The position numbers were made by a program, and so were the translations under genes. The notes below the pieces were generated by a model that did no database searches, was not told the DNA's origin, and saw only the letters and a list, made by a program, of their open reading frames with translations. Positions 1-64,000 of a DNA stretch of 64,000 bases are shown one piece after another. How positions within the stretch are numbered: position 1 is the stretch's first letter; the number at the start of each line of letters is the position of its first letter. This DNA is from an uncultured Paracoccaceae bacterium (GTDB lineage Bacteria; Pseudomonadota; Alphaproteobacteria; Rhodobacterales; Rhodobacteraceae): NCBI GenBank assembly GCA_947500135.1, contig CANMQX010000004.1, forward strand, positions 186,001 through 250,000, read 5' to 3'.

Positions 1-422
1 CCGATCAAGACGACAAGGGTGAAGACTAATGCCGCGATCAGGGCCAGCGGCAGGAATACGATCACCTGGTCAATCCGGGTGCGGAACCTGTCAAAAGCCG
101 GGTTCAGTCGGTCGCCGATATCGGCTGTTTCGGTCACGTTATTCTTGACGGCGACTACCCCTTCGATCCGAGTGGCGAGCGGTTCAAGCGCCAGCGCCTC
201 CACGGCAGAGGTGGTTGTGCCCCGCAAGCTGACGATCCCCTCACTGACTGTCACGGTGACATCATCGTAATTGCCCAACTCGGCCAGGATTTCGCGCATC
301 CGGTTTGCGATGGCCGCATCTTGCTGGGCCGAGTTTTCGGTGGTGATCGTGCCTGTTGCCTCTTGGGCAGCCGCAGGCAGGGCCAGCGTCAATAACAAAC
401 AGATAGCGAGCAAAATGCGCAT
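1..422 (-). CDS. Mechanosensitive ion channel protein with N-terminal BON domain (partial)
   Basis: This gene is absent from the ORF track because it runs off the left edge; I translated it by hand from the ATG at 422. The first 140 codons give a signal peptide (MRILLAICLLLTLALPAAAQ), a BON-type segment (about residues 35-105, with VTVTVSEGIVSLRGTTT) and the start of a hydrophobic helix (VIVFLPLALIAALVFTLVV). In Rhodobacterales this order is typical of MscS-family channels with a periplasmic BON domain. The channel domain lies outside the window, so the MscS assignment is inferred. It lies 65 bp downstream of kdsA on the same strand and may be co-transcribed. Confidence 0.72.
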   Translation of the reverse strand, partial: MRILLAICLLLTLALPAAAQEATGTITTENSAQQDAAIANRMREILAELGNYDDVTVTVSEGIVSLRGTTTSAVEALALEPLATRIEGVVAVKNNVTETADIGDRLNPAFDRFRTRIDQVIVFLPLALIAALVFTLVVLI

Positions 423-487
423 GAAGAATGATCCGGTCAGGCTTTGCCTGACCCTATTGCGTTGGCGCGCGCGCGAAAACCCTTTTG

Positions 488-1321
488 TCAGACCCGCAGG
501 GGGTCAGCCTTGGCCAGGGCATCAAACCCCATCAGGCTGGCGATCAGGGCATCCATCTGATCAAGCGGGATCATGTTTGGCCCGTCAGAGGGGGCGTTAT
601 CGGGGTCTTCATGCGTTTCGATGAACACCGCCGCGATCCCAAGAGAGACGGCAGCGCGTGCCATCACGGGCGCAAATTCGCGCTGACCGCCGGATGATCC
701 GCCTTGCCCGCCAGGCTGTTGCACCGAATGGGTGGCATCCATCACAACCGGATAACCTGTGCGCGCCATGGTGGGCAGGGACCGCATATCAGCAACCAGC
801 GTGTTATAGCCAAATGATGCCCCGCGTTCGGTCAGTAGGATCTTTTTATTGCCAGTGCTTTCGACCTTGGCGACCACGTTGACCATATCCCATGGGGCCA
901 GGAACTGCCCCTTTTTGATGTTGATCACGGCACCCGTCTGGCCTGCCGCCAGCAAAAGATCGGTCTGGCGGCACAAAAAGGCGGGTATTTGCAGGATGTC
1001 ACAGACCTCTGCCACCGGGGCGCAGTGTTCGGCGGTATGCACATCGGTCACGGTGGGGCAGCCGACCTTGTCTTTGACGGCTTGCATGATCTGCATGCCA
1101 TCGGACAAACCTGCGCCGCGCTTGCCGCTGACAGAGGTGCGGTTGGCCTTGTCAAAGCTGCCTTTGAACACGAATTGTGCGCCATGGGCGGCACAAACCT
1201 TCGACATTTGACCGGCTATCATCAAGGCGTGATCTTCGGTTTCCAACTGGCAGGGACCGGCGATGACCAAAAGCGGACGGTCATTGCTGACGGTCAACTG
1301 CCCAATTTTGACATCGTGCAT
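488..1321 (-). CDS. kdsA: 3-deoxy-8-phosphooctulonate (KDO-8-P) synthase
   Basis: The 277-residue product is full length for KdsA, which condenses phosphoenolpyruvate with arabinose 5-phosphate to make KDO-8-phosphate for LPS and capsule in the cytoplasm. Family motifs are seen in order: IAGPCQLE, FKGSFDKANRTS, TDVHTAEHC, NIKKGQFLAPWDM, LTERGASFGYN, VVMDATHSVQQPGG and ETHEDPDNAPSDGPN. Cys in GPC (where the E. coli enzyme has Asn) marks the metal-dependent class by family knowledge. Its ATG touches the stop of the upstream KpsE-like gene, so it is probably the last or near-last gene of a capsule-export operon. Confidence 0.96.
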   Translation of the reverse strand: MHDVKIGQLTVSNDRPLLVIAGPCQLETEDHALMIAGQMSKVCAAHGAQFVFKGSFDKANRTSVSGKRGAGLSDGMQIMQAVKDKVGCPTVTDVHTAEHCAPVAEVCDILQIPAFLCRQTDLLLAAGQTGAVINIKKGQFLAPWDMVNVVAKVESTGNKKILLTERGASFGYNTLVADMRSLPTMARTGYPVVMDATHSVQQPGGQGGSSGGQREFAPVMARAAVSLGIAAVFIETHEDPDNAPSDGPNMIPLDQMDALIASLMGFDALAKADPLRV

Positions 1322-2865
1322 CAGGAACTGACCTGTTCGCGCAGGATGGCGGCCGTAAGTGAAATCATCAGATAAATCCCCGAGAAGATGAGAAAAGCCA
1401 AGATCGTGTTTTCAAACGCGCGCGGATATGTCGCCTGATCCGGGGCGATGGGCCGCACACTTTGCGACAGGTAGCGGACTTGCCTGTTGGCTTCAATACG
1501 GGCTGTTTCCATTTGGGTCAGGGCCTGCTGCACCAGCACTGTGCGAAAGGCGTAGTCTTCTTCGGCGGTGCGCAATTCAGTGTTACGGGCGGCCAGCGAT
1601 GTCCCTGATCCGTTGCCAGATGTCATGTCCGTGCGCAGTTGGGCGGCCAATTCATCAATATTGGCGATCTGGTCGCGCAGGCTTTGGACCTGTAATTCGC
1701 TGGGGCGGGCGACATTCAGCCGCGATTGCAGGATCAGGTTAAGTCGCTGACGCTCTGTCTCTAACGATGCAATCTGCGCCATCTGTGCAGAGGTTTCAGC
1801 AGCGACGTCAATCTGCTGAAAATCCTGCTGGATGCGCAACAGCTCTGCCAGCGCCTCGGCCCGTTGGCGTTCGGCAACCTCGTAGCTTTCGCGCGCCCCG
1901 CTCATCTGGTCAGCGCGCAGCCGACTGGTCAGTTGATCCACCTGTTCTTCTGCGTAACTGATAAGGGCTTGCGAAAACTCGGCACTTTTCTGCGGATCGG
2001 CGGCAATCACCTCCATCCGAATAATGCCTTCGGTTGGGTCGTAACTGATGCGCACATGATCCATGTAAAGCTCAAATGCGTCTTCGTTGGTCGCGTCCGC
2101 TGGCAAGCGTTGGATATCGTCAATCTGGGGGGTGCTGAAATGCGCCTTGAACCCATGATCGGCGTCCAGACGCAACATCGCCTCGCGCGAGGCAAGGTAG
2201 GATTGCACCGCGATGCTGTCCTGCTGCGTGGCCATTGACGTGCCTTGGAACAAGCTCGCCAGACCGGGTGCCGTCTGTTGTGACTGGGCCTGCTGGATCA
2301 CGATTTCCGATTTGGTCGCAAACATTGGGGTTGCCATGGTGAAATAATACCACCCGATCATGAAGGTGGGCAGGAACACAAAGAATGACAGCCGGGTGAA
2401 CAGCAAAAACAGTTTGCGCCGCCGCCGCCGGGCGATATCGCGCTGAATTGTCGCCACGTCGGCCAGTTGTTTGCTGCCGGGCTGGGGCAGGGCCGGGGAA
2501 ATTGCCCGGCCACCTTTTTTCACCTTGTCAGGCAGTTGCACATTGGCCTGGCTTTGCTTTGCTTTTTCTTCGTCTGCGGTGACCAGTTCCAGAACAGAGT
2601 TGCGCTGAAAAGGATCTATTCCGGCGCTGCGTAGCTGATAGATCGCGTCAACATCCGACTCCACCGTCAGCCCGTGCTTTTGAGCCACACGGCGCGCCAT
2701 GCGAAGTTGACGACCTGTCAGGCCTTCCTGACCGATCGCCTCCAACGCGGCTTCGCGTTCGGCATCTGAAACAGGCGGGACCTGCGGCGCCTCAGGTGTG
2801 TCCACTGGCGTCGCTTTGCCGCCCCGCCTGATGCGGAATCTTTTAACCTTGGGTTTCGTAGTCAT
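1321..2865 (-). CDS. KpsE-like capsule polysaccharide export inner-membrane protein
   Basis: About 514 residues. The N-terminus is basic and Pro-rich; a transmembrane segment (LSFFVFLPTFMIGWYYF) lies near residue 185, followed by a long coiled-coil periplasmic region and a second transmembrane helix near the C-terminus (ILAFLIFSGIYLMISL). This is the KpsE/Wzz-type architecture of the periplasmic adaptor for ABC-dependent capsule export. I use the ATG at 2865 (MTTKPKVKRF) because the ORF-track start at 2895 is a TTG. It overlaps the end of the KpsT-like gene by 23 bp, indicating translational coupling. Confidence 0.85.
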   Translation of the reverse strand: MTTKPKVKRFRIRRGGKATPVDTPEAPQVPPVSDAEREAALEAIGQEGLTGRQLRMARRVAQKHGLTVESDVDAIYQLRSAGIDPFQRNSVLELVTADEEKAKQSQANVQLPDKVKKGGRAISPALPQPGSKQLADVATIQRDIARRRRRKLFLLFTRLSFFVFLPTFMIGWYYFTMATPMFATKSEIVIQQAQSQQTAPGLASLFQGTSMATQQDSIAVQSYLASREAMLRLDADHGFKAHFSTPQIDDIQRLPADATNEDAFELYMDHVRISYDPTEGIIRMEVIAADPQKSAEFSQALISYAEEQVDQLTSRLRADQMSGARESYEVAERQRAEALAELLRIQQDFQQIDVAAETSAQMAQIASLETERQRLNLILQSRLNVARPSELQVQSLRDQIANIDELAAQLRTDMTSGNGSGTSLAARNTELRTAEEDYAFRTVLVQQALTQMETARIEANRQVRYLSQSVRPIAPDQATYPRAFENTILAFLIFSGIYLMISLTAAILREQVSS

Positions 2866-3502
2866 AGAGCACTTTTGCCTCTTCCAAGGTGTCAAACATA
2901 TGTAGCTGTCCGTTCCTTAACACAGCTGCAGAGCGTGCAAACCTCTCCAAAGTTGCAGGCTGGTGGGAAACGATGATCATCGTGGTTTTTTCCAACCGTT
3001 CGCGCAGGATCTGGCCTGCCTTGCGGTTGAATTCTGCATCCGTCGCACCGGGCATCCCCTCATCAACCAGATAGATGTCAAAATCCAGCGCCAGCATCAG
3101 AGCAAAGGAAAATCGCTGTGCCATACCGCTTGAATAGACGCCAACAGGCTGATCAAAATATTCATCCAACCCGCAAAGCCATTGGCAAAACGCCTCAACA
3201 TAATCGGGATCAAGCCCGTAGAGCCGGGCGATATAGCGGCTGTTTTCGCGGGCAGAGTGTTTTTGCGTGACACCGCCCATAAACCCCAGCGGAAAGGATA
3301 TTTTGCTGGTCCGGGTGATCGTGCCCTCATCCGGCTTTTCCAAACCCGCCATCATCTTGATCAACGTTGTTTTGCCGGTGCCGTTCGGGGCCAGAATGCC
3401 CAGCGAATTGCCCAGCTCAACCCGAAAGGACACGCGGTCAAGGATCACCTTGCGCTGCGTGCCAGTCCAGAAAGACTTGCTGACATTCGCGAACTCTATC
3501 AT
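2843..3502 (-). CDS. KpsT-like capsule export ABC transporter ATPase
   Basis: A 219-residue ATPase with Walker A (APNGTGKTT), signature motif (YSSGMAQRFSFAL) and Walker B (IYLVDEGMPG) followed by a switch His (VSHQP). Length and sequence fit the KpsT/ABCA group of capsule exporters rather than a general ABC ATPase. It should energise export of polysaccharide with a KpsM permease, but no permease gene lies next to it; upstream is a glycosylase-fold gene. It forms an operon with the KpsE-like gene and kdsA, which makes a capsule-linker role likely. Confidence 0.88.
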   Translation of the reverse strand: MIEFANVSKSFWTGTQRKVILDRVSFRVELGNSLGILAPNGTGKTTLIKMMAGLEKPDEGTITRTSKISFPLGFMGGVTQKHSARENSRYIARLYGLDPDYVEAFCQWLCGLDEYFDQPVGVYSSGMAQRFSFALMLALDFDIYLVDEGMPGATDAEFNRKAGQILRERLEKTTMIIVSHQPATLERFARSAAVLRNGQLHMFDTLEEAKVLYDYETQG

Positions 3503-3623
3503 TTCACTCTCGACCTTGCGGCGCCCTTGTCATGACGGCAATAGGTTAACACCGCATCACAATAGGCGATTTTTCACATCATTATCCCCAAAATATGGCA
3601 GTAATACAGCGACAAAGACGTGA

Positions 3624-4235
3624 TCAGCCGTTTTCGGCGGTATCCGTGGTCGCGCTTGCAATCGTTTCCCGGATCGTTGCCTGCAAGGCTGGAACCAATT
3701 CAGTTTCGAACCATGGGTTCTTGCGCAGCCAGCCATTGTTGCGCCAAGACGGGTGCGGCAGCACAAAGACACCTGGCGGATGCGCGCGCCAATCCGCGAC
3801 AATATCCCGCAGCGCCCCGCGCAGGCCCAAATGCCGTTCTATCGCGTATTTCCCGATGATCAGCGATATTTTCGGGGGCCCCATCTGCGCCAGCACCTGT
3901 TCATGCCAAGTGTCCCAACATATGCGCGGCGGCGGCAAATCGGCCCCTCTGGCGTTATATCCGGGAAAGCAGAAGGCGGTTGGCAGAACCGATACAAGCG
4001 CACGGTTGTAAAACTGGTCGCGTGTCACGCCCATCCAGTTCCGCAGCCGGTCACCGGACCGATCCCAAAACGGCTTGCCCACCTCATGCACGCGCATGCC
4101 GGGGGCCTGGCCTGCCACCATGATCGGGGTGCCCGCCTGAAACCACGGCACTGGCCGGGGGCGATGCCGCGTTGCGGTTTGGGCAAAGCGGTCGGCGCAT
4201 AAGGTGCATTTGCTGATTTGGGTCACAAGCGTCAT
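3624..4235 (-). CDS. Uracil-DNA glycosylase superfamily protein
   Basis: The 398-residue ORF in the track is over-extended; the homologous part starts at the ATG at 4235 (MTLVTQISKCTLCADRF) and gives 203 residues. It carries the two UDG-fold signatures: GQAPGMRVHEVGKPFWDRSG near residue 40, where the water-activating loop lies, and LPHPSWRNNGWL near residue 165, the base-binding loop. An N-terminal CxxC pair could belong to an iron-sulfur site as in family 4/5 enzymes, but I cannot place four ligands. Uracil excision is therefore inferred. The true start leaves 54 bp to the divergent SseB gene. Confidence 0.78.
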   Translation of the reverse strand: MTLVTQISKCTLCADRFAQTATRHRPRPVPWFQAGTPIMVAGQAPGMRVHEVGKPFWDRSGDRLRNWMGVTRDQFYNRALVSVLPTAFCFPGYNARGADLPPPRICWDTWHEQVLAQMGPPKISLIIGKYAIERHLGLRGALRDIVADWRAHPPGVFVLPHPSWRNNGWLRKNPWFETELVPALQATIRETIASATTDTAENG

Positions 4236-4289
4236 AGGCGTATGGCTATCACGCTTGCCTTTCACGCGCACGCACCCTAACTCGCCCCT

Positions 4290-5063
4290 ATGACTGATCT
4301 GGATACAGCGCACGCCGCGATGCAAGCGGCCCCCGATGACGACGCCGCGCGCTTGCGGTTTTATGAACGGCTTGCCGATACGGAATTGTTCATGCTGCTG
4401 GGGGCAGAGGCGCAAGGCGACCAGATCACGCCAGAGTTGTTCGAGATCGAAGATCAGCGTTTCACCCTTGTCTTTGACCGCGAAGAACGGCTGTCGCAAT
4501 TCGTGGGCCGTGTAGCCCCCTATGCCGGGCTGCCTGGGCGGGCATTGGCTGAAATGCTGGCAGGGCAGGATATCGGGCTGGCGCTGAACCTTGATGTGGC
4601 CCCATCTGCGATGCTGATCCCTGCCGAGGCGGTGGATTGGCTTGTCCAAACGCTGGGCAACACACCATCTGAGACAGAGGCCCGCCTGTCCGAGGTCAGC
4701 GCACCCAATGTGCCCGAAGCCGTGGTCACCGGGCTGGACCGGAAATTGGCGATTGCCGCAGGCCGGGCGCGTTCGGCCTATCTTGCCGCCGCCACATATG
4801 ATGATGGCGGGCGCGGGCATGTTCTGGCGTTCATTGATGCGGTTGATGGTGCTGAAAAGGCACTGGCAACTGCGGCCAGCGAGGCGCTGACCTTTTCAGG
4901 GATCGAGGCAGGTATGATTGACGTGCTGTTTGTGCGGTCAGCCGATCCGCTCGCGACGCATCTGGCCAAGGTCGGCCTGCGTTTTGACCTGCCGCAACCA
5001 GAGGTCGCGCAAGCGCCCCAGGCGCCGGGCACGGACCCCGATAAGCCACCAAAACTGCGTTAG
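4290..5063 (+). CDS. SseB family protein
   Basis: The 257-residue product matches the SseB N-terminal domain family: after about 30 residues comes FYERLADTELFMLLGAEAQGD, then a region with FTLVFDREERLSQF. These proteins are cytoplasmic and functionally ill-defined (E. coli SseB affects serine sensitivity). No signal peptide is present. A low-complexity Pro/Ala-rich tail closes the protein. Its stop overlaps the stop of the convergent thioredoxin-fold gene by 4 bp. The family call is good; the role is unknown. Confidence 0.82.
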   Translation: MTDLDTAHAAMQAAPDDDAARLRFYERLADTELFMLLGAEAQGDQITPELFEIEDQRFTLVFDREERLSQFVGRVAPYAGLPGRALAEMLAGQDIGLALNLDVAPSAMLIPAEAVDWLVQTLGNTPSETEARLSEVSAPNVPEAVVTGLDRKLAIAAGRARSAYLAAATYDDGGRGHVLAFIDAVDGAEKALATAASEALTFSGIEAGMIDVLFVRSADPLATHLAKVGLRFDLPQPEVAQAPQAPGTDPDKPPKLR

Positions 5064-5722
5064 TTGGCGGCGGCCTTCATGCTGGCCAATGCCGCCATCA
5101 GCCCGGTCCTGTCATAGCCACGATACCAGTCGATCCAACCATCGCGACGGGTCTCAACCGATGATGCGTTCAGCTTGGCCGCAAACCGCCCGTCTGGCCC
5201 GACGGTAAAGATGAACGGCAAGCTTTGATCAAATGCGGCGTCAGCGCCAGTTTGTCGCAAAACGTCATAGCCATCAGGGGAATAGTAATCCTCTATATGC
5301 ACCAGAACAAAGTGATCCGCCACGAATTGCCGGAGTGCTGCGGCCTCTGCGGTCGGGTCTTGGCGCGGTTTTTCGTTTAGGGTGACCTGCTCTGTCTGGT
5401 CAGCGCCAGGATCGCTAAAGCGATATGTCATCCGGGTATGCGCGCCCGCGATGTACTGGTCGAACACATGACACCAGATGCACCATTCCGCGCCAAAACT
5501 CACAAGCAAGGTTTTCCCTTCGGTGTCTGCAACCGAGAGTGCCCGCTGGAACAGCTTTGTCTGGCTGCCACATTCGTCGTATAGCGCGGCACGTCCGCCC
5601 CGGCAGCTACGCGCGATCTCAGCAGGTAATATTGTGATATTATCCTGCGCTGCCACCGAGATCGGATGCAACAAAACCGTTGCGGTCGCGGCCAGCAGCA
5701 TGATGCGGATAGTTGCAAACAT
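5060..5722 (-). CDS. Secreted thioredoxin-fold protein
   Basis: I use the ATG at 5722 (MFATIRIMLLAATATVLL), which gives a clear signal peptide ending near AAQ and a 220-residue protein; the longer track ORF would run into the upstream gene. The motif FGAEWCIWCHVFD supplies a CxxC redox pair in a thioredoxin-fold context, followed by a long insertion and SLPFIFTVGPDGRFAAKL, where the cis-Pro strand is expected. Periplasmic thiol:disulfide exchange is the likely activity. It follows the dehydrogenase gene by 4 bp and is probably the last gene of the mre-rodA transcript. Confidence 0.8.
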   Translation of the reverse strand: MFATIRIMLLAATATVLLHPISVAAQDNITILPAEIARSCRGGRAALYDECGSQTKLFQRALSVADTEGKTLLVSFGAEWCIWCHVFDQYIAGAHTRMTYRFSDPGADQTEQVTLNEKPRQDPTAEAAALRQFVADHFVLVHIEDYYSPDGYDVLRQTGADAAFDQSLPFIFTVGPDGRFAAKLNASSVETRRDGWIDWYRGYDRTGLMAALASMKAAAN

Positions 5723-5726
5723 AAGC

Positions 5727-6659
5727 TCAGTACCCCAATGCACGATCGACAAGATGCAGGAATCCCGCACCACGTTCACCGCGGCTGATATTTTCCGCGA
5801 TGATCTGTGATGCGGTTTCTGGCCGTGTGGTTGAGGCGATATGCGGGGTGACGGTGACCCGCGGATGCGCCCAGAAGGGGTGATCGGCAGGCAGCGGTTC
5901 GACCCGAAACACATCCAGCGTTGCATGGGCGATCTGACCATCATCAAGGGCTGCCAATAATGCATCGTCATCAATCAATGGACCGCGGCCGGGGTTTATG
6001 ACAAACGCCCCTTTGGCCAGTAAGGCGAGGCTGTCGCGGTTCAGGATACTTTCGGTCTGCGGCGTTTGCGGCAACAGCAACACGACAATCTCGGCTCCGG
6101 TCAAGGCGGTTTTCAATCCGTCATCACCATGCAGGCAACGGATATTGGGAATATCCTTGGCCGCACGGCTCCAACCAGTCACTGGAAAGCCCAGCCCATG
6201 CAGGGCCTGCCCGCAAGCAGCCCCAAGTGCGCCGATCCCAAGGATCGTTATCGGTCGCTGGGCGGCAACAGGCGGAAAAACCGCATCGCGCCAGATCCCG
6301 TCCTGCCCGTGAATATGCGCGTCCATGCCCAGATGATGGCGCATTGCATGACCAACAACCCATTCAACCATGCCGCTGGTCAGGCTGTCATCGACCATAC
6401 GGCAAAGGGGCTGGGTCAGGGTCTGGTTATCAACAACGGTTTCCACCCCGGCCCACAGGCTCATGATTGCCTTGGTGCGGGTGTAGGGGCTGAAATCGCG
6501 GACCGGTCCGTTGGGGGCGAAGATGATGTAATCGGTCTGATCGGGGGAATGATCGCAGGACAGGGCGACATCCAGACCGGCAGCGATAAATGCAGCGTTC
6601 AGCGGGGCTTCATATTCGGCCCAGCGCGTGGGCTGGGCAGAGAACAGGACATTCAACAT
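5727..6659 (-). CDS. D-2-hydroxyacid dehydrogenase, glyoxylate/hydroxypyruvate reductase A type
   Basis: The 310-residue protein has the D-isomer-specific hydroxyacid dehydrogenase layout: an NAD(P)-binding GIGALGAACG motif near residue 142 and catalytic Arg (INPGRGPL), Glu (RVEPLP) and His (VTPHIAS) in order. Length and the absence of a C-terminal ACT domain fit GhrA, which reduces glyoxylate and hydroxypyruvate with NADPH. Substrate choice cannot be read from sequence alone. Its ATG overlaps the rodA stop (ATGA), so it is co-translated with the cell-shape genes. Confidence 0.88.
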   Translation of the reverse strand: MLNVLFSAQPTRWAEYEAPLNAAFIAAGLDVALSCDHSPDQTDYIIFAPNGPVRDFSPYTRTKAIMSLWAGVETVVDNQTLTQPLCRMVDDSLTSGMVEWVVGHAMRHHLGMDAHIHGQDGIWRDAVFPPVAAQRPITILGIGALGAACGQALHGLGFPVTGWSRAAKDIPNIRCLHGDDGLKTALTGAEIVVLLLPQTPQTESILNRDSLALLAKGAFVINPGRGPLIDDDALLAALDDGQIAHATLDVFRVEPLPADHPFWAHPRVTVTPHIASTTRPETASQIIAENISRGERGAGFLHLVDRALGY

Positions 6660-7798
6660 CAGCGGGGCTTATGCACATGGGCGCTTTGGACCAGTCCAAA
6701 GGCCACCAACAGCACCAGCATCGCCGACCCGCCATAGCTGACAAGGGGCAGGGGAACACCCACAACCGGGGCAAGGCCGGTTACCATCGCCATGTTGACG
6801 GCAAAGAATAGAAAAAAAGTCATCGCAATTCCAAGGGTCAGGAGGGAAGCAAACCGGTCCCGGTTTGTCAGGGCCGTGACCACACAAAAGGCCACGATTA
6901 GCAGATAAAGGACCAGCAGGGTGAAAGCGCCGACAAACCCGAATTCTTCTGCCAGTGTCGTAAAGATAAAATCGGTATGTTTTTCGGGCAGAAAGTTCAG
7001 GCGGCTTTGGGTGCCTTGCATAAACCCACGCCCGGTCCAACCGCCAGAGCCGAGGGCGATCTTGGCCTGGGTGATGTGATAACCGGCCCCTAACGGATCG
7101 TTGGACGGGTCCAGAAATGTGTCGATCCGGCGATATTGATAGTCTTTCAGCAACTGCCATGGGGTTCCACGGCTTTGGAAAACAGCCGCAATCGCTGCCA
7201 CCCCGCCACCTATGACCGTCGCAAAATAGGCCCAATGGACGCCCGCCAGAAACATCACTGTCGCCCCGCCCATGAGCAGCAAAAGGGCCGTGCCCAGATC
7301 AGGTTGGTTCAGCACCATGGCAACCGGGGCCAGAATGAACAGAATCGGTAGGGTGACCCAGAACGGGTGCGACACTTTCTTATTCGGCAACCAATCGTAA
7401 TAGGCGGCCAGAAACAAGACCAGGGTGACTTTGGTCAGCTCGGATGGTTGCAGGCGCATGAACCCCAGGTTGATCCAGCGCTGGGCGCCCATATTCACCT
7501 CGCCAAAGAACTGCACGGCAAGCAAAAGCAGGATTGAGCCGCCAAAGGCCACAAATGCCATGTTGCGCCAAAACCAGATCGGGACCATGGCCACGAAAAT
7601 CATCAGGACCAAACCCATGCCGAAACGCTTCATCTGCGGTTCCATCCACGGCGTGGGGGAACCGCCAGCCACTGAATAAAGCATCAGAAAGCCAAAACCG
7701 GACACTGCGATCAGCAGCATGATAATCGGCCAATTCAGATACCACAGCTTGCGCAGGCCGGTGGGCACGAATTTGGTATTATACTCAAGATAACTCAT
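6659..7798 (-). CDS. rodA: Rod shape-determining protein RodA (SEDS peptidoglycan polymerase)
   Basis: A 379-residue polytopic membrane protein of the SEDS family. Diagnostic stretches include GAQRWINLGFMRLQPSELTK, HPFWVTLPILFILAPV and LPEKHTDFIFTTLAEEFGF. The PSEL/TK block and the conserved Asp/Glu loops match RodA rather than FtsW. It polymerises lipid II glycan strands together with PBP2. Its ATG overlaps the mrdA stop by 4 bp, supporting coupled expression of the polymerase-transpeptidase pair. Confidence 0.97.
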   Translation of the reverse strand: MSYLEYNTKFVPTGLRKLWYLNWPIIMLLIAVSGFGFLMLYSVAGGSPTPWMEPQMKRFGMGLVLMIFVAMVPIWFWRNMAFVAFGGSILLLLAVQFFGEVNMGAQRWINLGFMRLQPSELTKVTLVLFLAAYYDWLPNKKVSHPFWVTLPILFILAPVAMVLNQPDLGTALLLLMGGATVMFLAGVHWAYFATVIGGGVAAIAAVFQSRGTPWQLLKDYQYRRIDTFLDPSNDPLGAGYHITQAKIALGSGGWTGRGFMQGTQSRLNFLPEKHTDFIFTTLAEEFGFVGAFTLLVLYLLIVAFCVVTALTNRDRFASLLTLGIAMTFFLFFAVNMAMVTGLAPVVGVPLPLVSYGGSAMLVLLVAFGLVQSAHVHKPR

Positions 7799-9735
7799 GC
7801 CCGGCCCAGACCTTTGGAACCGGGTGGAATGCGGGCTTCGATCCGCCGTTGTTGTTCGGCGATCTTGTCACGAACCCCTGATGGATAAGCCTCTAGCGGG
7901 GGTGGCCCGCCGTAAAGCGCCTGCAACATGATATCGCGGGCAATCGGGGCCGCAGCGCGCGACCCGCCGCCGCCATGTTCAACAACAACCGACAAGGCAT
8001 AGCGCGGCTTGTCATAGGGGGCAAAGCTGACAAACAGCGCGTGATCCCGGCGTTCCCATGGCAGGTCTTCGTTCTTGGTGACCCCGGCGGCGCGTTCTTC
8101 GGGGGTGATGCGGCGCACCTGACTGGTCCCGGTTTTGCCCGCCATCTTGTATTCGTCAGCGGTGATGCGTGACCCGTAGGCAGTGCCGCGCCGGTGATTG
8201 CTGACATCATTCATTGAGGCACGGATGCGGCGCAGTGTGTTTTCATTGATACCAAGGCTTTCGCCCAAGCCACTGGGTTGCTCAACCCCGTCAATCAGGC
8301 GGACCAGTCGGGGTGTCACCTCGCGACCCGTCGCGATCCGCGCGCTCATCACCGCTAGTTGCAAAGGCGAGGCCAGCACATAGCCCTGACCGATCGAGGC
8401 GTTGACCGTATCACCAATGCGCCAATCCTCATCCCGGACCTCGCGTTTCCAGGCCTTGTCAGGGGCAAGGCCACGGGCGACGGCGGATAATGGCAGGTCA
8501 TGCTTGATCCCAAGGCCCAGTTTGCGCGCCATTTCAGCCATCTTGTCGATGCCAACGCGCTGGGCGATCTCGTAGTAATAGCAATCGCAGGACTGTTTCA
8601 GGCTTTCGTGCAGATTGATATTGCCATGCCCGCCCCGTTTCCAGCAGTGGAAACGGATATTGAAGACATCCGTATATCCGGGGCAGTACACAGTTTCATC
8701 CGCGGCGACGACACCAGCCTCCATGGCTGCCATCGCAGTGACCATCTTGAAGGTTGAGCCGGGCGGATAGGTCCCCTGCACAGCCTTGGCTGCCAGTGGG
8801 CGATATTTGTCGGCGTTCAGCGCCTTCCAGTCAGTGTTCGAGATGCCACGCACAAAGAGGTTGGGATCAAAAGCCGGGGCAGAGGCGATCGCGCGCAAAT
8901 CGCCATTTTCCAGATCGATCACCACCGCGCCAGCACTTTCACCATCCAGACGGGCCTGCACATAAGATTGCAGGCGGCTGTCCAGGGTCAGTTGAACATC
9001 CTTACCCGGCTCACCTTCCTTGCGGTCAAGCTCGCGCATGATGCGACCGGCGGCGTTCACCTCGATCCGGCGGGTGCCAGCACTGCCGCGCAACGCATGT
9101 TCCAGCTTGTTCTCGGACCCGGTTTTGCCGATCTGGAATTTTGGGATCTGCAACAGCGGGTCGTCGTCATCGATCCGGCTGAGGTCATAATCACTGACCG
9201 GCCCGACATAGCCAACCACATGGGCCAGATCGGCGCCCCAGGGATAGACCCGGCTTAACCCCACCTCGGCAGAGATGCCCGGCAAGGTCGGGGTGTTCAG
9301 GTTGATGCGGGCGACATCCTCCCAACTCAGCCGGTCTGCGATGGTGACAGGTACGAAAGGTGACCGACGCTGCATTTCTTCCATCGCGCGGGTCAGATTG
9401 TCGGGGTCGATATCGACCAGTTCGGTGAGCTTGGCCAAAACTTCGCCAATATCGCCCGCATCTTCGCGGACCATGACAACCCGGTAATTCTGTTCATTAT
9501 CTGCAATCGGAATGCCGTTGCGGTCGAAAATCATCCCCCGGGCAGGGGGCAGCAGGCGAATGTTGATCCGGTTTTCTTCGGCCAGCAGACGGAATTCGTC
9601 GGCCTGTTCAACCTGCATCGCACGCAAGCGCAGACCCAACGCACCGATAATCCCCAGCTGAACACCGCCAACGACTAAAGCGCGTCGGCCAACGATGCGG
9701 GCGCTTTCGATATTATCCTTTGGCGTGCGTTTCAT
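7795..9735 (-). CDS. mrdA: Penicillin-binding protein 2 (elongasome transpeptidase)
   Basis: 646 residues: a short cytoplasmic tail, one transmembrane helix (about residues 18-38), a dimerisation domain and a transpeptidase domain. The active-site motifs are complete: SxxK as STFK (Ser327), SxN-type as SCD (about 382) and KTGT (534-537). It cross-links peptidoglycan in the periplasm during lateral growth. It overlaps mreD upstream and rodA downstream by 4 bp each, the standard mre/mrd order. Confidence 0.97.
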   Translation of the reverse strand: MKRTPKDNIESARIVGRRALVVGGVQLGIIGALGLRLRAMQVEQADEFRLLAEENRINIRLLPPARGMIFDRNGIPIADNEQNYRVVMVREDAGDIGEVLAKLTELVDIDPDNLTRAMEEMQRRSPFVPVTIADRLSWEDVARINLNTPTLPGISAEVGLSRVYPWGADLAHVVGYVGPVSDYDLSRIDDDDPLLQIPKFQIGKTGSENKLEHALRGSAGTRRIEVNAAGRIMRELDRKEGEPGKDVQLTLDSRLQSYVQARLDGESAGAVVIDLENGDLRAIASAPAFDPNLFVRGISNTDWKALNADKYRPLAAKAVQGTYPPGSTFKMVTAMAAMEAGVVAADETVYCPGYTDVFNIRFHCWKRGGHGNINLHESLKQSCDCYYYEIAQRVGIDKMAEMARKLGLGIKHDLPLSAVARGLAPDKAWKREVRDEDWRIGDTVNASIGQGYVLASPLQLAVMSARIATGREVTPRLVRLIDGVEQPSGLGESLGINENTLRRIRASMNDVSNHRRGTAYGSRITADEYKMAGKTGTSQVRRITPEERAAGVTKNEDLPWERRDHALFVSFAPYDKPRYALSVVVEHGGGGSRAAAPIARDIMLQALYGGPPPLEAYPSGVRDKIAEQQRRIEARIPPGSKGLGRA

Positions 9736-10271
9736 ATTCGTTGCCCTCTGCTATCCAGCTGGCCGGGGGGCGGGCGGGAAATGCCAAATCCGAAATGCGC
9801 AATCACGACAACCAGCGGATAGACTAGGATCGTGGCGATCATCTGTATCAGCGTCAGACCAAGCGGGGCTTGCGGCGTCATCACAAGGGCAAGCACAAGC
9901 CGGTTAGCCACCGTGATGGCGGCGATACCAAAAGCGATCATGCCCCATTCAACGATCAACGGCATGTTGCGGATGCCGTCGGTGCGTTTGCGGATCGCCT
10001 CTGTCAGGATCACGACCAAAGCAGCCCAAAGGCCCGGTGGTCGTTGAAACAACAGATCGGTGACCAGAAAAATCGCAGCAATGATAAAAACCGGCAAATA
10101 GGTCGGGCGACGCGCGACCCAAGCCAGCGTAGCAGCCAGCAGGATATCCGGTGCGGCCCAGATATCAGGGCGCATGTCCAACGGGACCAGCTGGACCACG
10201 ATGATCACAAAGGCGAGCGCCACAAACACACCTCGCTGAACCCAGGTTTTTGTCGGTGCGAATTCAGCCAT
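9732..10271 (-). CDS. mreD: Rod shape-determining protein MreD
   Basis: A small polytopic inner-membrane protein of about 179 residues between mreC and mrdA. Hydrophobic segments (FVALAFVIIVVQLVPL, DILLAATLAWVAR, LPVFIIAAIFLVTDLLF) match the family. The track begins at a GTG (10280), but the ATG nine bases downstream (MAEFAPTKTW) is a better start and still overlaps the end of mreC by 8 bp. It is a membrane partner of MreB/MreC in the elongasome. Confidence 0.92.
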   Translation of the reverse strand: MAEFAPTKTWVQRGVFVALAFVIIVVQLVPLDMRPDIWAAPDILLAATLAWVARRPTYLPVFIIAAIFLVTDLLFQRPPGLWAALVVILTEAIRKRTDGIRNMPLIVEWGMIAFGIAAITVANRLVLALVMTPQAPLGLTLIQMIATILVYPLVVVIAHFGFGISRPPPGQLDSRGQRI

Positions 10272-11175
10272 CAGCCCCACCTCCCAGACTGGTCAGGGCG
10301 GCAGGGCCAAAGAATTCGGTTTCCGGGGTTAATAGACGGCCCGGATCATTGATTTCCTCATGCGGTTGGGCGCGCAACACGCGCAGGAACTCCAACCGCT
10401 GATAATCAGCAGCAAGCCGCACGCGCAAGCGGCGGTCATTGCCAAGTGCGACTTGACCGACCAGCAGGTCAGCCGGGAAAACGCCACCGTCACCTGATGA
10501 AACGACCCGGTCGCCAGGGCGGATCAGGGCGGTATCTTCCAAAAATTCCAGCGGCGGGGTCAGCGTGTTGTCACCGGCCAGAATGGCCTTTTGGCCCGAT
10601 GGCTGGATTGTCACCGGAATGCGGCTCGACGTATCGGTCAGCAACATCACCCGGCTGGTATCCTGCCCAACGCCCGCGATACGGCCGACAAGGCCAATGC
10701 CATCCATCGTGGGCCAACCGTCGATGATCCCATCCCGCTGCCCAACATTGACCAGCACGGATTGGCGAAAGGGTGATCCGCTATCAGTAATGACCACGCC
10801 GGTGACATAGGTCAGCTGTGGATCAATCTGCACATTGTTAAGGCCCAACAGCTTTGCGTTTTCCTGCTCCAGCTGCAACGCGGCTTCTTTCCAGGCTTTC
10901 ATCTGCTGCAACTCACGGCGCAGGTCCTGGTTCTGGGCGGCCAGTTGCTGATAGCTTTGGAAATCGCTGATCAGGTTGGCAATGCCGGTGATTGGGGCCA
11001 TAGCCCAGTCAAAGGATGGGACGATCTTGTCAATGGCGGCAGCCCGAAACCGTTCGACCCGCGGGCTGTCGATGCGCCAGATCAGAAATGTGCCCATCAG
11101 CGCAAGCAGGAAGATCCCGACCAGCAATCTGCGGATCGGGCCAACATAGTCTTCGCTGTTCTTATCCTTAGCCAA
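10264..11175 (-). CDS. mreC: Rod shape-determining protein MreC
   Basis: 303 residues: one N-terminal transmembrane helix (LLVGIFLLALMGTFLIW), a coiled coil around residues 70-110 (NQDLRRELQQMKAWKEAALQ) and the periplasmic beta domain (VLVNVGQRDGIIDGWPTMD, GDRVVSSGDGGVFPADLLVG). It scaffolds PBP2-RodA outside the inner membrane. The start codon is TTG (11175); no in-frame ATG or GTG precedes it, and the gap to mreB is 19 bp. A weak start beside the highly expressed mreB may lower its synthesis. Confidence 0.95.
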   Translation of the reverse strand: MAKDKNSEDYVGPIRRLLVGIFLLALMGTFLIWRIDSPRVERFRAAAIDKIVPSFDWAMAPITGIANLISDFQSYQQLAAQNQDLRRELQQMKAWKEAALQLEQENAKLLGLNNVQIDPQLTYVTGVVITDSGSPFRQSVLVNVGQRDGIIDGWPTMDGIGLVGRIAGVGQDTSRVMLLTDTSSRIPVTIQPSGQKAILAGDNTLTPPLEFLEDTALIRPGDRVVSSGDGGVFPADLLVGQVALGNDRRLRVRLAADYQRLEFLRVLRAQPHEEINDPGRLLTPETEFFGPAALTSLGGGADG

Positions 11176-11194
11176 GGTGAACCCCGGTCGGGCG

Positions 11195-12370
<1,176 letters not shown>

Positions 12371-12444
12371 TCAACAAAAATACTGCAGAAAGCCGCACTA
12401 TTAGCGCAAATATTGTAAATTATCGATATAATTCAACACGGCAG

Positions 12445-13026
12445 TTAGCTGGGGGCGATCTGCACCTTGTCAAACACCAATTCGGAAATGACAGTTCCGC
12501 CTTCGTCAAGCCGTTGGACCGCCAGGATCAGGCCAAGCTCTGGCGCATAGTGATTTCGTGTACGGATGGTGCCGAGAGACGACGTCTGCGTCACATCGAC
12601 CACCCAAATCTGGTAGCGACAATCACCAATCTCATACGTGGTTGTGCGCGCATAATGCGCGGTGATCATCCCATTCGGAATATCGACACCACCCACTGAA
12701 ACGAACGCTTGTGACACCCAGGTCAACGTCTGATCAAGGCGGTCCAGATCAGCGACATCCGCAGAGAAGGACACAGGCGCGGAGGAAGAACCAACCGCCT
12801 TTGTCAAAGGATGAGGCGACATCAGCGCGTCGCCGGTGGTGTCGCCTGCGATGAAACGTCGTTCTGCGATCAGGCCGTTTGGCAATCTGCTATATTCCAT
12901 AGCGAAGCCTTGGGAAGTCTCCCGCAGGATGATCCCGTTTTCCAGATCAGTGCCGGTCGGGCAGCGGCTTTGCGCTGTTGTTGAGGTTGCAATCAACACC
13001 GCAACTGCCGCTGCCACAAAACGCAT
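12445..13026 (-). CDS. Secreted protein of unknown function, coupled to leuA
   Basis: 193 residues with a clear Sec signal peptide ([20 protein letters not shown]). The mature part has two cysteines (one in SRCPTGTD, one in GDCRYQIWVV) that could form a disulfide, and alternating hydrophobic strands suggesting a beta-rich fold. I do not recognise a family. Its ATG overlaps the leuA stop (ATGA), so it is translated with the leucine enzyme although nothing in it suggests a metabolic role. Confidence 0.75.
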   Translation of the reverse strand: MRFVAAAVAVLIATSTTAQSRCPTGTDLENGIILRETSQGFAMEYSRLPNGLIAERRFIAGDTTGDALMSPHPLTKAVGSSSAPVSFSADVADLDRLDQTLTWVSQAFVSVGGVDIPNGMITAHYARTTTYEIGDCRYQIWVVDVTQTSSLGTIRTRNHYAPELGLILAVQRLDEGGTVISELVFDKVQIAPS

Positions 13027-14585
13027 CAGGTTGCATCCTTGTAGCTGACACCTTTTACGTCATAACCCGGCTCGGATTGTTCCCGGCGGACCAGCAACCG
13101 GTTGAGCGCGTTGATGTAGGCCTTGGCGCTGGCGACGACCGTATCGGTATCGGCGGATTGGCCAGTTGCGATCCGCCCGTCTTCTTCCATCCGCACGGAC
13201 ACTGTTGCCTGCGCATCAGTGCCTTCGGTCACGGCGCTCACCTGATAAAGCTGCAACCGAGCCGCATGCGAAAACAACGCTTTCACTGCGTTGAATGTGG
13301 CATCCACCGGTCCGTCACCCGTGGCCGATGTTTTAACATCGGCGCCGTCAACCTCCATCACCATATCAGCCGTTTGCGGACCATCCGTGCCGCAGACCAC
13401 ACGCAGGGATTTCAGCTTGAGCCGGTCATCGCCACTGTCGTTTTGATAGACCAGCGCCATCAGGTCGTCGTCAAAGACCTCCTTTTTACGGTCAGCCAGA
13501 TCCTTGAACCGGACAAACACATCGTTCAGCTGATTGTCCGCCAGATCAAAGCCCAGTTCAGACAGTTTCGCCCGCAGCGCCGCCCGCCCCGAATGTTTGC
13601 CCAGGGGCAGGGATGTTCCGGACAGGCCGACATCCTCGGGCTTCATCACCTCGAACGTCTCGCGGTTCTTCAGCATGCCATCCTGATGGATACCGCTTTC
13701 ATGTGCAAAGGCGTTCTTGCCCACGATGGCCTTGTTGAACTGCACCGCAAAACCAGACACGGTCGCGACCCGGCGCGAGATGTTCATAATCTTGCGCGTG
13801 TCGATCTGCGTGTCATAGGGCATGATATCGCCGCGCACTTTCAGGGCCATCACGACCTCTTCGAGGGCCGTATTCCCGGCCCGTTCGCCCAGCCCGTTGA
13901 TCGTGCATTCGATCTGGCGTGCGCCGCCTTCAACAGCGGCCAGCGAATTGGCCGTAGCCATGCCAAGGTCATTATGGCAATGGGTGGCAAAGATCACCTG
14001 ATCTGCACCCGGCACCTTTTCGATCAACATACGGATCAAATCGGCGGATTCGACCGGGGCGGTATAGCCTACTGTGTCGGGGATGTTGATCGTGGTCGCA
14101 CCCGCCTTGATCGCGATTTCGACGGTGCGGCACAGAAAATCCTCTTCGGTGCGTGTCGCATCCATGGATGACCATTGCACGTTGTCACACAGGTTGCGGG
14201 CATGGGTGACGCAGTCATGAATGCGGTCGGCCATTTCATCTTGCGTCAGGTTCGGGATCGCCCGATGCAACGGCGATGTGCCGATAAAGGTATGGATGCG
14301 TGGCTGGCGTGCGTGTTTCACGGCCTCCCAACAGCGGTCGATATCTTTAAAATTCGCCCGCGACAGCCCGCAGATCACGGATGTTTTGGCGCGGCCCGCG
14401 ATTTCGCTGACGGCTTTAAAATCACCCTCAGAGGCGATAGGAAAACCGGCTTCGATGATATCGACGCCCATATCGTCCAAAAGTTCTGCGATCTCCAGTT
14501 TTTCGTCATGGGTCATTGTGGCACCCGGGGACTGTTCGCCGTCGCGCAGGGTGGTATCGAAGATCAGGACTTTATCCTTGGTCAT
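13026..14585 (-). CDS. leuA: 2-isopropylmalate synthase
   Basis: About 519 residues, full length for the long (LeuA type 1) enzyme that condenses acetyl-CoA with 2-oxoisovalerate in the first committed step of leucine synthesis. Seen: the catalytic [12 protein letters not shown], the metal-binding [13 protein letters not shown], and the C-terminal regulatory domain where leucine feedback inhibition acts. Two ATGs are in frame; the inner one at 14585 has AAGGAG at 7 nt, while the outer (14591) lies too close to it. It follows the cupin gene by 12 bp, so both lie behind the leader peptide described below. Confidence 0.97.
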
Positions 14586-14597
14586 GATCATGCTCCT

Positions 14598-14954
14598 TTA
14601 AATATGGTCTTTGGGGGCGGCGGGTCTGTCCGCATCGCCGGAATTGGGTTCGCCTTTGGGTTCGATCAAAAGAACTTTGACCTCTTGTTCGGCACGGGGG
14701 CGGTGTACGACGCCCTGCGGGACGATGAAAAGCTCGCCTGCGCTCACTTTCACACTGTCCTGACCTTCAAGGTCCATGAACATCTCGCCATTAAGGACAA
14801 GAAAGAAGTCATCTGTACTGTCGTGTTTGTGAAAGGGAAATTCGCCCTGAAACTTCACGACCATGACGTCGTTGTCGTTATAGGCGGACACCACTTTGGG
14901 GTCCCAATGGGTATCGAACAGGCTGAGTTTCTCAGCGAGATTGATCGTTTTCAT
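14598..14954 (-). CDS. Single-domain cupin protein
   Basis: A 118-residue cupin with both conserved motifs: HKHDSTDDFFLVLNGEM (metal ligands His/His/Glu-type) and PQGVVHRPRAEQEVKVLLIE with the last His. No signal peptide, so cytoplasmic. Small cupins range from isomerases to sensors, and the substrate is not evident. It lies between the leucine leader and leuA in one transcript, hinting at a link to branched-chain amino acid metabolism; that is inference from position only. Confidence 0.83.
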   Translation of the reverse strand: MKTINLAEKLSLFDTHWDPKVVSAYNDNDVMVVKFQGEFPFHKHDSTDDFFLVLNGEMFMDLEGQDSVKVSAGELFIVPQGVVHRPRAEQEVKVLLIEPKGEPNSGDADRPAAPKDHI

Positions 14955-14991
14955 GATTATTCCTTAGCTAGACGTGTTTTGGCGCTGGTCC

Positions 14992-15027
14992 CCTCTGAGC
15001 GGTCGCGCCGAATGGCACGCTCAGAGG
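14992..15027 (-). promoter_or_regulatory. Attenuator hairpin overlapping the end of the leader peptide
   Basis: CCTCTGAGCG and its exact complement CGCTCAGAGG (10 bp arms, 16 nt loop) lie right at the stop codon of the leucine leader ORF. The position fits a structure controlled by ribosome stalling. There is no U-run after the 3' arm, so it does not look like a plain intrinsic terminator; a different partner fold, Rho, or control of translation are open options. Confidence 0.6.
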
Positions 15028-15101
15028 CTGCTAAGAAGTAGGATGTCGCGCAGAAGCAGACCCTTAGGGCCTTTGCTGGGGATATGTGCGCAGTTCATCA
15101 T
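15021..15101 (-). CDS. leuL: Leucine-rich leader peptide of the cupin-leuA operon
   Basis: A 26-codon ORF too short for the track. The sequence is MMNCAHIPSKGPK followed by GLLLRDILLLSSL, so 7 of its last 12 residues are Leu, encoded by a mix that includes CTA and CTT. It ends at a TGA inside the first arm of a strong hairpin. This is the classic layout of an attenuation leader in which ribosome stalling on Leu codons senses charged tRNA-Leu; leuA leader peptides are known in other proteobacteria. No Shine-Dalgarno is visible. Control of leuA is inferred. Confidence 0.78.
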   Translation of the reverse strand: MMNCAHIPSKGPKGLLLRDILLLSSL

Positions 15102-15108
15102 GGCCGCA

Positions 15109-15114
15109 ACTATA
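15109..15114 (-). promoter_or_regulatory. Candidate -10 element for a leaderless leuL transcript
   Basis: TATAGT lies 7 nt before the first ATG of the leader peptide, so transcription would begin at or next to the start codon. No convincing -35 hexamer is seen at the usual spacing. A trp leader beginning at its AUG is known in Rhizobiales, which makes this arrangement believable. Confidence 0.45.
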
Positions 15115-15223
15115 CAAATGTTTCAAAGGTTGAAAAGTCATGAATTGCCGAAAGGCCGGGTTTTTGTGATCGGCCGGAACATCCAACACTTCGCTTCTGC
15201 GCAATTCAGGCTAGGCTGACCTG

Positions 15224-15919
15224 ATGCGTGGATTACGATCAACCTTGGCCATCAGCAGTCTGCTGTGCTTAGCAACGCCAGCCCTGACCTGCGATCTGGC
15301 GCTTGCCTTGGCCTTTGATGTTTCAGGTTCCGTCAATGCCGATGAATACCGGCTGCAAGTTGATGGTCTGGCCGCTGCCCTGCGCGACGGATCTGTGTCA
15401 GAGTCGCTGGTGCGCGGTCGCGTCGCCGTCATGGTCATGCAATGGACGGGATCATCGCGGCAGCACATCTCGCTGCCATGGCGGCGGATTGAAAGTTTCG
15501 CGGATGTGGATCAGCTGGCGGTGGATGTGGCCGGTATCGAACGCGGCTGGCGGGACTATTCGACTGCAATTGGCGAGGCGATGCAGCTTGCGCTGGTCAG
15601 TTTTGATGATGTTCCCGATTGCGCGCGGCATGTCCTCGATATCTCGGCTGATGGTGTATCAAACGAGGGTATCCTGCCACAGGACGTACGCCCGGCGATG
15701 GCCGCCGCCGGAATCATCGTCAACGGCCTTGCCATCGAGAGCGATGTTGACGGGTTGGTCGATTACTTTCGCCAACGGGTCATCACCGGCCCCGGCGCAT
15801 TTGTAATCAGCGCATCCGACTACACCGACTATCCCCGTGCCATCAGGCAAAAGATGCTGCGCGAGGTCACCGATCAGTTCGCTGACCTAGAACATCAGGC
15901 AATCCGCGCCGGGCGGTAG
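15224..15919 (+). CDS. DUF1194 family secreted VWA-like protein
   Basis: 231 residues with a signal peptide (MRGLRSTLAISSLLCLATPALTC) and a von Willebrand A-type fold: the MIDAS-like DVSGSVNADEY comes directly after it, followed by later strand and Asp motifs (DISADGVSNEG). This is the DUF1194 family, common in alphaproteobacteria and of unknown role, presumed periplasmic and metal-dependent in ligand binding. Its 3' end overlaps the convergent gene by 33 bp. Confidence 0.87.
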   Translation: MRGLRSTLAISSLLCLATPALTCDLALALAFDVSGSVNADEYRLQVDGLAAALRDGSVSESLVRGRVAVMVMQWTGSSRQHISLPWRRIESFADVDQLAVDVAGIERGWRDYSTAIGEAMQLALVSFDDVPDCARHVLDISADGVSNEGILPQDVRPAMAAAGIIVNGLAIESDVDGLVDYFRQRVITGPGAFVISASDYTDYPRAIRQKMLREVTDQFADLEHQAIRAGR

Positions 15920-16648
15920 TGGGTCAGCCCCGTCAGGCAGCGTCGGCAGATAGGAAAATGATGCAATGCTGGCACCGCCATCAAAGGCGATGAAAATCTG
16001 GTTTGACCCGGGGCGGATCGCGATGCCTTCGGGGTCTTCGCCATATGGCAATAACGAAACCGTCCCAAGAAGCCTGCCCGCACTGTCAAATTCATAAAGG
16101 CTGTTGGACCCTTCCCAGTCATCTACGATCAGCAGATATCCGGTGCGCGGGTCGCGGGCGATGCCCTGCGCCTCTGTCAGGGGCGGGTCCAGATCAAGGG
16201 TGCTGATCTGGCGAATGATGCGCCCATCCGGGGTCAGCCACGTCATCCGCTCCGGATCATCTTCGACCATGATGACCGCCCCATCGGCATCGATGGCCAA
16301 CCCTTCTGTATCGGCCCAGAGCATATCCACCTTGAACGGATCGGCCAGTGCTGCGCCATCCTTGCTGAGCCTTTGAAAACCGCCCAGCCCATCGGCCACC
16401 AGCAGCGCGTCGCCTTCCACGGTGATCGCCTTGATCCGGGACAGATCACTGCCGAACCGGCGCAATTCTTGCCCTTGCAGGGTGACCAATGTGACCTCCG
16501 GCCCCTCATTGGCGATCCATAGACCGCAGAATGTCGGGTCATAGTCCAGACTGGCAGGGCGGTTCAGGTCATAGCTGTCGATATAGGTCAGTTCCAACGC
16601 ATGTGTCGGATTGGCCAGCAAAAGCAGACAGGTCAGCAATGCGCGCAT
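15887..16648 (-). CDS. Secreted SdiA-regulated-like beta-propeller protein
   Basis: 253 residues with a signal peptide (MRALLTCLLLLANPTHA). Repeated blade-like units such as ADTEGLAIDADGAVIMVEDD, EAQGIARDPRTGYLLIVDD and DPEGIAIRPGSNQIFIAFDG indicate an NHL/SdiA-regulated-type propeller in the periplasm. The function of this family is not established. The last 33 bp overlap the convergent DUF1194 gene. Confidence 0.68.
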   Translation of the reverse strand: MRALLTCLLLLANPTHALELTYIDSYDLNRPASLDYDPTFCGLWIANEGPEVTLVTLQGQELRRFGSDLSRIKAITVEGDALLVADGLGGFQRLSKDGAALADPFKVDMLWADTEGLAIDADGAVIMVEDDPERMTWLTPDGRIIRQISTLDLDPPLTEAQGIARDPRTGYLLIVDDWEGSNSLYEFDSAGRLLGTVSLLPYGEDPEGIAIRPGSNQIFIAFDGGASIASFSYLPTLPDGADPLPPGADCLMF

Positions 16649-16709
16649 GGAAACCTCCTTGTCACTCTATCAGGTGGCGCTAAATCACGCCAAGTCAAAG
16701 GAGAAGACG

Positions 16710-17372
16710 ATGCGCGCATTGATTATCGGGGCAAGTGGCGGGATCGGGGGGGCCGTCAGCGCGCAGTTACGGTCACAGGAATGGGAGGTCACAACACTGT
16801 CCCGTTCCGAAGACGGGTTCGATGTGGGTAATGCGGGATCGGTGGACAAGATGCTGGACCGGATCGCCGGGCCGTTTGATCTGATCTTTATAGCCGTCGG
16901 CATCCTTGCCCCGCTTTGGGGCAAACCGGAAAAGGCGCTGGCGTCGGTCAAGCCCGAGGATATGAGCCTTGTCTTTGCCGTCAACGCAATCGGCCCGGCG
17001 CTGATCCTGCGGCACGCGGCGCGGCTTTTGCCCAAGGATGGGCGTGGGGTGGTTGCCACGCTATCCGCGCGGGTCGGGTCCATCGGGGATAATCAAATCG
17101 GTGGCTGGTATTCCTATCGCGCCTCTAAGGCCGCGCTGAACCAGATCATCCATGGTGCTGCCATTGAACTTGGACGCTCACATAAAAAATCGATCTGCGT
17201 GGCCCTGCATCCGGGCACGGTCGCCACCCCCTTCACCGCCAACTATGCCGGGCGCCACAAGACGGTGCCCGCGTCCGAGGCCGCAGCGAACCTGCTGAAC
17301 GTCATAGGCAACCTGACCCCAAAACAATCGGGCGGTTTTTTTGACTATGACGGGCAAGAGGTTCCCTGGTGA
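16710..17372 (+). CDS. Short-chain dehydrogenase/reductase (SDR)
   Basis: The start is the ATG at 16710, 33 codons inside the track ORF, with AAAGGAG at good spacing. The 220-residue protein has a Rossmann motif (IIGASGGIGG), and the catalytic Tyr and Lys in YSYRASKAALN with an upstream Ser in the expected strand. The substrate is unknown; similar SDRs often sit beside photolyase genes. Its stop overlaps the GTG start of the photolyase gene (GTGA), so the two are co-translated. Confidence 0.87.
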   Translation: MRALIIGASGGIGGAVSAQLRSQEWEVTTLSRSEDGFDVGNAGSVDKMLDRIAGPFDLIFIAVGILAPLWGKPEKALASVKPEDMSLVFAVNAIGPALILRHAARLLPKDGRGVVATLSARVGSIGDNQIGGWYSYRASKAALNQIIHGAAIELGRSHKKSICVALHPGTVATPFTANYAGRHKTVPASEAAANLLNVIGNLTPKQSGGFFDYDGQEVPW

Positions 17373-18892
17373 GGCTGGTTCTTGTTCTGGGTGATCAGCT
17401 GTCGCCTGATCTAAGCGCTTTGCGCAAATGCGACAAGGACAGTGACGTGGTGGTCATGGCCGAGGTTGCGGATGAGGCGGCATATGTCCCGCATCACCCC
17501 AAAAAGATCGCCTTTCTTTTCGCCGCGATGCGCAAATTCGCGGCCAAGCTGCGCGATGATGGTTGGCAGGTGGCCTATACCCGGTTGGATGATGATGAAA
17601 GCACCGGGTCGATCACGGGCGAATTGATCCGGCGGGCTGCTGAACATGATGCGTCAGGCGTTGTTTATACCGAACCCGGTGAATGGCGATTAATCAACGC
17701 CTTGGGTGATATGCCCATCAAAACCCATCAACTGCCCGATGACCGGTTCATCGCCTCGCATCAGGAATTCCATGATTGGGCCGAGGGGCGCAAGCAGTTG
17801 CGGATGGAGTATTTCTATCGCGACATGCGCCGTAAAACCGGCCTGTTGATGGATGGGGACGAGCCCGAGGGTGGCAAATGGAACTACGATCACGATAATC
17901 GCAAACCTGCACCGGATCAGGTGGACTACAGCGGCCCGATGCAATTCAAACCCGACACGATCACCGCAGAGGTGCTTGACCTTGTCGAAAACCGGTTTGA
18001 TGACAATTTCGGTGCGCTGCGCCCCTTCTGGTTTGCGACTGATACGGGGCAGGCCCGGCAACATCTGGCGCATTGGATCAAGGGCGGCCTGCCCAAATTC
18101 GGTGATTTTCAGGATGCGATGCTGAACGATCACCAGTTCCTTTATCACGCGATCATCGGGCTTTACCTGAATGCCGGGCTGCTTGACCCGCTGGAGGTCT
18201 GCGTGCAGGCCGAACAGGCTTACAACGACGGGCACGCGCCGCTGAATGCCGTCGAAGGTTTCATTCGCCAGATCATCGGCTGGCGCGAATATGTGCGTGG
18301 CATCTATTTCCGCGAAGGGCCGGATTATGTGACCCGCAACGTGCTGGGCCATGACCGCAAACTGCCTGCGATGTATTGGGGTGGTGACACCAAAATGAAC
18401 TGCATGGCCAAATCCTTGGCCCAGACCCGGGAACAAGCATACGCCCATCACATCCAGCGCCTGATGGTCACCGGTAACTTTGCCCTGCTGGCAGGCATCG
18501 ACCCGGCGCAGGTGCATGAATGGTATCTGGCCGTCTATGCTGATGCCTATGAATGGGTGGAGGCACCCAATGTCATCGGCATGTCGCAATTTGCGGATGA
18601 CGGGATTATTGCGTCAAAACCCTACATCTCGTCTGGGAACTATATCCACAAAATGTCGGATTATTGCGGTTCATGTGCCTACAAGGTGAAGGACAAGACA
18701 GGCGATGATGCCTGCCCGTTCAACCTGCTTTATTGGCACTTTCTTGACCGGCACCGCGACAGGTTTGCGGGCAATCCGCGTATGGGCAACATGTACCGGG
18801 TTTGGGACCGGATGGATGATGACCGGCGCGAAACGGTTGTTGCAGAGGCTAACAATTGGTTGGCGCGGCTTGACGCAGGTGCGCCGGTGTAA
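17369..18892 (+). CDS. Cryptochrome/photolyase of the FeS-BCP (PhrB-like) group
   Basis: 507 residues beginning with a GTG. The N-terminus (MRLVLVLGDQLSPDL) is the antenna-domain signature of photolyase-related proteins of the bacterial (6-4) type. Four Cys for a 4Fe-4S cluster are present in the expected order: one in KMNCMAKSL, two in SDYCGSCAYK and one in DDACPFNLLYWHF. By family knowledge it binds FAD plus a lumazine antenna and repairs (6-4) photoproducts with blue light, or acts as a photoreceptor. It is coupled to the SDR gene. Confidence 0.9.
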   Translation: MRLVLVLGDQLSPDLSALRKCDKDSDVVVMAEVADEAAYVPHHPKKIAFLFAAMRKFAAKLRDDGWQVAYTRLDDDESTGSITGELIRRAAEHDASGVVYTEPGEWRLINALGDMPIKTHQLPDDRFIASHQEFHDWAEGRKQLRMEYFYRDMRRKTGLLMDGDEPEGGKWNYDHDNRKPAPDQVDYSGPMQFKPDTITAEVLDLVENRFDDNFGALRPFWFATDTGQARQHLAHWIKGGLPKFGDFQDAMLNDHQFLYHAIIGLYLNAGLLDPLEVCVQAEQAYNDGHAPLNAVEGFIRQIIGWREYVRGIYFREGPDYVTRNVLGHDRKLPAMYWGGDTKMNCMAKSLAQTREQAYAHHIQRLMVTGNFALLAGIDPAQVHEWYLAVYADAYEWVEAPNVIGMSQFADDGIIASKPYISSGNYIHKMSDYCGSCAYKVKDKTGDDACPFNLLYWHFLDRHRDRFAGNPRMGNMYRVWDRMDDDRRETVVAEANNWLARLDAGAPV

Positions 18893-19012
18893 CCAGCAGT
18901 CCGACTAATGCAGTCATTCATTCGTCACATATCAGCGTAAATGGCTGTTTATTAGTTTGAAATTTACCTACTGCCGTTTAAGGGTGACGCGGGGGCATAT
19001 GGAGTACGAGTA

Positions 19013-20356
19013 ATGAATTTTTATACCAAGAGTTTCGCGGCAGTTGTTGTCGCCTCGCTTTTGCCTTTTGCGGCCACAGGCCAGAATAACCGATCAACAA
19101 TCCAATGCGGTCAGATTTACACGGTCGTCTCTGGCGACACACTTGGGCATATCAGCGCGCGCGCCTATGGCACCAGCCGCGCCTACACAACGATTTTTGA
19201 TGCCAACACTGCGGTGATTGGATCAAACCCGAACCTGATCCAGATTGGTCAGCGGCTGCAAATCCCGTGCCCTCCCGGACAGGAACCTGCAACATCAACC
19301 GCAAGGACCCCGGCGGCTGAACAGCCAGCTGCAGAAGAAGAAGTCGTTGCAGTCAGCGAGACAGGGCAGGATCCAGCCCCAACCGATGGGCCGCTGACGC
19401 TGACGTTCAACAAGACATCAGCGCCGAAATTCATCATGAATAGCGGGATTATCGATCTCTACCTTGCAGAGATTACCGAAGTGACCGAAGGGCGCGTGCA
19501 ATTCACCGACCCGGATATCATGAACCGCAACCCGCGGGACCAATATGACCTTGTGACCTCCGGTCAGGTTGATGGCACATATATCTTTAATGGTGACCTG
19601 CGTGCGTCACACCCGCTGTTGCAACTTCCAATGTTACCCCTGATGGGCGGTTCGGCAGAACAGACGGCCGTGTCGCTTTGGCGGTTGCATAACACCTACC
19701 TGTCGCAGACCGACTATCTCGACGACGTACATCTGCTGGGCTTTATCGCGGCACCGGCTGCGCATATCTGGCGGTTGAGCGATGAACCAGTTGTCGTTGG
19801 CGACAATATTGCCAACAAAAACAACTATGCGGTTCCCTATTTTGAAGGTCTCGACACGCGTGGCCCGGCGGCTGTGCGTGACGAAGTTTCGATGCGTCTG
19901 ACTGCCTTCAACGAGGAAAGCAACGGCACGCTGACCTTCTTCATGGCGCATGGTGCCGCGCGTGCGGCCGGCGTCTGGACAGACGACCGGACTGTCACGG
20001 AAGTTCCCAATGGTCTTTATACGCCGACCTTCTCTGTCGTGTTGTCAAACGAAGCATGGGCGCAGATTTCCGAGCAGGACCGTCAGGCAATCTGGGACAT
20101 CTCTGGCGAACGTCTGGCGCGTCGGTCCGCATCTTGGGATGCGTTCGATAACGGCCACCGGTCGCATATGCTTGATACCGGTCTGAACGCGGTCAAGGCG
20201 GATGATGCGCTGCTGGCAGAGCTGGAAGGCGTCACCGCATCGCGGTTGGAAGGCTGGAAAAACCAGGCAGAGGCGCTTGGTATCGCAGGTGCAGACGCGA
20301 TCAATGCCTATCGCAGCGATCTGGCTTCACTGCAGGACAGGCTGATCTTCGAATAA
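19013..20356 (+). CDS. LysM domain fused to a TRAP-type (DctP-like) solute-binding domain
   Basis: 447 residues: a signal peptide to about residue 23; a LysM repeat around 36-85 (YTVVSGDTLGHISARAYG, NLIQIGQRLQIPC); a Pro/Ala/Glu linker (86-125); then a DctP-like domain (LTLTFNKTSAPKFIMNSGI, NGLYTPTFSVVLSNEAWAQ, with a helical tail). The protein would bind peptidoglycan and a small ligand in the periplasm. No TRAP permease gene adjoins it; the gene is alone and is followed by a terminator, so a sensing or scavenging role rather than transport is plausible. The fusion is seen; its role is inferred. Confidence 0.78.
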   Translation: MNFYTKSFAAVVVASLLPFAATGQNNRSTIQCGQIYTVVSGDTLGHISARAYGTSRAYTTIFDANTAVIGSNPNLIQIGQRLQIPCPPGQEPATSTARTPAAEQPAAEEEVVAVSETGQDPAPTDGPLTLTFNKTSAPKFIMNSGIIDLYLAEITEVTEGRVQFTDPDIMNRNPRDQYDLVTSGQVDGTYIFNGDLRASHPLLQLPMLPLMGGSAEQTAVSLWRLHNTYLSQTDYLDDVHLLGFIAAPAAHIWRLSDEPVVVGDNIANKNNYAVPYFEGLDTRGPAAVRDEVSMRLTAFNEESNGTLTFFMAHGAARAAGVWTDDRTVTEVPNGLYTPTFSVVLSNEAWAQISEQDRQAIWDISGERLARRSASWDAFDNGHRSHMLDTGLNAVKADDALLAELEGVTASRLEGWKNQAEALGIAGADAINAYRSDLASLQDRLIFE

Positions 20357-20381
20357 GCGCGGCGCATATCGCAATAAGTCG

Positions 20382-20412
20382 AATGGGGTCGGTGTTTCCG
20401 GCCCCATTTTTT
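20382..20412 (+). terminator. Intrinsic terminator after the LysM-DctP gene
   Basis: ATGGGGTCGG pairs with CCGGCCCCAT (one G-T) around a short loop and is followed by a run of six T. It lies 26 bp after the stop codon and isolates this gene from the LacI operon. Confidence 0.85.
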
Positions 20413-20446
20413 ATTGCGATATGCTCAGTGAGGTTCCCGTTAATCA

Positions 20447-20472
20447 AAAAATGATAGACGTCTATCATTTTT
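20447..20472. promoter_or_regulatory. 26-bp perfect palindrome, probable LacI-family operator
   Basis: AAAAATGATAGAC is followed directly by its exact complement, 55 bp before the GTG of the LacI-family gene. Length, symmetry and position fit an operator for the regulator encoded just downstream (autoregulation plus control of the whole sugar operon). No second copy was noticed in the window. Confidence 0.72.
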
Positions 20473-20526
20473 GCGATATGATACCGCCCATACCGGCGCT
20501 TTGAGCTGCGCCACAGGGGGGATCTG

Positions 20527-21564
20527 GTGTATTCACCGACATTGACAGATGTGGCGCGCGCGGCCGGCGTATCCTACGCGACGGCTGATCGCGTGGTGAA
20601 CCGACGCGGCAGTGTGTCGGAAAAGGCCATGCGCAAAGTGAACGCTGCTGTCACCGATCTGGGCTATATCCGCAATGTGGCCGCCGCCAACCTGGCGCAA
20701 AAACGGACCTATCGTTTTGTCTTTCTACTGCCCGATGGGCCCAACGCCTTTTTCCAGACGATCCTGCAGATCATCAAAGCACAGGGACAAGCCCGCGAGA
20801 ACACAACACTGGACCACATCGATGTTCCCGCCTTTGACGAAGATGCGTTGCGCACCCATCTTGCCGGATTGCGCGGCCAGAAGATCGACGGCGTTGCCGT
20901 TGTCGGGCTGGATGCAAACGGGCTGGCACCGGAACTGAACGCGTTGCAAGGGCAGGGCGTTCCGGTCGTCTCACTCATCTCGGACCTGCCGCATGACCAG
21001 CGTGCGGCCTATATCGGGATCGACAATATCGCTGCTGGGAAAACCGCCGCGCGACTACTGGGGCTGGCCCATGGGGGGCAGCCGGGGCAGGTGCAACTGC
21101 TTGCCGGTGATCTGACAGCGCGCGACCACCGGGACCGGTTGGAAGGGTTCCAGCAAGTGATCGCCACTGATTTCCCGGCCATCACCCTGCTCCCCTTGAT
21201 CGAAGGGCGCGACGATAGTGCGCTGATCCAAAAGGCAATGACAGACCGCCTTGCCACACACCCGAATATGACTGCGATTTACAGCCTTGGGGCGGGCAAT
21301 AGCGGGCTGATCGACGCCCTGCAGTCCCAGCCGCAACGTCCGCTCGTGGCTGTGCACGAACTGGTTGCCCATGCAAAAACAGCCCTGACCGATGGCCTGT
21401 TCCACTTCGTGATCGACCAGCGCCCGGAAGAGGAAATCGACGCAGCGCTCAACCTGATGCGCGCGCTGATCGACAACGTACCGCCACCACCGGCCAAACC
21501 AATCCTGCCCACGATTTACCTACGCGACAATCTTCCCCCTCAGCCTGAACAGGAACCCATCTAA
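20527..21564 (+). CDS. LacI-family transcriptional regulator
   Basis: 345 residues with a GTG start. The helix-turn-helix TLTDVARAAGVSYATADRVVN and the hinge YIRNVAAANLAQKR are at the N-terminus, followed by a periplasmic-binding-protein-like sensor domain (residues about 65-330; VGLDANGLAPELNALQGQG, QLLAGDLTARDHRDR). It directly precedes xylA with no gap and has a large palindrome in front, so it most likely represses its own operon until a sugar or sugar derivative binds. Confidence 0.9.
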   Translation: MYSPTLTDVARAAGVSYATADRVVNRRGSVSEKAMRKVNAAVTDLGYIRNVAAANLAQKRTYRFVFLLPDGPNAFFQTILQIIKAQGQARENTTLDHIDVPAFDEDALRTHLAGLRGQKIDGVAVVGLDANGLAPELNALQGQGVPVVSLISDLPHDQRAAYIGIDNIAAGKTAARLLGLAHGGQPGQVQLLAGDLTARDHRDRLEGFQQVIATDFPAITLLPLIEGRDDSALIQKAMTDRLATHPNMTAIYSLGAGNSGLIDALQSQPQRPLVAVHELVAHAKTALTDGLFHFVIDQRPEEEIDAALNLMRALIDNVPPPPAKPILPTIYLRDNLPPQPEQEPI

Positions 21565-22869
21565 ATGACGACATCGCAACGCTTTTTTGGTGATCAATCA
21601 CCGCTGCACTATGCGCCCGACAGCACCGATCTGTCCTTTCGCCACTACAATCCGGATGAGGTTGTGATGGGCAAACGGATGGAGGATCATTTGCGTTTCG
21701 CCGTCGCCTATTGGCACAGTTTTGCGTGGCCCGGCGGTGACCCGTTTGGCGGGCAGACATTCGACCGGCCATGGTTCGGGGATACGATGGAATTGGCGCG
21801 GCTCAAGGCCGATGTGGCCTTTGATATGTTCGACATCCTTGGTGTGCCGTTCTTTTGTTTTCATGACGCCGATATCCGGCCCGAGGGGGCAACATTCGCC
21901 GAAAGCCGTCGGAATTTTGAAGAGATCACCGATATCTTTGCGGCCAAGATGGAAACATCCAAAACCCGCCTGCTATGGGGGACAGCGAACCTGTTTTCGC
22001 ACAAACGGTTCATGTCTGGGGCGTCTACAAACCCCGACCCGGACGTCTTTGCCTGGTCGGCAGCGACGGTAAAGCTGTGCATGGACGCGACCCACCGGCT
22101 TGGCGGCGAAAACTACGTGCTATGGGGTGGGCGCGAAGGCTATGAAACCCTGCTCAACACCGATCTGTCACAAGAACTGGACCATATGGGCCGCTTCCTG
22201 TCGATGGTCGTCGATTACAAACACAAGATCGGGTTCAAAGGCACCATTCTGCTGGAACCCAAACCGCAGGAACCATCAAAGCACCAGTATGACTATGACG
22301 TTTCAACCGTTTACGGTTTCCTGAAAAAATACGGTCTGGAAAACGATGTGAAGATGAATATCGAACAAGGGCATGCCATTCTGGCAGGCCATTCGTTTGA
22401 GCACGAAATCGCGATGGCGGCAGCCCACGGAATCCTTGGGTCAATCGATATGAACCGGAATGACTATCAATCCGGTTGGGACACCGACCAATTCCCCAAT
22501 AACGTGCTCGAGGTGGCATTGGCCTATTACGAAATCCTCAAGGCGGGCGGCTTCACCACGGGCGGGACCAATTTCGATGCCAAACTGCGGCGCCAGTCGC
22601 TGGACCCGCAAGACCTGATCGCCGCCCATGCCGGGGCGATGGATGTCTGCGCCCGAGGATTGAAAGCCGCCGCCGCCATGCTGGAGGACGGCACGCTAGA
22701 GGCGATGCGCGCAGAGCGTTACGCAGGCTGGCAATCCCCCGCCGCAGAGGCCATGCTGAACAGTGATCTGGAAACTATCGCCGCCCGGGTCGAGGCCGAG
22801 GGGGTCAACCCGCAGCCATGCTCTGGCAGGCAGGAAATTCTGGAAAACGTCGTCAATCGCTTTGTCTAA
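21565..22869 (+). CDS. xylA: Xylose isomerase
   Basis: 434 residues, full length for the class II enzyme that converts D-xylose to D-xylulose. Active-site features are present in order: the His in [28 protein letters not shown], the metal ligand Glu in [29 protein letters not shown], and the Asp ligands in [19 protein letters not shown]. It starts immediately after the LacI stop. No xylulokinase gene lies in this operon, so further catabolism depends on genes elsewhere or the enzyme serves another aldose. Confidence 0.95.
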
Positions 22870-22888
22870 AGCCAACAGGGGAAACATC

Positions 22889-23944
22889 ATGAAAACCATC
22901 AAGGGTCCAGCGCTGTTTCTGGCGCAGTTTGCAGGCGACGAGGCGCCGTTCAACACTTGGGAGGCCATCACCAAATGGGCCGCCAATTGCGGGTATAAGG
23001 GCGTGCAGGTCCCGTCATGGGATGGCCGGTTCTTTGATCTGGAAAAGGCCGCAGAAAGCAAGGATTACTGCGATACATTCAAAGGGCAGGCGGCCCAGAA
23101 CGGCATCGAAGTGACCGAACTTTCGACCCATCTGCAAGGGCAGTTGGTGGCGGTTCATCCCGCCTATGACACGGCTTTTGACGGGTTTGCAGCCCCTGCC
23201 GTGCAAGGCAACCCCAAGGACCGGCAGGTCTGGGCGGTGGATCAGGTGAAAAAGGCGATCAGCGCATCTGCCCATATGGGCATCGGCAACCTTGCCACCT
23301 TCTCGGGCGCGCTGGCATGGCCTTATATCTATCCCTGGCCGCAACGGCCCGCCGGTCTGGTAGAGGCCGCGTTTGACGAATTGGCCACGCGCTGGCGGCC
23401 CATTCTGGACCACGCCGATGCCAACGGGGTCAATATCTGCTACGAAATTCACCCGGGCGAGGATCTGCACGATGGCGTGACGTTCGAGATGTTCCTGGAC
23501 CGTTTGGGCGGCCACGCCCGCGCGAACATGCTTTATGATCCCAGCCATTATGTGCTGCAATGCCTGGACTATCTGGACAATATCGACATCTACAAAGACC
23601 GGATCAAAATGTTCCACGTCAAGGATGCCGAATTTAACCCGACCGGGCGGCAAGGCGTCTATGGCGGCTATCAGTCATGGGTGGACCGGGCGGGACGTTT
23701 CCGTAGCCTTGGCGACGGTCAGGTTGATTTCGGGGCGATCTTTTCCAAGCTCAGTGCCAATGACTTCGATGGCTGGGCCGTCGTGGAATGGGAATGCTGT
23801 TTGAAACACCCCGAGGATGGGGCGCGCGAAGGCGCCCAATTCGTGAAGGATCACATCATCCGGGTGACGGACAAGGCGTTTGATGACTTCGCTGATGGCG
23901 GCACGGATGATGCCGCTAACCGTAAAATGCTGGGGATTGATTGA
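22889..23944 (+). CDS. TIM-barrel sugar phosphate isomerase/epimerase
   Basis: The ATG at 22889 (MKTIKGPALFLAQFAGDEAPF) follows a GGGGAAA site; the track start is inside xylA. About 351 residues of an AP-endonuclease family 2 barrel with metal-ligand stretches YEIHPGEDLHDG, MLYDPSHYVLQ, KMFHVKDAEFNPTGR and VVEWECCLKHP. Such proteins isomerise or epimerise sugars and often work with Gfo/Idh/MocA oxidoreductases on keto-sugars, as here. The exact substrate is unknown. Confidence 0.85.
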   Translation: MKTIKGPALFLAQFAGDEAPFNTWEAITKWAANCGYKGVQVPSWDGRFFDLEKAAESKDYCDTFKGQAAQNGIEVTELSTHLQGQLVAVHPAYDTAFDGFAAPAVQGNPKDRQVWAVDQVKKAISASAHMGIGNLATFSGALAWPYIYPWPQRPAGLVEAAFDELATRWRPILDHADANGVNICYEIHPGEDLHDGVTFEMFLDRLGGHARANMLYDPSHYVLQCLDYLDNIDIYKDRIKMFHVKDAEFNPTGRQGVYGGYQSWVDRAGRFRSLGDGQVDFGAIFSKLSANDFDGWAVVEWECCLKHPEDGAREGAQFVKDHIIRVTDKAFDDFADGGTDDAANRKMLGID

Positions 23945-23945
23945 T

Positions 23946-25082
23946 ATGGCACGCATTCGTTTAGGCATGGTCGGCGGCGGCAATGACGCGTTTATCGGTG
24001 GGGTTCACCGGATCGCATCACGCATCGATGATCGCTATGAACTGGTGGCTGGTGCGCTGTCCTCTACCCCGGAAAAGGCGCGTGCCAGTGCCGCAGCGCT
24101 GGGTGTTCCGCGCTCTTATGATACATTTGCTGAAATGGCGAAGGCGGAAGCTGCACGCGATGACGGGATCGAGGCCGTGGCCATCGTCACCCCCAACCAC
24201 ATGCACTACCCGGCGGCCAAGGCGTTTCTGGATCAGGGCATTCACGTCATCTGCGACAAACCCCTGACCGCCACGATGGAAGACGCAAGCGCGATGCAGG
24301 CGGCGGTGGCAGGGTCGGATGCGCTGTTTGTGCTGACCCATAATTACACCGGCTATCCAATGATCCGGCAGGCACGCGCGATGATTGCCGATGGCGAACT
24401 GGGCGACATTCTGGTTGTGCAGGCCGAATACCCGCAGGACTGGCTGACCACAGCGTTAGAGGACGAAGGGCTGAAACAGGCGCAGTGGCGCACCGATCCT
24501 GCCCGGTCCGGGGCGGGCGGCTCTGTCGGCGATATTGGCACCCATGCCTATAATCTGGCCTGCTTTGTCACCGGTTTGGCGGGCGAAAGCCTTGCCGCTG
24601 ATCTGCACAGTTTCGGGCAGGGGCGGCAGTTGGATGACAATGCCCATGTGTTGCTGCGGTTCCACGGCGGGGCACGCGGGATGCTGTGGTCAAGCCAGGT
24701 GGCACCGGGCAATGAAAACGGGCTGAAGCTGCGGGTCTACGGGCCCAAAGGCGGGCTGGAATGGGCGCAAGAGGATCCGAATTACCTTTGGTTCACGCCT
24801 TATGGCGAACCCAAACGGCTGATCACGCGGGGCGGGTCAGGCGTTGGTGACGCCGCTGCCGCCGTCAGCCGCATCCCCCCCGGCCATCCCGAAGGATATC
24901 TGGAAGGTTTCGCCAATATCTATGCGGAGGCGGCGGATGCCATCCGGGCCGTCCAGGGCGGGGCCGCGCGCGATGCGGCCATGGGGCTTCTGCCCGGCAT
25001 TGACGCGGGCATGGCAGGCATGGGTTTCATCAATGCCTGCGTGACGTCATCGCAGGATAATGCAGCTTGGGTCAGGCTCTAG
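23946..25082 (+). CDS. Gfo/Idh/MocA family oxidoreductase
   Basis: The start is the ATG at 23946, one base after the stop of the isomerase gene. About 378 residues: an N-terminal Rossmann fold (RLGMVGGGNDAFIGGVHR), the catalytic Lys in ICDKPLTATMEDA, and a C-terminal alpha/beta domain with DIGTHAYNLACF. It is an NAD(P)-dependent sugar or cyclitol dehydrogenase of the type paired with TIM-barrel isomerases in keto-sugar pathways. Its stop abuts the stop of the convergent GMC gene with no space for a terminator. Confidence 0.88.
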   Translation: MARIRLGMVGGGNDAFIGGVHRIASRIDDRYELVAGALSSTPEKARASAAALGVPRSYDTFAEMAKAEAARDDGIEAVAIVTPNHMHYPAAKAFLDQGIHVICDKPLTATMEDASAMQAAVAGSDALFVLTHNYTGYPMIRQARAMIADGELGDILVVQAEYPQDWLTTALEDEGLKQAQWRTDPARSGAGGSVGDIGTHAYNLACFVTGLAGESLAADLHSFGQGRQLDDNAHVLLRFHGGARGMLWSSQVAPGNENGLKLRVYGPKGGLEWAQEDPNYLWFTPYGEPKRLITRGGSGVGDAAAAVSRIPPGHPEGYLEGFANIYAEAADAIRAVQGGAARDAAMGLLPGIDAGMAGMGFINACVTSSQDNAAWVRL

Positions 25083-26678
25083 TCAAAGGTCCTGCAACAC
25101 CAGATCAGATGCCTTTTCGCCAATCATAATGGCGGGGGCGTTGGTGTTGCCGGACACGATTTCGGGCATGATCGCACAATCGGCGACACGCAACCCGTCA
25201 ATGCCATGCACGCGCAGCCGTTCGTCAACCACGGCATCCTTGCCCTGACCCATCTTGCAGGTGCCGGTGGGGTGATAGATCGACGCGGTATTATTGCGTG
25301 CCCAATCCAGCGTGGCATCGTAATCATCCATGTCCAGATCAGCATGCGGGCGGAATTCTTCCGAGATTTTTGAGGTGAGTGGCGCGTGCTGCGCGATCTT
25401 TCTGGCGATATTGACCCCAGCCACAATCGTCCGGCAGTCGGTTTCGGTGGACAGGTAATTGGGGATGATCTTGGGATATGTCTTTGGACCCGCACCTTGC
25501 AACCTGATCTCGCCCCGGCTTTCAGGGCGCAACTGGCAGACCGACATGGTGAAGGCCGAAAACTTGTCAGCGCCTTTGCCGGGGTTTTCAGCCGACAAAG
25601 GTTGCACATGGAACTGAATGTCCGGCGTTTCCACATCCTCGCGGGTTTTCATGAAACCGGTGGCGAGGCTGGCTGCCATGGTCATCGGCCCCGCCCGGAA
25701 CATCAGGTATTTCAACCCGATCTTGGCCTGCCCGAACAGGGAACTGACCTCATCATTCAATGTTGGTTCATTGCATTTATAGACAAGACGCGCCTGCAAA
25801 TGGTCCTGCATATTCTTGCCCACACCGGGCAGGTCCTGCACCACGTCAATCCCGTGATCGGCCAGTTGGGCGGCCTCGCCAATGCCCGACAGCATCAGGA
25901 TTTGCGGTGAATTGATCGCCCCACCCGACAGGATGATTTCCTTGCGGGCGGTGACGGTCTGCTTGTTGCCGCTGCGATCCGAATAGGTCACGCCGGTGGC
26001 GCGTTTGCCGTCGATCACCACTTTTTCAACCTGTGCATGGGTAATGATTTGCAGGTTCTCGCGGGATTTGACGGGGTTAAGGTATGCAACCGCCGCACTG
26101 CACCGCCGTCCGTTGCGCGATGTCAGCTGAAAAAATCCGACGCCTTCTTGATCAGCGCCGTTATAGTCCGGGTTGAATTTGTAACCAGCCGCTTGCGCGG
26201 CGGCGACCCAGGCATCGGTGATCGGGCGCTGGATGCGCATATTCGACACCGATAGCGGGCCTTGATCACCATGAAATTCATCAGCACCACGTTCATTATG
26301 TTCAGCGCGTTTGAATAGGGGCAGCACATCATCCCAGCCCCAGCCAGTATTGCCCATCTGACGCCAGCGATCGTAATCCTGCGGTTGGCCACGGACATAA
26401 AGCAACCCGTTCAGGGATGATGATCCACCCAGCACCTTACCGCGCGGCCATTCGATGGAACGACCATTCAAGCCGGGGTCAGGCTCTGTCTTGTAACACC
26501 AGTCGACCTTGGGGTTATGGATCGTCTTGAAATAACCGACAGGGATATGAATCCACGGGTTCAGATCACGGCCGCCCGCCTCTAGCAGAATGACCTTATG
26601 GCCGGGATTTGCGCTGAGCCTGTTGGCCAATACGCACCCGGCAGAGCCCGCCCCAACGATGATGAAATCCGCTTCCAC
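25083..26678 (-). CDS. GMC-family FAD oxidoreductase (choline dehydrogenase-like)
   Basis: 531 residues with the FAD-binding [17 protein letters not shown] at the N-terminus, GMC signature 1 ([19 protein letters not shown]), signature 2 ([17 protein letters not shown]) and the catalytic His in [10 protein letters not shown] with a downstream Asn in [10 protein letters not shown]. It oxidises an alcohol to an aldehyde or beyond; the resemblance to BetA is general and the substrate is not established. It is divergent from a TRAP operon with a shared 107-bp promoter region, so it probably oxidises the compound that the transporter brings in. Confidence 0.9.
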
Positions 26679-26724
26679 GTCCAGAATCCCCCTTTGTCGT
26701 AAAAAAACCCTATGCAGATCGCTT

Positions 26725-26758
26725 AGACTATACTAGTCTTTTTTGAAACGAATAGTCT
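26725..26758. promoter_or_regulatory. AGACTA/TAGTCT inverted repeat plus third half-site
   Basis: AGACTA-TAC-TAGTCT at 26725-26739 and a further TAGTCT at 26753 lie in the divergent promoter region between the GMC gene and the TRAP operon. Spacing of 19 bp between the two TAGTCT copies places them on nearly the same helix face. The IclR-type protein encoded at the end of the operon is the obvious candidate to bind; this is inference. Confidence 0.5.
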
Positions 26759-26785
26759 CAATAATCGTCAGCATGGGAGGAAAGC

Positions 26786-28018
26786 ATGAAGGTTGGAGAT
26801 AAACTAAGCGGTATTTCGCGGAGGGATCTGTTCAAACTGGCAGGTCAATACGGGATGAGCTCAACACTGATGGCGGCAGGTACGTTTGGGGGTGCGATGA
26901 GCCTTGCAAACTTGGCATCTGCGGCTGAATCAACCTATGAGCGCCGCTTCGCGAAAGACGCGAAACACACGCTGAAATTCGGTGCTTCAGGTTTCAACGC
27001 ACGCAACCTGCTGATCGAGCGGGCCGGTGCGTTGGAATTCGCCCGCGATCTCGAAAGCCGCACGGACGGAGAGATTCGGATCGAGTTCATCGGTGACAAT
27101 CAGATCTGTGGGCAGACGTCATGCGTCGAAAAAACACAGCAGGGCATCGTTGATATCTATGCTGCTTCCACCCAGAACTCTGCCGGTGGCGCGCCTTATC
27201 TGAACGTGTTGGATTATGCGTATATGTTCCGCAACCGGGCGGATCAGTACCACTTCCTGTATTCGCCAGCGTCGATGGCATTGCTGCGTGAACCATATGA
27301 AAAGCGTCACGGCCTGAAATTCCTGTTCAGCCATGCTGAATTGCGCGGCATCCAGTTGGGTCTGAACTTTGAAGACAAGCCAACGGTGACATCAATTGAC
27401 GAACTGGCCGGTACAAAGAACCGTGTCACAGGCACGCAGCTTGGCCGGATCGCAATGGAAGCCCTGAACCTGAACCCGGTGCCTGTTGCATGGGAAGAAA
27501 CACTTGATGGTCTCAAGCAGGGTCTGATCGACGGTGCGGAAACATGGGCGTCTGCGGTTGCATATGCAAACATGGCGCCGGTTGTGTCCCAGTCTGTTCA
27601 CCTGAACTTCTTCTGCGGCACAGAGCATACAGCGATGTCCGCATCTGTGTTCGATGGGCTTGATGGGTATCTGCAGGATGCCGTGATGGAATCGTCCTAC
27701 TGGGCGCAGACCCATGTTCAGGCCGCGAACGAAGTGGCGCTGATCAACACGGTTGGTCAGTCTGATCCGCAGCTGCCCGGCACGATCTTTGCGCAAAACA
27801 ACGTGCGCAACGCGTTCCTGTCTGCTGAGGAAATCCGCAAGGCCGAGGAAATGTGCTCGCCCGAGTTCCAACCGCAACTGTGGGAGCAGTGGCGCGAGCG
27901 TCTGAACGGCTGGTCCGGCGGTCTGGACACCTATCAGGAGATCTATGACGAGGTCCGCACAATTGATGCGAACACGCTTCCTGAGAACGTGGAACCGCGC
28001 CGTTGGTGGAAAGGCTGA
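26786..28018 (+). CDS. dctP: TRAP transporter substrate-binding protein (DctP family)
   Basis: 410 residues with a good Shine-Dalgarno (GGGAGGAAAGC). The N-terminus carries a twin-arginine-type signal (SRRDLFKLAG followed by a hydrophobic stretch), so it may be exported folded through Tat, which is known for some TRAP binding proteins. The mature part is DctP-like (LTFGASGFNARN-type start, AGTKNRVTGTQLGRIAMEAL, GLIDGAETWASAVAY). It delivers an unknown acid or alcohol to the DctQM permease encoded next. Confidence 0.9.
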   Translation: MKVGDKLSGISRRDLFKLAGQYGMSSTLMAAGTFGGAMSLANLASAAESTYERRFAKDAKHTLKFGASGFNARNLLIERAGALEFARDLESRTDGEIRIEFIGDNQICGQTSCVEKTQQGIVDIYAASTQNSAGGAPYLNVLDYAYMFRNRADQYHFLYSPASMALLREPYEKRHGLKFLFSHAELRGIQLGLNFEDKPTVTSIDELAGTKNRVTGTQLGRIAMEALNLNPVPVAWEETLDGLKQGLIDGAETWASAVAYANMAPVVSQSVHLNFFCGTEHTAMSASVFDGLDGYLQDAVMESSYWAQTHVQAANEVALINTVGQSDPQLPGTIFAQNNVRNAFLSAEEIRKAEEMCSPEFQPQLWEQWRERLNGWSGGLDTYQEIYDEVRTIDANTLPENVEPRRWWKG

Positions 28019-28046
28019 TACAGCCTTTGCGTTGACCTTGAAATTT

Positions 28047-28082
28047 GGGCCGGCCGAATGAGGAGTTCGGCCGGCCCTTTTC
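28047..28082 (+). terminator. Terminator-like hairpin between dctP and dctQ
   Basis: GGGCCGGCCGAA and TTCGGCCGGCCC form a perfect 12-bp stem with a 7-nt loop, followed by TTTTC. It lies inside the operon. Such an element can end most transcripts, or protect the 3' end of the dctP message, and so raise binding protein over permease. Confidence 0.85.
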
Positions 28083-28140
28083 AGATCAATACGACCGCTC
28101 CATAGTAGCGGCATTCTGACACGTTAGGGGGGAGACCTAG

Positions 28141-28809
28141 ATGTCGATTTTATCAGAGGCGGTGGCGATTATCCCTGCCATTTTTTCAGGCAGCACATGG
28201 GACATGAGAAGCGCCTTTGACACAAACGGTATGTGGCTGTTCTGCTTTTTTCTAACGCTGATCGGCGGCTTCCTCGCCCATCTGCTTTACACGCTTTTGC
28301 CCTTCGTGGAACGGCATCTGGAACGCACGGTGGCGGTTGTGATGTATCTGATCATTGCAGGCATCATCTGCTGGGGCGTGATCGATCGCTTTGTCTTTTC
28401 GAACCAATGGTCGGGGTCCACTACGGTGCCGCCATTCCTGTTTATGGTCATGGCATGGTTTGCATGTTCCTATAACGTCAAGCTGCGCACGCATCTGAGC
28501 TTTAGCGAGTTTCGGTCCAAGATGGCGCCAACAGGCCAGATGGCCACATTGACGCTGGATGCAGCCCTTTGGCTTGGGTTCTGCTGGATCGCGATCACCA
28601 CTTCGCTGCGCTTTACGGTTTTGTCAGCCGATAATTTCCAACTCGTCGACGGTGTCGATGACGTCATGAAATGGTGGTTCTATATCACCGTTCCCATCGC
28701 CTTTACGCTGATGTCAGGGCGCGTCATCGGCAACTGGCTGGAAGACTGGGGTAACTACAAATCCGGTTCGCCGATCATCAAGCAAGCAGTTATTGGCGGA
28801 GACGTATAA
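28141..28809 (+). CDS. dctQ: TRAP transporter small permease (DctQ family)
   Basis: 222 residues with four predicted transmembrane helices (WLFCFFLTLIGGFLAHLLYTL, VAVVMYLIIAGIICWGVI, MVMAWFACSYN, DAALWLGFCWIAITTSLRF). Position between the binding protein and DctM genes and the size fit DctQ, although this family diverges strongly. The stop overlaps the dctM start by one base. Confidence 0.82.
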   Translation: MSILSEAVAIIPAIFSGSTWDMRSAFDTNGMWLFCFFLTLIGGFLAHLLYTLLPFVERHLERTVAVVMYLIIAGIICWGVIDRFVFSNQWSGSTTVPPFLFMVMAWFACSYNVKLRTHLSFSEFRSKMAPTGQMATLTLDAALWLGFCWIAITTSLRFTVLSADNFQLVDGVDDVMKWWFYITVPIAFTLMSGRVIGNWLEDWGNYKSGSPIIKQAVIGGDV

Positions 28810-30167
28810 TGTCAGACGGTACATGGATTACCCTTATTTCGCTGGGCGTGACGTTCTTTTTCATGCTTGGCACGCCGGTCTTGCTGATCATCTTTTACTG
28901 GGTCATCGGCTGTAGCTTTGTCATTGACCTGCCGCTGGCCAACACCGGCAACGAATTGATCAACGTGTTCAGCAAGGGCTTTGCCCTATTGGCGATGCCG
29001 CTTTTCATCCTGACGGGTGACTTGATCAACCAATCGGGGATCGCGCGACGGTTGTCCGATTTCGCCTATTCCTGTCTGGGATGGCTCAGGGGCGGTCTTG
29101 CAATGGCATCTATCGCCGCTTGTGGTCTGTTTGCCGCGATTTCAGGCTCCAACTCGGCGACAACAGCGACCATCGGGTCGATGCTGCATCCCGAAATGGT
29201 CAAGGGCAATTACGATGAACGCTTTTCTGCGGCGACCGCAGCGGCGGGTGGTACGGTGGGGATCATCATTCCACCTTCGATTATCTTCATCGTCTACGGC
29301 TTCCTGTTGAACCTGCCCATCTCGGACCTGTTTGTGGCGGGGATCATCCCTGGATCATTGATGGTGCTTGGTATGATGACCGCAGCCTTTATCGTCTGCA
29401 CGATCAATGGCTGGGGCATTCTGATTGGCTTATCGATCTCGCGGATGATCAAAACCGCCATCGGGGCCTGGCTCGGCTTCTTTGCCATCGGACTGGTGCT
29501 TTGGGGTATCTATACGGGTCGTTTCTCACCCACCGAGGCTGCGGGTGTGACCGTTGGGTTCTGTGTATTTATCGGCTTGGTGGCCTATCCATTGAACCGG
29601 ATCATGGGCAGCGATGCTGATATTCCTGTGGAAAAGAAGAGCGTTGCATCAATGTTTGTTGTTGAAGGCTTCACGGTTCCGCAAATCCCGGCGATTGTGT
29701 CGCGGTCTGCACAGATCTCGGGCATCCTTGTGCCCTTGATTGCGGTGTCCGTTGCGATGCAGCAGGTGATGTCATCACTTGGGGCGAAGGACTTTATTGG
29801 TGACTTTGTGACTGGTATGGGTGGCTATTACGCGGTGCTGTTTACGGCGATGGCGATTGTATTCGTGACCGGTATGATCCTTGAATCGCTGCCTGTGACG
29901 ATCATTCTGGCCCCGATCCTTGCACCGATTGCGGCATCGGTCGGCATTGATCCGATCCACTTTGCGGTTGTGTTCCTTGTGGGCGCGTCCATCGGGTTTA
30001 TCACCCCGCCCTATGGTCTGAACCTTTATGTGGCATCTGGTGTGACAGGCGTTCCCTATTTCCGTCTGCTGCGTTACATCCTGCCCTATCTGGCGGCGCT
30101 GATCAGTGTCTGGTTCTTTGTGGCGCTGGTGCCGCAAACAGCACTGGCTATCCTGCCTGGCAGATAA
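28809..30167 (+). CDS. dctM: TRAP transporter large permease (DctM family)
   Basis: 452 residues, strongly hydrophobic, with the DctM features FALLAMPLFILTGDLINQSGIARRL, ISGSNSATTATIGSMLHPEM and GFITPPYGLNLYVASGVTG. It forms the sodium-driven translocation channel with DctQ in the inner membrane. A central hydrophilic loop (about residues 255-290) is normal for the family. Confidence 0.93.
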   Translation: MSDGTWITLISLGVTFFFMLGTPVLLIIFYWVIGCSFVIDLPLANTGNELINVFSKGFALLAMPLFILTGDLINQSGIARRLSDFAYSCLGWLRGGLAMASIAACGLFAAISGSNSATTATIGSMLHPEMVKGNYDERFSAATAAAGGTVGIIIPPSIIFIVYGFLLNLPISDLFVAGIIPGSLMVLGMMTAAFIVCTINGWGILIGLSISRMIKTAIGAWLGFFAIGLVLWGIYTGRFSPTEAAGVTVGFCVFIGLVAYPLNRIMGSDADIPVEKKSVASMFVVEGFTVPQIPAIVSRSAQISGILVPLIAVSVAMQQVMSSLGAKDFIGDFVTGMGGYYAVLFTAMAIVFVTGMILESLPVTIILAPILAPIAASVGIDPIHFAVVFLVGASIGFITPPYGLNLYVASGVTGVPYFRLLRYILPYLAALISVWFFVALVPQTALAILPGR

Positions 30168-30174
30168 GGTGACG

Positions 30175-30954
30175 ATGGCAGAAGATGATACAAGCGAAAA
30201 CGCTGGCCAAATCCCCACCAACCTCCGGCTGCTTATGCTGCTGGAGGCGGTGGCCCAGGCCGGGGTGCCCGTCACACCGTCTACGGTGAATGACAAGCTG
30301 GGCTTGCCCAAACCGACGATCCACCGGCTGTTTGCCACGGCAGAAGCAGAAGGGTTCCTGCAACGCGATATCGACGGGCGATCCTACAGTCCGGGTCGAC
30401 GGATGCGGCAACTGGCGATCAATACATTGTCGTCTGAACGGGTCAGAACGGTGCGGCTGTCAGTGCTGAATGCGCTGGCCCGCAAAGTGGGCGAAACCTG
30501 CAATATCGCGATCCCGGAACGCGACGGGATGTATTATCTGGACCGGGTCGAAACGCAGTGGCCGCTGCGCATTCAGATGCCAATCGGAACCGAAGTTCCG
30601 TTTCACTGCACCGCCAGCGGCAAGATGTATCTGTCAACCTTGCGATCCGACCATCTGGACCGGTTTTTGCGCAACTATGTGCTTGTCAAAAAGACGGACC
30701 GTACGATCACAACACCGCAAGACTTGCATGATGAATTGGGGCGGTGCCGCAAGCAGGGCTACGCCACCGATGACGAGGAATTCATGTCAGGCATGACAGC
30801 CATCGCCGTGCCGATCCTTGATGAGCGGGGGCGGCTGATGTCCACCTTGTCGATCCACGCGCCTTTGCAACGGTTGACAATAACTCATCTCGTTGGGTTT
30901 CTGGATGATCTGAAATTGGCAGCGGTCGAACTGGGGGCCATCGTCGGGCGATAG
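30175..30954 (+). CDS. IclR-family transcriptional regulator
   Basis: The start is the ATG at 30175, 7 bp after dctM. About 259 residues: a winged HTH (VTPSTVNDKLGLPKPTIHRLFATAEAEGFL) and the IclR effector domain (VRLSVLNALARKVGETCNIAIPERDGMYYLDRVE, FHCTASGKMYLS). Being the last gene of the TRAP operon it probably controls the transporter and the divergent GMC gene in response to the transported compound. Confidence 0.9.
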   Translation: MAEDDTSENAGQIPTNLRLLMLLEAVAQAGVPVTPSTVNDKLGLPKPTIHRLFATAEAEGFLQRDIDGRSYSPGRRMRQLAINTLSSERVRTVRLSVLNALARKVGETCNIAIPERDGMYYLDRVETQWPLRIQMPIGTEVPFHCTASGKMYLSTLRSDHLDRFLRNYVLVKKTDRTITTPQDLHDELGRCRKQGYATDDEEFMSGMTAIAVPILDERGRLMSTLSIHAPLQRLTITHLVGFLDDLKLAAVELGAIVGR

Positions 30955-31038
30955 CGACCCCGCGCCGAATACGGCTTGGCATTGCCCCGCAACTTGCGCG
31001 ATAATGGCCCAAGCCAACATATCGCCGGGGACCCACGA

Positions 31039-31758
31039 ATGACGCTTGCCATTCCACGCTTGAAATCCTGTGAAGATTGCCCGATCCGTTACAACGCAGT
31101 GTGTTCCAAATGCGATCGCGATGAATTGGACGAACTTGAGGCGATCAAGTATTACCGGTCCTTTTCGGCTGGGCAGACGATCTTTTTCGCAGGTGATCCG
31201 CTTGAATTTGTGGGGTCAATCGTGTTCGGGGTGGCCAGCCTGACCCGTACCATGCCCGACGGGCGGGTACAGATGGTGGGGTTGCTGTTACCGTCCGATT
31301 TTCTGGGGCGTCCGCATCGCGAAACGATCGAAACCGATGTGGTTGCCGAAACTGATGTGATGCTGTGCTGTTTTCGACGCAAACCGTTCGAGGGCATGAT
31401 TGAACAGACCCCGCATGTCGGTCAGCGCCTGTTGGAAATGACTCTTGATGAATTGGACGCCGCGCGCGAATGGATGCTGGTGCTGGGGCGCAAAACGGCC
31501 CGCGAAAAGATTGCGTCGCTCTTGCATATGATCGCCACGCGGATGGCCGCACTTGAACCCGGCGATGGGGTTGGGGCCAACTTCACCCTGCCGATCACCC
31601 GCGAAACGATGGCGAATTATCTTGGGCTGACAATCGAAACCGTTAGCCGTCAGATGTCAGCACTTAAAAAAGAAGGGCTGATCGCCTTTGAAGACAGGCG
31701 CGACATCACCGTACCCGATCTTGACGCGCTGAAAGCCGAAACCGGCGAAGAAGACTGA
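31039..31758 (+). CDS. fnrL: FnrL-type Crp/Fnr oxygen-responsive regulator
   Basis: The ATG at 31039 gives about 239 residues. The N-terminal cysteines in KSCEDCPIRYNAVCSKC, plus a Cys pair in VMLCCFRRK, supply ligands for an oxygen-labile 4Fe-4S cluster. A cAMP-binding-like fold follows, then the DNA-recognition helix in ITRETMANYLGLTIETVSRQMSALKKEG. In Rhodobacterales FnrL activates cbb3 oxidase genes under low oxygen, and here a perfect FNR box precedes ccoN 2 kb downstream. Confidence 0.93.
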   Translation: MTLAIPRLKSCEDCPIRYNAVCSKCDRDELDELEAIKYYRSFSAGQTIFFAGDPLEFVGSIVFGVASLTRTMPDGRVQMVGLLLPSDFLGRPHRETIETDVVAETDVMLCCFRRKPFEGMIEQTPHVGQRLLEMTLDELDAAREWMLVLGRKTAREKIASLLHMIATRMAALEPGDGVGANFTLPITRETMANYLGLTIETVSRQMSALKKEGLIAFEDRRDITVPDLDALKAETGEED

Positions 31759-31837
31759 CCAGCGACCAATCATCCTGCCCCAAAGCCAATTTGATGAACT
31801 TTCGACGCCTAAAGATTCGTCCAAAACACGGTCTCAG

Positions 31838-31857
31838 GCCCGGCCTGCAGGCCGGGC
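31838..31857. repeat. 20-bp perfect GC-rich palindrome between convergent genes
   Basis: GCCCGGCCTG and its exact complement lie between the ends of fnrL and the facing usp gene. There is no T-run on either side. It could act as an RNA 3'-end structure or be a protein-binding site; nothing more can be said. Confidence 0.55.
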
Positions 31858-31872
31858 GATATGTCAGATGAA

Positions 31873-32316
31873 TCAAACCACAGTTAAACAGGCGCATGTT
31901 GCGTGATGCTGAATGCGCTGCGATGTGCTGCCCAGAAACAGCCCCGCCACGGACCCAAGCCCGCGCCTCCCGGTGACAATCAGATCGGCATTGTTGTCTT
32001 TGGCAACCTGCAGCACCTGACGCACCGGGTCGCCGATATGCAGATCGGTCTGGACGTCGCATCCGGCCTCTTTGGCAATCGCGGTGGCCTCATCAAGGAT
32101 CTTGGTGCCCGCTTCGGTCAACTCATCATGCGTGGGCGCGGAGAGCACTTCGTGGTAACCCGCGACGGCGCCAACGGCAAAGGCGCTGGTTTCGGCCTGG
32201 GGTGCATGCACAACGATGATCTGACCCTCGCTTTGCTTGGCCAGTTCGCAGGCGGCCGTGACCGCCTTTTTGGCACAATCTGATCCGTCGACGGCGACAA
32301 TAATGGTTTTGAACAT
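31873..32316 (-). CDS. Universal stress protein, single UspA domain
   Basis: 147 residues with the Usp start FKTIIVAVDGSDCAKKAV and the ATP-binding motif GRRGLGSVAGLFLGSTSQRIQHHATC of the G-2x-G-9x-G(S/T) type. A cytoplasmic nucleotide-binding stress protein. It follows another Usp gene on the same strand by 48 bp; both start beside the FNR box region, suggesting induction at low oxygen. Confidence 0.9.
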   Translation of the reverse strand: MFKTIIVAVDGSDCAKKAVTAACELAKQSEGQIIVVHAPQAETSAFAVGAVAGYHEVLSAPTHDELTEAGTKILDEATAIAKEAGCDVQTDLHIGDPVRQVLQVAKDNNADLIVTGRRGLGSVAGLFLGSTSQRIQHHATCACLTVV

Positions 32317-32364
32317 TGGTATGTCCTCCTTGAAACGATTAAGGGTTTCGATGGTTCGGATGGC

Positions 32365-33198
32365 CTAGCGCGACATCAGGATCGGCAGATCGGCGGTTTC
32401 CAGCAGCTTGCGGGTTGCCCCGCCAAAAACGGCCTCGCGCAGGCGGGAATGGCCATAGGCACCACTGACGATCATCTGCGCACCGACCTCGCGGGCGCGG
32501 CGCAACAGCATCTCGCCCACATGTGGTTCGGTTTTGGCCAATACGGCGACCTCTGACTTGGTGCCATGGCGCATCAGGTATTGGGCCATCGCCCCGCCCG
32601 GGTCAGATCGGTCTGCGCCGTGGGCCGGAGGATCGATGATGCAGATATCAGCCACCTCTGCCTGTTCCAGCAATGGCAGGGCGGCGCGGGCGGCGGCCAA
32701 CGCCTCTGCCCCGTCATTCCAACCCATCAGGACATGCCCGCCAGCATCCGGGGCTTTGCAGCCTTTGGGGATCATCAGCACCGGGCGTTCGGCGCTGAAC
32801 AGGCAAGCCTCGACCAATGTGGCAGCCTCTGGGTTGTCCTGATAAGGACGGGGCAGAACCACCAGATCGGAAAAACGCAGCTTGCGCGCCAAAAACCCGG
32901 TCAGTTCGGGGCCTTGTACGGTGGCAGCATGCATGCCCCAGCGCACAAGCTCGCCCTGCATCCGGTCAGTCAGCCAGGCTTCCAGTTTTTCACGTTGGGC
33001 CATTGCATCGCGGGTCTGTTCGGCGACCAGCATCGCCTCTGTTCCCATGTAGTAATTGTGGTTTTCAGTGTGGCTGATTGTCACCACATATACATCCAGA
33101 TGCGCGCCCATCCGATCAGACAACGCAATGGCAGCATCCAGCCCATCGGTCGATTGATCCGTATCGGTCAGGATCGTCGCAATAATCTTATAGGCCAT
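32365..33198 (-). CDS. Universal stress protein, tandem UspA type
   Basis: About 277 residues: MAYKIIATILTDTDQSTDGLDAAI opens the first Usp unit and a C-terminal unit ends with SGAYGHSRLREAVFGGATRKLLETADLP, which carries the ATP-binding glycines. I prefer the ATG at 33198 (GGGGAG, 8 nt) to the GTG nine bases upstream. It is divergent from ccoN with an FNR box between, and forms a probable operon with the shorter Usp gene. Confidence 0.88.
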   Translation of the reverse strand: MAYKIIATILTDTDQSTDGLDAAIALSDRMGAHLDVYVVTISHTENHNYYMGTEAMLVAEQTRDAMAQREKLEAWLTDRMQGELVRWGMHAATVQGPELTGFLARKLRFSDLVVLPRPYQDNPEAATLVEACLFSAERPVLMIPKGCKAPDAGGHVLMGWNDGAEALAAARAALPLLEQAEVADICIIDPPAHGADRSDPGGAMAQYLMRHGTKSEVAVLAKTEPHVGEMLLRRAREVGAQMIVSGAYGHSRLREAVFGGATRKLLETADLPILMSR

Positions 33199-33292
33199 GA
33201 TCGGCACTCCCCAAGTCGGTCAGTCATGGGGCGATCGTTCGCGCAGAACCGCTCCTTGGTTCCAAGCTTGCGAGATCGACTTTCGATCTGCC

Positions 33293-33306
33293 TTGATCCA
33301 CATCAA
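33293..33306. promoter_or_regulatory. FNR box between usp and ccoN
   Basis: TTGAT-CCAC-ATCAA is a perfect match to the FNR/FnrL consensus. It is 88 nt before the ccoN start codon and 94 nt from the usp start, so it can serve ccoNOQP and possibly the divergent usp genes. Confidence 0.92.
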
Positions 33307-33394
33307 GGAACCCCAATTCGGCAAATCCCATAAGGGCAGCATGAGTTAAGTGTCGGACCCTTGTTTTGGTGCGGCGAAAGAAGGGGATTCTCTG

Positions 33395-34993
33395 ATGGGG
33401 AACTATCTAAAGCTGATTGCACTGGGGCTGATCACGCTCTTTGCTGCAGTTGCTGCCAATTGGGGGCGTGATCTGGCATATGTCGTTCACGCCATCATCA
33501 TTATGCTGGTCAGCGGTTTCATGTTCTTGCGCGTGCTGCGCGCAACGGATGAACCGGTGCAGGCAGTTGCCACTGACGGTTATATGGATGGTGTCGTCCG
33601 GGCCGGGGTCATTGCAACCGGGTTCTGGGGGGTCGTTGGCTTTCTGGTTGGTGTGGTGATCGCGTTCCAGCTGGCCTTTCCCCAATTGAATTTTGAGGTT
33701 CTCCAACCTTACGGCAATTTCGGACGGCTGCGCCCATTGCACACCTCGGCGGTGATTTTCGCATTTGGGGGCAACGCCCTGATCATGTCGTCTTTCTATA
33801 TCGTGCAAAGGACCTGCGGGGCGCGGCTTTGGGGCGGTAACCTCGCGTGGTTCGTCTTCTGGGGATACAACCTGTTCATCGTACTGGCTGCGACCGGCTA
33901 CCTGCTGGGGGCCACCCAGTCGAAAGAATACGCAGAGCCTGAATGGTACGTCGATATCTGGCTGACCATCGTCTGGGTGTCATTCCTGCTGGTCTATCTT
34001 GGGACAATCTTCAAGCGGACGGAAAAGCACATCTATGTGGCCAACTGGTTTCTGCTGTCTTTCATCATCACCGTGGCGATGCTGCATCTGGTCAATAACA
34101 TCTCGATCCCCGTGTCGATCTGGGGCAGCAAATCGGTGCAAATCTTCTCGGGCGTACAGGATGCAATGACCCAGTGGTGGTATGGCCACAACGCGGTTGG
34201 TTTCTTCCTGACGGCGGGTTTCCTGGGCATGATGTACTACTTTGTGCCGAAACAGGCCGGACGTCCGGTCTTTAGCTATAAGCTGTCGATCATCCATTTC
34301 TGGGCGCTGATCTTCCTTTATATCTGGGCGGGTCCGCACCACCTGCATTACACAGCGCTGCCTGACTGGGCCTCGACGCTTGGCATGGTGTTCTCGATCA
34401 TTCTGTGGATGCCCAGCTGGGGCGGTATGATCAATGGTCTGATGACCCTGCAAGGGGCCTGGGACAAGTTGCGGACCGATCCGATTATTCGGATGATGGT
34501 GATCAGCCTGGCGTTCTACGGCATGTCCACATTCGAAGGACCAATGATGTCGATCCGCGCGGTCAACAGCCTGTCACACTATACAGACTGGACCATCGGG
34601 CACGTGCATTCAGGTGCCTTGGGCTGGAACGGGATGATCACATTCTCGGCGCTCTACTTCCTGACACCCAAACTTTGGGGACGCGCGCAGATGTATTCGA
34701 TGTCGGCGATCAACTGGCACTTCTGGTTGGCCACCATCGGCATCATCCTCTACGCGGCATCCATGTGGGTGACGGGCATCATGGAAGGGCTGATGTGGCG
34801 CGAAGTCGATGCCAACGGGTTCCTGGTGAACAGCTTTGCTGACACCGTGTCCGCCAAGTTCCCGATGTATGTGGTCCGTGGTCTGGGTGGGGTTTTGTAC
34901 CTTGCCGGTGCGCTGATCATGGCCTGGAACATGTTCATGACCATCCGGGGCGGCCAAAAGGTTGCCGCACGGGTTGGCGTGCCAGCAGAATAA
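33395..34993 (+). CDS. ccoN: cbb3-type cytochrome c oxidase subunit I
   Basis: The start is the ATG at 33395 ([15 protein letters not shown]) after AAGGGG. About 532 residues with 12 or more helices and the heme-copper oxidase His ligands ([58 protein letters not shown]). This is the catalytic subunit that reduces oxygen at heme b3-CuB with high affinity. First gene of ccoNOQP, behind the FNR box. Confidence 0.97.
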
Positions 34994-35006
34994 GGAGGGC
35001 TGAGAC

Positions 35007-35768
35007 ATGTCTGATACAACACCAAACAGCGGCCCTGCCAAAGGCTTCCTTGCAAAGCACGCGATCCTGGAACGCAGCCCAACGTTGCTTCTTGTGTCCT
35101 CCCTGTTGGTGGTGACGGTGGGTGGGATCGTGGAAATCGCACCCCTGTTCTACCTCGAAAACACCATTGAAAAGGTAGAAGGGGTGCGACCATATTCGCC
35201 GCTGGAACTGGCGGGTCGCGACATCTACATCCGCGAAGGGTGCTATGTCTGCCACAGCCAGATGATCCGACCCATGCGGGACGAGGTCGAACGCTACGGG
35301 CATTACTCATTGGCGGCGGAATCCATGTATGATCACCCGCACCAATGGGGGTCCAAACGGACCGGGCCCGATCTGGCCCGGGTCGGGGGGAAATACTCGG
35401 ATGCGTGGCACCTTGATCACATGATCAAACCACAGGCTGTTGTGCCTGAATCGATCATGCCTGGTTATGCCTACTTGCTCGATACGCAGGTGAACGCCGA
35501 ATACACAGCCGATCTGGTTGCGACACACAGCTTTATCGGGGTGCCTTACACCGAAGAAATGGTCGAAGTGGCCGCCGCCGACGTGCTGGCACAGGCCGAC
35601 CCGGACACGGATGCCTATGACGATCTGCTCGAACGGTATCCAGGCGCACAAATCCGGAACTTTGATGGGCAACCGGGCGTGTCCGAAATGGATGCGCTGA
35701 TCGCCTATCTGCAAATGCTGGGCACAACGGTCGATTTCTCGACCTTCACACCAGATGCCAGCCGCTAA
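35007..35768 (+). CDS. ccoO: cbb3-type cytochrome c oxidase subunit II (mono-heme)
   Basis: 253 residues: an N-terminal membrane anchor ([22 protein letters not shown]), then a periplasmic domain with one c-type heme site (CYVCHSQ) and the axial Met region ([10 protein letters not shown]). It passes electrons from CcoP to CcoN. Start 13 bp after ccoN with AAGGAGG. Confidence 0.97.
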
Positions 35769-35776
35769 GGAGAGAC

Positions 35777-35983
35777 ATGATGGATACCTATTCACTCCTG
35801 CGCGAAATTGCCGATAGCTGGGTGCTTCTGGCGATGTTCGTTTTCTTTCTGGGGACGATTATCTGGGCCTTCCGGCCAGGCAGCCGGAAAGTCCACGACG
35901 ACACCAGCCAGATCCCCTTCCGTAACGAGGACCGTCCCGGCGATGCCGCCAGCGACACCAAGATCAAGGAGCTGCAATCATGA
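35777..35983 (+). CDS. ccoQ: cbb3-type oxidase small subunit
   Basis: A 68-residue protein with one transmembrane helix (WVLLAMFVFFLGTIIWAF) and a charged C-terminus. Size and position between ccoO and ccoP identify CcoQ, which stabilises the complex. Its stop overlaps the ccoP start (ATGA). The Met two codons in is an alternative start. Confidence 0.93.
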   Translation: MMDTYSLLREIADSWVLLAMFVFFLGTIIWAFRPGSRKVHDDTSQIPFRNEDRPGDAASDTKIKELQS

Positions 35984-36852
35984 GCAGCAAGGACAACAAA
36001 GATATCGACGACGTCACCGGCATCGACACAACGGGTCACGCCTGGGACGGGATCAAGGAACTGAACAACCCGCTCCCGCGGTGGTGGCTCTGGTGCTTTT
36101 ATCTGACCATTTTCTGGGGGATTTGCTATTCGATCGCCTATCCCGCATGGCCGCTGGTCAAAGGGGCGACAGCCGGGGTGTTGGGCTATTCCACCCGGGC
36201 CGAAGTGGCCGCCGAAATCACACGGTTTGAAGAAGCCAATGCAGAGATTTCCGCACAGCTTGCAGCTGCCGACCTCAGCACGCTGTCGGAAAACGAAGAA
36301 TTGCAACGCTTTGCCACCTCGGCGGGTGGGGCGGTCTTCCGCAATAATTGCTCGCAATGTCACGGGTCAGGGGCTGCGGGTGCTGTGGGCTATCCCAACC
36401 TTCTGGATGATGATTGGCTCTGGGGCGGTGATTTCGAGAACATCACCTACACCATCCGTCACGGTATCCGGAATGAGGAAGACTGGGATGCCCGCTATTC
36501 CGAAATGACGGCTTATGACGAGATCCTCAGCGATGAAGAGATTGATGCCACCGTGCAATATGTGCGTCAAATCTCGGGCCAGGACCATGATGCGACGCTT
36601 GCGGGCGCGGGCGAGGCGACATTCATGGACAATTGCGCCGCCTGTCATGGCGATGATGGCAAGGGCAGCTACGATCTGGGCGCGCCCAATCTGACGGACG
36701 CGATCTGGCTCTATGGTGGCGATGCGGCCACGCTGGAAGAAACCATTCGTTACGCCCGGTTTGGTGTGATGCCCCCCTGGGGGTCGCGGCTCAGCGAGGC
36801 TGAAATCAAGGCGGTTTCCGCATATGTCCACCAGTTGGGCGGCGGCGAATAA
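35980..36852 (+). CDS. ccoP: cbb3-type cytochrome c oxidase subunit III (di-heme)
   Basis: 290 residues: an N-terminal helix (WLWCFYLTIFWGICYSI-like), then two c-type heme sites, CSQCH near residue 125 and CAACH near residue 212. It takes electrons from soluble or membrane cytochrome c. Last gene of the operon, followed by a strong terminator. The maturation genes ccoGHIS are not in view. Confidence 0.97.
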   Translation: MSSKDNKDIDDVTGIDTTGHAWDGIKELNNPLPRWWLWCFYLTIFWGICYSIAYPAWPLVKGATAGVLGYSTRAEVAAEITRFEEANAEISAQLAAADLSTLSENEELQRFATSAGGAVFRNNCSQCHGSGAAGAVGYPNLLDDDWLWGGDFENITYTIRHGIRNEEDWDARYSEMTAYDEILSDEEIDATVQYVRQISGQDHDATLAGAGEATFMDNCAACHGDDGKGSYDLGAPNLTDAIWLYGGDAATLEETIRYARFGVMPPWGSRLSEAEIKAVSAYVHQLGGGE

Positions 36853-36915
36853 GACAGATCACCGCTGACCCCGGACACCTGTTCGCGCGTTTCGTCCGGG
36901 TCGGCGTGAAGGGAA

Positions 36916-36944
36916 GGGCACCCGCCACCACGGGTGCCCTTTTC
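36916..36944 (+). terminator. Intrinsic terminator of the cco operon
   Basis: GGGCACCCG pairs exactly with CGGGTGCCC over a 6-nt loop, followed by TTTTCTGTTTC. It lies 64 bp after ccoP. Confidence 0.88.
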
Positions 36945-37004
36945 TGTTTCTGAGCCCCGCGATCTATCCATCCTTGGATGGATTGTGTGCAGTTCCGGGG
37001 TCAC

Positions 37005-37409
37005 CTAACCTGACAGGGACGCATGCGCCGCGGCCATCACCGCCCTGCGGGATGGCAATCCCAGCGCCTGCAAAATGGCATGAACGTGATCCTTGACCGT
37101 AGGCACAGTGATATTGAGCGCTTTGGAAATCTCTTTGTTTGACTTGCCCTCAATCAACAACCCCGCAACCTGGCGTTGGCGGGCGGTCAGCGGGGCCAGC
37201 AGCGCATCGTTCTGGGGTGCCTGTGTCAGGGTGACCAAGGGCGCGCCAATCACGGCACTGGCGTCCAGATCAATCTTCAGCCGCATCCCGGGCTGGGCCA
37301 ATGGGGCCAGCGTGGTCAGTGCGGCCACAGGTATCGGGCCTTGCGCACCACCGGTCAGCCCCTCCAGCGTTTCTGACAACGCCGCCAATACATCCGGATC
37401 AACAGACAT
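37005..37409 (-). CDS. Small LuxR-type HTH protein
   Basis: 134 residues from the ATG at 37409 (GAGAGG, 8 nt). The C-terminal half is a GerE/LuxR helix-turn-helix (LTARQRQVAGLLIEGKSNKEISKALNIT, TVKDHVHAILQALG). The N-terminal half is short with no receiver or autoinducer domain recognisable. It is divergent from the NTF2-like gene with only 14 bp between start codons, so promoters must overlap coding sequence. Confidence 0.8.
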   Translation of the reverse strand: MSVDPDVLAALSETLEGLTGGAQGPIPVAALTTLAPLAQPGMRLKIDLDASAVIGAPLVTLTQAPQNDALLAPLTARQRQVAGLLIEGKSNKEISKALNITVPTVKDHVHAILQALGLPSRRAVMAAAHASLSG

Positions 37410-37423
37410 CAAAAGGACCTCTC

Positions 37424-37786
37424 ATGCAGTCTATGCCCCTTGAGATCACCAATTTCTTCCTCGCAATGCAAGCCGGTCCCTCTGGCCTGGACCTGCTAAG
37501 CACAATTTTCGCGCCCGACGCGACCTATAGCGAACCGTTTTCAGGGCAATCCACACCGCATCAAGGGCGCGACGCCATTGTCGCAGCCTTCGATGCCAGC
37601 CGGACGGATGCGTTCAACGACGCCGTGATCAATCTAGGATCGGTCGAGGTGATAGGTGACACCATCACCGTAGAATGGACCTGCATATCAGATGCGATCC
37701 CAGGCGGGCGCGGCAGCGGAACCAATGTCTTTCAGATGGCGGATGGCAAGATCGCGTCGCTGGTCACAACGCTGGATATGGGATGA
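37424..37786 (+). CDS. NTF2/SnoaL-like protein
   Basis: 120 residues starting MQSMPLEITNFFLAMQ after AAGGAC. The cone-shaped NTF2-like fold is suggested by FAPDATYSEPFSGQSTPHQGRDAIVAAFD and the strand pattern VEVIGDTITVEWTC. Such proteins are small ligand pockets or enzymes of very varied function. It lies 4 bp before the DUF1801 gene. Confidence 0.72.
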   Translation: MQSMPLEITNFFLAMQAGPSGLDLLSTIFAPDATYSEPFSGQSTPHQGRDAIVAAFDASRTDAFNDAVINLGSVEVIGDTITVEWTCISDAIPGGRGSGTNVFQMADGKIASLVTTLDMG

Positions 37787-37790
37787 GGTG

Positions 37791-38150
37791 ATGAAAAATC
37801 CCGATGTTGACGCTTGGCTCGATGCCTATGACAACACGATGAAACCCGTTGTCGTGGCGATGCGCGATGCGATCCTGGCGGCCGATACGCGGGTCACGGA
37901 AACAATCAAATGGCAGGCGCCCACCTTTGTCTACAATGGCAATATCGCCAGCTTCTTTCCCAAATCGAAAAAACATGCGTCATTGATGTTCCACAAAGGG
38001 GCAGAGATCACAGGCAACTTCCCCAACCTGACAGGCGACGGGAAAGAGGCGCGCAGCTTCAAGGTTAGCAATCTTGATGATCTGGCTACCAAGCAGGCAG
38101 AATTGCAGAACATCATCCGCGCATGGTGCGATCAAAAACACGGGGGATAG
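37791..38150 (+). CDS. DUF1801 (YdhG-like) protein
   Basis: 119 residues with the family pattern NTMKPVVVAMRDAILAADTRVTETIKWQAPTF and FFPKSKKHASLMFHKGA. The DUF1801/YdhG fold is small and cytoplasmic and its role is unknown. It directly follows the NTF2-like gene. The track start (37692) is inside that gene; I use the ATG at 37791. Confidence 0.8.
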   Translation: MKNPDVDAWLDAYDNTMKPVVVAMRDAILAADTRVTETIKWQAPTFVYNGNIASFFPKSKKHASLMFHKGAEITGNFPNLTGDGKEARSFKVSNLDDLATKQAELQNIIRAWCDQKHGG

Positions 38151-38202
38151 GCGCGGGGTGCCATCCCAGCTAACAGGGCAGGATCAAACCAAAGGGTCCG
38201 CC

Positions 38203-38634
38203 ATGACCACAGAAGAAAAGATCAAAGCAATCGCCGCCTTTGTTGGGCTGGGTGGTCTGTTGTTTGGGATCGTCCAATTCTTTCAGGTGCAGGCGATTGA
38301 AGCTGCGAAACCGTTTCTGGAAAGAAAACTCTCATGGTGCGAACAGGCCGTGAGAACAACGGCAAGCATCGCCATTACCACACCGCCCGACGATGAAGAT
38401 CTGCAAAACTTTGCGCGGGCTTACTGGGGGGTCATGGGGCTGATCGAAAACCAACAAATCGCCGATGCGATGAAGGCTTTTGACCAAGGGCTGCGCGACG
38501 GCATCCCTGGGCTGGCCGGACCAAAACTGGAAGGCAGCAGCATTGTCACCCTCAGCGATCTGTCACTGAACCTTGCCCATGCCTGCCGGGCCGAACTATC
38601 TGCCGAATGGTCGGCCAGCTGGTCGCGGCGCTGA
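38203..38634 (+). CDS. Small protein of unknown function with one transmembrane segment
   Basis: 143 residues from the ATG at 38203. The N-terminus has a hydrophobic segment (AIAAFVGLGGLLFGIVQFF) and the rest is helical and polar with two Cys. No family recognised. It follows the DUF1801 gene by 52 bp and converges on tdh. Confidence 0.6.
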   Translation: MTTEEKIKAIAAFVGLGGLLFGIVQFFQVQAIEAAKPFLERKLSWCEQAVRTTASIAITTPPDDEDLQNFARAYWGVMGLIENQQIADAMKAFDQGLRDGIPGLAGPKLEGSSIVTLSDLSLNLAHACRAELSAEWSASWSRR

Positions 38635-38643
38635 CCGCGCCGC

Positions 38644-39690
38644 CTATAGCGTCCAATCCAGAACCACCTTGCCCGATTGCCCTGACTTCATCGCGGCAAA
38701 ACCCTGGGCAAATTCCTGCACCGGAAAGCGATGGGTGATCACCCGGCTGACATTCAGCCCGTTTTGCAGCATCGCGATCATCTTGTACCAGGTTTCAAAC
38801 ATCTCGCGGCCATAGACGCCTTTGATGGTGATCGCCTTGAACACGATGCGTCCCCAATTGACGGGTGACGTGCCGGGCGGAATGCCCAGCAGGGCGATCT
38901 TGCCACCCATCACCAGTGCCTCGACCATCTGATCCAGTGCCGCCTGACTGCCAGACATTTCCAGCCCCACGTCAAAACCCTCGCGCAGGCCAAGTGCGTG
39001 TGCGACATCGTTCAGGTCTTCCTTGACCACATTGACCGTCCTGACGGACGGAACGACATGTTCAGCAAGTGCCAGACGGTCAGCATTGATATCCGTAATC
39101 ACGACATTGCGTGCCCCGGCATGTCGGGCGACTGCGGCGGCCATAATGCCAATAGGGCCAGCCCCGGTGATCAGAACATCCTCGCCCAACAGCGCGAAAC
39201 TCAGGGCGGTATGCACGGCATTCCCCAACGGGTCGAGGATCGCGCCAATCTCATCGGGGATGTCATCTGGCAAGGGCACCACATTGAATGCAGGTAGCCG
39301 CAAATATTGCGCAAATGCGCCTTGTTCATTCACCCCGATGCCCCGCGTGCCGGGATCAAGGTGAAACTTGCCCGCCCGCGACTGGCGGCTTTCGGTGCCG
39401 ATCAGATGCCCTTCACCGGAACAGCGCTGGCCCAGTGTCAGGCCGGTCACGTTGCGCCCAAGCTCGACAATCTCGCCTGCGAATTCATGGCCCGTGATCA
39501 TCGGGACAGGGACGGTTTCCGCCGCCCATTCATCCCAGTTCCAGATATGAATATCGGTGCCGCAAATGCCGGTTTTGTTGATACGGATCAGCACGTCATC
39601 GGGGCCAATCTCGGGGACCGGGGCATCAACCATCCATAGCCCTTCGGCGGGCTTGGATTTTTCCAGTGCGGTCATCATATTGGCGGTCAT
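38644..39690 (-). CDS. tdh: L-threonine 3-dehydrogenase lacking structural-zinc cysteines
   Basis: 348 residues of the zinc-type alcohol dehydrogenase family. The catalytic Cys is in TGICGTDIH, with His-Glu in ITGHEFAG, and the NAD site [11 protein letters not shown]. It oxidises threonine to 2-amino-3-ketobutyrate, which Kbl then cleaves. Unlike E. coli Tdh, the lobe that normally holds four structural-zinc Cys reads [15 protein letters not shown], with Gly, Ser, Ser and Asp at those places. Its ATG overlaps the kbl stop. Confidence 0.94.
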
Positions 39691-40874
39691 CAGATCACCC
39701 CCAACGCACGGCCAACCTTATCAAAGGCGGCAAGGGCGCGGTCCAATTCAGGCTTGGTCAAGGCGCCATTCATCTGCGTGCGAATGCGCGCCTGCCCATA
39801 CGGGACCACGGGGAAGAAAAAGCCGGATACATAGACGCCTTCGTCAAAAAGACGCGCGGCCATGTCCTGCGCCAGTGTTGCCTCACCCAGCATGACGGGA
39901 ATGATCGGGTGTTCGCCGGGCAACAAATCAAAACCCAGATCGGTCAGCCCCGCCCGCCAATAGGCAGCGTTTTCAAAAAGCCGGGCGCGCTGTGCGGCCC
40001 CATTTTCAACCAGATCAATGGCGACAATCCCGGCGGCGACAATGGCAGGGGGTAAGGAGTTGGAAAACAGGTAGGGCCGGGCGCGTTGCCGCAACAGATC
40101 AATCACCGGCTGTGGCCCGGCGATATAGCCCCCAATGGCACCACCCAGCGCCTTGCCCAGCGTGCCGGTGACAATATCGACATCAACGCCAAAATGATCC
40201 GGCGTGCCCGCGCCGCGCGGCCCCATAAACCCGGTCGCGTGGCAATCATCGACCATCACAACCGCATCATATTTGTCTGCCAGCGCACGAATGCCGGGCA
40301 GATCAGCAAGGTAGCCATCCATGGAAAACACGCCATCGGTGGCAATCATCACATGGCGGGCACCTGCGGCACGGGCCTCCTTCAGCTTCACCTCAAGATC
40401 ACCCATGTCATTATTGGCGTAACGATACCGCTTGGCCTTACACAGGCGGATGCCGTCAATGATGGACGCATGGTTCAGACTGTCCGAGATAATCGCATCT
40501 TCGGGGCCCAAAAGCGGTTCGAACAAACCGCCATTGGCATCAAAACAGGCCGCAAACAGGATCGCATCATCCTTGCGCAGGAATGCCGCAAGTCTTTGTT
40601 CCAGATCGCGGTGAATATCCTGCGTGCCGCAGATAAAGCGGACACTGGCCATGCCAAAACCATGTGCCCCCATCGCGCGCGCCGCCGCGGCGATCAGATC
40701 AGGATGGTTGGCAAGGCCCAGATAGTTATTGGCACACAGGTTGATGACCTCGCGGCCAGCAACCGACACCTCGCCCGCTTGCGGTGACGTGATCAGACGT
40801 TCGCGCTTGTACAGGCCATCGGCCTCGATCTGTTCCAGGGCAATGGTGATATCGGACAGAAAGGCGTGTGGCAT
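39690..40874 (-). CDS. kbl: 2-amino-3-ketobutyrate CoA ligase (glycine C-acetyltransferase)
   Basis: 394 residues from the ATG at 40874 (AAGGAG, 7 nt). A PLP alpha-oxoamine synthase with [24 protein letters not shown] and the Schiff-base Lys in [14 protein letters not shown]. With Tdh it converts threonine to glycine and acetyl-CoA. First gene of kbl-tdh; repeated TTTCCGTTA-like sites lie just upstream. Confidence 0.96.
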
Positions 40875-40907
40875 ATGGCATCTCCTTGAATGCCACAATA
40901 TCTGCCA

Positions 40908-40963
40908 TAACGGAAGGATTTCCTCAATATAGGATTTCCATTAAACCGTACAAATTTCCGTTA
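40908..40963. promoter_or_regulatory. TAACGGAA/TTCCGTTA sites upstream of kbl
   Basis: TAACGGAA (40908) and its complement TTCCGTTA (40956) bracket the kbl promoter region, with a degenerate copy TTTCCATTA between. The same motif forms a palindrome over the start codon of the neighbouring XRE gene, so this is probably its operator set. Confidence 0.62.
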
Positions 40964-41539
40964 AGACGTATTTGCGGTTGCCTTGACGATCAGAAAAACA
41001 CGGGCAGGGCCGTCCAGCGCGGCAATCGCATGTGTCACATCGGCCGCATATCGGGCCGTATCCCCGGTTTCGATGTCCATTACGGCACTGCCAGACGTCA
41101 CTTGGACCCGACCTTCAAGCACGGTCAGCTGTTCCAGCGCACCGCGCGCATGGGGCTGGCTGTTCAATGCGCCACCGGCCTGAAAACGGACGTCATACAC
41201 CTCGTGCCCGCCCGCCTCTTCGGGGGGTGACAGGATCAAGATGCGGCAGCCTTGCCCCATATTATCGATGCTGGGGACGTCGGAGGCGGACAAGACATCA
41301 ATCCGGTCGCCATCCTGACGCTGCTCCAACAGCCCGGCAAAATCCACCCGCAACGCCCGGGTCAGGTTCCACAGGGTTGCGATGGTCGGGCTGCTTTCGC
41401 CGCGTTCGATCTGGCTGACCATGGACCGGGACACGCCGCTTAGATTGGCCACCGCTTCCAACGACAACCCCTGCGCCTTGCGGGCATCCCGCAGCCGGGC
41501 AGGCAGTACATTCAATACATTATCGGAGTTTTCCGTCAT
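40961..41539 (-). CDS. XRE-family regulator with C-terminal cupin domain
   Basis: 192 residues: an XRE helix-turn-helix (LSLEAVANLSGVSRSMVSQIERGESSPTIATLW) then a cupin sensor domain (QPHARGALEQLTVLEGRVQV). This two-domain layout is common for repressors of amino acid and amine catabolism. It stands upstream of kbl-tdh on the same strand with 86 bp between, and matching motifs before both genes suggest it controls threonine breakdown and itself. Confidence 0.9.
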   Translation of the reverse strand: MTENSDNVLNVLPARLRDARKAQGLSLEAVANLSGVSRSMVSQIERGESSPTIATLWNLTRALRVDFAGLLEQRQDGDRIDVLSASDVPSIDNMGQGCRILILSPPEEAGGHEVYDVRFQAGGALNSQPHARGALEQLTVLEGRVQVTSGSAVMDIETGDTARYAADVTHAIAALDGPARVFLIVKATANTS

Positions 41540-41549
41540 AACGGAAAAC
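41528..41549. promoter_or_regulatory. Palindromic operator over the XRE start codon
   Basis: GTTTTCCGT-CATA-ACGGAAAAC has 9-bp perfect arms; the start codon of the XRE gene (ATG on the minus strand) lies in and beside the 4-nt centre. Binding here would block initiation of its own message. Confidence 0.68.
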
Positions 41550-41716
41550 TATGCGCATCTGGCGCAAGTGCAAGCGGAAACCGGGCTCTGCTTGATCGCC
41601 CGGTTTTTAGGCGGGCAAGCTTGCAGGCGCACAAAAAAAGAGCAGCGCAACCAAGTGCTCGCAAATGATCGATCCGAATACTGCCACTTTGGCGCGCGCT
41701 GTGGTCGAAAAGATGG

Positions 41717-42586
41717 CAGATCAACGCCGCGCCGGAGCCTGCCATCAATCTGTCGACCGACATAACCCTGCAAGAGGCCCAGCCGGTCCAGCCGCGCGCA
41801 ATTGGCACAGCGCGTCTGTCCGTCCGCGCCGATCAGGCAGGTCAGACGCGGGTCGCTGACCTGCGCCAGTCGGGGTCGTCTAAACTGGTATTCCCGCAGA
41901 CCCATCACAAGGATATCGAAACCGTGCTGGTCAACACGGCTGGCGGTATCACCGGTGGCGATGCCTTCAGCGCCGACTTTACCGTGCAACATGGCGCGAC
42001 GCTCACTGTCACCACGCAGGCCGCTGAACGGGCCTATCGGGCGCAGCGCAGCGAAACAGGCCGCGTGCGAACCGATGCGACCGTGCAATCCGATGCGCAG
42101 CTCAATTGGCTGCCGCAGGAGCTGATCCTGTTTGAACGCTGTGCCTTGCGCCGCAGGCTTCATATCGCCCTCGCACCTGACGCCCGGCTTTTGATGATTG
42201 AACCTGTTGTCTTTGGGCGCGCCGCCATGGGCGAGGCATTGCGCGACATCCTGTTTCATGACCGGATCATGATCACACGCGGGGGCAGCCCACTTTACAC
42301 AGACGCGACAATGCTGCGGGGTGATGCCACCACCCATCTGGCGCGGCGGGCTATCGCGGATGGGGCGGGTGCGATGGCCAGCCTTGTACTGGTACGGCCC
42401 GCCGCCGCCAGTCAGCTTGCCCCAATCCGGGCGGCTCTGCCAGCCACCGCCGGGGCCAGCATGATCGCCGATGACACATTGGTGATGCGGCAACTGGCGA
42501 CGGATGGATACGCGCTGCGTCGCACCCTTGTTCCAATCCTTCAACGACTGACAAACAACACCCTTCCTACGTCATGGAGGCTTTGA
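41717..42586 (+). CDS. ureD: Urease accessory protein UreD (start codon unclear)
   Basis: The UreD homology (QPRAIGTARLSVRADQAGQ, VLVNTAGGITGGDAF, QELILFERCALRRRL, EPVVFGRAAMGE) extends well upstream of the track start (GTG 41924). Between the in-frame TGA at 41666 and that GTG there is no ATG, GTG or TTG, yet codon use is coding-like from about 41717, where I set the boundary. Either a rare start codon is used or one base has shifted near the ATGG at 41713. UreD scaffolds apo-urease for nickel delivery by UreFG. It is first in ureDABCEFG. Confidence 0.82.
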   Translation, partial: QINAAPEPAINLSTDITLQEAQPVQPRAIGTARLSVRADQAGQTRVADLRQSGSSKLVFPQTHHKDIETVLVNTAGGITGGDAFSADFTVQHGATLTVTTQAAERAYRAQRSETGRVRTDATVQSDAQLNWLPQELILFERCALRRRLHIALAPDARLLMIEPVVFGRAAMGEALRDILFHDRIMITRGGSPLYTDATMLRGDATTHLARRAIADGAGAMASLVLVRPAAASQLAPIRAALPATAGASMIADDTLVMRQLATDGYALRRTLVPILQRLTNNTLPTSWRL

Positions 42587-42589
42587 GCC

Positions 42590-42892
42590 ATGCAACTGAC
42601 ACCCCGTGAAAAAGACAAGCTGCTGATCGCCATGGCGGCAGAGGTCGCGCGTAAACGGCTGGACCGTGGCGTCAAACTCAACCACCCCGAAGCGATCGCG
42701 CTGATCACCGACGCGGTGGTCGAGGGCGCGCGCGACGGGCGGTCCGTGGCCGACATGATGCAGGCCGGTGGCCGCGTCATCACCCGCGACCAATGCATGG
42801 ATGGGATCGCCGAGATGATCCATGAAGTGCAGGTCGAGGCGACATTTCCCGACGGCACCAAACTCGTCACCGTCCATAACCCGATAAGGTAA
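42590..42892 (+). CDS. ureA: Urease subunit gamma
   Basis: 100 residues, the standard length, beginning [20 protein letters not shown] with [24 protein letters not shown]. It is a small structural subunit of the nickel enzyme. It follows ureD by 3 bp. Confidence 0.97.
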
Positions 42893-42899
42893 CCACCCC

Positions 42900-43205
42900 A
42901 TGATCCCCGGAGAAATCATGCCCGCAACAGGCGACATCACCCTGAACGCCGACCACGACGCGATCACGCTGATCGTTGCCAACACGGGCGACCGGCCCGT
43001 GCAGGTGGGCAGCCATTATCACTTTGCCGAAACGAACCCGGCGCTGGATTTCGACCGCGACGCCGCACGCGGCATGCGGCTGGATATCGCCGCCGGGACG
43101 GCGGTGCGGTTTGAGCCGGGGCAGCGCCGTGACGTGCAACTCATCCCCATTGCTGGCAGTCGCCACATCTACGGCTTCAACCAACAGATCATGGGGGCGC
43201 TTTGA
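42900..43205 (+). CDS. ureB: Urease subunit beta
   Basis: 101 residues: [16 protein letters not shown], then [22 protein letters not shown], typical of UreB. Structural subunit, 7 bp after ureA and directly followed by ureC. Confidence 0.97.
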
Positions 43206-44914
<1,709 letters not shown>

Positions 44915-44915
<1 letters not shown>

Positions 44916-45382
44916 TGCCGGATTACATCGCACAGGATATCCGCCGGGCAGGCGATTGGACGGGCAGTTTCGAACTCTGCGTGATGAGTTATGACGAACG
45001 CTTCTTGCGGCGCAAGGTGATCCAGACGGTCCATGGTGACAGCTTGTTGGTTGATCTGGCACAGACCACCTCGCTTAATAACCGCGACGCTTTCCTGCTG
45101 ACGGACGGGCGGCTGATCGAAATCATCGCTGCGGATGAGGAATTATACGAAGTCACCGGCGATCTGACACGCCTCGCATGGCATATCGGGAACCGGCACA
45201 CACCTTGTCAGATCGAAGAAACGCGGCTCTTGATCCAGCGCGACAAGGTCATTGGGCATATGCTGGAACATCTTGGTGGCGCCGTCCGACCCATCAGCGC
45301 ACCCTTCACCCCCGAAGGCGGAGCATACGGGCACGGGCGCACCCACGCGCATGAACATGGGGCAACGGCGCATGACCACTAA
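44915..45382 (+). CDS. ureE: Urease accessory protein UreE (nickel chaperone)
   Basis: 155 residues. The C-terminal domain has GNRHTPCQIEETRLLIQRD and HMLEHLGGAV, and the tail is His-rich ([17 protein letters not shown]), the usual nickel-binding tail. The ATG overlaps the ureC stop. The end runs 11 bp into ureF. Confidence 0.95.
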
Positions 45383-46019
45383 TCAGGCGATCCTGACGCT
45401 CACCCAATGGCTGTCACCCGCCTATCCGGTGGGGGCTTTCGCGTACTCGCATGGGCTGGAGGCGGCCATTCAACATGGCCACATCACAACGGGCGATGCA
45501 TTGCAGGACTGGCTGCATGACATCCTGCACCATGGCAGCGGGCGCAATGATTGCATCCTGTTGCGGGCCGCCCATGTCAGCACGGATGCCACAACCCTGA
45601 TGGTGATCAACGACACCGGGCTTGCCATCGCCGCCTGCGCCGAACGGCGGCTGGAGGCTGCGGCACAAGGGCTGGCATTTGGCAAAACCACCGCCGCGAT
45701 CTGGGGTGGAACGGGCAGCGCCTGCATCTATCCGGTCGCCGTCGGTGCTGCCGCCGCACGTCTCAAGATCGATGTCGATCTGACAGCGGCCATCTATCTG
45801 CAGGCAATGATCAGCAACCTGATTGCGGCGGCGCAACGGCTGATGGCGCTGGGCCAGACCGAAGGGCAGGGGATCCTGACCAGCCTCACACCGCTTTGCG
45901 CAGACGTGGCCGCGCAAACGCAAGACAGCACGCTGGACGATCTGCACAGCAGCGCCTTCCTGTCCGACATTGCGGCCATGCATCACGAAACACAGCAACC
46001 AAGGATTTTCCGATCATGA
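45372..46019 (+). CDS. ureF: Urease accessory protein UreF
   Basis: About 215 residues from the ATG at 45372 ([21 protein letters not shown]). Family signature [14 protein letters not shown]. It bridges UreD and the UreG GTPase during nickel insertion. Overlaps ureE by 11 bp and ureG by 4 bp. Confidence 0.93.
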
Positions 46020-46639
46020 CGCAACTGAACGGACCTTTGCGGGTCGGCATCGGCGGGCCGGTCGGGGCAGGCAAAACCACGCTGACAGCAGCATTGGCGC
46101 GGGCGCTGCACCCGGTCTGTTCCATGGGGGTGATCACCAATGACATCTACACGCAAGAGGATGCAGAGGCGCTGATGCGGATGCAGGTCCTGCCACAGGA
46201 CCGGATCATCGGGGTCGAAACCGGGGGCTGCCCGCATACGGCCATTCGGGAGGACGCCTCGATCAATCTGGCCGCAGTGGCAGAAATGCAAGGACGGCAC
46301 GCGGACCTTGATCTGGTGCTGATCGAAAGCGGGGGGGACAACCTGTCAGCGACCTTCAGCCCCGAATTGGCGGACCTGACGATCTATGTGATCGACGTGG
46401 CAGCGGGCGAGGAAATCCCACGCAAAGGCGGACCCGCGATCACACGGTCCGATCTACTGGTGATCAACAAAACCGATCTGGCACCCCATGTCGGCGCATC
46501 GCTTGAGGTGATGCAAAGAGACTGCGACCGCATGCGGGCAGGACGACCCTACACCTTCGCAGCCCTACGGCACGGAGAAGGATGCGAAGACATCACACGC
46601 TTCATCCAGCAATGCGGGGGACTGGCGACGGGTCAATGA
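46016..46639 (+). CDS. ureG: Urease accessory GTPase UreG
   Basis: 207 residues from the ATG at 46016. P-loop [12 protein letters not shown], the metal-binding CPH in [11 protein letters not shown], and the G-domain motif [15 protein letters not shown]. It couples GTP hydrolysis to nickel delivery. Last gene of the urease cluster; DNA beyond it changes character. Confidence 0.97.
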
Positions 46640-46963
46640 TCGAAAGGGCCCCTTTGGGACAAATTTGCGTCGGCCACGAGCGGTGGAAATGCGCCGAAAG
46701 CGGACTTTGCAAAGCCAAGATGCCTTGAAGTAGCGTGACCGCCAGCCTGCTTGGGTCTGCCTTAATTTTCTGAAGCGAAAGACAGCAAACAGCGACGCTG
46801 AGCTCAAAGGGCTGTTTGTTAGTGTACAAGAAGGGTACCGTTTCCTACAGAGGAGCATAGCAAAGTCAACAAACACGTGTGGGAACAACCGTGGACCAAC
46901 AATGGGTTATAGGGAAAGTGTAAACGTAATAGTACTCTTTTTCAAAGTGAAGCGTCGATCCAA
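46640..46963. other. Intergenic DNA between ureG and the reverse transcriptase gene
   Basis: 324 bp without a convincing gene. The two overlapping minus ORFs of 107 and 75 codons have no recognisable features. G+C falls towards the reverse transcriptase gene. It probably includes the 3' junction of the inserted segment. Confidence 0.5.
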
Positions 46964-48688
46964 TCAATCGTAGTTATGCCAAAAATCGTCGGCATCCTCA
47001 TAGAGGTCGGCGTTGTCCGGCGCAGGATGCGCTCCATAGATCTGAATCGCGAGATCATTTGCTTGGTCGATACCTTGCTTATGTTCTTTCGCTGGTTGGT
47101 CCTGCTCAGGCTGCTGTTGTTGCTCCGGCTGTTGTTCCAGTGCGAAGTCTGCTGGGGTAAGTCGCCAACCTTTAAATGCCGTCACGCTAAAGACGTCTGG
47201 TTCTGTTGAGTAAAATTCGACATCTTGATCACGTAGCTCCGCATATAGGCTGTCTCTATCATCATCTGTACCCAGCTTTTGGAAAGCTGGGTTGCTGTCC
47301 CAATTCCTTCGCTCGACTTCGTATAGAGGGAGCCAGGCCTCCGTTTGGAAACTGGTATCGCGGTAGCGGCGTCTCAGTGCGGGCTTGTCGATAGTAAATA
47401 ACCCAATTTGACTACCATGATACAGCATTAGATCGACTAGCTCGCAGGAAGCTCCAATACACAGGTCGCACGTTTTTCGAACAAGCTTTAGGTCTAGAAA
47501 AATCGCACCGTATAAGAACCAAAGCAGGTTCCCAACGTCGTTGCGTCTGGCACAGATTTCTACGCCCCATGCAAACACTTCGCGCGTCTCAGCATTTGCC
47601 CCTAAGTTCCTATATAACCCCAACAGCAATGGCATTACCCACCTAGCTTGATGTGGTGTAGCAAACAGCAGACGTTGCAGATACTCACGAACTAGAACTT
47701 TCTCTGGGTTACGGGCGAGAGCTCTGGCAAATCTTTTGAGAGCGTATCCTGCTACATTCGAGTTTGGATGCTGCGGAATGACAGAGTAAAGAATCTCGAA
47801 GAAATGCTCCACGAAACGCTTACCAGTTTGGCCGTGTAGAACGTCAAAGTTCCTTTGAAAGTTTGACGGTACAAAAGACAAACCTTCGTCGATTGATGTC
47901 TTGAAGTCATTCAATCTAAGCTCATAACGGCTTATAGTTCGTACGAAGTTGCTTTGTGCTTTTTCCAGTTCTCCAATTTCGAACGCACCAATTTGATAGT
48001 CGTCGATGTTGTGAAAGACCTGTTTTGATTTGATGCCAGATCGTGCTGAACAAAGTTCCGCGTCTAAACGAGCTAAAATCATTTCAGAAACTATGCGAGA
48101 GGTATCTGGCCCAATGGGTATTCCGATAGTTTGTCGCTGGTTACAATTGCGTACGAACTTATCTAGCTTGTCGCTCCAATGTGCATTCAAAGTATGCAAT
48201 CTGTATTGCCGTTTGGCTTCCTGTTTACCCAGTGCAGCCCAAGGAATCGAATGGGTGTATATCGAACCATAGAAGCGATTTATATCCACGGTCAGGATGG
48301 ACGGAAAACTACTTGCAAGGTGCTGCTGGCTTTTTCTCTTTGATGCCAATGAAGCCGTTTCAATCGCCCTACCACCAGCGTTGAGGGGTGGGAACTTTGG
48401 CCTTGCGCCAGAACACTTGCTTAGTCTCATGACCGAAGAGATTTCAGTCCAGTTTTCGGCAATAAAACGGGAAAGGAGATAGTAGCTACAAGGATTGACT
48501 ACCCCAAATGTTCTAAGAACACCTCGAAAGGTCGCCCCGTCAAAGAACGTGGTGCTGCCGTGGTAGTTTTCCGGAGGAGAAAATGCTACTGTGAGAGAGC
48601 TAAAGTTCTTAGTTCGAAAAGTCGGAGGTAGTTCGGCTGGATAGAAGCCTCGGTCAAGTAGTCTTGCAAGGCGGGTGTTCTTTGACAT
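46964..48688 (-). CDS. Defence-type reverse transcriptase with long C-terminal domain
   Basis: 574 residues. The RT core covers roughly residues 40-300: catalytic Asp135 in TVDINRFYGSIYTHSIPWA, then GIPIGPDTSRIVSEMILARLDAEL, and the Asp229-Asp230 pair in FHNIDDYQIGA, where the residue before xDD is Asn instead of Tyr/Phe. The FYxSIYTHSIPWA block is typical of unknown-group (UG) RTs that include phage-defence proteins, not of group II introns or retrons. The remaining 270 residues are helical (possible alpha-repeat) and end in a Gln/Glu-rich, acidic tail. The gene is single, lower in G+C than its neighbours, and probably transferred. The subgroup is unresolved. Confidence 0.85.
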   Translation of the reverse strand: MSKNTRLARLLDRGFYPAELPPTFRTKNFSSLTVAFSPPENYHGSTTFFDGATFRGVLRTFGVVNPCSYYLLSRFIAENWTEISSVMRLSKCSGARPKFPPLNAGGRAIETASLASKRKSQQHLASSFPSILTVDINRFYGSIYTHSIPWAALGKQEAKRQYRLHTLNAHWSDKLDKFVRNCNQRQTIGIPIGPDTSRIVSEMILARLDAELCSARSGIKSKQVFHNIDDYQIGAFEIGELEKAQSNFVRTISRYELRLNDFKTSIDEGLSFVPSNFQRNFDVLHGQTGKRFVEHFFEILYSVIPQHPNSNVAGYALKRFARALARNPEKVLVREYLQRLLFATPHQARWVMPLLLGLYRNLGANAETREVFAWGVEICARRNDVGNLLWFLYGAIFLDLKLVRKTCDLCIGASCELVDLMLYHGSQIGLFTIDKPALRRRYRDTSFQTEAWLPLYEVERRNWDSNPAFQKLGTDDDRDSLYAELRDQDVEFYSTEPDVFSVTAFKGWRLTPADFALEQQPEQQQQPEQDQPAKEHKQGIDQANDLAIQIYGAHPAPDNADLYEDADDFWHNYD

Positions 48689-49609
48689 CTAAAGTTCTCG
48701 AATACTAAGTAGAACGCAAGCAATCTGTTTCGAGCATTCTTGCGTCAATCATGCGCACTGTAAACGCTTTAAAGATTTGGTCCGCGCCGCAGAATGTCCA
48801 ATTGATTGCGCCCTGTCGATTTCTGAGGAGCGCTAACAGCTTTCTATGTTTGTTAGCAAGGTCTGCCATCTGCGCGTCGCTGCCGTTGGTGCTGAGCGCA
48901 GCGCTGAAGAGTGCTCGCCAGATCGAATGAATGGCGGTTTTCAGGAAGTTCTACAGAAGGTTTTGCAGTTTCGGCATCCAGGACATGGAGCGCCCAATCA
49001 ACGACTGCATTGGGCTGGCAGCCGTAGTTGCTTCCTCATCTGGCAGCAGCAGCAAAGTCCGGCAGACAGACCGTCTATTGTGGGGTAGTGCCCGCCCGTC
49101 GTCTATCCCGCGCCATGTTTGGTGAAAGTCTCGACGTACCATTTGCCGCGCCCTACATTGTCGTTCGACAAGTGTTAACAACCCCTTCACCTTTACAGCG
49201 GGCGGTCGTTTAATCCCGCGAAACGCCGCCAAAGGGTCCGACGCTTTGCCGACGTCTCGCCGACGCTTTGCCGACAGCGCTTTTGCCAGCAAAACCGGCC
49301 TCTTAACCTTCGATTCGTGCAAATCGCTGTTTTTGGGCGCTGCACCACCGCGCGGTGCCCACCGAACGTTGCGTGCCACCCCCGCGTGACGCCTGCCAAA
49401 TCGCCTTGCAAAACAGCGCAATCCCCCCTATACGCCGCCCTGTCGAAGCGTCGAGACAGGCGCGGACAGAGGACTTGAGCGGGGTCGGTAACTTACCGGC
49501 CCTGTTGTTTTCTGTTTCGTGAATGGCGCCAGACCAACTGAAACCCCAAAGACCGGCGGAGACAACCGCACGGCCCGTATAAAACAAAACGTTAGGAAAA
49601 CGACGCCAC
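48689..49609. other. 921-bp gene-poor region between the RT gene and rpsA
   Basis: The RT and rpsA genes are divergent here. I find no gene with recognisable features; short ORFs (48846, 48951) look fortuitous or are remnants. The left third is lower in G+C like the RT gene, and may hold its promoter or a partner RNA. The right part (about 49400-49609) is the rpsA leader, with a small hairpin (CGGTAA/TTACCG near 49490). Confidence 0.5.
49238..49275. repeat. 16-bp direct repeat, two copies with 22-bp period
   Basis: CCGACGCTTTGCCGAC occurs at 49238 and again at 49260, separated by 6 bp. It lies in the non-coding stretch before rpsA. Each copy also contains GCCGAC/CGACG sub-repeats. Confidence 0.8.
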
Positions 49610-51283
49610 ATGGCTAACACAATGGAAGAGTTTGAAGCACTCTTGAACGAAAGCTTCGAAATGGACACGCCCGCCGAAGGGTCTGTTGTCAAAGGCAAAG
49701 TCATCGCAATCGAAGCGGGCCAAGCCATCATCGACGTGGGCTACAAGATGGAAGGCCGCGTTGATATCAAAGAATTCGCAAACCCCGGGGAAGAGGCTGA
49801 ACTGGCCGTTGGCGACACTGTCGAAGTGTTCCTGCGTCAGGTTGAGAATGCCCGTGGCGAAGCCGTCATTTCGCGCGAAATGGCCCGCCGTGAAGAAGCC
49901 TGGGATCGTCTGGAAAAAGCCTATGCTGACGAAGAACGTGTCGATGGCGCGATCTTTGGCCGCGTCAAAGGTGGCTTCACTGTGGACCTTGGCGGCGCTG
50001 TTGCGTTCTTGCCCGGCTCGCAAGTGGACGTCCGCCCTGTGCGTGACGCGGGCCCATTGATGGGTCTGAAGCAGCCCTTCCAGATCCTGAAAATGGACCG
50101 TCGCCGTGGCAACATCGTTGTGTCCCGCCGCGCGATCCTGGAAGAGTCCCGTGCCGAACAGCGCGCCGAAGTCATAGGCAACCTGACCGAAGGCCAAACC
50201 GTTGATGGTGTTGTGAAAAACATCACTGAATACGGTGCGTTTGTGGACCTTGGCGGTGTTGACGGGCTGCTGCACGTCACAGACATGGCATGGCGCCGGG
50301 TCAACCACCCGTCCGAGATTCTGACCATCGGTGAGACGATCAAGGTGCAGGTCATCAAGATCAACAAGGAGACCCACCGGATCAGCCTTGGCATGAAACA
50401 GCTGCAGGATGATCCATGGGATGCTGTTGAAGCCAAGTTCTCCTTGGGTTCTGTCCATCAGGGGCGTGTCACCAACATCACCGATTACGGTGCATTTGTT
50501 GAGCTGGAAGCCGGTGTTGAAGGTCTGGTTCACGTCTCTGAAATGTCCTGGACTAAGAAGAACGTGCATCCCGGCAAGATCGTGTCGACCTCTCAGGAAG
50601 TCGAAGTCATGGTGCTGGAAATCGACTCAGCCAAACGTCGGGTTTCACTGGGCCTCAAGCAGACACAGCGCAACCCATGGGAAGTCTTCGCCGAGCAGTT
50701 CCCAGAGGGCACTGAGGTTGAAGGCGAGGTCAAGAACATCACCGAGTTTGGCCTGTTCATTGGCCTTGAAGGCGACATCGATGGCATGGTCCACCTGTCT
50801 GACCTGACATGGGAAGGCCGTGGCGAAGACGTCATCGGCGATTTCCGCAAAGGTGATGTGGTTCAGGCCAAGGTTGCCGAAGTGGATGTTGAGAAAGAGC
50901 GTATCAGCCTGTCCATCAAAGCCCTTGACGGTGACCCGTTTGCCGAAGCCGTTGGCGGCGTGAAGCGCGGTTCGATCATCACTGTTGAAGTGACCAAGAT
51001 CGAAGATGGCGGCATCGAGGTTGACTATGAAGGCGCGAAATCCTTCATCCGTCGTTCCGATTTGTCCCGTGACCGTGCCGAGCAGCGCCCCGAGCGTTTC
51101 GGCGTTGGCGACAAGGTCGACGTGCGCGTGACCAATATCGACAGCAAGACCCGCAAGCTGGGCCTGTCGATCAAGGCACGCGAGATCGCAGAAGAAAAAG
51201 AAGCGGTTGAGCAGTATGGCTCCTCCGATTCCGGTGCATCCTTGGGTGATATCCTTGGTGCCGCGCTGAAGGGCGACGAATAA
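49610..51283 (+). CDS. rpsA: 30S ribosomal protein S1
   Basis: 557 residues with six S1 RNA-binding repeats; typical units are GAFVDLGGVDGLLHVTDMAW, GAFVELEAGVEGLVHVSEMSW and GLFIGLEGDIDGMVHLSDLTW. Essential for translation initiation. Followed by a strong terminator. In most Rhodobacterales rpsA follows cmk; here the reverse transcriptase segment is upstream instead. Confidence 0.98.
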   Translation: MANTMEEFEALLNESFEMDTPAEGSVVKGKVIAIEAGQAIIDVGYKMEGRVDIKEFANPGEEAELAVGDTVEVFLRQVENARGEAVISREMARREEAWDRLEKAYADEERVDGAIFGRVKGGFTVDLGGAVAFLPGSQVDVRPVRDAGPLMGLKQPFQILKMDRRRGNIVVSRRAILEESRAEQRAEVIGNLTEGQTVDGVVKNITEYGAFVDLGGVDGLLHVTDMAWRRVNHPSEILTIGETIKVQVIKINKETHRISLGMKQLQDDPWDAVEAKFSLGSVHQGRVTNITDYGAFVELEAGVEGLVHVSEMSWTKKNVHPGKIVSTSQEVEVMVLEIDSAKRRVSLGLKQTQRNPWEVFAEQFPEGTEVEGEVKNITEFGLFIGLEGDIDGMVHLSDLTWEGRGEDVIGDFRKGDVVQAKVAEVDVEKERISLSIKALDGDPFAEAVGGVKRGSIITVEVTKIEDGGIEVDYEGAKSFIRRSDLSRDRAEQRPERFGVGDKVDVRVTNIDSKTRKLGLSIKAREIAEEKEAVEQYGSSDSGASLGDILGAALKGDE

Positions 51284-51310
51284 GTCAAACCGACAGGTTC
51301 GAAGAATTGG

Positions 51311-51343
51311 CCCTGCCGCAGGAAACTGCGGCAGGGTTTTTTT
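51311..51343 (+). terminator. Intrinsic terminator after rpsA
   Basis: CCCTGCCGCAG and CTGCGGCAGGG form an 11-bp perfect stem closed by a GAAA tetraloop, followed by seven T. A textbook terminator 27 bp after the stop codon. Confidence 0.95.
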
Positions 51344-51432
51344 AATGCCATCGGCCTGTTTCCCGGTTGCGAGGGACAGGCGGTTGTTGTTGTCTTCCGC
51401 CATGAAACCCTTTCAAACCTCAGGTGCTGATC

Positions 51433-52617
51433 ATGGCCAACGCTGATCCTTCTTTTGACGTTATCGTTGTGGGAAGCGGTATGATGGGAAGTGCCTGCGC
51501 GCGACACCTTGCAGAGATGGGGGTCAAGGTTGCCCTGATCGGCCCTTCGGAACCTGACCGGAAAGACACCCATGAGGGCGTTTTCGGCAGCCATTATGAT
51601 GAGGCACGGATCACCCGCAGGCTTGATAAGTCGCAAGACCGGGCGCGTCTGTCCGACGCGGCAATGAGCCGCTATGCCGAGATTGAACAAAAGGGCCAGC
51701 AACCGTTCTTTCATCCGGTCGGTTCACTTCTTGCCGGACCTGAAACAGGCGATGGGTGCGACTATATTCTTAATGTACAAAAAGTTGCGACCGACAACGC
51801 AATCGCGCATGTCGCGCTTCGCGGTGACGGATTAAGGGCGCAATTCCCGTATCTGACATTTCCCGACAGCATCCTTGGGCTTTATGAGGCGAACGCCGGT
51901 TGGATCAATCCCAGGCATCATGTGGTGGCTGAAGTAACTGCGGCAGCAGCGCAGGGGGCTGCAGTGCACCGTAGTGAAGTGATTGAAATTAAACATAATA
52001 ACGCTGACGTTCATGTTCACTGTAAAGATGGCCAGCGCTTTGTTGCCAACAAGGTGGTGGTGGCTTGCGGTGCGTTCTCTGGCAATTCAGGCCTGCTGCC
52101 TGATCCGATCCCGATGAAGGTCTATGCCCGCACAATCGCATTCCTCGAAATCGGCGATAACGAAATCGCTCGCCTGAAGGGCATGCCATCGATTGTCTAT
52201 ATTCCGCCTGATCTGTCTTGCGATCCTTATGTCTTGCCGCCGGTGCTTTATCCCGATGGGAAAACATATCTGAAAATAGGCGGCGACCCGGATGACATCG
52301 AAATAGACACCGCGGCTGACCTTAAGGCATGGTTTCGCAGCGGCGGCGATCCGATGGTTGGTGAATTGCTGACTGAACAGCTTTTGAAAATTATCCCTGA
52401 TCTAAACTACGCCTCTGTCAGTTATGATGCCTGCGCCACATCCTTTACCCGCACGAGCGCCCCGTTGATCTATAATCAGACTGATCAGCTGACTGTGCTC
52501 ACTGGTGGTAACGGGGCCGGGGCGAAATGTGCCGATGAGCTGGGTCGGTTGGGCGCATTGGTCGCAACGGGCCAAAGCATCCCGGACGACATCTATCAAT
52601 CCGCGTTTATGCCCTAG
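51433..52617 (+). CDS. FAD-dependent amine oxidoreductase, sarcosine oxidase/SolA-like
   Basis: About 394 residues. N-terminal FAD fold FDVIVVGSGMMGSACARHL, then GSHYDEARITR, which corresponds to the flavin-contacting loop of monomeric sarcosine oxidase, and a C-terminal ACATSFTRTSAPLIY, whose Cys aligns with the covalent-flavin Cys of that family; GGNGAGAKCADELG follows. It likely oxidises an N-methylated or secondary amine; the substrate is unknown. The ATG at 51433 is preferred to the GTG at 51424. Confidence 0.83.
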   Translation: MANADPSFDVIVVGSGMMGSACARHLAEMGVKVALIGPSEPDRKDTHEGVFGSHYDEARITRRLDKSQDRARLSDAAMSRYAEIEQKGQQPFFHPVGSLLAGPETGDGCDYILNVQKVATDNAIAHVALRGDGLRAQFPYLTFPDSILGLYEANAGWINPRHHVVAEVTAAAAQGAAVHRSEVIEIKHNNADVHVHCKDGQRFVANKVVVACGAFSGNSGLLPDPIPMKVYARTIAFLEIGDNEIARLKGMPSIVYIPPDLSCDPYVLPPVLYPDGKTYLKIGGDPDDIEIDTAADLKAWFRSGGDPMVGELLTEQLLKIIPDLNYASVSYDACATSFTRTSAPLIYNQTDQLTVLTGGNGAGAKCADELGRLGALVATGQSIPDDIYQSAFMP

Positions 52618-52790
52618 AATTTGGCACCATCCATCGCGTTCATGATGGTAGTTTCGCCTATCACGCCCGGATCAATTGCGAGTGACACACGCTAACGTGG
52701 GGTTATTTGCCAGTCGCGATTTGTAAACTCTTCCTATGCGTCAATGTGGGTCAAGTGGCCCATGTCATGAACCGATAGGATACCAAAGCA

Positions 52791-53309
52791 ATGAGACTGA
52801 TGAACAGACGATCCATGCTGCAAAGCACTGCCCTTATCGCAGGCTTTGGGGCGTTGGGCACGTCAACCCGGGCTGCTGTCCCGGCTGGTCGTGACCCCTT
52901 TGACTACGAGGTGACCCGTACAGATGCGGAATGGCGGGCGCTATTGGGGGATGACTATTCTGTTTTGCGTGAAGGCAAGACAGAGCCGCAAAAAACAAGT
53001 CCACTTTGGCATGAAGATCGCGATGGGGCATATAGCTGCAAAGGCTGTGATTTGCTACAGTATTCGTCGCGCACAAAAGTTATTCTTGCTAAGGGGTGGT
53101 TATTTTTCACAGCAAGTGAACCAAACGCGCAATTAATGTCGCAGGATACGCGGGCGGAAATGGTCAACGACCTTGGGCCGTTCGATATATTTATCGAAGT
53201 GCATTGCCGTCGCTGTGCAAGCCATATGGGGCATATTCTGTTGGTTGACGGAAAACTGCTGCATTGCATTAACGGAACGTCTTTGAATTTTGAAGAAAGC
53301 TCAGTTTAG
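52791..53309 (+). CDS. Exported MsrB-like (SelR domain) protein
   Basis: 172 residues. The start MNRRSMLQSTALIAGFGAL suggests a Tat-type signal peptide (twin Arg then hydrophobic stretch). The SelR fold follows with the zinc-type Cys pairs (SCKGC and HCRRC), SHMGH and the catalytic Cys in LHCINGTSLNF. The usual GWPSF reads GWLFF. Methionine-R-sulfoxide reductase in the periplasm is the likely activity, though the altered motif makes it divergent. Confidence 0.82.
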   Translation: MRLMNRRSMLQSTALIAGFGALGTSTRAAVPAGRDPFDYEVTRTDAEWRALLGDDYSVLREGKTEPQKTSPLWHEDRDGAYSCKGCDLLQYSSRTKVILAKGWLFFTASEPNAQLMSQDTRAEMVNDLGPFDIFIEVHCRRCASHMGHILLVDGKLLHCINGTSLNFEESSV

Positions 53310-53345
53310 ATATCACATTCATAGTGTGGTAATCCAAAAATGAAA

Positions 53346-53376
53346 AAGGTGCCGGAATTATCCGACACCTTCTTTC
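53346..53376. terminator. Bidirectional terminator between MsrB-like gene and facing small gene
   Basis: AAGGTGCCGG and CCGACACCTT (one G-T pair) form a stem with a 6-nt loop. T-rich runs follow on both strands (CTTTCTTTT on plus; TTTTTCATTTTT on minus), so it can end both convergent transcripts. Confidence 0.8.
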
Positions 53377-53389
53377 TTTTGTGCGTTTA

Positions 53390-53734
53390 CTATTCGACTT
53401 CGATTTCAACACTGTCAACGGCTTTTGCCGGGTCGCTGAAGTCGTCGCCAGCAAACAGATAGGCGATGACATCATTGCGCACTGTGGTGCCCAACTGAAC
53501 GCGGGTCTGGGCATTGGCGCCTTCGCTGATCTTGGCAACGCCCAGCAATTCACCAACCTGGCCTGCGTGATGGTCATAAATCGCAACAAAACCGGCCTCG
53601 GATGCGTTCAGCGGGTTTATGACGATGATGTCGTTTGCTTGCTGGCTTTGCGCCATGAATGCAAACATGTCTTGCGCCTGGGCTGCACCGGATGTTGCAA
53701 TTGCCAGAACGCTCGCGATGATGATTTTTTTCAT
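53390..53734 (-). CDS. Small secreted protein, DUF7282-like
   Basis: 114 residues from the ATG at 53734 (GGAG, 6 nt); the track begins at a TTG. Signal peptide MKKIIIASVLAIATSGAAQA. The mature part reads GFVAIYDHHAGQVGELLGVAKISEGAN and ends acidic, resembling the DUF7282 beta-sandwich family of exported proteins. Function unknown. It ends at the bidirectional terminator. Confidence 0.7.
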   Translation of the reverse strand: MKKIIIASVLAIATSGAAQAQDMFAFMAQSQQANDIIVINPLNASEAGFVAIYDHHAGQVGELLGVAKISEGANAQTRVQLGTTVRNDVIAYLFAGDDFSDPAKAVDSVEIEVE

Positions 53735-54180
53735 TATATTCTCCAATTATTGAAAGGCGGTGATTTGTAGAAACCGCCTAATTCATCAAGCATGAAGATC
53801 AATGTCGCGTAAATTCAATTGGGCGTTATAGAATCGCGAGAAATATTCACCGATGGAAGATGAAAAAATAAATATAAATGAACGATGCTTTACTGACATG
53901 AAATGTAATTTCAGAACCTCACGTCACTGGCATGTTCGGTAATATCAAAACATAATTCGACGAGCAATGCACCGGCCATGTTTCAAGATCTCAAGTCGAT
54001 ATCATAACTGTTGATAGATATCTGTAATAATCATTCGATATCAATCACGGAAGTTTCCTGATTTATCCCCAGAAATGGCTATTTATCGCGACTGGACGCA
54101 TAGTGGCGCGCGGGGATCATAGATATTTATATGCTGCGCAACGCCCGTAGATCGAGGGTAGACGCTGCGCAGCACGCATC
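53735..54180. other. AT-rich intergenic region
   Basis: 446 bp between two minus-strand genes. Strikingly AT-rich compared with the window (runs such as AAAAAATAAATATAAATG). I see no ORF with features; the part next to 53734 must hold the promoter of the DUF7282-like gene. Confidence 0.5.
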
Positions 54181-54636
54181 TTAAATCGGTTTGGGCACCG
54201 CGATGATGATTTGCTTTTGCAACAGGCCACCCTGTCCAAGTAACGCCCGGTGATCCTGACCACGCAGCACGACCGAGATGCGATGCCGCCCAGGCGCCAG
54301 ACGTCCAAGGTCCACGATAGGATGGTAGGCGCTGGCGATCTTGATCCCGTCGCGGATGATATGGGCATGCCCGATCGGGGTTGCCTCCGCGTCGCTGACG
54401 CAGAGGGTGGTGAACTGAAACGCTGACACATCAAGCCGTAATTGCCAATGACCAGACGCATCTTGCGATGCGGTCATTTCGATTTCAGGCTCCGGCAGAT
54501 CGGTTGATAATGTCAGAAACACGGAACGGGGCGCTGTATTTTGGGCGTTATAGGACGGGGCACCAATCGCGAGGCTGCCCAAGAACCCGGCCACGATCGC
54601 GATGGGACCAATTTTTGAAAGGTTAAGCTGTCTCAT
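54181..54636 (-). CDS. Exported protein of unknown function, coupled to the DoxX-like gene
   Basis: 151 residues with an N-terminal signal or anchor (IGPIAIVAGFLGSLAIGA). The later part (GHAHIIRDGIKIASAYHPIVD, LAPGRHRISVVLRGQDH) has the beta-sandwich look of DUF6130/DUF4399-type periplasmic domains, with conserved His. The match is by eye only. Its ATG overlaps the stop of the upstream DoxX-like gene by 4 bp, so the two probably act together at the membrane. Confidence 0.65.
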   Translation of the reverse strand: MRQLNLSKIGPIAIVAGFLGSLAIGAPSYNAQNTAPRSVFLTLSTDLPEPEIEMTASQDASGHWQLRLDVSAFQFTTLCVSDAEATPIGHAHIIRDGIKIASAYHPIVDLGRLAPGRHRISVVLRGQDHRALLGQGGLLQKQIIIAVPKPI

Positions 54637-55691
54637 GCCAGCGCTCTTTCATAAGATGTGGGCCCTTCATTTGTCGCAGGCCATGTCCGCCCCATCAGGG
54701 CGAACAGGATCATGCAGCCATATAGGTTGGCATGGAACAGCGGGGTTTCCCCAAGCGTCAGTGCCAGAAATGAGATTGCCCCGATGATCACAACCGATAC
54801 GGGCCGGATCAGTCGCCCGGCGATTAACAATGCGCCACAGATAATCTCCACCCCTGTCATGATCAGGGCGATCAGCGGATAGGACAGCCCGAATGTCGGC
54901 ATGTCGCCATGCTGCAGGATCGCAATCAGCAATGTGGGCTGGGTCAGCTTGAACATCGCCGCTAGATAGACGAATCCCGCGCCGACGAGGATCTGCGCCA
55001 ATCGCCAGATTTTCTGCGGGTCGAGAGCAGTCATCCGCCGGTTCAGGCCAAGGATGTGATCAAGTGAAAGCGTTCCGCCACCGATCAGAACGACAATCAG
55101 CCCGGGCGCCATGAAATGTGGGGCATACGCCAGAAAAGGCGCGCCAAAGATCACTAACCCCACACCCGAAAGCCCGATCAGGCACAACCCAATGATCCGC
55201 GTCATCAGCCCGACGAGCAGCAGAACCGCCATCGCCAATTGGCACGCGGCAAGCCATTCCCATCCGGGGATCAGGGAAAGCTGCATATCGGGAACAAGCA
55301 GCGTCGGCTCCAGCCACGGCGCAGTGCCATGCCGGGGAAGCCCGCCAGTGCCCGCGAGCCCCAGCATTGCAGCCAACGCGACACGCATCACGAGGGGCCC
55401 GCTTTGGGTTGCAGTATTTTTCAATGCAGGCGCGATCCGCTGTTCAACCGGGCGGATGATTTCTTCTATGTGGAGGGCGGCAACCGTGCCCGCACAACCA
55501 ATGGCGGCCGCCACACCCAATGTGACAGAACTGGTAAACAGGGCAGGCATCGGGGCGCTGGCCAATGCGACGATTTCGTCAGGGGTTAGCAGCCATGCCT
55601 CATGCGCGTTGGCGGCATGCGGGGCCAGACTGGCGGCCACAGTGACAGGGGCGGCCAGAAGGCCGGTCTTATAGGTGGATCGAAATAACAT
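54633..55691 (-). CDS. DoxX-like polytopic membrane protein
   Basis: 352 residues with about eight hydrophobic segments. It begins with a signal-like segment and a His-containing periplasmic stretch (HAANAHEAWLLTPDEIV). The C-terminal part (IWRLAQILVGAGFVYLAAMFKL, LIMTGVEIICGALLIAGRLIRP) resembles DoxX-type four-helix domains. The role is unknown; it is coupled to the small exported protein downstream. Confidence 0.68.
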   Translation of the reverse strand: MLFRSTYKTGLLAAPVTVAASLAPHAANAHEAWLLTPDEIVALASAPMPALFTSSVTLGVAAAIGCAGTVAALHIEEIIRPVEQRIAPALKNTATQSGPLVMRVALAAMLGLAGTGGLPRHGTAPWLEPTLLVPDMQLSLIPGWEWLAACQLAMAVLLLVGLMTRIIGLCLIGLSGVGLVIFGAPFLAYAPHFMAPGLIVVLIGGGTLSLDHILGLNRRMTALDPQKIWRLAQILVGAGFVYLAAMFKLTQPTLLIAILQHGDMPTFGLSYPLIALIMTGVEIICGALLIAGRLIRPVSVVIIGAISFLALTLGETPLFHANLYGCMILFALMGRTWPATNEGPTSYERALA

Positions 55692-56203
55692 AATATGTCT
55701 CCAGAAGCTGGAAAAATGATTTGCGTCGAAATGTGTTTTTGGCGAACCTCAAAGAAAGAAATTTCAGGGTCCGGTCGTGTGGTGCAACGCCCGGGCAGTC
55801 AGGTCGAAATAACAGGGATGCCAATGGACGCGGTTATGTGGTGTCGTCGTCTTGAATGGCGTTAAACTAACGTATCGCGTCGAGAATAGTGAAGTCAGGA
55901 TGTCCTTACTTCACTAAAGGACAGGACATGTCGCCCCTGATCAGAGGCGCAAGCGGGTCTGTCCAACGCGACCACCGGCGCTTCCGAATCGTCAGCAAAT
56001 TTTTGTGCAGTAGATCGGGCTGATCAGCGGCATGCAGCGAAGGACGAACCGTAATCAACCCGCATAGTTCGGAAATTGCCCCAATTTTGTGACAAATCAG
56101 TAACCTGCCGCTATTTCGCGGCAGTCCGAAAATGCCTATAGTCCGGCTACACGCGGGGATAACTCGCCACATTCACAAGACCGCTGCTTGGGAGGCCGCT
56201 GCC
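55692..56203. other. Intergenic region before ihfB
   Basis: 512 bp between divergent genes. Near ihfB there is a hairpin (CTGCCGC/GCGGCAG at 56105-56124) and a TATAGT -10-like element at 56137. Nothing coding is supported; ORF 55906 on the minus strand has no features. Confidence 0.5.
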
Positions 56204-56485
56204 ATGATCCGTTCGGAACTGATCCAGAAACTTGCCGATGAAAACCCACATCTTTACCAGCGCGATGTGGAAAAGATCGTCAACACGGTTTTTGAAGAGA
56301 TTACTGGCGCGATGTCGCGCGGTGACCGGGTCGAGCTGCGCGGTTTTGGTGCATTTTCCGTCAAGAAGCGGGACCAGCGGATTGGTCGTAACCCACGCAC
56401 CGGTGAATCGGTTGAGGTCGACGAAAAACATGTACCATTCTTCAAGACCGGAAAGCTGTTGCGGGACCGTCTGAACGGCAATTAA
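56204..56485 (+). CDS. ihfB: Integration host factor subunit beta
   Basis: 93 residues from the ATG at 56204 (GGGAGG, 8 nt): [23 protein letters not shown], the DNA-arm motif GRNPRTGE and [15 protein letters not shown]. It bends DNA as a heterodimer with IhfA. Followed by lapA, trpF and trpB as usual in Rhodobacterales. Confidence 0.97.
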
Positions 56486-56494
56486 GAGGGTGCT

Positions 56495-56851
56495 ATGAAA
56501 ACCATTCGTTACGCCTTTTGGGCTATTGTTGGCCTTTGTCTGATCCTTGTTGGGCTTGCTAACCGGGACATGGTCACCGTGCGCGCGATGCCGCAGCAAA
56601 TGGCGGATCTGCTTGGTCTGTCGCCCGACCTGTCGCTGCCGCTTTTCGTGATCATCTTTTTGGGGGTGGGCGCGGGCCTGCTGATCGGTTTCCTGTGGGA
56701 ATGGGTGCGCGAACATCGCATCCGTGCTGATGCGCGTAGCAAAGCGCGCGAGGTTGACGCGCTGCGCCGTGAGGTTGACCAGTTGCGCGGGGCTGCCGCT
56801 GGCGCGAAAAGCGACGATGACGTATTGGCATTACTTGAAAAAGCCAGCTGA
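56495..56851 (+). CDS. LapA (lipopolysaccharide assembly A) domain protein
   Basis: 118 residues: two transmembrane helices ([18 protein letters not shown] and [21 protein letters not shown]) and a C-terminal coiled coil ([20 protein letters not shown]). A DUF1049/LapA-type inner-membrane protein; role in envelope assembly inferred from the family. Its stop overlaps the trpF start. Confidence 0.88.
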
Positions 56852-57498
56852 TGGGCGCTGACATTCGGGTAAAGATTTGCGGTCTGCGTGATGCGGCTAC
56901 GATCAAGGCGGCGGCGGATGCCGGGGCTGCCTACGTTGGTTTTGTGTTTTTTCCAAAATCGCCGCGCAACATCAGTATTGCAGATGCTGCACGCCTTGCT
57001 GCGGATGTACCTGTTGGCGTGGCCAAAGTGGCATTGCTGGTCGATCCTGATGATGCATTGCTGGATGACATCACTGGTGCCGTTCCATTGGATATGTTGC
57101 AACTTCACGGGCGAGAGACCCCGGAACGCGTCACTGAGATCAAGATGCGCTATGGGTTGCCTGTCATGAAGGCCGTTGGCATTGCGGGCGCTGATGATCT
57201 GGCTCAGTTGGATGCGTATGGCAAAGTGGCTGACCAATTGCTTGTGGATACCAAAGCGCCGAAAGACGGGGACCGCCCGGGCGGAAATGGGATGGCTTTT
57301 GACTGGTCGCTGATGGCTCGGCGTCGTTGGCCTGTGCCGTGGATGCTGGCGGGCGGGCTGACAGCGGCAAATGTGGGTGAGGCGATCGCGGTTACCGGTG
57401 CGCGCCAGCTGGATCTATCCTCGGCTGTGGAAAGCGCGCCGGGGGTCAAGGACCCCGCACTGATCGACCGTTTCATGACCGCAGTGCGCGCAGCTTAA
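56851..57498 (+). CDS. trpF: Phosphoribosylanthranilate isomerase
   Basis: 215 residues of a TIM barrel: [47 protein letters not shown]-type strand and [14 protein letters not shown]. Third-step enzyme of tryptophan synthesis from anthranilate. Coupled to lapA, with a 77-residue ORF and hairpins between it and trpB. Confidence 0.95.
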
Positions 57499-57532
57499 CC
57501 AATGGTTTACCATGTATTCCTAGGCTGCTCGC

Positions 57533-57766
57533 ATGACATTCAGCACGCATGTGATCACGCCCGAGATTTGGTTCCGGCATCTGTTTTCGGCACAATCGGC
57601 CCGTGATGGTGGGGTTGTGCGTCGAAAAACACGCGATATGGAGCGCATGGTCGGCAGGCCCGCATTTGTTGCGGAATTGCGCCGTCGTGGATATTCAGCT
57701 GTCGAAAACGCCGATCAGGTTATCATCTTTTGCAATGCGCAGCCTGTGCGCGTGATCACCGGCTGA
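57533..57766 (+). CDS. Small basic protein between trpF and trpB
   Basis: 77 residues with no signal peptide; MERMVGRPAFVAELRRRGYSAVENADQVIIF suggests a compact alpha/beta fold. No family recognised. Its place between trpF and trpB and good codon use support a real gene; a role in tryptophan synthesis is only positional inference. Confidence 0.6.
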   Translation: MTFSTHVITPEIWFRHLFSAQSARDGGVVRRKTRDMERMVGRPAFVAELRRRGYSAVENADQVIIFCNAQPVRVITG

Positions 57767-57837
57767 CAATTCCTGTTACAGGAATTGAACCAAATCCTCT
57801 GTGAGGATTTGCAGGCAGACTTTCGATGAAAGTCTGC
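57767..57837. repeat. Three tandem perfect mini-hairpins before trpB
   Basis: CAATTCCTG-tta-CAGGAATTG (57767), CAAATCCTC-tgt-GAGGATTTG (57791) and GCAGACTTTC-gat-GAAAGTCTGC (57815) follow each other with 3-nt spacers. Arms are 9, 9 and 10 bp, all perfect, loops are 3 nt, and the sequences are unrelated to one another. No T-run. They begin at the stop of the 77-codon ORF and end 69 bp before trpB. Confidence 0.9.
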
Positions 57838-57906
57838 GACGCCGTGCCACTTTACCATTCCGGCACTTGGCGATAGGGCTGTCTGGCGCAATATAGCAGG
57901 TGTCTC

Positions 57907-59136
57907 ATGCCCAATGATCTTTTTAACAGCTTCATGACAGGCCCCGACGAAAAGGGCCGTTTTGGTGATTTTGGTGGACGTTTTGTCTCTGAGACGCTTA
58001 TGCCGTTGATTCTCGAATTAGAGGCGCAATATGAGAACGCCAAGACAGATGAGGTTTTCTGGGCTGAGATGCATGATCTCTGGACCCATTATGTGGGCCG
58101 CCCCAGCCCGCTTTATTATGCGGAACGCCTGACCAAACATCTGGGTGGTGCGAAGATCTACCTCAAGCGGGACGAACTGAATCATACCGGTGCGCATAAG
58201 ATCAACAACGTGCTGGGCCAGATCATTCTGGCGCGCCGCATGGGCAAGACCCGGATCATCGCTGAAACCGGTGCCGGACAACATGGTGTGGCCACCGCCA
58301 CGGTCTGTGCCAAGTTCGGTCTGAAATGTGTCGTCTATATGGGCGCACATGATGTTGAACGGCAGGCCCCTAACGTGTTCCGGATGCGGCTGTTGGGGGC
58401 CGAGGTTGTGCCTGTCACCTCTGGCCGTGGCACTTTGAAGGACGCCATGAACGATGCCTTGCGTGACTGGGTAACCAATGTCCATGACACGTTCTATTGC
58501 ATTGGCACCGTTGCGGGCCCGCATCCCTACCCGGCCATGGTTCGCGATTTTCAGGCCATCATCGGCAAGGAAACCCGCGAACAGATGATGGCGGCCGAGG
58601 GCCGTTTGCCCGATACGCTGATCGCAGCCATTGGCGGCGGGTCCAACGCGATGGGGCTGTTTTATCCGTTCCTGGATGACAAAGAGGTCAATATCATCGG
58701 GGTCGAGGCCGGTGGTAAAGGCGTGAATGCCAAGATGGAGCATTGCGCCTCGCTGACCGGCGGTCGCCCGGGTGTCTTGCACGGCAATCGCACTTATCTG
58801 CTGCAAGATGACGTCGGGCAGATCCTTGAAGGGTTCTCGATCTCTGCCGGGCTGGACTATCCAGGGATCGGACCAGAGCATGCTTGGCTGCATGAGATTG
58901 GCCGCGCCAAGTATGTTGCAATCACAGATGTCGAAGCGCTGGAGGCGTTCCAGCTATGCTGTGCGCAGGAAGGGATTATTCCAGCCTTGGAGCCCTCGCA
59001 CGCGCTTGCCCATGTGATGAAAATCGCCCCAGATCTGCCCGGTGATCATTTGCTGGTGATGAATATGTGTGGCCGCGGCGACAAGGACATATTCACCGTC
59101 GCCAAGCATCTCGGCTTTGATATGAAGACGGAATAA
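57907..59136 (+). CDS. trpB: Tryptophan synthase beta chain
   Basis: 409 residues: PLP Lys in [13 protein letters not shown], phosphate-binding loop [13 protein letters not shown], and [24 protein letters not shown]. Condenses indole and serine. The start [24 protein letters not shown] is standard. The trpA gene does not follow in this window. Confidence 0.97.
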
Positions 59137-59284
59137 TCGCTTAAACTTTGGTTTAGGCCAATCTTTATTGGGTTTACGCGGTCTCGGTTAAACGCAGGAT
59201 CAATGGTGGTTCATGCGCTGTTTTGGAATCCTTTTCGTGGATGGTCAGCATGACGCTGGTCAAAATTGCGAAAAGGAACCCATC

Positions 59285-59779
59285 ATGAAAAACCTACTTC
59301 TGTCCTCTACCGCCGCCCTTGCCATTGCCGCAAGCGCGGGTCACGCCCAATCGATCGCCGATCAGTTGATCAGCCAATTGCAGGCACAGGGCTATCAGCG
59401 CATCGAAGTCAAGAATGGCCCAAGTCAGGTCAAGGTTGAAGCGATCCGCAATGGTCGCAAACTTGAAGTGATCTATGATGCGGCCACCGGCGAAGTCCTG
59501 AAAGAGGAGGTCGAGCCCGTTGATGATGATGACGACACCACGCCGGGTATCGAAATTGACAACGACGACGAAGACTTCCTCGACGATGAAGATGACGACG
59601 ATGAAGATGATGAAGATGACGACGACGAAGATGATGAAGATGATGACGACGAAGACGACGACGAGGATGATGAAGATGACGATGAAGATGATGACGACGA
59701 CGACGAAGATGACGACGAGGATGATGACGACGACGAAGATGACGATGATGAGGATGATGAAGACGACGACGAGGACTGA
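59285..59779 (+). CDS. Secreted PepSY-like protein with long Asp/Glu tail
   Basis: 164 residues from the ATG at 59285 (AAAAGGAACCC); the track start is too early. Signal peptide MKNLLLSSTAALAIAASAGHA; a PepSY-like domain at about residues 24-78 (IADQLISQLQAQGYQRIEV, LEVIYDAATGEVLKEE); then about 85 residues made almost only of Asp and Glu (DDDEDDEDDDD-like). The tail would bind divalent cations outside the inner membrane. It has the same plan as the gene at 60537. Export and cation binding are inferred. Confidence 0.87.
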   Translation: MKNLLLSSTAALAIAASAGHAQSIADQLISQLQAQGYQRIEVKNGPSQVKVEAIRNGRKLEVIYDAATGEVLKEEVEPVDDDDDTTPGIEIDNDDEDFLDDEDDDDEDDEDDDDEDDEDDDDEDDDEDDEDDDEDDDDDDEDDDEDDDDDEDDDDEDDEDDDED

Positions 59780-59876
59780 GTTTTCACTCCGCTAAAATCG
59801 ATCAATTACTTACTGTATCGTCCTCGCGCCGTGTCGCGGGGGCGGGCGGATCAGAATACCCGGAAGTTGCTTGTGA

Positions 59877-60497
59877 ATGAAACTTGAGACGACCAAATAT
59901 GAAAAACTGTTCGCAACCCCAGTCCTGCGATTTCATGTCCCGGACTATCAGGACCTGAATGTCGCCTTGCTGCAGGAGGGAGAAATCATGCGGGCTGAAT
60001 CCAAAGGCGTGTCTAAATCCAACCGAGGTGGATGGCACTCTGCTGGCAACCTATTCAAACGAAAGGCACCATGCGTCCAAACGCTCAAAGAGCTTGCTAC
60101 CGAATGTATCGCGACCGCGACCTGTAAAATTGGGGCGAAGGTCGATTTTGACGCGCTGTCGCTGAAGCTGTCTGGGTGGATGAATATGAACCCGTCGGGC
60201 GGCTATAATGCGCCGCATACGCATCCGGGTGCCCAATGGTCAGGCGTCTATTATGTCTCGCAACCCGCAGTCGAAACCGGGCATTCGGGGATGATCGAGT
60301 TTCTTGATCCGCGCTCGGACCTGCCGAATTGGCGCATATTGGACGCACCTGCCTTCAGGTTGAAAAAGAAGATACGACCAAAACCGGGTGACATGATCCT
60401 TTTCCCATCATATCTGGTACATTGGGTTTATCCTAATGACTCAGATCAAGAGCGTGTATCCATCGCGTTCAATGCAACCCTTAAAGTCCGGCGCTGA
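59877..60497 (+). CDS. TIGR02466-type 2-oxoglutarate/Fe(II) oxygenase
   Basis: 206 residues. The jelly-roll metal motif is in NAPHTHPGAQWSGVYYVSQP and the second His/Arg part in LVHWVYPNDSDQERVSIAFN. This is the TIGR02466 putative 2OG-Fe(II) oxygenase family; substrates are unknown. It has no signal peptide. It lies 97 bp after one Asp-tailed protein gene and 39 bp before another, so modification of their Asp residues is an attractive but untested idea. Confidence 0.85.
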   Translation: MKLETTKYEKLFATPVLRFHVPDYQDLNVALLQEGEIMRAESKGVSKSNRGGWHSAGNLFKRKAPCVQTLKELATECIATATCKIGAKVDFDALSLKLSGWMNMNPSGGYNAPHTHPGAQWSGVYYVSQPAVETGHSGMIEFLDPRSDLPNWRILDAPAFRLKKKIRPKPGDMILFPSYLVHWVYPNDSDQERVSIAFNATLKVRR

Positions 60498-60536
60498 CAA
60501 ATGACAAAGAACACGCCGCGCCAGAAAGGAGCTGCA

Positions 60537-61022
60537 ATGCGAAGAAGACTGGCATTATGCGTTGGCCTGACAATCGCACCATTCGCCGTGGCTGCCCAAT
60601 CTGTGGAAGAACAGGTTATCGCCCAGCTTCGCGCGCAAGGATATTCCGAGATTGTCGTCTCGCGCACCTGGTTGGGGCGTCTGCGCTTTGTGTCGGAGCA
60701 GGGCGATTTCACCCGTGAATTGGTGATCAACCCGCAGACGGGTGAGGTTCTGCGCGATTATCTACGCAGTGAAGTTGATGACAATGACCGGCGTGTCATC
60801 GTGCCCGGCGGAGGGTCGTCCGATAATGGCGGTTCTGGCGGATCCGGTGGGCAGAGCAGCGGCGGCGGTGGAGGCGGCGGCGGTAACGATGATGAAGACG
60901 ATGACGATGATGACGATGACGACGATGACGACGACGATGATGACGACGACGATGATGATGACGACGATGATGATGACGATGATGACGACGACGATGACGA
61001 TGACGACGAAGATGATGACTAA
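60537..61022 (+). CDS. Secreted PepSY-like protein with Gly-rich linker and poly-Asp tail
   Basis: 161 residues from the ATG at 60537 (AAAGGAG, 6 nt). Signal peptide to AQS; PepSY-like unit (EEQVIAQLRAQGYSEIVV, FTRELVINPQTGEVLRDYL); linker SSDNGGSGGSGGQSSGGGG; then about 44 residues that are nearly all Asp, encoded by alternating GAT and GAC. Homologous in plan to the 59285 gene and, in its core, to the 62104 gene. A membrane LuxR gene follows after 32 bp. Confidence 0.87.
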   Translation: MRRRLALCVGLTIAPFAVAAQSVEEQVIAQLRAQGYSEIVVSRTWLGRLRFVSEQGDFTRELVINPQTGEVLRDYLRSEVDDNDRRVIVPGGGSSDNGGSGGSGGQSSGGGGGGGGNDDEDDDDDDDDDDDDDDDDDDDDDDDDDDDDDDDDDDDDDEDDD

Positions 61023-61054
61023 TCATCCGCTTGCGATCTGAGAGGACGCTATTC

Positions 61055-61546
61055 GTGACAGGACATTGGTCCATCCTGGCTATCGTGAGTGTTCAGGTGC
61101 TTTGCGCCGTGGTGTTTGTGTGGCAAATCCTGGCCTCGGTCCTGGGCTTTGCACCGTTTAGCTGGCAAATCTCGGAATTGATCGAAATGGGCGCGGCGCT
61201 TGGCCTGCTTCTCGGGATGGGATTGGGCCTGATCGTGCTGCGCCGTACCATGGCCCGTAACGTCGTAGTCGAAGATCAGCTGCGTGCCGCATCTGGTGCA
61301 TTCATGGATGTGATGGAAGAACGGTTCACAACCTGGGCCTTGACCCCGGCCGAACGGGATGTGGCCCTGTTCGCCATCAAGGGGATGTCCACGACCGAAA
61401 TCGCGGCCCTGCGCGAGGTCAGTGAAGGCACCATCAAAGCGCAGACCAATGCGATTTATCGCAAGGCGGGGGTGGCAGGGCGGATGCAGCTTCTAAGCTT
61501 GTTTATCGACGATCTGATGGAGCCTGCATCAGCGACCAGTGGATAA
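61055..61546 (+). CDS. Membrane-anchored LuxR-type regulator (copy 1)
   Basis: 163 residues from a GTG (61055) preceded by GAGAGGA; the track begins at a TTG. Two transmembrane helices (WSILAIVSVQVLCAVVFVWQIL; GAALGLLLGMGLGLIVL) are followed by a cytoplasmic LuxR/GerE HTH (LTPAERDVALFAIKGMSTTEIAALREVSEGTIKAQTNAIYRKAGV). No kinase or receiver domain, so it would be a one-component membrane regulator, probably linked to the PepSY/poly-Asp protein before it. Confidence 0.85.
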   Translation: MTGHWSILAIVSVQVLCAVVFVWQILASVLGFAPFSWQISELIEMGAALGLLLGMGLGLIVLRRTMARNVVVEDQLRAASGAFMDVMEERFTTWALTPAERDVALFAIKGMSTTEIAALREVSEGTIKAQTNAIYRKAGVAGRMQLLSLFIDDLMEPASATSG

Positions 61547-61548
61547 CC

Positions 61549-62103
61549 CTATGCCACCGCGCTGCGGACGGATGTTTCTGCGGGGGACTGAGGTGTTTCA
61601 TGATCGCCCGCGACCATCATCGCATCGACAAAAACACCCATAAGTTCTGCGCGGTTGGCCACGCCAGCCTTGCGAAAAACCGCGTTCATCTGGCTTTTGA
61701 TCGTAGCGGTACTTTTATCACGCAAGGTGGCGATTTCTGCATTGGTGTAGCCGCGTAGCGCGAACATGGCGACATCGCTTTCCGATGGGGATAACCCCCA
61801 ATCGACAAAGAATTCCCGCATGACAGCGTGAAAGGCGCCTGATGCCGCGCGCAACTGTCGCTGCATGACCGTCATCCGCCGTTTGGCCTGACGCAGCAGC
61901 AAAACAGATGTGACCGATCCAATCGCCAGCCCCAGACTGGCGAGTATTTGCAGGATTTCACGCCAGGCAAAGGGCAGCGCCCAGTGGCGCAGGCCCAGAA
62001 CCTCGGTCAGGAATTCGCTGATAAAGAAACCGGCACATGCCAGCTGAAACACGGTTAGACAGCCCAACAGGATGATCGGGTAGCGACCCGGGCTGCGGCG
62101 CAC
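61549..62103 (-). CDS. Membrane-anchored LuxR-type regulator (copy 2)
   Basis: 184 residues from a GTG placed directly after the TAG of the preceding gene. Same architecture as copy 1: two helices (PIILLGCLTVFQLACAGFFI; EILQILASLGLAIGSVTSVLLL), then QRQLRAASGAFHAVM and an HTH (LSPSESDVAMFALRGYTNAEIATLRDKSTATIKSQ). Clear paralogue of the facing gene, which ends 2 bp away. Regulates unknown targets. Confidence 0.85.
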   Translation of the reverse strand: MRRSPGRYPIILLGCLTVFQLACAGFFISEFLTEVLGLRHWALPFAWREILQILASLGLAIGSVTSVLLLRQAKRRMTVMQRQLRAASGAFHAVMREFFVDWGLSPSESDVAMFALRGYTNAEIATLRDKSTATIKSQMNAVFRKAGVANRAELMGVFVDAMMVAGDHETPQSPAETSVRSAVA

Positions 62104-62616
62104 CTAGTCGAACCCCTTTGACAGGCTGACCCCGACATCCACATTTGATCCGCCGATACTGCGTTGCCGCGCGCTGACTGTCGCACGCCCATATCCGCCG
62201 GTCACGCTGTTGACCCCGATGGACAGTGAACCACCAAACTCCACCGATGATCCTGTGTCATTGGTTTTGGGCTCACTTGCTGCGGCGAGGGCGGATTGTC
62301 GGGCGACGGCTTGCGGGTCGGCAGGCAGGTCAAGCAGGACGTCCGACAGGATTTCCCCGGTGGACCGGCTGACGATTACCTCGCGCCGGTGCTGGCCATT
62401 GTTGGCCATGATCCGGGTGCGGCCCAATAGGGTGGTGCTGACACCCTCAATCTCGTAATTGGTTGCGGTCAGTCCGTTGACCACGTCGGTATAGTCGCGG
62501 TTTTGGGCCAACTGATAGCTATCACCCAATCCGCTAAGGTCGGCGTTCTGCGCCGCAGCAAGGGTTGGCGCACTGGCGGCTGTTATGATCAGGGAAAGAA
62601 TGTGAAGCTTGGTCAT
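62104..62616 (-). CDS. Secreted PepSY-like protein without acidic tail
   Basis: 170 residues: signal peptide MTKLHILSLIITAASAPTLAAAQ; a core related to the two Asp-tailed proteins (TNYEIEGVSTTLLGRTRI, GQHRREVIVSRSTGEILSDVLLD); a glycine/serine-rich beta C-terminus (SSVEFGGSLSIGVNSVTGGYG) in place of the acidic tail. It is directly followed by LuxR copy 2. PepSY relationship is by eye. Confidence 0.75.
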   Translation of the reverse strand: MTKLHILSLIITAASAPTLAAAQNADLSGLGDSYQLAQNRDYTDVVNGLTATNYEIEGVSTTLLGRTRIMANNGQHRREVIVSRSTGEILSDVLLDLPADPQAVARQSALAAASEPKTNDTGSSVEFGGSLSIGVNSVTGGYGRATVSARQRSIGGSNVDVGVSLSKGFD

Positions 62617-62710
62617 ATGTGATGGTCCATCTTACGGGTGTTCTGTCTGACCCTTGCGTAGCGGCGAATTGGGCGGCCTGCGATGCCACTGCGGGTGTAA
62701 TCGTGGTTTT

Positions 62711-63115
62711 TCAATCCCCAGGTTGATGTCCCTGTGATGCATCGCCATCCACATCATACTGGCGCAGGACGTCAATTGGCACAATATCCAGCGCCCGCAC
62801 GTGGGTAGCATGCAGATTGACTTGTGGCGCGGCCCCTTCCTCATGCGCTTGCAGGAAACGACTGGCGCAGAGGCACCATTGATCACCTGCTTTCAGCCCC
62901 GCAAAACCATATTCAGGGCGCGGCGTGCTTAGGTCATTGCCCAGATATTTTGAAAGGGCCAGAAATTCATCCGTCATCACGGCGCAAACCGTGTGGCTGC
63001 CCGCATCAGCCGCGCAAGTATCGCAGGCCCCGTTGCGAAAGAAACCCGTCATCGGATCGGTCGAACATGGGCTAAGCGTGCTGCCAAATACGTTGAATGA
63101 TGGGTCTTTTTCCAT
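62711..63115 (-). CDS. DUF2237 family protein
   Basis: 134 residues from the ATG at 63115. Family pattern: NVFGSTLSPCSTDPMTGFFR, CAVMTDEFLALSKYLGNDLSTPRPEY, FAGLKAGDQWCLCASRF and HATHVRALDIVP. Conserved Cys residues suggest metal or redox chemistry; no function is established. It follows the serine hydrolase gene with one base between. Confidence 0.9.
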   Translation of the reverse strand: MEKDPSFNVFGSTLSPCSTDPMTGFFRNGACDTCAADAGSHTVCAVMTDEFLALSKYLGNDLSTPRPEYGFAGLKAGDQWCLCASRFLQAHEEGAAPQVNLHATHVRALDIVPIDVLRQYDVDGDASQGHQPGD

Positions 63116-63116
63116 G

Positions 63117-64000
63117 TCAGATACTTTCTGCAATCAGGCGAAACATCTCTTCGTTTTGCAGACTGACCCCCGGCTCCCTGAATTTTCGATCTGCGCCATG
63201 CACCGCGATGACGACATTGTTGATACGATCAATGTAGATGTACTGCCCGTAAATGCCACGGGCCAGAAACTGCCCGGGTTCGGAACCGGCGGGGATCCAC
63301 CATTGATAGCCATACCCGATGGCGCCGGGGGCGGTGTTAGCGCTGGCGATGGTCGATACATCGACCCAATCGCGGGGGACAACCTGCTGCCCTTGCCAGT
63401 TGCCGCCATTGGCGATCATCTGCCCGAACCGTGCATTGTCGCGTGTTGTCGTGTTCAACCCGCCCAGCACAAACGCGATGCCATAGCCGTCCGTCAGGTA
63501 AAAGGGATCAGCCTCAAACCCCAGTGGAGCAATGATTTTTTCGGTGAGCAGCGTCACGATGTCTTGGCCGGTTGCCCCACGGATCACCATCCCGATCACA
63601 TGCGTGTCGATAGAGACATATTTCCATGCCTCCCCGGGTGCTGCAAAGCTGGCATCCTGTTTCAGCGCAAAACCGTCCATAGACCCGCCAAGTGCCAGGA
63701 CCCTGCCCATCTTGTTGATATCGGAAAAGAACGCCAGATAATCTTCGTCAAAACTAACCCCGGAAGACATCTGCAAGACGTCCTTGATGCTGGCATCGGC
63801 ATAGGCCGTTGTCGCCAGTTCGGGCGCGTATTTTGTGACTGGCTCGTCGATGCTTTCAAAAACGCCTTCATCCAATAACACGCCGAAAAGCGCGGATAGA
63901 TAGCTTTTGGAAACCGACCAGTTGATCCGCAGATCCATGGCGTTTGTGTCTTTGTAGTAATCCTCGAACACCAATTTCCCATCTTTGAGGATCACCAGCC
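63117..64000 (-). CDS. Serine hydrolase of the beta-lactamase/6-aminohexanoate-dimer hydrolase type (partial)
   Basis: The reading frame is open at the right edge; the GTG at 63995 is probably internal. 293 residues are visible. Active-site SxxK is SVSK in INWSVSKSYLSAL near the start, the second motif is YVSIDTHVIGMVI and GYGYQWW lies near the end. These match class C beta-lactamase-like esterases/amidases. No substrate can be named. Likely co-transcribed with the DUF2237 gene. Confidence 0.85.
   Translation of the reverse strand, partial: LVILKDGKLVFEDYYKDTNAMDLRINWSVSKSYLSALFGVLLDEGVFESIDEPVTKYAPELATTAYADASIKDVLQMSSGVSFDEDYLAFFSDINKMGRVLALGGSMDGFALKQDASFAAPGEAWKYVSIDTHVIGMVIRGATGQDIVTLLTEKIIAPLGFEADPFYLTDGYGIAFVLGGLNTTTRDNARFGQMIANGGNWQGQQVVPRDWVDVSTIASANTAPGAIGYGYQWWIPAGSEPGQFLARGIYGQYIYIDRINNVVIAVHGADRKFREPGVSLQNEEMFRLIAESI

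Follow-up and report, generated by a model that had tools for sequence, protein, structure and literature searches.

The leader RNA of leuA, the 2-isopropylmalate synthase gene, resembles the LEU element of Actinobacteria in the 64,000-nt stretch of Paracoccaceae DNA analysed here (the window), and it probably acts as a leucine-sensing translational attenuator. The Leu codons of a short leader ORF form one strand of a helix, P1, whose other strand is the Shine–Dalgarno (SD) sequence of the next gene; two further helices, P2 and P3, lie between these strands (Table 1). Judged from sequence comparison, the element is almost universal in the Rhodobacteraceae genera that we sampled.

The leader ORF (MMNCAHIPSKGPKGLLLRDILLLSSL) begins with two adjacent ATG codons, carries 7 Leu among its last 12 residues and has the codons CTA CTT CTT directly 5′ of the P2 hairpin. 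The original prediction had called this 26-codon ORF, its Leu-rich end and a TATAGT box 7 nt before the first ATG, and all three are present. A TATAGT- or TATAAC-like box occupies the same place in 98 of the 116 relatives with a leader, and in all 98 genera with a good box it stands 6–9 nt from the leader ATG (7–8 nt in 85). At the −35 position, relatives have a CTTTTC-like motif 17 (±1) nt from the −10 box. Such conserved spacing of the −10 and −35 boxes is what a leaderless leader would need. On the strength of the −10 spacing, the leader mRNA is probably leaderless, with its start at or beside the AUG, as had also been proposed. Across Rhodobacteraceae, the −35 position of the leader reads CTTTTC(ATT), not TTGACA. 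A search of the whole genome from which the window derives found the promoter-plus-ATG pattern only once.

A CATATC hexamer (His-Ile at codons 6–7) stands at a fixed distance from the ATG in approximately 60% of Rhodobacteraceae leaders. His is residue 6 in 62 of 98 leaders, and its codon is CAT in 52 cases versus CAC in 4, which points to a constraint on nucleotides. Many codons of the Leu run are CTT or CTA, which are used less in the neighbouring genes, where CTG dominates, and this bias would help stalling.

Table 1 Features of the leuA leader and the downstream genes in the window
Feature	Position	Strand	Remarks
−35-like box CTTTTC	15132..15137	−	17 nt 5′ of the −10 box; spacing of 16–18 nt kept in most relatives
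−10 box TATAGT	15109..15114	−	7 nt from its end to the first leader ATG
CATATC, codons 6–7 (His-Ile)	15081..15086	−	Constant distance from the leader ATG
Leucine leader ORF MMNCAHIPSKGPKGLLLRDILLLSSL, 26 codons, probably leaderless	15021..15101	−	Stop codon TGA at 15023-15021
P1 5′ strand TTCTTAGC, Leu-Leu-Ser codon region	15030..15037	−	RNAalifold and pair counts, compensatory changes
P2 5′ arm CCTCTGAGCG	15018..15027	−	Holds the leader stop codon; 99.7% of cells paired, 36 genera
Inner-hairpin arm TGCC	15014..15017	−	Rival of P3 for GGCG; MFE fold and RNAalifold
P3 5′ strand GGCGC, from the P2 loop	15005..15009	−	Pairs with 14985-14981; 94% of cells paired
P2 3′ arm CGCTCAGAGG	14992..15001	−	RNAalifold, pair counts and MFE fold
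P3 3′ strand GCGCC, 3′ of P2	14981..14985	−	Pair counts
P1 3′ strand GCTAAGGA, the cupin SD sequence	14961..14968	−	6 nt from its end to the cupin ATG
Cupin_2 protein gene, 118 aa	14598..14954	−	First gene 3′ of the leader; Pfam
leuA, 2-isopropylmalate synthase	13026..14591	−	HMGL-like and LeuA_dimer domains
Putative secreted protein gene, 193 aa	12445..13026	−	One-base overlap of its start with the leuA stop

To assess conservation, we sampled 150 genera of the same family, found leuA in 148 and read 135 regions upstream of leuA or of a cupin–leuA pair. An ORF with a Leu-run end was present in 116 of these 135 regions; the same detector gave 1 when run on the reverse complements and 0 when run on shuffled sequence, so that the leader is more than chance. 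All 116 leaders stop with TGA, and their typical end is LLLLSRL before the stop. A covariance model built from 36 leaders recovered the element in 15 of 16 regions in which an ORF test had found no leader and matched 98 of 100 upstream loci, some of which had been used for training. The ORF test and the gains from the model together place the element in approximately 131 of 135 genera. The same model returned no significant match in the genome of the window except the leuA leader.

The original prediction had given the gene order as cupin, leuA and secreted protein, which holds here; its cupin is not the typical target, and we rejected it as the usual regulated gene because it intervenes before leuA in only 8 of 150 genera, all 8 of which have the element. 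A cupin homologue occurs in 29 of the 150 genera and, beyond those 8, is located elsewhere than beside leuA. Pfam gave no match for the 193-aa ORF; the base that its start shares with the leuA stop suggests coupled translation. The genome of the window also contains a second gene with a LeuA_dimer domain (G000:C2:378723-379169), possibly a citramalate synthase.

The leader RNA contains three conserved helices. P2 is a perfect 10-bp hairpin (CCTCTGAGCG/CGCTCAGAGG) with the leader TGA within its 5′ arm. The 5′ strand of P1 is TTCTTAGC in the window and TCCTTAGC in most relatives, and its partner GCTAAGGA lies 5′ of the next gene. Both P1 and P2 were recovered by RNAalifold on a plain MAFFT alignment without being imposed. 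Compensatory changes were observed in P1 at alignment pair 12–104 (C-G 25, U-A 5, A-U 2, G-C 1) and pair 15–101 (U-A 23, A-U 9), and in P3 as a change from C-G to U-A in the pair counts of 36 genera. Single genera provide P1 helices of 11 bp each, such as TCCTTCTTAGC:GCTAAGAAGGA and CTGATCCTAAT:ATTAGGATCAG. Over the three helices in 36 genera, 95.6% of cells were paired, compared with 32–50% for slid partners, although the percentage is inflated for P1 because a good P1 was part of the reason for choosing the 36 sequences in the alignment; doubly changed cells numbered 24, versus 5.0 in shuffles. In a test on 116 genera before any such selection, the Leu segment and the downstream region of the same genus gave a helix score of 16 or more in 38% of genera; the figure was 13% when genera were mismatched and 6% when the sequence was shuffled. 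In the window, the stretch that begins at the Leu codons and runs to the cupin start has a better fold than shuffled versions of it (z −2.6), 3 of 200 of which did equally well.

Across Rhodobacteraceae, the sequences of P2 and P3 show strong conservation. P2 and P3 may form an H-type pseudoknot, or P3 may compete with the inner hairpin TGCC:GGCG, which is present in both the MFE and the consensus folds. The original prediction had correctly pointed to a leucine leader, a perfect 10-bp hairpin at the ORF end and a non-standard mechanism, and both the Leu run and the hairpin proved to be conserved (leader ORF in 116 of 135 genera). The hairpin is one of three conserved helices, and that reading did not include the P1 pairing, P3, the near-universality of the element or its likeness to the LEU element.

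We then examined where P1 falls relative to the ribosome-binding site. P1 was measured in five cupin genera, where it covers the SD of the cupin 5–10 nt from the ATG (counted to the second ATG in one of them, G127), and in three other cupin genera it lies at the cupin SD with similar spacing. When leuA comes first, the 3′ strand of P1 ends 16–25 nt before the AUG in 54 of 69 relatives, outside the SD proper, and lies at SD distance (6–11 nt) in 9 of 69. Literal SD masking is therefore clear only in cupin-type genomes and in the smaller part of the leuA-type ones; in most relatives with leuA first, the helix would press on the 5′ side of the initiation region.

The predicted probability that the SD of the window is unpaired rises from 0.02 without a ribosome to 0.69–0.74 once a ribosome occupies the Leu codons; for 75 genera, the mean rises from 0.09 to 0.54. 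This contrast supports translational attenuation. A ribosome at the stop codon is also predicted to open P1 in the window (0.73), such that the switch would work only if release is fast and re-initiation rare.

On these grounds, we propose the following sequence of events. The transcript would start at or beside the leader AUG, and ribosomes would thus begin without a 5′ untranslated region. When leucyl-tRNA is plentiful, the ribosome would pass the Leu codons, terminate at the UGA, which lies in the P2 arm, and leave. The Leu-codon segment UUCUUAGC could then pair with GCUAAGGA to form P1 and mask the cupin SD, with P2 capping the masked structure together with either P3 as a pseudoknot or the inner hairpin. 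When leucyl-tRNA is scarce, a ribosome stalled on the Leu codons would block P1 and leave the SD open, which would permit translation of the cupin and, through the close spacing of the two genes, of leuA. The off state would require both ribosome release and refolding, and slow leaderless initiation would favour both.

The closest known counterpart is the LEU element described for Actinobacteria in 2005, which has a leader with a Leu run, a base stem between Leu codons and the SD, a pseudoknot and an alternative hairpin (Seliverstov 2005; PMC1262725). In Streptomyces lividans, the leuA leader transcript is leaderless and without an intrinsic terminator (PMC8079986), which speaks for our reading; for Streptomyces coelicolor, mutation of the leuA leader is cited as having effects inconsistent with classical attenuation (Craster 1999, as cited in PMC1262725), which speaks against it; and leuA leaders have been listed for Corynebacterium (PMC5784534, PMC4046766). 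We compared our leaders with 80 leuA loci, nearly all actinobacterial, retrieved with a LeuA fragment as the query. The actinobacterial order is a Leu run, P2 (CCGCGACGGG/CCCGTCGCGG), P3 (GACCGGC/GCCGGTC) and GGAG before the start, and P2 and P3 are 96% paired with compensations. Both groups have a Leu-run ORF before leuA (with the cupin intervening in the window) and no U-run, a base stem in which Leu codons pair with the SD region, a nested hairpin and a pseudoknot helix in the same order, an alternative hairpin and leuA downstream. By contrast, the stop codon of the leader falls within the P2 arm here and after it in Actinobacteria, the P2 and P3 sequences differ, P1 ends 16–25 nt before the AUG in most leuA-first relatives, and the cupin comes first in the window.

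This likeness could reflect descent or convergence. Models from either group found the other at the right place. The Rhodobacteraceae model reached a best E of 5e-5 on the actinobacterial loci (Micromonospora), with 11 of its 12 matches in 227 kb at a leuA leader, and the model of actinobacterial leaders reached a best E of 1e-4 on Rhodobacteraceae leaders and only 0.83 on the window itself. These cross-group matches are real but weak in both directions. Convergence is a serious possibility, though short of probable: the Leu codons CTC and CTT are complementary to AAGGAG, and a leucine leader before an SD can therefore readily evolve the pairing from the genetic code itself. The weakness of the matches agrees with this, as do the leuA genes, which differ between the groups, the actinobacterial query having returned almost only Actinobacteria. 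Convergence accounts less well for the fact that the two groups agree in how all three helices are ordered and spaced and in a CTTAGC–CGCC block. We more tentatively suggest that the LEU element is a single RNA class, ancient or transferred, common to Actinobacteria and Alphaproteobacteria. Its Leu codons would be the anti-SD strand around a pseudoknot, and exposure of the ribosome-binding site would be the direct readout of a leucyl-tRNA shortage. This would be a ribosome-gated translational attenuator that is absent from Rfam and unlike both classical attenuation and known riboswitches.

Searching 337 Alphaproteobacteria genomes yielded 18 model matches outside Rhodobacteraceae, 11 of which, in 11 different families, lie directly before leuA; most of these 11 leaders have a Leu run followed by Cys or Arg-Pro and then the stop. 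The other seven, which do not precede leuA (L173, L175, L176, L178, L179, L180 and L185), were treated as chance. Nearly all matches in a phylum-wide model search fell in Rhodobacteraceae; a weak match (E 4.6e-4) was found in another family of the phylum (G630:C22:42868-42955). Reyranella (Alphaproteobacteria) metagenome-assembled genomes (L226 and L229) have an actinobacterial-type leuA, 88% identical over the query and preceded by a different short leader (MLRLTTLRLIG), possibly owing to gene transfer or contamination.

The main rival to translational attenuation is Rho-dependent control of transcription. When leucine is replete, the untranslated structured stretch would undergo Rho-dependent or pause-assisted termination before leuA, which a stalled ribosome or alternative P2/P3 pairing would prevent, with P2 as the 2:3 helix and P3 as the 3:4 helix of the classical switch. 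The classical order is indeed present, with a leader, a 2:3-like P2 that holds the stop codon in segment 2 and a 3:4-like P3, and P1 lies 5′ of the SD in most leuA-first genomes. In Corynebacterium glutamicum, total starvation brings a brief rise in the RNA levels of leuA and leuL (PMC6892785). However, P3 consists of just 5–6 pairs around a large loop, the covariation between Leu codons and SD in cupin-type genomes is left unexplained, and no U-run follows any helix in 116 genera. A terminator scan of the window found no T-run or terminator-like site after the helices, and the longest T-run was at most 4 in 115 of the 116 genera with a leader. The missing U-run noted in the original prediction thus extends to the relatives, which is why we regard the mechanism as non-standard. 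Overall, we consider control at the level of transcription unlikely.

Still less likely is that the fold serves to bind a protein or small ligand, with the peptide being incidental. Seliverstov 2005 left the mechanism of the LEU element open and argued for a protein partner from the helicase-like ML1624 family (PMC1262725), and the strong conservation of the P2 and P3 letters would fit such a site. However, ML1624 orthologues have been reported only in Actinobacteria (PMC1262725), whereas the element is also found in Alphaproteobacteria, and a pure protein site would not need the conserved P1, Leu codons and promoter-to-ATG spacing. Classical attenuation at an intrinsic terminator, as in Escherichia coli leuL, is very improbable: a Leu-rich leader and a strong GC-rich hairpin do precede leuA, but neither the window nor the relatives have a U-run, and the Rfam 15 covariance models, leu leader included, gave no match for the region at E up to 5 and no relevant match for the relatives or the actinobacterial loci.

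Translational attenuation, the reading that we prefer, bears on how actinobacterial leuA is controlled, a matter to which the 2005 description of the LEU element could assign no mechanism. The element is present in almost all Rhodobacteraceae genera sampled and in 11 further families of Alphaproteobacteria, which provides a large independent set with covariation, and the good laboratory genetics of Rhodobacteraceae (Rhodobacter, Ruegeria, Phaeobacter) make the mechanism directly testable. The principle is simple: because CTC and CTT complement AAGGAG, the very codons with which a leucine leader senses can also hide a ribosome-binding site. In the literature searched, outside which lies the likeliest place, Lopatovskaya 2010 (Mol Biol 44:128; cited in PMC4833913), we found no earlier account of the element in Alphaproteobacteria. 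Its kind is already known from Actinobacteria; we found no description of its alphaproteobacterial presence, the stop codon in P2, the leaderless-type CTTTTC promoter or the cupin insertion with its SD on P1.

Among other known systems, the trpL leader ORF of Sinorhizobium meliloti is likewise an alphaproteobacterial leader read from the mRNA 5′ end (PMC10117765). Unlike its rnTrpL, which is a product of transcription attenuation, the leuA leader has no terminator U-run, and its Leu codons form a base stem. E. coli leuL is also a leucine leader peptide before leuA with ribosome stalling as the presumed sensor; the leader described here differs in having no U-run terminator and no Rfam match, and in its additional P1 and pseudoknot. 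In the ermC and cat leaders, a ribosome stalled on the leader ORF frees a masked SD sequence. The leuA leader would work alike, with no sequence relation claimed, except that its signal would be a shortage of leucyl-tRNA rather than an antibiotic.
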